Positions 1-22,621 of a DNA stretch of 22,621 nt are shown in pieces. A model generated the notes under the pieces. That model had not been told where the DNA came from. It was given only the letters and a program-made list of their open reading frames with translations, and made no database searches. The first letter of the stretch is position 1, and every line of letters begins with the position of its first letter. This stretch comes from a virus: positions 1 through 22,621 of IMG/VR virus record IMGVR_UViG_3300038465_000074; one strand, 5' to 3'. The translations under genes and the position numbers were made by a program.

Positions 1-720
1 CTGCCCCGGGCCCTGCGAAGTCAGATGCTGACCCGCGGTCCCGAATCCGCCGCCCTGGTAGAGATAGATCGAACCATCGGGGTAAAAGTCTATGAGAGGT
101 GTTGAATTCACGCGGATGCGCACGACCCCGGAAATTCCATTGGCCTCTGTCATGATCAGATGAACGTTGGCTCCTTGTGCAGGCGCCTGCCCGGCCCCGC
201 CGATCACAAAAGCGTCCCCTGGAATTCCGCCGTTCGTGGCATTGCCGCCAGCTAAAATTGCCTCCCCACCGCTGCCGTTGGCGGAAGTACCCCCTTGTAG
301 TGTCGCCGTACCCCCGGTTCCGCCATAGGAGCCACCGCCAATGACCAGAAGATAGCCCCCGTTGGCACTCCCCGATCCTTGGGTTTCGCCCGAGGTGATG
401 ATGAGATTATTGCCATTCTGAGTGGCTGTGAATGCCTGGTCCTGCAAAATCGTGAAGGTGACTGGCGTCGAGCCGCTACCCAATAACAACCCCGGTCCAG
501 AGGTTCCCGAAGGATTCGGAAGATTTGTGCCATATTGAAACCCGGGTGTGCTTGCTAGCTGATTATTAATTCCCACGTATTGCACGGGGCCCGAGGAGAA
601 CGTGGCGTTGAAGCTCCCAGAAATTGTGGGAACCGTGGCGAAGAAGCGGTACCAGGAGCTCGTGGTTGAATTTCCCGTCGATAAGGGGATTTCGAATTTA
701 GGGATGGGGCTGTTGCTCAT
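1..720 (-). CDS. Probable tail fibre or tail-tip protein, N-terminal part (runs off left edge)
   Basis: The frame is open from an ATG at 720 to the window edge (240 codons seen, no stop), so the C-terminus is missing. The first ~100 residues are Ser/Thr-rich and beta-like (starts MSNSPIPKFEIPLSTG). A glycine-rich segment follows at about 125-190 (GGYLLVIGGGSYGGTGG), then a beta-type segment with DFYPDGSIYLYQ and GGGFGTAGQHLTSQGPGQ at the edge. The GTAGQ-L-TSQGPG motif is common in phage and bacterial fibre proteins just before the distal domain, which is the main basis for the call. The ATG overlaps the stop of the gp10-like gene by 4 nt (ATGA). In P22 the gene after gp10 encodes the tail needle gp26, but the composition here looks like a fibre and not a coiled-coil needle. 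Virion role likely; exact role uncertain. Confidence 0.72.
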   Translation of the reverse strand, partial: MSNSPIPKFEIPLSTGNSTTSSWYRFFATVPTISGSFNATFSSGPVQYVGINNQLASTPGFQYGTNLPNPSGTSGPGLLLGSGSTPVTFTILQDQAFTATQNGNNLIITSGETQGSGSANGGYLLVIGGGSYGGTGGTATLQGGTSANGSGGEAILAGGNATNGGIPGDAFVIGGAGQAPAQGANVHLIMTEANGISGVVRIRVNSTPLIDFYPDGSIYLYQGGGFGTAGQHLTSQGPGQ

Positions 721-2453
721 TGCGCCTCCGCATAGAGCGTAGCGCCAATGATGTCGCGCGGCACGGGGTCAGTGAATACCACCTGCCATACGCGGTCCCT
801 CGCCTTTCCTAGGAGGCGCCAGATGGCACGGTTCTTAGTCTCCCCCGCCGCTCCGATCGTGCACCACATCTCATTGCTCCACGTGAAACCCCCATCGTCC
901 GAGAACTTGAGCATGGCTTGTGGATTACTGCCTTGCCCGCTCTGCAATCCCACACCTGGAGTGAACTCTATTTGTAATTGCGAGAAAAACACGCGCTCGC
1001 GATTCTCTGCACTCCACACATGGGGTGTGCGCCGCAAAGTTCGCAAGGGCTGCCCAGCATCGGTGTAATAGCTCCTGGACATTTGATGCAGTTGCCCAGT
1101 CTGATAGTCTCCGACGATGCGCACGTTGCCGAAATCCATAAAACAGTTCGAGCGGTGGCGATGGAAAATACCGGCCACTGGATCCCAAGAAAGCCGCTTG
1201 TGCCAAGCGTCTGTGGAAAAGTCATAGCACCAGGTTTTATCTGCCGTGGGGAAAATAAGCATGTAGAAGAGGTGCCCATCTTCCTCATAGGCATACCCAA
1301 TCGCATCATTCACGACCGGATAAGAGGCAATGGCATGCTCGACGGCGTGGGTCGAAATGCGAGCGTAAGCGTAGCTCTCGGATTTGACCACGACATTTTC
1401 CCCCTGCTCATTGCGTGCCAGCATGACCAATGAGGGGCCTGCGCGAGTTATCGAATGCTTTGCAGCACAGCCTAACTGCGGACCCACGCCAGGGATACGC
1501 GCGAAGGTAACTCCCGGGGTATCGCCGGCGTTGTACCAGACCTCGGTCGTGCGCTCCCCGATGAGCCAAAGCTCTCGGTTCAACTCATAAAGCGTGATGA
1601 GATTATCGGTGCTCGAGTCCTTGAGGGCGAAGTCAAGTCCCGGAAATAGCATCTGATAGGGCGTGGGGCCCGTTGTGAAAAATGTGCGGGTTCCAGGTTG
1701 ATTACAGACGAGCCAACCTTCGATAAAAGCCACTCGATCAGATCCCAAAAATCCTGGGTCGGTGATTTGCCCAAATACAGGAATCGACAGCGTGATGGAA
1801 TCAGTGGCATCGGTACCGGTGGCGGCTTGCGACATGCTCACCGTTAAGCCGATGGTGTCGACGTTTGTGACCAGCGTATTGATCAGGATATTGCCGGATG
1901 CGGCGTTGAGAGTGCCTCCAGAGCTAATAATCAAGCCATTCGGCAATTCACCGGGCAACGTTATAAGAGCGCTGCCGGCCGCCGTTGCACCCGAGAAGGT
2001 GTTCGAATAGGGAACGCCTGAGAGCAAATAATAATAGCCGTACGTGCCATCAACGATGAGGCAGTAACCGCCTAAACCATTTTGCAGCACCCCATTGTCG
2101 CGCATGACCACAGGCCCTGAGACCGTGTTTAAAGTGCCGACGAAGGTTGCCCCGTACTGCGCGATGCTCGTTTGGGTCGCGGGGACAGAGATCGTAATAA
2201 GCCAAAGCCCGTTGCTCACCGCTGCCAGGGCTTGTTGGGCACCTGGCAGTACCCATAAACCCCGTACCTGTCCCACTTGCGTATTCAACAAAGGATTCAA
2301 GCCGGGGCAGCCTAAAAGCGCCTGACGCATCTTGGCCCGAACATCTTTCGGCGCGGTTTCTAGATACAGATTGATCGTATCCTCCGCGTCCTGGAGGACC
2401 ATGGCTGCTTGGTAAGATTGTCCGCAAAAGCCCGGGTCGTAACCCTTGAACAT
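717..2453 (-). CDS. P22 gp10-like head-completion (packaged-DNA stabilisation) protein
   Basis: A 578-residue protein. In P22, gp10 joins the gp4 ring below the portal and helps retain packaged DNA. Evidence is length, position directly after the gp4-like gene, and a beta-propeller-like sequence with repeated short beta blades, e.g. ITLYELNRELWLIGERTTEVW, GENVVVKSESYAYARIS, GHLFYMLIFP-ADKTWCYDFST, and C-terminal FSDDGGFTWSNEMW. The start chosen is ATG at 2453 (MFKGYDPGFCGQSYQ); it overlaps the TGA of the preceding gene as TGATG. An upstream in-frame start nine codons earlier lies inside that gene and is less likely. Residues about 151-225 look like an extra Ala/Thr/Gly-rich beta module (SGATAAGSALITLP) inserted in the propeller; a similar module is in the gp4-like neighbour. 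Family call is from memory of the family, not a search. Confidence 0.82.
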   Translation of the reverse strand: MFKGYDPGFCGQSYQAAMVLQDAEDTINLYLETAPKDVRAKMRQALLGCPGLNPLLNTQVGQVRGLWVLPGAQQALAAVSNGLWLITISVPATQTSIAQYGATFVGTLNTVSGPVVMRDNGVLQNGLGGYCLIVDGTYGYYYLLSGVPYSNTFSGATAAGSALITLPGELPNGLIISSGGTLNAASGNILINTLVTNVDTIGLTVSMSQAATGTDATDSITLSIPVFGQITDPGFLGSDRVAFIEGWLVCNQPGTRTFFTTGPTPYQMLFPGLDFALKDSSTDNLITLYELNRELWLIGERTTEVWYNAGDTPGVTFARIPGVGPQLGCAAKHSITRAGPSLVMLARNEQGENVVVKSESYAYARISTHAVEHAIASYPVVNDAIGYAYEEDGHLFYMLIFPTADKTWCYDFSTDAWHKRLSWDPVAGIFHRHRSNCFMDFGNVRIVGDYQTGQLHQMSRSYYTDAGQPLRTLRRTPHVWSAENRERVFFSQLQIEFTPGVGLQSGQGSNPQAMLKFSDDGGFTWSNEMWCTIGAAGETKNRAIWRLLGKARDRVWQVVFTDPVPRDIIGATLYAEAQ

Positions 2454-3427
2454 CAGGAGAAGCCGCCATGCTGGATCCAAGAGGCATCATTCACCTGCGT
2501 TCTCGCCAAGGCGGTGTCGTACTGCAGGACCGCGACCGGGGTCTCATTGGTGTTTTTGAGCAACTCCTTTGCCTCCTTCGCTTGCAGGCGCAGCTCCGCG
2601 CTCGGCGTCTTCCCGTAGATTGGGCAGAGCTCGAGGCCGAGCAGCTTTTTCAAAGCTCTCGTGTAGCCTTGCGGCATCGAGTAGGGAGCCGTGACAGAGG
2701 CGAACTCGGAGAGGAGAAGGTCGGAGAAAATATGCGCGGTGTAGTTCGCCGAAGGGGCCGGATAGACATACACCGTGCCGTAGGGGAACGTCGGCTGATA
2801 GGCGGCTACATAAGGCCAGGGCCCCGGAACGGATTTCAATAGTTCGCGCTTGTAGGCGTCGAAATCGGTGAAGGTAAAGGTGTAATCTAGCATCGAGAGG
2901 CCCGATTGATTCGCGCGGGTGAACCCTGAACGAAAGCGCAACGGGCGCGAGATCGGGATGTCCCCCGGTACCGTATAGGTGAAGGTGTCCAGACCATTCG
3001 AGGTGGCCGTGGCATTCGCACTTAAGGTCACCGTAGTTGTGCCGATGCCTATGACGGTGGTCGCGACCGGAAAGAGCGCGGTTCCCGTCGGTACAAGGCT
3101 CTGCAGATCCGTGATCGTGGCGCCGACGGCTAGTTGGCCAGGCAGGCTCGTAACATTGGTGATGACCGCGCTGCCCGCGGTGGTGTTCCCCAGAAACGTG
3201 CCTCCCACAGGATTTCCAACCGCATATTCGAATTGGTTGCTGATCCAACTGAAGATGGTTTCTTGCTGGGTATAGACGAAGGCTTCATCATTGGAGAGTG
3301 AGTCGAGGAGGTCATTGAGGGTGTTGAGTCCTACTGTTGCGTCCTGAGCGTTTAAAGGCGCGCCGGGGCTGTATGAATTGATGTTGAGGAGTGCGCCCGT
3401 GATGATGTCGCCGGCCGTGGAAGCCAC
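2453..3427 (-). CDS. P22 gp4-like head-to-tail adaptor
   Basis: A 324-residue protein. In P22, gp4 binds the bottom of the portal after packaging and carries gp10. The N-terminus (MASTAGDIITGALLNIN, then LNTLNDLLDSLSNDE at 34-48) and the C-terminal half (MLDYTFTFTDFDAYKREL, PYGTVYVYPAPSANYTAHIF, YTRALKKLLGLELCPIYGK) match the usual pattern of this family. P22 gp4 is about 166 residues, so this protein is nearly twice as long. About 77 residues (77-153: GNTTAGSAVITNVTSLPG to ATVTLSANATATS-like end) form an apparent beta-rich insertion. The start is GTG at 3427, one base after the TAA of the previous gene. The stop TGA shares one base with the next ATG. The GTG GCx start recurs in this phage. 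Confidence 0.83.
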   Translation of the reverse strand: MASTAGDIITGALLNINSYSPGAPLNAQDATVGLNTLNDLLDSLSNDEAFVYTQQETIFSWISNQFEYAVGNPVGGTFLGNTTAGSAVITNVTSLPGQLAVGATITDLQSLVPTGTALFPVATTVIGIGTTTVTLSANATATSNGLDTFTYTVPGDIPISRPLRFRSGFTRANQSGLSMLDYTFTFTDFDAYKRELLKSVPGPWPYVAAYQPTFPYGTVYVYPAPSANYTAHIFSDLLLSEFASVTAPYSMPQGYTRALKKLLGLELCPIYGKTPSAELRLQAKEAKELLKNTNETPVAVLQYDTALARTQVNDASWIQHGGFS

Positions 3428-3428
3428 G

Positions 3429-3656
3429 TTACACCGCGTAGTACGGCAGTTTGTACACGGTGCCGCCGATGTTGATTTCTAGAAACCCGACAGGGTTTGC
3501 AGGCAATGTCGCCGCTCCAGCCGTTGCGCTCGCGGCGGTCGTTACGCCGAACTGCACACCCGCAGTCGCACCGCTCGGGGTGGCTCCTGTGACAGTCAGC
3601 ACGCCGAAGGACGGGGAGGAACCCCCTACCGCACCGCCTGGACTCTTGACGCTCAT
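3429..3656 (-). CDS. Small virion-associated protein of unknown role
   Basis: A 75-residue protein starting at an ATG that overlaps the TGA of the upstream gene (ATGA). The first half is Gly/Ser/Ala-rich (SPGGAVGGSSPSFGVLTVTG). The second half carries ATLPANPVGFLEINIGGTVY followed by KLPYYAV. A closely similar ending (LPANP-GF-VVNI-GT-YK-PYY) is familiar from small proteins in the head-tail regions of other phages, but no precise function is known to me. Position between coat/decoration genes and the gp4-like gene suggests a small structural or assembly protein. It is too short and hydrophilic for a membrane role. Reality as a gene is well supported by the coupling and by the conserved-looking C-terminus; function is not. 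Confidence 0.75.
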   Translation of the reverse strand: MSVKSPGGAVGGSSPSFGVLTVTGATPSGATAGVQFGVTTAASATAGAATLPANPVGFLEINIGGTVYKLPYYAV

Positions 3657-4015
3657 AGGCCGTTGCCGCAGGTGAAAGTCACCGATCCCGCCGTACCGCC
3701 GGCTGCCAGGATCACACTCGCGGCGCCCACCTCATCATCCACTGTCACCACGACAACTCCCCCCGGCGCCACGGGATATGAGCTTGCAACCGTCGCAGCG
3801 ACAATATTCGTTGTCGTGGTTCCAAAATTCACATAACACCAAGCCGCCGTTTGATTGGCGATCTGCACTTGGTTGGTGGAAGAGTTCGGCAGCGTTCCCG
3901 AGGCGGCAGAGGTCGAGGCGGAAATCGTCACGGAAGGCACTAAGACGCCGTTGGGGTTCGTGCCACCCGTCCCCGACCGCTTGTAGAGCGGGTTAAAGGC
4001 CCAAGTTTGTGCCAT
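3653..4015 (-). CDS. Small beta-rich virion protein, possible head decoration
   Basis: A 120-residue protein beginning MAQTWAFNPLYKRSGTGG. The middle has TNQVQIANQTAAWCYVNFG, then VAPGGVVVVTVDDEVGAASV. The pattern 'values read as Q-V-I-N, then a P-x-G-G-V-x-V turn' is typical of compact beta-sandwich phage proteins that are often annotated as hypothetical virion proteins. The ATG at 4015 lies three bases after the stop of the 111-residue gene, and its TGA overlaps the ATG of the next gene by 4 nt. There is no signal peptide or membrane helix. Inference: a small structural protein co-translated with its neighbours. A capsid decoration or tail accessory role are both possible. Confidence 0.72.
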   Translation of the reverse strand: MAQTWAFNPLYKRSGTGGTNPNGVLVPSVTISASTSAASGTLPNSSTNQVQIANQTAAWCYVNFGTTTTNIVAATVASSYPVAPGGVVVVTVDDEVGAASVILAAGGTAGSVTFTCGNGL

Positions 4016-4018
4016 ACG

Positions 4019-4354
4019 TCACTGCCAAACAGGCGGCAAGTTTTGAAGATCGGGTCGGTTGACTTCGATGTAATACGTTCCCGATGGAGGGCTAAGCGTA
4101 CCGGCGGTGCCGTTGTAGTAACTCACGGCTAGGGTATTAGCCGCGCTCACCCAAGCATTCGTGAGCGTGACCGCTACCGTCCACGCGCCTTGCAGGCTCA
4201 CATCCGAGATTTGATCTCCCAATTGCAGACCGTTGACGGTGAACGTTTGCTGTGCGGTGGTGTTGGTTGTCACCGATGTCGGTGTCAACGTCACTTTCAC
4301 TAAAAATGTGCTGCTTATGTTTCCATAGGTAACTAACTGTTGACCTTGTGACAC
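4019..4354 (-). CDS. Small beta-rich protein, first gene after the intrinsic terminator
   Basis: A 111-residue protein with GTG start at 4354 (MSQGQQLVTYGNISSTFLVK). AAGGAG lies 5 nt upstream of the GTG and fixes the start. The sequence is Thr/Asn/Val-rich beta type (LTPTSVTTNTTAQQTFTVNG, then AWTVAVTLTNAWVSAANTLA) and ends DLQNLPPVWQ. I do not recognise a family. It sits immediately downstream of a strong terminator, so its ribosome-binding site almost touches the T-tract. Expression must therefore come from read-through or antitermination, or from a start site not visible to me. Location among head-completion genes suggests a virion component. Confidence 0.72.
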   Translation of the reverse strand: MSQGQQLVTYGNISSTFLVKVTLTPTSVTTNTTAQQTFTVNGLQLGDQISDVSLQGAWTVAVTLTNAWVSAANTLAVSYYNGTAGTLSPPSGTYYIEVNRPDLQNLPPVWQ

Positions 4355-4365
4355 AAAAACTCCTT

Positions 4366-4394
4366 AAAAAAAGAGGGCCCGGTTAAGGGCCCTC
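4366..4394 (-). terminator. Strong intrinsic terminator after the coat/decoration genes
   Basis: On the minus strand GAGGGCCC, loop TTAACC, GGGCCCTC, then seven T. The 8-bp stem is perfect (4387-4394 with 4373-4380) and the T-run occupies 4366-4372. It lies 34 nt after the stop of the 184-residue gene and ends directly against the AAGGAG ribosome-binding site of the next gene. It probably limits transcription of the downstream head-completion and fibre genes relative to coat. Confidence 0.93.
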
Positions 4395-4427
4395 ATAACT
4401 AGCCGTAGAGGGCTAGGGGGATGTCGC

Positions 4428-4982
4428 TTAGGTGCAATCCATTCCGTAGACAAATACATCCATCTGAGTCGCCGTCGCAGCCGAAGCCGTGGTGATGTTC
4501 AGATAGATGCCGTTCGATGCCGCACCCCCTAGACCGTTGGTTGCTCCAACACCCCAAGTCGCAGTGTTGTAGTAACCCGCAGTCGCCAAAGCCACGGATT
4601 GCAAGGAGAGCGCTGCCGTGGCAGCGGTCATGGTGCAAGTGATCGAGGCGGTGATCGCCGTACCCGTGCCAGCCGGACCCGTCCAGAGACGGCAAACCAG
4701 CGCGGCCGCGGTACCCGGTGTGAACACACCGTTCACAATGGCGCCCGGATTGGCGAGGAGAACGATGCCAGGGACAACGAGTCCCACATTGGTTGCGTTG
4801 ATGATCGGCAAGAACGCCGCATCGCCCGTCCCGCTGATCGGGACAGCACGACCCACCGCGAGACAACGAATAGCGTTGACGCCTTGGTACAGATTTCCAA
4901 AGTTGGGAGTTACGGCCGGTGCCAAAACTGCCGTTGCCGAAGCATTGGAAGTTGAAGCCGGGCCCGGATTTACGTTAGCCAT
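4428..4982 (-). CDS. Probable capsid decoration or head-fibre protein
   Basis: A 184-residue protein, Ala/Thr/Gly-rich, with no charged clusters and no membrane helix. It begins MANVNPGPASTSNASATAVL and has a beta-type core (FLPIINATNVGLVVPGIVLL, then GTGTAITASITCTMTAATAA and GYYNTATWGVGA), ending DVFVYGMDCT. The ATG at 4982 is preceded by GGAGTAATGACAA. It lies 13 nt downstream of the coat gene and just before the strong terminator, so it should be made at coat-like levels. That position and composition suggest a decoration protein. I do not recognise the family from sequence, and a tail-associated role cannot be excluded. Confidence 0.7.
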   Translation of the reverse strand: MANVNPGPASTSNASATAVLAPAVTPNFGNLYQGVNAIRCLAVGRAVPISGTGDAAFLPIINATNVGLVVPGIVLLANPGAIVNGVFTPGTAAALVCRLWTGPAGTGTAITASITCTMTAATAALSLQSVALATAGYYNTATWGVGATNGLGGAASNGIYLNITTASAATATQMDVFVYGMDCT

Positions 4983-4995
4983 TTGTCATTACTCC

Positions 4996-6351
4996 TTAAC
5001 CGCAAACGCGAATTGCGAGGGTGCGGTACAACGAAGCCGGCCCGTAGAGAACATCGGCTCTCGTCGGTTCCGAATCGTTGTTGATCGTGTATTGCGTGAC
5101 GCAACGAATGCTCATGCCGATATCTTCATCGTCATAAGCGCGGGCCGCATATTCCACACCGCGCGGGAGCGGCAAATCCGCAAACGCCAAGGCGAATGCG
5201 TACTTGTGGAACACCAATGACTGGGGGCTGACCGTGGAAGCGTAAGAGGTTCCACCGTTCACCGTAATCACTGCGGATGCAGCGGGGGCCGCAGTGACAT
5301 TCTGGAACTGGCCACCCGAGATGATCGCATCGCCGATGGTCAAGGTCAGAAGACCGCCGGAACTCGAGGTGTAGGCTCCCGTGACCGGATTGAACGTGCC
5401 ATTCGTGAGTGTCGCCGCTCCATAGGTCAAGCCGGGATTAGCCGCGCCATTGGGGGGAGTCACGAAACCACCGGGCGGCAGTACCACGAACTGACGCAGC
5501 GTCTTGCCGTACTGCAAGCGGTTCTGCGGGTTCACCGGGTAGACGCCTGCGATCTGGATCACATCGCCCACCTGAATGACTGCCGTGGAAGCGGTCCAGC
5601 CGCCCGTCGACAACGTACCAGATTGCGCCCAACCCGTGGTCAGAAGCGCCGTTCCCGTGGGGGTCGCGGTAACAGTCGGTGAGCCCCCTTGCGCACCCGA
5701 GGTGAAGACCGGGATGTTCTGATCTTCCCACCAGTCGAGGCCCGCGAATTCGCGAGCGATCATGCCCGATTCGATGAACTCGCCGATCCGCGCTTGCGGG
5801 TTGAAGAGGCCCTGCACGGTCGCGACCATCGCAGACATGGAGATGGGGTCTAGGACTACACTCTTCTCGCCTTCGCGCGGGCATGATTCAGCCGCCAGGA
5901 TCGCTCGAGCATCGGTGAAGATCTTCAAGCTGTTCGGGCTGACACCCATGGTGCCGAGCGATGCACCCGTATTGAGGTAGGCGAACTGCGCGGTGTCCGA
6001 ATCGACCCGGTTCGCCACCGGGGCGATCTGCGGCCGCAGCACCCGTTCGGCGAACATATCCATCGCGAGTGCCAGGTCCTGGGTGGTGAACTGCACATCG
6101 ACGTGGAACTGATAGTTCAACGCCACCTGGCAGTAGGTCTCATTCGTGTCTTCCACGTTCAGGGGCGGACCATAGGTGCCCTTGTAACGCGGCGGACGGC
6201 GAATGGAGACGACGTTACCGACTTTCGCGCCGGTTTGTGCGAACTCGTTCGAGTACTCGCGCGTGACGCGATTCGCGATAACGAGCTCGTTCTCCAACAC
6301 CACCAACGCCTTGTTGGTGATGTAGGACATATCGAGCAAATTGTTAGCCAC
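4996..6351 (-). CDS. Major capsid (coat) protein, P22 gp5-like
   Basis: A 451-residue protein, close to the 430 residues of P22 coat. The first ~215 residues read as the HK97-fold core of this family: SNEFAQTGAKVGNVVSIRRP (34-53), TTQDLALAMDMFAERVLRPQ (89-108), DSDTAQFAYLN, LDPISMSAMVATVQGLFNP (168-185). Residues about 220-375 replace and enlarge the P22 telokin-like I-domain; VGDVIQIAGVYPVNPQNRLQ (261-280) followed by a beta strand matches the I-domain pattern GDKISFAGV of P22. The core resumes at HKYAFALAFADLPLPRG (382-398) and ends YGPASLYRTLAIRVCG. The start is GTG at 6351 with AGGAGA seven bases upstream. The neighbours (scaffold upstream, decoration downstream) fit. The Gly/Thr-rich 300-360 stretch has no P22 equivalent that I recall. 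Confidence 0.93.
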   Translation of the reverse strand: MANNLLDMSYITNKALVVLENELVIANRVTREYSNEFAQTGAKVGNVVSIRRPPRYKGTYGPPLNVEDTNETYCQVALNYQFHVDVQFTTQDLALAMDMFAERVLRPQIAPVANRVDSDTAQFAYLNTGASLGTMGVSPNSLKIFTDARAILAAESCPREGEKSVVLDPISMSAMVATVQGLFNPQARIGEFIESGMIAREFAGLDWWEDQNIPVFTSGAQGGSPTVTATPTGTALLTTGWAQSGTLSTGGWTASTAVIQVGDVIQIAGVYPVNPQNRLQYGKTLRQFVVLPPGGFVTPPNGAANPGLTYGAATLTNGTFNPVTGAYTSSSGGLLTLTIGDAIISGGQFQNVTAAPAASAVITVNGGTSYASTVSPQSLVFHKYAFALAFADLPLPRGVEYAARAYDDEDIGMSIRCVTQYTINNDSEPTRADVLYGPASLYRTLAIRVCG

Positions 6352-6373
6352 TTAAAAATCTCCTGAAGGGTGG

Positions 6374-7405
6374 TTAACCCCCCAGCCGAGCACGCTTCTT
6401 GGCCGCCTCACGCTCGCGCGTATAGGCCAATAGCTCTTTTGGACTCATCTTCGCGGGGTCTGAATTGACACCCGGCGAGCCTTGTCCTGAAAGCGGTGTG
6501 ATCGGTGCGGGGGGCGTAGGCTTGGGAGCGCTCGCCTGGGTCTCTTTGGAGACTTCGGGCTTTTTCTCCTTCGCTGCTTGGAACTTGGCCTCCAACTTGC
6601 CCATCTCGGCCGAGCCGCGAATGGGATGAAGCGCCTTGATACGTTCGTAGTCCTCTGGGTGCTGCGCGAAGTGAAAGCCGATCTCAGGCCCCACATCGCT
6701 TTGCACGATGAACCGCGCCATGTAGGGCAGAACCTCAAATCCTTTCGGACCCACGATCTCGTCGTAATCGGGCGTTACCGCCCGAAATGCATCGAGTCGC
6801 TTTTCATGAGATTTCCACTCTGCTTCGCGCTCTTTGGCTTCCGCCTCGGCCTTCAATTCCTCGCGGAACTGGGCCTTTACGTACTCGTCCCGAGCTTTCT
6901 CGTACACCTTCAATTGGAACTCGCCCTTGTCATTTCTGAACTTGGGGTCGTTCTCATCCGGTGGCTGTAACCCAGACTTTTCGGCCTGTGGCGCCGGGGC
7001 TGTCTGTTTGCCCTCCAACTCTTTCCTCAAACGCGCCGCTTCCTCTTCGGCCGCCTGCGCGCGTTGATACTGTGCTTTGGAGAAATTCTCCGTATCGTCC
7101 AATTCTTCGCGGAGCTTCTTCGCAAGCGCCTCGGCTTGCTTCATCTCACGATGCTTTTTGGCGATGCGCTGCTGGGCTCGCTCGGCGAGTTCCTTATCGT
7201 CCGCCTCGAGGCCGTCATCCTCGGGTTCGGCTTTAGGCTCCATGTCCTTGGCCGTCTCTGCTTCGGCCTTGGCGATGAGTTCTTTCACCTCTTTAGGCGG
7301 CTCGACTTTGGGCTGATCCGTGGGCTTCTTTTTATCGTCAATGACCTGGTGCTTGCCGGTCTGGACGAAATCATCGAAACCTTTGCCTGAAACGACTTTG
7401 GGCAT
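6374..7405 (-). CDS. Scaffolding protein
   Basis: A 343-residue, very charged, mostly helical protein lying directly upstream of the coat gene and downstream of the portal, as in P22 (gp8, 303 residues). Residues 25-50 are Lys/Pro/Glu-rich. Residues about 75-150 are a predicted coiled coil (KELAERAQQRIAKKHREMKQ, then AEALAKKLREELDDTENFSK). Residues about 195-270 form a possible folded segment (FRAVTPDYDEIVGPKGFEVL, FIVQSDVGPEIGFHFAQHP). The tail ends in a short basic helix (SPKELLAYTREREAAKKRAR), which parallels the basic C-terminal coat-binding helix-turn-helix of P22 gp8. ATG at 7405 has GAGG eight bases upstream. No enzymatic motif is visible. It should direct procapsid assembly and leave before or during packaging. 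Confidence 0.85.
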   Translation of the reverse strand: MPKVVSGKGFDDFVQTGKHQVIDDKKKPTDQPKVEPPKEVKELIAKAEAETAKDMEPKAEPEDDGLEADDKELAERAQQRIAKKHREMKQAEALAKKLREELDDTENFSKAQYQRAQAAEEEAARLRKELEGKQTAPAPQAEKSGLQPPDENDPKFRNDKGEFQLKVYEKARDEYVKAQFREELKAEAEAKEREAEWKSHEKRLDAFRAVTPDYDEIVGPKGFEVLPYMARFIVQSDVGPEIGFHFAQHPEDYERIKALHPIRGSAEMGKLEAKFQAAKEKKPEVSKETQASAPKPTPPAPITPLSGQGSPGVNSDPAKMSPKELLAYTREREAAKKRARLGG

Positions 7406-7454
7406 GAGTAATCCTCGCTTTCGCGCTTGATCCGTGGTGACCGACCACTGGCGG

Positions 7455-7526
7455 TTAATTCGGCTTGGCTTTTTCGGCCTTTTCGGCCGCTGCTAGCTCA
7501 TCCTTACGAGCGGTCGCGTCATACAT
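7455..7526 (-). CDS. Possible 23-residue Lys/Ala-rich peptide between portal and scaffold
   Basis: The ORF starts with an ATG inside the last codons of the portal gene (8-nt overlap) and encodes MYDATARKDELAAAEKAEKA plus KPN. It is a single short amphipathic, highly charged helix. Support is only the coupled position, phage-like composition and the fact that it fills most of the gap between two essential genes. No ribosome-binding site independent of the portal gene is evident. It might instead be untranslated. Confidence 0.35.
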   Translation of the reverse strand: MYDATARKDELAAAEKAEKAKPN

Positions 7527-9612
7527 ACCCACCCTTGGCATGGGTATCGAGGAGCTTGGCTCCTGCATTGATCTCGGCGACATCGCGCGCCGTGACAGAT
7601 CTCACATGCGTATCGAAGATCTTCGTCTGCGCATCCGTGTTCGTATCCTGCTCGGCGCGCTTGTCTTTCAAGTGTTCAATAGCCATCTTGGTGGCATCTT
7701 GGTGAAGCGTCTTGGTCAAGCCCACTTTCAGGTCCTGCTCCAACTGCTGAATCTTCTGATTCGCCGCTTGGAGCTGGGTCATCGCGGATTTGACCACATC
7801 CTGGGCGCGCTTCGGCAGATCTTGCATGACCTTCTCCATGCCCTCGGGCGTCTGTGGCATCACGCGGTCGGCGAGCTCCTCCATGTAGGGCGCATCGATG
7901 GCGCGAAACACCAAATCAGCGCCTGATTTCGCCACGATCTCAGCCAACGGCGTGATGCGCATGAGGTCAATCATGTTCTCTGAGCCCTCCATGCGCTTCG
8001 TATCGAAGCCGGGTCCCGTGTCCATCACCACGTCATAGCGCCCAACGGAGAGATCGTTTTTTACCTCATCGAGCTCGGGACGGTTGATCTCGACCATGGA
8101 AGGCACGCCGTCTTCGCCGATAATGCGTTGCATGCGCTGCGTCGAGTAATAGGTCGGGATCCACGATAGGATGACCCGCCCCGCCTGAGCAATCGCTTGA
8201 GTCTGATTGTCGTAGTACTGAAAATGCCCGATATCGGATAAGGCTTGACGACGCTGTAGAGCCTTGCCTGAAACCACAACCCCAGGCGTATCTTGACCGG
8301 GCTCGTGCGGCATGCCTGCGACTGCCATAAGGTCTTGTTGAGCTCCCTGCGCTGCCTGCACAAAGCCAGCTGGAACCTCGATAGCAGGCTGTCGCATCGG
8401 TGGAGGCAAAGGAGTTTTGCTGCCGTCCGGTTGCTCAAGATAAGCCGCGTTGTAGGTAAGCTTCGAGTACGGGGTCTGATTCGCATCGTCCCACTCCGGG
8501 TGACCTTCGAAGTGCTCGGGCTGCCCGATCCATGGCGCTTTGGAGGCGAGTGCGAGTTGTTCGGTCTCCGCCGTGCGCCAGTAGTCGTACATGCGATTCG
8601 GGTCCATCAAGTTCTTGATGAGACCTGAACGGCTGACCCTGCCATCAAGATCGAGGACATTCCCCTCGCAGCGAATGACCGGTATCCAGGGACCGGGGAG
8701 CGGGCCTTTCTCGCCCTCTTCGCCCGCGCGCCGGCTTTCGATCACCGTCACGCCGTTTAACTTGAACCACTCGATAAACTTGCGCGTCGAGCGGCGCTCG
8801 GACGCTGGAGTGACTTGCGCCAGATCGAAGGCTTCTTTCTGGCGCTTATAGTCATTTCCCCAAATCGTCGCACCCGTCGATAACTGAATCAGATCCTCGG
8901 TTTTGCGCGTAATTCGGTAGTACTCGGCTAAGCGAATCTCGCTTTTGGTCTCCCACTGCGCGCGATTATCGCCGCGCCCTGCCGGGATGAACTCCACGTT
9001 CTTGGCTTTCGGATACAGGCGCTTGTATTCGGCGCGCTTCATTTTCTCGGTGATGATCACCCAATCGGCATCGCTCCCCGACGGCATCACGGCCGAAGGG
9101 TCCATGTACACCGTGAAGGCATTGCGGATGGGCAGGATTTTAATTTCCTGATCCATGGAGGTTTCATCGACGTATTCGGCGAGGATCCGAAAGTATCCCC
9201 ACCCGATGTTGACCGCCGATTCTCCGGCTGTGTCATACGCGACAGAGGCGTTCGAGATGTTCTCGATATGCCGAATGACCCCGCCGATGATCTGGGCTTT
9301 ATCGACATCGGCTCCGTCGCCCACTGGATGAACCTTAATTCTGGGTCGCTGCTGACGCATGTTATTGACAATGCGTCGACAGAAAATGTCAGTGAGGTTG
9401 ACGGTAAGACTTGGCCGCTTGGCAATCTTGCGCTGATTGTAAAGGTCGTCGGGCCAGTGATGGCCGTCACGAAACTCCAGCCACTGTTGGCCATTGGACC
9501 TATCCTCAGATTCCGCTTCTATGCCGATGCACAGGTGATGATCGGCCTCTTGCCAAATCTCCTCATCCGTGACCGCCGGCGCGGTATCTCTGTCTGTCGG
9601 GCTGTAGGGCAT
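7519..9612 (-). CDS. Portal protein, P22 gp1-like
   Basis: A 697-residue protein, near the 725 of P22 gp1. The dodecameric portal is the DNA entry/exit channel at one capsid vertex and the docking site for terminase. Family-typical segments are WLEFRDGHHWPDDLYNQRK (residues ~45-63), RPSLTVNLTDIFCRRIVNNM (67-86), RPRIKVHPVGDGADVDKA, ISNASVAYDTAGESAVNIGW and YFRILAEY, and later the channel-associated region GVVVSGKALQRRQALSDIGH with DNQTQAIAQAGRVILSWIP. The last ~120 residues are a helical coiled coil (MTQLQAANQKIQQLEQDLKV) as in the P22 barrel. I start at the ATG at 9612, which overlaps the upstream TGA (TGATG); an in-frame TTG one codon earlier is less likely. Tiny ORF and scaffold follow directly. 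Confidence 0.92.
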   Translation of the reverse strand: MPYSPTDRDTAPAVTDEEIWQEADHHLCIGIEAESEDRSNGQQWLEFRDGHHWPDDLYNQRKIAKRPSLTVNLTDIFCRRIVNNMRQQRPRIKVHPVGDGADVDKAQIIGGVIRHIENISNASVAYDTAGESAVNIGWGYFRILAEYVDETSMDQEIKILPIRNAFTVYMDPSAVMPSGSDADWVIITEKMKRAEYKRLYPKAKNVEFIPAGRGDNRAQWETKSEIRLAEYYRITRKTEDLIQLSTGATIWGNDYKRQKEAFDLAQVTPASERRSTRKFIEWFKLNGVTVIESRRAGEEGEKGPLPGPWIPVIRCEGNVLDLDGRVSRSGLIKNLMDPNRMYDYWRTAETEQLALASKAPWIGQPEHFEGHPEWDDANQTPYSKLTYNAAYLEQPDGSKTPLPPPMRQPAIEVPAGFVQAAQGAQQDLMAVAGMPHEPGQDTPGVVVSGKALQRRQALSDIGHFQYYDNQTQAIAQAGRVILSWIPTYYSTQRMQRIIGEDGVPSMVEINRPELDEVKNDLSVGRYDVVMDTGPGFDTKRMEGSENMIDLMRITPLAEIVAKSGADLVFRAIDAPYMEELADRVMPQTPEGMEKVMQDLPKRAQDVVKSAMTQLQAANQKIQQLEQDLKVGLTKTLHQDATKMAIEHLKDKRAEQDTNTDAQTKIFDTHVRSVTARDVAEINAGAKLLDTHAKGGYV

Positions 9613-10946
9613 CAATATCTCAAATTATTTGAAACAGTCACTGCGAGTCCGCCCTGGCCGGGCGTGCTGCCAGAGCTTCCGCCGTTAATCAGATCCGCCC
9701 CGTCCGCCGTGAAATTAATCGTATCCGCAGTGATCGCCGCAGAATCCGCAGTCCATACCGACACCGTGGGGGGAACGATCGATGGCGGCGGAATGACATT
9801 CGCCAGCGGCTCAGGCGTAGGCGCCGTCGCGAACGAGGGCGGATTGAAATACGCCTGTTCGGGTACGAGCACGACCGCAGGCTGTACGGTGCGCCCCTGG
9901 AAGGGCGGCGCGGGCGGTATGATCCAGCGAAAAGCCAATACCGTCTGATCGACTTGCTCGAGCTGGGCCGGTGCCGCAATGATCGTGAGCGGATTGATCC
10001 AGCGCGCCTGCTGGCTCGCGACCACCCGGGTTTGCGAAATCCACGGCCGCAACTGCGTCGGGTTCTCTTGCGGCGCCGCAATGACCGTGCTCGAAGGATT
10101 CGAGTTCAGGCGCGTGACGAGCGTGCCTGTGATATGCGCCTGGAGCGTTAGATCCGGGAGTTCATCTCCCGCCGCAACGAAAGTCGATATCCAGCCTTCC
10201 GCGGTGACCGGCGTCGAAATCCACGCCTGCTGCGTGAAATCGATGAGCTGCGGCGGTACTGTGAAGCTCGTCGGCTGATTTTTATCAAGCGGTCCCGGGG
10301 GCTTGAGTAGCGCGGGGGAGACAAACCCTGCGCCCGCCTCCCGAGCGCTTAAAATCGCCTTTTCGTGCGTCCCGAACTGATATTCGATGCCGAATATGCC
10401 GGGGCCCAGCACGATGGGCGTGGCAGCCTCGGCCGCTTTATTGATGACGGCCTGAAGATCATTGCCCGGGTGCTGCGGGAGCGTGTGAACCGTCGCCGGG
10501 GGCACATAATTCGAATGCGTATTGGCGCTCGGCTGAACGAATCCGCGACCACTATCGCGGTGAATCTCCTCCGCGTGAGTGCCCCACGTCCATTGCTGGG
10601 CTTGCGCCGCGGTATGATTACTGAGCGATGCGGCGATTAACCAAGCAAAGCCCGCGGCGGCGTGCAAATCTATCGGCTGCGGCGTGCTCGCATTACCGAC
10701 AGTCCCGAGCTGCTGATAGAGGTAAAACCCCATCGGCTCGGCGGTCGATACATTGGTGCTCGATGCGGTGACAACGTAGTTGCCCTGCTCACCCGTCGTG
10801 CCGCTCGATTGGCTGACAACGGTCACACCGGAGGCGACACCGGCGCCGACGACCGTCTGCCCCGCTACGATGGTGCCCGAGACAGACCCGGACACCACCA
10901 TAGTGGTGTTGACTACCGTGACTAATGTCGCACTGGCATTAGCCAC
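9612..10946 (-). CDS. Probable virion protein upstream of the portal, unknown family
   Basis: A 444-residue protein. Residues 1-70 are Val/Thr/Ser-rich with the pattern SGTIVAGQTVVGAGVASGVT, resembling small beta modules in other virion genes of this window. The middle (95-200) contains WTWGTHAEEIHRDSGRGF and NDLQAVINKAAEAATPIVLG. From ~225 to 360 short beta units repeat with W-I and Q-W/F-I-x-P cores (QQAWISTPVTAEGWISTFVA, LRPWISQTRVVASQQARWIN, FRWIIPPAP). Pro-rich and then Ala/Thr/Asp-rich tails follow, ending GGLAVTVSNNLRY. GTG at 10946 has GAGG seven bases upstream. Its TGA overlaps the portal ATG. I know no function; composition and context suggest a virion component. It is not part of the usual P22 terminase-portal interval. 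Confidence 0.65.
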   Translation of the reverse strand: MANASATLVTVVNTTMVVSGSVSGTIVAGQTVVGAGVASGVTVVSQSSGTTGEQGNYVVTASSTNVSTAEPMGFYLYQQLGTVGNASTPQPIDLHAAAGFAWLIAASLSNHTAAQAQQWTWGTHAEEIHRDSGRGFVQPSANTHSNYVPPATVHTLPQHPGNDLQAVINKAAEAATPIVLGPGIFGIEYQFGTHEKAILSAREAGAGFVSPALLKPPGPLDKNQPTSFTVPPQLIDFTQQAWISTPVTAEGWISTFVAAGDELPDLTLQAHITGTLVTRLNSNPSSTVIAAPQENPTQLRPWISQTRVVASQQARWINPLTIIAAPAQLEQVDQTVLAFRWIIPPAPPFQGRTVQPAVVLVPEQAYFNPPSFATAPTPEPLANVIPPPSIVPPTVSVWTADSAAITADTINFTADGADLINGGSSGSTPGQGGLAVTVSNNLRY

Positions 10947-10981
10947 GCTTTGACCTCTTTACATAGAAAAAGACAATGAGC

Positions 10982-11458
10982 CTATTCTTGCCACTGCACG
11001 CCGTACGTCGTATTCGACTGAGAGCCCGAGCCCGTGAAAGTGCCGCAGCCGATCTGGTTATAAGCGGTGCCGAGCGCCCCGCCCGTGAGCAACCATTCGC
11101 CGCCAATCGGCAGCACCACCACGCCCGCGCCGCCCTGGCTGTTCCAGGACTGCATCAAGAGGTTTTTCTGTGGCGTGCTCGTATCCTGAGCGACCGTGCC
11201 GTAGGTGTTACAGACGGCGTTTGGCGTGATGCCGGGCGATGAGGATTGGTAGCCCAACGCTGTGGGTGTGTTGGCGGTATTGTTCACGCGCGCCCACCGC
11301 GTGAACTGCGACACGAGCGAGGTGTCCGCACCGCCCCAGTTGATCATTTTGACCAGTGCAATATTGCCAGAGGTCAACTGCGTGAGCACATAAACGGCCA
11401 AGTTAGTCGCGCTGGCGGTTGCACTCGTGCCGCTCACGCCAGTTGTGAATTGAGCCAC
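10982..11458 (-). CDS. Small beta-rich virion protein, possible decoration or fibre accessory
   Basis: A 158-residue protein with GTG start at 11458, with GGAG about seven bases upstream. It begins MAQFTTGVSGTSATASATNL and has a beta-type body (GNIALVKMINWGGADTSLVS, SWNSQGGAGVVVLPIGGEWL), ending TTYGVQWQE. There is no signal peptide, membrane helix or enzymatic motif. I do not recognise the family. Twelve bases separate it from the zinc-ribbon gene upstream, and 35 bases lie before the next gene. Context implies a structural protein of the block between terminase and portal. Confidence 0.62.
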   Translation of the reverse strand: MAQFTTGVSGTSATASATNLAVYVLTQLTSGNIALVKMINWGGADTSLVSQFTRWARVNNTANTPTALGYQSSSPGITPNAVCNTYGTVAQDTSTPQKNLLMQSWNSQGGAGVVVLPIGGEWLLTGGALGTAYNQIGCGTFTGSGSQSNTTYGVQWQE

Positions 11459-11470
11459 TGATCATCTCCT

Positions 11471-11797
11471 TTAAGGGCCGGTTAAAATGGAGCGAGGCGG
11501 CTCTACCGGTTCGAGGCCCGCCTGCTTTAAATACGTTTGATATTTCACGACCGCATCGCTGAAGCGATCGATGCGCGCGATAAACGGCATGCAGTCCTCG
11601 CATTCGGGACAGGCCGGCTTCATACATTTCATACAGAAGTTCTGCACGGGCGCTTTCGCCCACTGCTGCATATTGATCACCGCTTGACAGTGAGGACAGG
11701 TCTGCACGTCCCCTTCCGCTAATTTGCCCCCCGAACAGCGATCATCGTTTCTCAAATAACCCGCATTTTTAGTGTGCGGGGTGCCGATCACGATCAT
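11471..11797 (-). CDS. Zinc-ribbon protein of unknown function
   Basis: A 108-residue protein with eight cysteines arranged as C21, C34-P-H-C37, C55-M-K-C58, C63-P-E-C66 and C69. The CxxC pairs at 34/37, 55/58 and 63/66 are typical of treble-clef or ribbon zinc sites, possibly two metals. The C-terminal ~35 residues (RIDRFSDAVVKYQTYLKQAG) are a charged helix. Small phage proteins with the pattern CMKCMKPACPEC-x2-C-x-PF are familiar from structural gene regions of tailed phages, but I know of no proven function. The ATG overlaps the TGA of the 459-residue gene by 4 nt. An assembly factor or nucleic-acid-binding protein are alternatives. The zinc call rests only on cysteine spacing. Confidence 0.78.
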   Translation of the reverse strand: MIVIGTPHTKNAGYLRNDDRCSGGKLAEGDVQTCPHCQAVINMQQWAKAPVQNFCMKCMKPACPECEDCMPFIARIDRFSDAVVKYQTYLKQAGLEPVEPPRSILTGP

Positions 11798-13173
11798 GGC
11801 ATGATGTAGATTTGGCGCGGCATCGGACCCGGGGAGGGCACTGGAATCGATGAGGACAGCAGCACGATGATCTGCGTGTCATAGCCGATGTTGGTCGCTT
11901 CTGAACTCGGCGTGCTCTGCTGGACGCCGGTGACCACGTTCGTCGCGGTCGACTGGATCCAGTCGTTGTAGGCGAGTTCGTAGAAATTGCCGCTGTGATT
12001 AAACTGATAGGCGATATTGAAGTTACCGCCGTTGCTGCCGATCGTGCTGAACGTATTCGAATCAGTCGTCGCCGACTTGCCGCGCTGTCCCACGGCAATG
12101 ACGAGGGTATTCGCCTGCGTGATGGCAATGCCGTTATAGGTGATGTTGTTTTCAGTGGAATTGACGTTCTCGTTAACGCCGAAAACGATATTCGAGAGCG
12201 GAAGAACCCCCGGAGCGCAGGTGTAATCCACAATAAAGGCGTATGCCTCTTGACCCGAAGACCACGCCGGAACGGTCGGATTGTCTGCGCTCGTACCGGT
12301 CGCGATGCGCCCATAAATTCCCTGATTTTTATTGCCTGTATTGAGCTGGGTGTAGCCGCTCACGGTAGGCGGCGTATCCCCGTTCTGTGCTGCCATGTTC
12401 TCGGCGGCGTAGAGAATCAGCAAGTCCCCGACGCTCTGCCCGGTGATCGTGGGGCTTAAAGAGGTATTAAAGCCCTGGACCAGTGTGCCGACGGAGTTGC
12501 GCGTCCAGCCCGGCTGCGGAGCTTCTGCAAACATCGCGCCGATAGTTAAAAAGGTATCATATTGATTGCCAGATACCGAGCCGAAAGTCATTGCTTGCGA
12601 GCCAGTAAACAGCACGCGAATATCTTCAGCAAGCGCCGAGTCATGAGTCCCGGTACCGGTGCTGAGCCAGCCTACCGCTCTAGACGTATAGGCAGCTCCC
12701 GTACCAACTGCCGGACCCACATTGGTCCCGCCAAATAAAGTTTGACTATCAAACGAAAATGCGAACGCCACAGCAGGTACCGACGTTGCATTCGGCGAAG
12801 TACCAGTTGTGATGTTATTAGCGCCAACACCAGGTGCGCCCTGTTGCTGCCCTTGAAAAGAACCTGTTATATACGTAAGTGTCTCAGTTCGTTCTTCGAC
12901 ATACATCGCGTACGTTCCGGCACCGCTCAACCCAATAGTAAGTGCACCCCCCGTTGTTACCGGAGCCAACCACATACCAAGTGAAGGGTTAGTTTGTATG
13001 TTGCCTAAAAATTGGTAGGTGTTATACCCATCCGAAGGCGTGAGCCCAGAGGTTGCCACGTTCGCTGAGGCGACAAGAATGAGCGAGTTGCCAGTCGTTG
13101 CTGTATAACTGATGGCGCCTACGCCGCCGACACTATTATGATATTGACCCGATCCGACAAAGGTGGAAGGCAT
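11794..13173 (-). CDS. Two-domain beta-sandwich protein, probable virion or host-contact protein
   Basis: A 459-residue protein that appears to contain two divergent copies of one domain: about 1-217 and 222-440. Both open with a short Val/Ser strand, then a G-x-SLILVA / G-DLLILYAA strand (29-36 and 249-257), then a surface loop of the type SDGYNTYQFLG / VSGYTQLNT, and both close with a hydrophobic strand (TFLTIGAMFAE, DTQIIVLLSSS). The 'GxSLILVA' or 'GDLLIL' strand after a beta hairpin is common in secreted and phage beta-sandwich domains. No catalytic motif is evident. ATG at 13173 has only a weak GGA eight bases upstream. The short remnant just upstream looks like the start of the same domain. 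Fibre-associated adhesin is a reasonable guess, not shown. Confidence 0.68.
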   Translation of the reverse strand: MPSTFVGSGQYHNSVGGVGAISYTATTGNSLILVASANVATSGLTPSDGYNTYQFLGNIQTNPSLGMWLAPVTTGGALTIGLSGAGTYAMYVEERTETLTYITGSFQGQQQGAPGVGANNITTGTSPNATSVPAVAFAFSFDSQTLFGGTNVGPAVGTGAAYTSRAVGWLSTGTGTHDSALAEDIRVLFTGSQAMTFGSVSGNQYDTFLTIGAMFAEAPQPGWTRNSVGTLVQGFNTSLSPTITGQSVGDLLILYAAENMAAQNGDTPPTVSGYTQLNTGNKNQGIYGRIATGTSADNPTVPAWSSGQEAYAFIVDYTCAPGVLPLSNIVFGVNENVNSTENNITYNGIAITQANTLVIAVGQRGKSATTDSNTFSTIGSNGGNFNIAYQFNHSGNFYELAYNDWIQSTATNVVTGVQQSTPSSEATNIGYDTQIIVLLSSSIPVPSPGPMPRQIYIMP

Positions 13174-13216
13174 TTATAGCGTCCAATTATTTATTGAAAT
13201 ATTGCCGATCGCAGCG

Positions 13217-13370
13217 CTATTGCCGCCCCGTCACCGCAAGCAAAACGATATCGTTCTTTTGAATACCGATGCCTGAAACAGTTACGGTTTGCGTTGATCC
13301 GCTACTCGCCGCCGCCTGGATTTCCAGTATTGGTGTAGACGGCCGGTGTGCCGACAAGTATGGCTGGCAT
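13217..13370 (-). pseudogene. Frameshifted remnant of a beta-sandwich domain gene
   Basis: An ATG at 13370 shares its A with the TAA of the 1577-residue gene (TAATG) and opens a 22-codon frame, MPAILVGTPAVYTNTGNPGG then GE and TAG at 13302. Moving to the neighbouring frame within the GGCGGCGGC run just before that stop continues a sensible protein: AASSGSTQTVTVSGIGIQKN then DIVLLAVTGRQ, ending with TAG at 13217. Joined, it is about 50 residues and resembles the start of domain 2 of the downstream 459-residue protein (VGT..., then a GDLLILYAA-type strand). I read it as a decayed extra copy with a slippage mutation and a lost 3' part. A sequencing or assembly error at the GGC run could explain the shift but not the second early stop. 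Confidence 0.55.
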
Positions 13371-16300
13371 TACCCTGGCACCATGGTCCAAGCATTGAGG
13401 TACTGAATGGCGTTCGAGTATTGGGTGTTCGCTGTGAAGCCAACGTACGCCGTGTTGCCGCCCACCTCAGAAGGAATGTTCACCGTCCAACTATGCGAGA
13501 AAGTTTTCCCGGCCGTGAAATCAGTGAGCGTGATGGAAAACGTCGTGCCGCTATAGCTATAAGCGCACGTGATTGGGTTGCCGCTGTACAAGCTCAAGCC
13601 GCCGCTAATGTTCGTGCTTGATCCGGTTGGCTGCGCCCCACTTGTGTAAAGTCCTACGCCTCCTGCGCTTCCTAAGATCAAATCGAATGCAAGGGCAACA
13701 CTCTCTTGGATGCCGGCTGTCTGTCCGAAAGAGGTTTCTCCGGCATAAGCATTGCCTGAGTAGCCTAGTGAATTAGCGAAGTTAGACTTGATGGTCGGAC
13801 CGCCGCTAATCCAATTATTCGCCGTGCCGAAAGCACCGTCAGTGTTGGTAGAACTGGGCACAAAGTTTTGCATGACGAAACAAAAGCCGATATCGTTTTC
13901 GCCGGCAGTCGATATGCTGTTCGGAATTTCGAACGTGAAGCTGCCTGAAAACCCACTCTGAATATTGACGGGCACCGGGAACCAAGCTGCGGACGTCTCT
14001 GCCCCCAAATACCCACCACCGCTTCCGCTGGTCGTCTTGTCAGTGAGAATAATCTGAGAACCACTATGCTGCGCATAGCCGCAAAGCAGGAGCGGAGATA
14101 CGGAGGAGAAATTCGCGAAGTTGATGACGTTCGATGTGCTGATCAGATACGCACCGCCGCCCACCAAGCTATCGGTAAAGCCGGGTTGAATAGCAATTAC
14201 CTGAACCACCGCATTGGCGCTGACGGTAATCGGCGTCGTGTAGAGCGTGGATGCGCTTGTCGGTAAGAGCCCGCTGGTCGTGTAGTAAATCGACGCTCCG
14301 GCAGGCCCCGTCATCGTCACTGTTTGTGCGCTGCCATATGAGCCTGGCGCAGAACTCAAAATAGGCGTCGAGAGGCGCGTACCGGAACTAGTGGCGTAGC
14401 TCCAAGAGAAGATCGCGGCCGGAAAGGGCGGCCGTTGGCCGCAAGTAAAGCCGACCCATGCTGTATTTTGGCCCACACAAGCTGGCACATTGATTGGCCA
14501 GGTTTGACGACATTGGGCGCCCGTGACGGTATCGCGCAACACCATTTGCAGTATCGCGCTATCGTAAGTGACGACGCAGGCCAGCAAATTGCCAAGCGTC
14601 ATATCTATCCCGTAGGGATTCATGTCGTTGTCGGGCGTCAGTGAGCCCTCGACACCGCCATTGATATACAAACCCGTCTTGTTCGGCGCTCCGCCCGGTG
14701 GGTAATCCACCATCCCCAAGTTTTGAGGGTTGATTGAGAACTTAAGGCCCACGCTGTTGCCAATGCCAGGGATCGTCGTCGTCTCATTGGCAAGTGAGCC
14801 GTACCCCTCACAATTCGCATCCGAAGTTGCATCTAGGCCGTTATATGAGAGACCCCCGTAATTCGGATTCGTTGCAAGGGTAGAGTTCTGAATACAGAAC
14901 GTCATGCCACTGATGATGATCAATGTGACTGTGGCGCTGGTCGGAAACACTACCGCAGCCCCGCCGCTCGTAAGGCTTAAGCCGATTGTGCTGCCACTAA
15001 CACCCACAGTGAAATATTGGACGGGCGCTGTATACCCAGGGCCAGAAACGATCACCGTCTCACCACCGCCCGAAACGAAATAGTTGGTGCCCGTCAACGT
15101 AACTACGGCACTACCACCTGTGATCGTCGCTTTTAGTCCACTGCCGAGCGGCTTGAAGGTAAAGGCACAAACAAATGCTTGAATGTTGACTTGGGTATTC
15201 CACCAGATACCACCTGCTTCATGATCACCTGCGAATCCGGTAAGCCAAGCGCTTTCATCGGCTGCGTGGTAACCCGCAGCATCTCTCACATAAGTAATGG
15301 GTGGCGACCCGGCGAAGTTCGCAAGCTGGAATATGTTCGTCGTGACGTTGTACGCAGCACTCTCCGCGCTCGCACCATTCGAGTTGCTGATCCGAATCGT
15401 GTAGGCGTAGGCGTTGTTCGCCGTGAGCCCGGTGACGTTGTAACTCGACGTCGAAATCGAAAGACCCGTCGCTCCAGGGATGTCCGTGCCGTTCTGCGAG
15501 ATCGTGTACGTCAATCCCGTGCCGGTGCCGACGGTCTGCGGATTCCAATTCAGCGTAAGCGTTGTGGTGCCGACAACTGAAGCATGTAAATTCTGCGGCG
15601 CCGACATATAAGCAGGGGGGAGGAGTTGAAACGGATAGGTGCCGAATCCCTGGATTGCCGCGTAGATGTAGGTCGTCCACGCATCGGGCGATTGAAACTG
15701 ATTGTCAGTATTCGCCCAGAAGGACCACGGCGGCTGGTAGTACTGTGCCGAGTTATAAATGCTGTTCACCATCGCCTGCGTGTACGCACTCACGCCGGTG
15801 GATGGATTCTGGTTGTAGTCTAAATTCTCGACGTTGTTGGCCACCAAACCAGGGTAGGCGTTGAAGAAACAGGTTCCGTTTGTCGCGGGCACGCCATAAC
15901 TCGGCGGAGAAGAGAAAGTCGTACCCGAGTAAGGATTCCCCGACATGGGGTTCCACGCGCAGCCGACGTAGAGTTTCAACCAGTAAGATGCGTACCCTTG
16001 AGGATGGCTCGACTGGCTCCACGCAGTTGCTGCGGAGTAGGCATTGGTCGTGTTCGGATACAGGCCAAAGGAGTTCGAGAAGGTATCTGAGCCCATTAGC
16101 ACGACACGGCCCGCGTTCACTGCCTGCATGAAATTAGTGTGCGTCGTGCTGTTGTTCTGTCCATCGGTGCCATAGAGGCCGAAGCCATCGCAACAGCCGA
16201 TGCTGGTATTCGGGGCCGACGCTATTGCGCGAGTCTTCGAGTCCGCGATAAACCGATAGAGCTGGGCGTTCGTATAGGAAACTTGCCCCGCCGTTACCGC

Positions 16301-18103
16301 ATTGCCGTTGATGTCATTGTATGCGGCAAGCACACCGTTGATCTTATAGGTCGTATCCGTGACGATCGCTGGCAGATAGCTCGAACCAAAGCCCATCGAG
16401 AATGTGAGTTCGTCGATGTCCTGGATCATCTCGCAGTAGGGGTCGTTGTTGAATGTCAGCCCTGACGGCATTACGTGATTCAATAGCGCCCGGTACATGT
16501 TGGTGTACGCGGCAGCCGCGACTGGGTGGTACTGGTGCGCACCCATGATGAACTCAAAGCCCGCCGTGAGTCCCGAGTTGCCGTTGAAGCCCCACACGAA
16601 CCAGCCGTACTGACTTGGATTCGGCGATGCCGGGAAAGCAGTCGTTGAATACACCGTGCCGGTGAGCGAGTCGGTAATCGAGAGATTCGGGCCGTTATGG
16701 ATCAGCCACGAAGGAATCTGCCCCGAGGCCGCATTGCTCGTGTTGTAGGGATCCGCCCCGCCGATGGGGTTGCAGACATTGCCGACATAGGTCGAGTTCT
16801 TGAACGAGACGATCAAATGTTTGCCGAGCGCCTTCACGCTCGTATACGCCGAATCGATGGTCGAGAAATTATAGACAGGGCCCGAGGTGCCGGTGTCGAC
16901 CTGTGCCCAGGAGAGCTGGAGCACATAGCCGACAATGCCCGTGCCATAGGAGGTCAGATCGCTGATGTCCGAGGAAAGCGAATTGCCCGCCTGCGCCATG
17001 TAGTGGCCGGGATTGAACTTGATCTGCGCGGCGTTGTAACTCGCGGCATTGATCGTATACGCCGCACTCCCGACCGCGCTCTGCGTATACCCGCTCGCGG
17101 TGGCAATCGCCTTGACGTTCTCGGTCACACTCACCGTGATCGGGGCGGTATAGAGCGTGCTCGAGGTCGTCGGCGTCGAGCCATCGGTGGTGTAGTAAAG
17201 GGTGGAGGAAGGCGTTGCGCAGCTGATCGTGACCGTCTGCGTCGAGGTGTAAGTCCCTGCAGCGGGGTTAAAGGTCGGCGTCGCGGCTTGAGTCGCATTG
17301 ATGACATAGGCCGCACTGCCCACGCCCGACTGGCTATAGCCGCCCGCGATCGCAATGGCATTGACCGTTTCCGATACCGCTACGGTGATCGGGCCCGAAT
17401 AGACAGTGCTGCCCGTCGTGGGGGTCGTGCCATTGGTCGTGTAGTAGATCGTATTGCCCGCAGTGCTCGAGGTAATCGTCACGGTCTGAACGCTCGAGTA
17501 CGTCCCGGCACCGGGCGAGAATGTGGGCGTTGCCGCGACCGGCAGACTGATCAGGAGCGAGAGTCCTTGCTGGACCGAGTAGCCCAGGGCGTCCGTCACC
17601 TGGAATACGGGCGAATAGGTATTCGCGCTGACGGGTGTTCCGGTAATGGCCCCGCTCGAGGTGTTGAGCGATAGCCCAGGGTCGAGCGATCCGCCCACCA
17701 ACGCCCACGCATAAGGGGTCACACCGCCGCTGGCGGCGAGCGTCGCGCTGTAGGGGGTTCCCACGGTGCCGGACGGTAAACTCGTCGTCGTGATCGCGAG
17801 CATGCTGACCACGGTGAGCGAGAAGGTGGCGACGTTGCTTTTTGCCCCCTTAGTGTCGGTAATCTGCACACCGAATACAAAGGGGCTGGCCGCCGTCGGC
17901 ATCCCCGAAATAACGCCCGCGCTCGACAGACTCAAGCCCCCAGGCAGCGAGCCACTCACGACCGCGAAGCTATACGGCTGATAGCCGTCGATGCCGTTCA
18001 AGGCAGTCGCGTATTCAAAGCCGACTTCTGCGGTAAGCAGGGGACTTGGGGTAATGATCGCCGGGCCATAGCCCATGGCGCGGCTCGCGACCTGATGCGC
18101 CAC
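13370..18103 (-). CDS. Giant mosaic virion protein: Ig-like, chitobiase-like, TIM-barrel-like, FnIII and lectin-like modules; probable receptor-binding protein
   Basis: A 1577-residue protein, GTG start directly after the preceding TAG. Modules I read in order: two putative-Ig (He_PIG type) repeats at ~18-100 and ~102-187 (PGGLSLSSAGVISGMPTAAS, PGLSLNTSSGAITGTP); two chitobiase C-terminal/Fn3-associated repeats at ~190-269 and ~273-352 (NTIYYTTNGTTPTTGSTVYS); a TIM-barrel-like glycosidase-type domain at ~358-830 (VLQLSWAQVD, then YNFSTIDSAY, ALGKHLIVSF); FnIII at ~834-923; a lectin-like (L-type, concanavalin fold) domain at ~925-1238 with an insertion at ~988-1065; a third chitobiase-like repeat at ~1243-1322; and a second lectin-like domain to the end (NIPSEVGGNTAYVGFTANT). 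Candidate acidic residues in the barrel are E558, D562-E565, D639 and D673, unproven. Carbohydrate binding at the host surface is the best inference. No signal peptide. Fold calls are by pattern only. Confidence 0.8.
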   Translation of the reverse strand: MAHQVASRAMGYGPAIITPSPLLTAEVGFEYATALNGIDGYQPYSFAVVSGSLPGGLSLSSAGVISGMPTAASPFVFGVQITDTKGAKSNVATFSLTVVSMLAITTTSLPSGTVGTPYSATLAASGGVTPYAWALVGGSLDPGLSLNTSSGAITGTPVSANTYSPVFQVTDALGYSVQQGLSLLISLPVAATPTFSPGAGTYSSVQTVTITSSTAGNTIYYTTNGTTPTTGSTVYSGPITVAVSETVNAIAIAGGYSQSGVGSAAYVINATQAATPTFNPAAGTYTSTQTVTISCATPSSTLYYTTDGSTPTTSSTLYTAPITVSVTENVKAIATASGYTQSAVGSAAYTINAASYNAAQIKFNPGHYMAQAGNSLSSDISDLTSYGTGIVGYVLQLSWAQVDTGTSGPVYNFSTIDSAYTSVKALGKHLIVSFKNSTYVGNVCNPIGGADPYNTSNAASGQIPSWLIHNGPNLSITDSLTGTVYSTTAFPASPNPSQYGWFVWGFNGNSGLTAGFEFIMGAHQYHPVAAAAYTNMYRALLNHVMPSGLTFNNDPYCEMIQDIDELTFSMGFGSSYLPAIVTDTTYKINGVLAAYNDINGNAVTAGQVSYTNAQLYRFIADSKTRAIASAPNTSIGCCDGFGLYGTDGQNNSTTHTNFMQAVNAGRVVLMGSDTFSNSFGLYPNTTNAYSAATAWSQSSHPQGYASYWLKLYVGCAWNPMSGNPYSGTTFSSPPSYGVPATNGTCFFNAYPGLVANNVENLDYNQNPSTGVSAYTQAMVNSIYNSAQYYQPPWSFWANTDNQFQSPDAWTTYIYAAIQGFGTYPFQLLPPAYMSAPQNLHASVVGTTTLTLNWNPQTVGTGTGLTYTISQNGTDIPGATGLSISTSSYNVTGLTANNAYAYTIRISNSNGASAESAAYNVTTNIFQLANFAGSPPITYVRDAAGYHAADESAWLTGFAGDHEAGGIWWNTQVNIQAFVCAFTFKPLGSGLKATITGGSAVVTLTGTNYFVSGGGETVIVSGPGYTAPVQYFTVGVSGSTIGLSLTSGGAAVVFPTSATVTLIIISGMTFCIQNSTLATNPNYGGLSYNGLDATSDANCEGYGSLANETTTIPGIGNSVGLKFSINPQNLGMVDYPPGGAPNKTGLYINGGVEGSLTPDNDMNPYGIDMTLGNLLACVVTYDSAILQMVLRDTVTGAQCRQTWPINVPACVGQNTAWVGFTCGQRPPFPAAIFSWSYATSSGTRLSTPILSSAPGSYGSAQTVTMTGPAGASIYYTTSGLLPTSASTLYTTPITVSANAVVQVIAIQPGFTDSLVGGGAYLISTSNVINFANFSSVSPLLLCGYAQHSGSQIILTDKTTSGSGGGYLGAETSAAWFPVPVNIQSGFSGSFTFEIPNSISTAGENDIGFCFVMQNFVPSSTNTDGAFGTANNWISGGPTIKSNFANSLGYSGNAYAGETSFGQTAGIQESVALAFDLILGSAGGVGLYTSGAQPTGSSTNISGGLSLYSGNPITCAYSYSGTTFSITLTDFTAGKTFSHSWTVNIPSEVGGNTAYVGFTANTQYSNAIQYLNAWTMVPG

Positions 18104-18469
18104 CTAGAGAACCTGATACAGAAAGTTATCCATCGAATTGATGGCAAGCCATGCGGCCTTGCCCGGGAGTCCGGTGCCGATGACGCCGGCGCTCGGGCCC
18201 ACCCCAATGAGGATCTGATAGGTGGGCTGCCCCACCTGATTGAAGAGCACCGTATAGTTCGAATTGATCTTGGCGGAAGCCACTGACATGGTGTCGCCGC
18301 GCCCCGTATTCGCAGCGGTCGAGGTATTGACGATGAGCTGCTCGCCCGCGAGGCCGGCCATGTTGAACAACTCAGCCATATTCGCGTTGTATTTGGTAAA
18401 GGCGGTGCGCAAGGGATCGCCGGTGCAATCGCAATCGCGAGCACCGGTATTGATCACCTGCTGGGTCAA
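18104..18469 (-). CDS. Short structural protein with duplicated 'GDPLRTAF-K-NAN' motif
   Basis: A 121-residue protein if it starts at TTG 18469, which overlaps the terminase stop as TTGA. I chose this because phage proteins of this type usually begin Q-x-I-N-x-G and continue TGDPLRTAFTKYNANMAELF; here that is TQQVINTGARDCDCTGDPLR. An upstream extension would lie inside the terminase gene in another frame and looks non-homologous. GTG four codons later is an alternative. A weaker second copy of the motif follows (GRGDTMSVASAKINSNYTVL then FNQVG). Such modules are often found at the N-terminus of tail fibres or as small companion proteins, which fits the 1577-residue gene that starts immediately after the TAG. 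Function is inferred. Confidence 0.68.
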   Translation of the reverse strand: MTQQVINTGARDCDCTGDPLRTAFTKYNANMAELFNMAGLAGEQLIVNTSTAANTGRGDTMSVASAKINSNYTVLFNQVGQPTYQILIGVGPSAGVIGTGLPGKAAWLAINSMDNFLYQVL

Positions 18470-19947
18470 TTGCCCATCCAGCCGGCGCCATCGCGGCGCA
18501 GGGCGTGCGAGAGCTTGGGCGTCGCCACCGCGCTCACCTTCTTGGCGATGGGTGGGCGCGCATGCTCCAAGCCCCGCCCGATCAAGCTGCACACATCGAC
18601 GCCATCGTCATACTTGCCGGCCGGAAAGCGCATCAACTGGCTCATGAGCTCGGGCTTCCAGGGGGCATGCGCGGGCAGGTACACATTGCCCATCGCGGCG
18701 CGGGCTTGGAAGGGGCGACACCGTACAACCTTGTCGTGGATAGAGGATAACCACTCGAGGCGGCACAAAGTCTGCCGCTCGACCATGCGCCGCTTCAAGA
18801 ACGGCTCGATACTTTTCTTGATAGGCCCGGACTCCCCAAACCAGATCAGGGGCGAGTACTGGGCGATGAGATCGCATTGCTTTTCGATCCAAACATCCGA
18901 GCTTGTCTGTCCGCGCCACCAATCAAGGATGTAAATACTGCCGGTAAAGTCGAGCCCGAATATCCCATGCTCAGTAAAATCGCCATCGCCTTCGGTAACG
19001 GCATAGTCCGAAGCTCCATACAGATGCACACCCGAAGGAGCGAGATCGTAGTCGTTGAAGAAGTCACGCTTGAAATAATCTCCATCCTCGGGCGCGGGAT
19101 CTTGCTGATAAAGCGCATTCCAGGCCCGTACGTCCTTCTGCGCGGTCTTGACCATCTCGTCGGTGAACCAGTCAGGCCAAAGTCGATCGCCTGGGCTACG
19201 GCCTAGCGGGTCGTTATTGACGGCGAGCATGGGAAGCTTGATGACGGTCCACTTCTCAGCCTCGCGCTCTAGGATGCGGCCGGATAAGTCGTCCTCCGCC
19301 CACCGCGTCTGAATGATGCATTGCCTGGCGTGAGGCTTGAGGCGCGGGTAGAAGTCGTTTACGTACCAATCCCATTGCTTGATCTTGAAGCCATCTGAAT
19401 CCGCTTCCTCGCGCGACTTGATGGGATCATCAATCAATCCGAGATCAGCGCGACGGCCCGAGATACCAGAGCCAGCGCCAGCTGCAAAGAACTCGCCCCC
19501 GCGTTCTGTTTCCCAATTGCCCGCCGCCTTCGCATCCTCTTTAATGCCGAAGCCGAATATGGCTCGATACTGGGCTAATTCGACAATGTTCCGAGCTCGC
19601 CGGCTGAAACGCTCAGCCAGCACCGTAGTATTGGATACCCCCAAGACCGCTGATTCCGGATGGCGGCCCAGGAAGTACGGCGGGAATAGCACGCTCGCAT
19701 ATGTGGACTTAGCTGAGCCAGGCGGCATGAAGATCATCAGCCGTTCGATCTCGCCAGAACAGAGCTTCTCTAGCCCATGATCGATCAATAGCAAATGGTG
19801 CGCGGCAGGAATGAATCCGATATCAAGAGTTAAGATGAACTTCGTCAGGCTCGTTTGAGCTGCCAAAAGCTCGTCTTGTCTCAGCAATAAGGATTCGTAG
19901 CGCTCCAAGCTCTGAAGCAATTGCTTCCCTGGTAAGGTATTGGACAT
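18466..19947 (-). CDS. terL: Terminase large subunit (packaging ATPase and nuclease)
   Basis: A 493-residue two-domain packaging motor that binds the portal, translocates DNA with ATP and cuts concatemers. ATPase part: Walker A MPPGSAKST at 74-82 (K80, S81), Walker B LGLIDDP at 169-175 (D173, D174), and motif III IIQTRW at 211-216. The linker ALYQQDPAPEDGDYFKRDFF is family-typical (278-297). RNase H-like nuclease: ASDYAVTEGDGD with D314, GESGP with E372, and KYDDGVD with D447/D448/D451. The start used is ATG 19947; it overlaps the small-subunit gene by 125 nt. The overlapped part (QTSLTKFILTLDIGFIPAAH) matches the usual N-terminus of this family, so the overlap is probably real, although a start between residues 1 and ~25 is hard to fix. 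No strong ribosome-binding site is seen. Confidence 0.95.
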   Translation of the reverse strand: MSNTLPGKQLLQSLERYESLLLRQDELLAAQTSLTKFILTLDIGFIPAAHHLLLIDHGLEKLCSGEIERLMIFMPPGSAKSTYASVLFPPYFLGRHPESAVLGVSNTTVLAERFSRRARNIVELAQYRAIFGFGIKEDAKAAGNWETERGGEFFAAGAGSGISGRRADLGLIDDPIKSREEADSDGFKIKQWDWYVNDFYPRLKPHARQCIIQTRWAEDDLSGRILEREAEKWTVIKLPMLAVNNDPLGRSPGDRLWPDWFTDEMVKTAQKDVRAWNALYQQDPAPEDGDYFKRDFFNDYDLAPSGVHLYGASDYAVTEGDGDFTEHGIFGLDFTGSIYILDWWRGQTSSDVWIEKQCDLIAQYSPLIWFGESGPIKKSIEPFLKRRMVERQTLCRLEWLSSIHDKVVRCRPFQARAAMGNVYLPAHAPWKPELMSQLMRFPAGKYDDGVDVCSLIGRGLEHARPPIAKKVSAVATPKLSHALRRDGAGWMGN

Positions 19948-20158
19948 CCTCGCTCGTTGCTCCGGAGTGTTCGACGGCTGCCAGATTGGGCAGGGTCTTG
20001 TTAAGCAGAATCTCGGCCGCTCGTATCTGAGTAGGGCTCAGTTCAAGTTTTCCAAGTGCGTGTTTTTCAAGGCGCTTTGCGAGGACGGTTGTCCTAATCC
20101 GGCTTCGGACTCTTTCGGGCACCCATTGGGCGTTCTTTGAGCGTTTCGGGAGTTCCAT
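19823..20158 (-). CDS. terS: Terminase small subunit
   Basis: A 111-residue protein directly upstream of the large subunit. It recognises the packaging site and delivers DNA to the large subunit. The N-terminus is basic (MELPKRSKNAQWVPERVRSR), consistent with DNA binding. The central helix-rich part, LELSPTQIRAAEILLNKTLP then NLAAVEHSG (38-66), is characteristic of one group of phage small terminases. The C-terminal ~40 residues are helical and are encoded in the stretch shared with the large-subunit gene. ATG at 20158 lies 17 nt after the previous stop, with only a weak GGTGGT ahead of it. The call depends on the pattern and on gene order; no DNA-binding motif can be proven by eye. Confidence 0.82.
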   Translation of the reverse strand: MELPKRSKNAQWVPERVRSRIRTTVLAKRLEKHALGKLELSPTQIRAAEILLNKTLPNLAAVEHSGATSEDVQYLTREAIASELGALRILIAETRRAFGSSNEPDEVHLNS

Positions 20159-20175
20159 ACACCACCACGCAGACG

Positions 20176-20364
20176 TTACACGTTCCCATTGGAATTAGGA
20201 TTAGCCCCAGGAAACACGCGAAATTGCGGCTGATAGGCGCTCGGCGAGGGAATGGATCCGCGGCTGAAGTACTCCTGCCACTCGGTGATCTGCTTTTGGA
20301 GTGCGGCGACCTGTGCTTCAAGGATCTTGATGCGCGGCTCCAAGGGCGGTCTACCGTGCTTCAT
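20176..20364 (-). CDS. Small coiled-coil protein
   Basis: A 62-residue protein starting MKHGRPPLEPRIKILEAQVA. I chose the ATG at 20364 because GAGG lies six bases upstream, and it overlaps the end of the GroES-like gene by 14 nt. An in-frame start 19 codons earlier lies inside that gene and is less likely. Residues 9-34 form a short heptad-repeat helix (ILEAQVAALQKQITEWQEYF), followed by a polar tail (PSPSAYQPQFRVFPGANPNS). It is not a membrane protein. It lies just upstream of the small terminase. Possible roles are packaging or assembly cofactor; none is shown. Confidence 0.62.
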   Translation of the reverse strand: MKHGRPPLEPRIKILEAQVAALQKQITEWQEYFSRGSIPSPSAYQPQFRVFPGANPNSNGNV

Positions 20365-20764
20365 AGTCGACCTCGATACCGCAGACATCTTGCTCCGAGC
20401 AAATAATGTGATCTTCCCCATTCACCATGATGTGCGGCCACAGATACCCGCCGATCTCCATGCCGCCTAAGTGCACGATGTCACCGACTTGGACATCGCA
20501 AGGCCTGAAGGCGCTTGATTCGCGCACGGTGCGGAAGTCTTTGCCGTCCCTTTTGCCGCGCGTGTGAATATTCGGATAGGTACCGGGGCCCGCCGCGATG
20601 ACTTGCCCGCGTACGGGCTCACCGTTCCAGTCTGCATGAATGGTTTGGCTGAGGTGTGGGGGGAGGGGCTTGACGATGAGCTTCTCGCGCAGCGGTCGGA
20701 TCTGACCTTCAACGAAAGTATGGCCCTTGTCATGGAGCCGTTGCCCGCTCGAAATCGTCTTCAC
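20351..20764 (-). CDS. GroES-like co-chaperonin
   Basis: A 137-residue protein matching the GroES fold pattern. IRPLREKLIVKPL (22-34) corresponds to GroES IRPLHDRVIVKR; RGQVIAAGPG (52-61) to RGEVLAVGNG; VQVGDIVHLGG (91-101) to VKVGDIVIFND; and GEDHIICSEQDVCGIEV (116-132) to NEEVLIMSESDILAIVE. GroES caps the GroEL folding chamber. T4 gp31 is the known phage counterpart. Here the mobile-loop region (35-51, PPHLSQTIHADWNGEPV) lacks an obvious IVL-type GroEL-binding tripeptide, and the roof is replaced by a longer basic segment (62-90). GTG at 20764 overlaps the upstream TGA (GTGA). The start may alternatively be near residue 13-20, since the first ~20 residues have no GroES equivalent. It precedes the terminase and the late genes. 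Confidence 0.88.
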   Translation of the reverse strand: MKTISSGQRLHDKGHTFVEGQIRPLREKLIVKPLPPHLSQTIHADWNGEPVRGQVIAAGPGTYPNIHTRGKRDGKDFRTVRESSAFRPCDVQVGDIVHLGGMEIGGYLWPHIMVNGEDHIICSEQDVCGIEVDYEAR

Positions 20765-20862
20765 TTGCGCTTGCGATACTCATTCAGGGCTTCGCTTGCG
20801 CGCTTTTTCACCTTTTTCGCGCGCATCAGCTCGTTCAAGGGGACCGCCTTTTGGCTAGCCAC
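20761..20862 (-). CDS. Possible 33-residue basic peptide
   Basis: GTG at 20862 overlaps the end of the 57-residue gene by 8 nt, and its TGA overlaps the GTG of the GroES-like gene by 4 nt. It encodes MASQKAVPLNELMRAKKVKK followed by RASEALNEYRKRK: a single strongly basic amphipathic helix. Fitting tightly between two coupled genes is the main support. No family recognised. A nucleic-acid-binding or assembly role is possible. Confidence 0.45.
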   Translation of the reverse strand: MASQKAVPLNELMRAKKVKKRASEALNEYRKRK

Positions 20863-21028
20863 CGGGGATTCGGACCTTGGACTTGTCGGGATGATCCTTG
20901 AAGTAGCCGAACTTGACGCCGCCTTTGAGGGAGGAGCCGACTTTCTCGATCCCCTTCACCGTGGAAGGATGCCCGGACTCACGGGACATGCCTTTCTTTG
21001 ATTCGCGATTCTCGGGTTTTCCGGGCAT
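20855..21028 (-). CDS. Small basic Gly/Lys-rich protein, first gene of the late operon
   Basis: A 57-residue protein: MPGKPENRESKKGMSRESGH, then ...VKGIEKVGSSLKGGVKFGYF and KDHPDKSKVRIPGG. The ATG at 21028 is preceded by AAGGA with 7-8 nt spacing. The protein is rich in Lys and Gly and has no hydrophobic helix. I do not recognise a family, although short basic proteins of this sort are common just ahead of terminase genes. It overlaps the 33-residue ORF by 8 nt. It is probably the first cistron transcribed from the possible promoter at 21076-21104. Confidence 0.58.
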   Translation of the reverse strand: MPGKPENRESKKGMSRESGHPSTVKGIEKVGSSLKGGVKFGYFKDHPDKSKVRIPGG

Positions 21029-21059
21029 AACAAAATCCTTTGAAGGTGGCTATGACGAG

Positions 21060-21081
21060 TACACACTAATTGCCGTGTGTA
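21060..21081. repeat. 7-bp dyad overlapping a possible promoter
   Basis: TACACAC, spacer TAATTGCC, GTGTGTA: a perfect inverted repeat in the 83-nt gap between the Q-like gene and the late genes. No T-run follows it on the minus strand, so it is not a standard terminator. It covers the possible -10 box at 21076-21081 and could be an operator or an RNA hairpin near the transcript start. Confidence 0.55.
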
Positions 21082-21104
21082 AGAGATTTCCGACGAGAAG
21101 TAAA
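21076..21104 (-). promoter_or_regulatory. Possible sigma70-type late promoter
   Basis: On the minus strand TTTACT (21104-21099), a 17-nt spacer, and TACACA (21081-21076). Matches to TTGACA/TATAAT are partial. Support is mainly the location: it is the only sizeable gap between the Q-like regulator and the first late gene, as for the late promoter of lambdoid phages. Confidence 0.28.
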
Positions 21105-21111
21105 TACCAAC

Positions 21112-21552
21112 TCACTGCGCGCACTCGGTATTTTGAGTCTGAGTGAACTGCATCGCACTTTTCCCCGACGCGATCGTCACGTAGGCGTGAATGTAGTTCT
21201 TCGCTTGGCTCAAATAGCGCCAGTACATCGGCGTGGACAAACCCACCGCCTGCGCTTTCACGCGCCCCTTGCCGTCGTAGCAATAATGCACTTCGATCAC
21301 CGGGCGCCAATTCTTGTTCATCGCCCGCCACGCCTGATTGACCAGGAGCGCCGTGCCCGTATAAACCTCTGGGAAGCGTTGTGTGACCACCCCCTGGCTC
21401 GCCCCCTCCCCTTCCTCGCGCACCGCTCCTAGCGTGCAGGAGAGCCTCCCAATGCGATCCCGGGGGCGTAGCTCGTCCAGCCCCAACATGCGCCGGCGCT
21501 CGCGCGCCCATTGCTCGCACCAAAGATCGCACTCGTCCCTAGCCCACCTCAT
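21112..21552 (-). CDS. Helix-turn-helix regulator, possibly late antiterminator (Q-like)
   Basis: A 146-residue protein. I start at ATG 21552, which overlaps the stop of the 35-residue membrane peptide as ATGA; a GTG 18 codons earlier would bury 58 nt in that gene. The N-terminus is Trp/Arg-rich (MRWARDECDLWCEQWARERR). The C-terminal half has WRPVIEVHYCYDG (82-94), then KAQAVGLSTPMYWRYLSQAK with helix NYIHA (99-123). That pattern, a 'HY' helix followed by a helix-turn-helix with G-x-S at the turn, is seen in antitermination Q-like and sigma-region-4-like phage proteins. The position immediately before the late operon matches Q of lambdoid phages. A DNA-binding regulator is likely; the antitermination mechanism is inference. 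Confidence 0.62.
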   Translation of the reverse strand: MRWARDECDLWCEQWARERRRMLGLDELRPRDRIGRLSCTLGAVREEGEGASQGVVTQRFPEVYTGTALLVNQAWRAMNKNWRPVIEVHYCYDGKGRVKAQAVGLSTPMYWRYLSQAKNYIHAYVTIASGKSAMQFTQTQNTECAQ

Positions 21553-21656
21553 GCAAGCAGCTTCCAGATGAGCGCGCCCCAGAAGAGCGTCGAGATCAGA
21601 ATCCACAGCGCGAGCGATCGATCCGCTCGCGAGGTATATCGCACCTTCATTTGCAT
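21549..21656 (-). CDS. 35-residue single-span membrane peptide
   Basis: Start ATG 21656 has a clear GGAGG five bases upstream, which decides it over the ATG four codons earlier. Sequence: MQMKVRYTSRADRSLALWIL, then ISTLFWGALIWKLLA. A basic N-terminus is followed by one membrane helix (about residues 14-35), so the likely topology is N-in. The TGA overlaps the ATG of the Q-like gene. It is too short for a classical holin; a small membrane or superinfection-type peptide is possible. Function unknown. Confidence 0.6.
   Translation of the reverse strand: MQMKVRYTSRADRSLALWILISTLFWGALIWKLLA
21609..21631. repeat. Perfect 8-bp GC-only inverted repeat inside the membrane-peptide gene
   Basis: CGCGAGCG, spacer ATCGATC, CGCTCGCG. 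It codes for part of the peptide N-terminus (codons around RADRSLA). No T-run follows on either strand. It could be an operator, a strong mRNA hairpin controlling the coupled regulator gene, or coincidence in GC-rich codons. Confidence 0.5.
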
Positions 21657-21688
21657 CGTATCCTCCATGGGGGTCGCGGGTTCACGCC

Positions 21689-21997
21689 TCACATCTCCAC
21701 CTCGCGCAGCGTCCAGCGGCCTTGCGCATTCTTGCGCCAGCCATGCACCAGCACCCGGATATGCTTGCAGACCTTCGCGTAATTGTCGTGCTCTGCGATC
21801 TTCGCGACGCGCTCCGCGACGTGATCGCCGGAAGTCGTCTGCACCCCGAGCACTTCGGTGTCGTTGATCGCGAGGATGTCGATAAAACCGTAGAGATCCT
21901 TGCGGATGTTGGCGCCCGGAATCCACCGTTCGACCACTTCTGCGGTGTAGCCCTGCTTGCGCAGGTGCTCGAGGCTTCGGGCGGTGGGCGAGCTCAC
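21689..21997 (-). CDS. PD-(D/E)XK-like nuclease-fold protein
   Basis: A 102-residue protein with GTG start at 21997 overlapping the upstream TGA (GTGA). The order of elements fits a small restriction-endonuclease-like fold: N-terminal helix (ARSLEHLRKQGYTAEVVERW), E20/E23, then KDLYGFIDILAI with D34 and D40, then the beta strand VLGVQTTSGDHVAERVAKIA, a helix, and a final strand (IRVLVHGWRK). In active members the strand reads E/Q-x-K; here it is Q53-V... with T54-T55 where Lys is expected, so catalysis is doubtful or uses another residue. Similar short proteins occur in phage early regions next to replication genes. Junction resolvase or repair nuclease are possible roles; a non-catalytic DNA-binding protein is an alternative. 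Confidence 0.62.
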   Translation of the reverse strand: MSSPTARSLEHLRKQGYTAEVVERWIPGANIRKDLYGFIDILAINDTEVLGVQTTSGDHVAERVAKIAEHDNYAKVCKHIRVLVHGWRKNAQGRWTLREVEM

Positions 21998-22224
21998 AGG
22001 GGCTCCCCGTAGAGCGCCGCAAACGCCTCCGCGTAAGTCTTGCCGACCGTCGTGCGCTTGGCCGCGAGCTTGTGCATCACGATGCCGATGCGGGCATGTG
22101 CGGCGCGGGTCTGGCGGTCCGTGATGCCGTCGAAGAGGCGGGGCGAGACGCCTTCGGCTTTGAGCTGCTCCTCGAGGCCGAGCTCGGCGTCGAAGATGGA
22201 GAACTGATGAGAGGGAGATTTCAT
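21994..22224 (-). CDS. Small hypothetical protein
   Basis: A 76-residue protein: MKSPSHQFSIFDAELGLEEQ, then LKAEGVSPRLFDGITDRQTR and a helical C-terminal half (ARIGIVMHKLAAKRTTVGKT). It is mostly helical and soluble, with no motif I recognise. The ATG at 22224 lies at the very edge of the repeat array; the first repeat half-site overlaps it, and the repeats (GAGAGCAAGAGC) stand where the ribosome-binding site should be. Its stop overlaps the GTG of the nuclease-like gene. An early regulatory or replication accessory role is possible only from position. Confidence 0.58.
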   Translation of the reverse strand: MKSPSHQFSIFDAELGLEEQLKAEGVSPRLFDGITDRQTRAAHARIGIVMHKLAAKRTTVGKTYAEAFAALYGEPL

Positions 22225-22405
22225 GCTCTTGCTCTCGCCTGCTCTTGCTCTCGCCTTGCTAACGCCTTCTTGCTAACGCCTGCTAACGCCCTCTGCTCTC
22301 CCCATGTCCCTAAAGGGACATATGGGGGGCGAGAGCAAGGCGAGAGCAGGAGGTGAGAGCAGGCCAGAGCACGTTTTGGGGTAGGCGTTAGCAGAGGCGT
22401 TAGCA
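22224..22405. repeat. Twelve-copy inverted array of the 10-mer TGCT(AA/CT)CGCC around a central hairpin
   Basis: Forward copies of TGCTNNCGCC lie at 22230, 22246 (CT type), 22257, 22271, 22281 (AA type) and 22294 (one mismatch). Reverse-complement copies lie at 22328 and 22339 (CT type), 22352 and 22362 (one mismatch each), and 22384 and 22396 (AA type). Six point right on the left side and six point left on the right side of a hairpin centred near 22312. The two leftmost forward copies are part of a perfect 16-bp tandem duplication (22224-22239, 22240-22255). The outermost right copy overlaps the stop of the upstream gene, and the left edge touches the start of the next. No convincing gene is encoded in 22225-22399. 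It resembles an iteron array: candidates are a replication origin, a partition or regulator-binding site, or a recombination hotspot. Confidence 0.9.
22304..22321. repeat. Perfect 7-bp hairpin at the centre of the array
   Basis: ATGTCCC, loop TAAA, GGGACAT. The stem can be extended imperfectly by flanking CTCTCCCC and GGGGGGCGAGAG. No T-run follows on either strand, so it is not a normal intrinsic terminator. It divides the six left and six right copies of the 10-mer. Confidence 0.85.
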
Positions 22406-22621
22406 CAATTTCACCCCCATCCGCGGCATGCGATTAGCCAATTTACCCACCTCAAACTCACGAACTTTGGACTCCAGGAGGAGTTTGTTCAGGGCGGATG
22501 ACAATTCCTTCAGGGTGTGCGGGCCCGCGAGTTTCATGGCGAGCATTTTCTTTGGGAGGTAGTCAGGACTCGAGGCGGAGGCGCGGCCCCACTGCCCAAT
22601 ACCCTCCAACTTGACGATGGC
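22400..22621 (-). CDS. C-terminal end of an unidentified protein (runs off right edge)
   Basis: The frame is open from the window edge to TAA at 22400, giving 73 residues: AIVKLEGIGQWGRASASSPD, then YLPKKMLAMKLAGPHTLKEL, SSALNKLLLESKVREFEVGK and LANRMPRMGVKLC. An in-frame TTG at 22609 could be a start, but no ribosome-binding site precedes it and the frame is open upstream, so I treat it as the end of a longer gene. The 35-65 segment is helical (TLKELSSALNKLLLESKVRE) and could be a winged-helix-like tail; helicase/primase or replication-initiator tails sometimes look like this, but I cannot identify it. If it is a replication protein, the array directly after it would be a natural origin. Confidence 0.55.
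   Translation of the reverse strand, partial: AIVKLEGIGQWGRASASSPDYLPKKMLAMKLAGPHTLKELSSALNKLLLESKVREFEVGKLANRMPRMGVKLC

Follow-up and report, generated by a model that had tools for sequence, protein, structure and literature searches.

An inward-facing iteron array behind a putative RepA-type helicase gene as a probable phage replication origin

We have analyzed an array of short repeats (iterons) that face inward from both sides of a hairpin, between the end of a helicase gene and the next reading frame of a viral contig. On comparative grounds there is a strong case that the array is a replication origin, with the tail of the adjacent helicase as its predicted reader. It is very probably the start of replication because the same layout recurs 3′ of helicase genes in dozens of unrelated phages, and because the repeats change with the helicase tail. 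No description of the element was found in the open-access literature; its novelty is provisional, since subscription papers lay outside the scope of that search.

Results

The DNA studied (the window) is an IMG/VR virus contig of 22,621 bases with no known ends. Positions 22230-22405 contain twelve copies of TGCTNNCGCC, nine exact and three with one mismatch. The left six copies all lie on the plus strand and the right six all on the minus strand, with the hairpin between them. At the density of the rest of the window, which holds 32 matches at the one-mismatch level, a stretch of 182 bp would be expected to contain 0.26 copies (Poisson p = 1.5e-16). Numbered from the helicase gene, the minus-strand set comprises iterons 1 and 2 (TGCTAACGCC; 22396..22405, overlapping the helicase stop codon TAA, and 22384..22393), 3 (TGCTCTGGCC; 22362..22371), 4 (TGCTCTCACC; 22352..22361), 5 and 6 (TGCTCTCGCC; 22339..22348 and 22328..22337), with one mismatch each in iterons 3 and 4. 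The plus-strand set, inverted with respect to these, begins with iteron 7 (TGCTCTCCCC; 22294..22303, one mismatch) and continues with iterons 8, 9 and 10 (TGCTAACGCC; 22281..22290, 22271..22280 and 22257..22266) and 11 and 12 (TGCTCTCGCC; 22246..22255 and 22230..22239). Two additional half-sites, TGCTCT, are present at 22224 and 22240.

In the helicase sense the central hairpin reads ATGTCCC-TTTA-GGGACAT (22304..22321, minus strand) and contains the core CCTTTAGG that is shared with other loci (see below); on the plus strand it reads ATGTCCC-TAAA-GGGACAT, and the stem is perfect. An outer stem of CCCC/GGGG with an AT bulge occupies 22300-22327. The whole array fills the intergenic gap: at one end copy 1 contains the TAA stop codon of the upstream gene (22400), and at the other the array reaches the ATG (22224) with which the next gene begins. 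A search of the window for DnaA boxes gave 13 one-mismatch matches, which is the level expected by chance, and none beyond it; Rfam and tRNA searches of the window gave no match.

A preliminary description of this DNA had reported twelve copies, nine of them exact, placed six and six inward around a perfect hairpin within 182 bp, with two types of NN core. All of this is borne out: the chance of such an array is about 1e-16, and the NN core of the exact copies is AA or CT only. In the two core types that description saw a possible sign of two related proteins or binding modes. It had also proposed mirror symmetry and a single large cruciform. The symmetry holds for the orientation of the copies. 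It does not extend to the core types, the order of which on the gene-sense strand is AA AA CT CT CT CT on one side of the hairpin and CT AA AA AA CT CT on the other; the block is therefore not one perfect palindrome or cruciform. Folding of the array, which the same description had suggested for both strands, was far better than that of shuffled sequences, with z = −5.6 and −6.0.

The gene upstream of the array (22400..22621, minus strand) is cut by the contig end, leaving the C-terminal 73 amino acids (p73). The sole relative of p73 is the tail of a helicase ORF in locus L119 (43% identity over 67 aa, tblastn). This is a 400-aa protein with an AAA_25 ATPase (9e-23), to whose last 67 residues p73 aligns. 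The AAA_25 helicase profile matches RSF1010 RepA (1g8y, E = 4e-25), which is a hexameric replicative helicase. By homology to L119, the upstream gene appears to encode the tail of an RSF1010-RepA-type replicative helicase, whose motor core with its Walker motifs would lie beyond the contig end. This tail is probably a winged-helix, origin-binding domain; the AlphaFold model of p73 itself was poor (pLDDT 49.5) and too low in confidence to use.

On the other side, the array abuts the ATG of a small ORF of 76 aa (21994..22224, minus strand), for which we found no relative and no family match. It is followed by a putative nuclease-like protein of 102 aa (21689..21997, minus strand), named from reading of the sequence and with no family match, and further downstream by a small-terminase-like ORF and a large terminase about 2 kb from the array. 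In two related contigs, L005 and L007, the homologue of the 102-aa protein likewise comes after a RepA-type helicase, an array and a small ORF. Elsewhere in the window (13370-18103, minus strand) lies a 1577-aa protein with several ATPTFxPGAGTYSSVQTVTI...YYTTNGTTPTTGSTVY repeats, which is probably tail or adhesin-like.

The layout of the window is found behind other RepA-type helicases. In L119, copies of TGCACAAA, a hairpin CCCCCTAT-ATAC-ATAGGGGG and then inverted copies directly follow the helicase stop, with a motif that differs from that of the window. Among terminase/nuclease relatives with a RepA-type helicase, L094 has the same layout with the iteron GGGACAT, and L005 and L007 have TGTCCAAA iterons around a hairpin whose stem differs between them (AAAAACCC/GGGTTTTT becoming AAATCCCCC/GGGGGATTT). 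It is also present 3′ of RepA-type helicases in Rhizobium phage N65 (iteron GGCGGAGAT), ct3Oc712 (TGGGACA), Idiomarina 1N2-2 (GGTACA), Salicola CGphi29 (GGGGACA), Roseobacter CRP-811 (CTACAAA) and the Methylobacterium plasmid pVL1_6. Inspection of the helicase 3′ flanks of L123, L125 and BFK20 (L131) revealed no such array. The preliminary description had held that an array missing from relatives that keep the locus would speak against it. The opposite is seen, the architecture being kept with a different repeat sequence.

Searches with the repeat itself were less informative. The window's own iteron motif was not found in the terminase relatives, because iterons differ between phages. Viral contigs scanned for three direct copies of TGCTNNCGCC yielded only coding-looking direct repeats of regular period, and of three contigs matching paired TGCTAACGCC none had the mirror layout. 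Detection by a strict word misses the arrays of L005 and L007, and a first helicase query against genome contigs gave no match.

Several features of the related contigs were observed in passing. The arrays of L005 (7685-7795) and L007 (4616-4730) lie inside the helicase coding sequence, at its 3′ end, and the iterons and hairpin are therefore translated into part of the protein tail. In the related viral contigs L280 (5700-5790) and L281 (2920-2990), direct repeats of GTTGCTAACGCC directly follow a small ORF resembling a winged-helix replication protein; they have the core word of the window iteron, and the hairpin layout is absent. L083 and L087 are one contig of 44,373 bases; as terL is present at each end, the genome may be circular or permuted and assembled with an overlap of about 2.5 kb. 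L103, from the contig of L083, contains collagen-like (GPTGATG...) repetitive coding sequence at 1500-2450.

The proximity of the terminase genes raises the question of a packaging (pac/cos) site. The array is upstream of terS/terL in the same direction of transcription, and in the pac site of P1 repeated hexamers lie on both sides of the cut. However, in the relatives it is the helicase gene, and not the terminase, that the array accompanies: in N65 the array is at 35.0 kb and terL at 43.8 kb, and in CRP-811 the array is near 4.4 kb and the terminase at 30-32 kb. We therefore give a packaging role very little credence.

We surveyed the helicase 3′ flanks more broadly. A 12-sequence helicase alignment was too diverse for scanning; with a closer one, genome and virus contigs yielded a further 142 loci. 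Flanks of at least 200 nt numbered 149, of which 99 were non-redundant and form the survey set. A hairpin was defined as a perfect stem of at least 5 with a loop of TTTA, TATA, TTA, TAA or TAAA. By this definition it is present in 44/99 flanks, compared with 14/1702 control tiles elsewhere in the same loci (Fisher 5e-48), while 55/99 flanks lack the strict hairpin. Hairpins with a stem of at least 6 lie at a median of 95 nt beyond the helicase stop; that of the window is at 85. TTTA loops outnumber TAAA by 25 to 2 (p = 6e-6), and therefore one strand matters.

The hairpins of these flanks, including that of the window, have a common core, CCTTTAGG (17 occurrences in the 99 flanks compared with 0.2 expected) or CCTATAGG (12 compared with 0.0 expected), around which the outer stem pairs vary compensatorily. 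Taken without selection for a stem, a CCTWTAGG or CCTAAAGG core occurs in 34 flanks. The three pairs just outside it are formed in 88% of these, with several pair types, compared with 38-50% in the same test at eight cores elsewhere. Being perfect, GC-rich and just 3′ of a stop codon, the hairpin might be taken for a bidirectional transcription terminator. Yet only 2/44 hairpins have 5 or more T in the following 8 nucleotides, and so they are not ordinary terminators; nor was a terminator-like site found at the window array. Termination would, moreover, leave the iterons and the strand bias of the loop unexplained, and we consider it most improbable.

Iterons too recur at these loci. In 43/52 loci with a hairpin, the most frequent 7-mer has more copies than in any of 60 shuffles, indicating an iteron array. 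To the left of the hairpin 125 copies are forward and 43 reverse, and to the right 15 and 56 (Fisher 2e-14); the class as a whole thus tends toward inward-facing copies, and the window is a clean case. The four complete phages with such arrays each have one iteron cluster per genome. Their cumulative GC skew has no extremum at the array, so that this check, proposed in the preliminary description, lends no support.

Further elements accompany the iterons. The word GGGCAAA occurs 21 times in the sense and 0 times in the antisense direction in helicase 3′ flanks, and CAAAACG is found in 14/99 flanks compared with 1.2 expected. A copy of this enriched 7-mer is present in the window at 22372..22378 (minus strand), where taken singly it is weak. 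DnaA boxes are 17-fold enriched, with 22 near 10/99 loci. We also observed strand-specific GGG(G)CAAAA between iterons in about a fifth of flanks, for example L133, L228 and L247. Perfect DnaA boxes (TTATCCACA) stand on both sides of the array in L211 (5020-5220), L214, L215, L199 and L124 (3140-3185), in a recurring arrangement at about +5, +17 and +195 past the helicase stop.

These data bear on whether the array is an autoregulatory operator, at which the helicase tail or another repressor would bind the iterons and control only transcription of the downstream operon, replication starting elsewhere. It immediately precedes the next gene, whose start it overlaps, and iteron sites of plasmids often serve as operators as well. 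However, no match to a sigma-70-type promoter was found within 20000-22621, and the element is tied to helicase 3′ ends whatever gene comes next, even a convergent one (N65). The enriched DnaA boxes, the conserved hairpin and the GGGCAAA element would also be unexpected in an operator, and we judge this explanation unlikely.

If the array is an origin, which part of the helicase might read it? We examined covariation within a single primase-helicase subfamily (47 non-redundant members), which belongs to another helicase branch than that of the window. With the ATPase controlled for, the more identical two C-terminal domains are, the more similar their iterons (partial Mantel r = 0.478, p = 0.001); the reverse test, against ATPase identity with the C-terminal domain controlled, gave −0.20. 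The primase-helicases of L198 and L214 have ATPase domains that are 99% identical, tails 38% identical and different iterons; tail and array appear to have been exchanged together as a cassette. Particular tail types are found with particular iterons: DGNAERTVRNMINPSY with TGACCCT, DGRKPRTIENDLS with GCCCCCT and ATADKKLKPGY with CGGACCG. Residue X of an SAK(X)Y helix also follows the iteron: five non-redundant loci have Q and GGTAAC, and four have V and GGAAC (Fisher 0.008), with the further pairs L with GGTAC and T with GGACA; L203, where X = Q, has no array.

AlphaFold predicts the C-terminal domain of this subfamily as a strand, helix-turn-helix and wing, i.e., a winged helix (pLDDT 91.7), in which residue X lies in the helix after the turn. 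Foldseek and VIA-align with this model found generic winged helices only (best E = 0.04, Z 6-7), and the P4 alpha domain was not among the structure matches listed. Iteron sequence thus tracks the C-terminal winged helix of the helicase rather than the ATPase. This is strong evidence, short of proof, that the tail reads the iterons, because neighboring DNA can travel together by linkage; such linkage could account for part of the covariation.

A centromere-like partition site, to which a ParB- or TubR-type adaptor would bind, might also consist of multiple repeats inverted about a center, as in some centromeres, and the winged-helix model is weakly similar to TubR, among many winged helices. 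But the repeats of the relatives covary with the helicase tail, and no par gene was recognized beside the array among the window proteins scanned, making partition a very improbable function. The preliminary description had left origin, partition site and operator side by side; comparison strongly favors the origin and gave no positive support for partition or a pure operator.

Discussion

How might such an origin work? We propose that it would be self-specified. The last ~70 aa of the RepA-type helicase (p73 here) would form a winged helix that binds the iterons directly 3′ of its own gene, and the two inward-facing sets of sites would bring helicase rings toward the center. There the hairpin, its TTTA or TATA loop between a C-rich and a G-rich arm, would be extruded or exposed once the duplex opens, and could then act as a loading or priming site, from which forks would depart in one or both directions.

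There are partial precedents for this in three known systems. The alpha protein of P4 is a primase-helicase whose C-terminal winged helix binds the origin repeats (PMC4234260). The predicted arrangement here is similar, in that one protein would join a helicase (and primase) with a winged helix reading the repeats. P4 alpha is an SF3 helicase, whereas that of the window is probably of RSF1010-RepA type, and here the iterons vary by phage and lie immediately 3′ of the gene, facing a conserved CCTWTAGG hairpin. Replication of pRN1, for which a bidirectional model was proposed, depends on a stem-loop that lies 54 bp 3′ of the replication gene; the same study points to a comparable stem-loop in phage BIP-1 (PMC4234260). 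The window shares with pRN1 and BIP-1/BPP-1 a stem-loop directly 3′ of a replication-protein gene. However, pRN1 has no iterons, a stem-loop of ~100 nt with a large loop, and a prim-pol/SF3-helicase. The window array, with iterons, a short hairpin with a 3-4 nt loop and (from L119) an AAA_25/RepA-type helicase, is for its iterons and helicase not classed as a pRN1-type origin. At oriV of RSF1010, RepC reads the iterons, RepA is the helicase, and RepB' primes at the ssiA/ssiB hairpins (PMC4234260). Iterons, probably a RepA-family helicase and, as proposed, hairpins as priming sites are common to both, but RSF1010 uses a separate RepC where covariation here points to the helicase's own tail. The element combines features of all three systems and fits no single definition.

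As judged from sequence, the putative origin also resembles plasmid iteron origins and that read by lambda O, with short repeats in one cluster per genome (complete phages), an adjoining replication-protein gene and, in several relatives, DnaA boxes nearby. Classic iterons are direct repeats; here the copies change orientation at the central hairpin and are probably read by the helicase tail, with no separate initiator.

We are inclined to regard these elements as a widespread, unnamed class of origin in phages, prophages and plasmids, in which the winged helix of the helicase reads the adjoining array and is swapped with it, around a CCTWTAGG hairpin with a strand-specific loading or priming loop. 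The origins of most environmental phages are unannotated. The signature described here (a helicase stop, inward iterons, a CCTWTAGG hairpin and sometimes DnaA boxes) marks probable origins in dozens of phages and prophages of many bacterial groups. The matched DNA-binding domains and sites also form a natural series in which one may ask how a helicase could select its origin with no separate initiator, and how phages, by swapping tail and site jointly, may avoid cross-talk.
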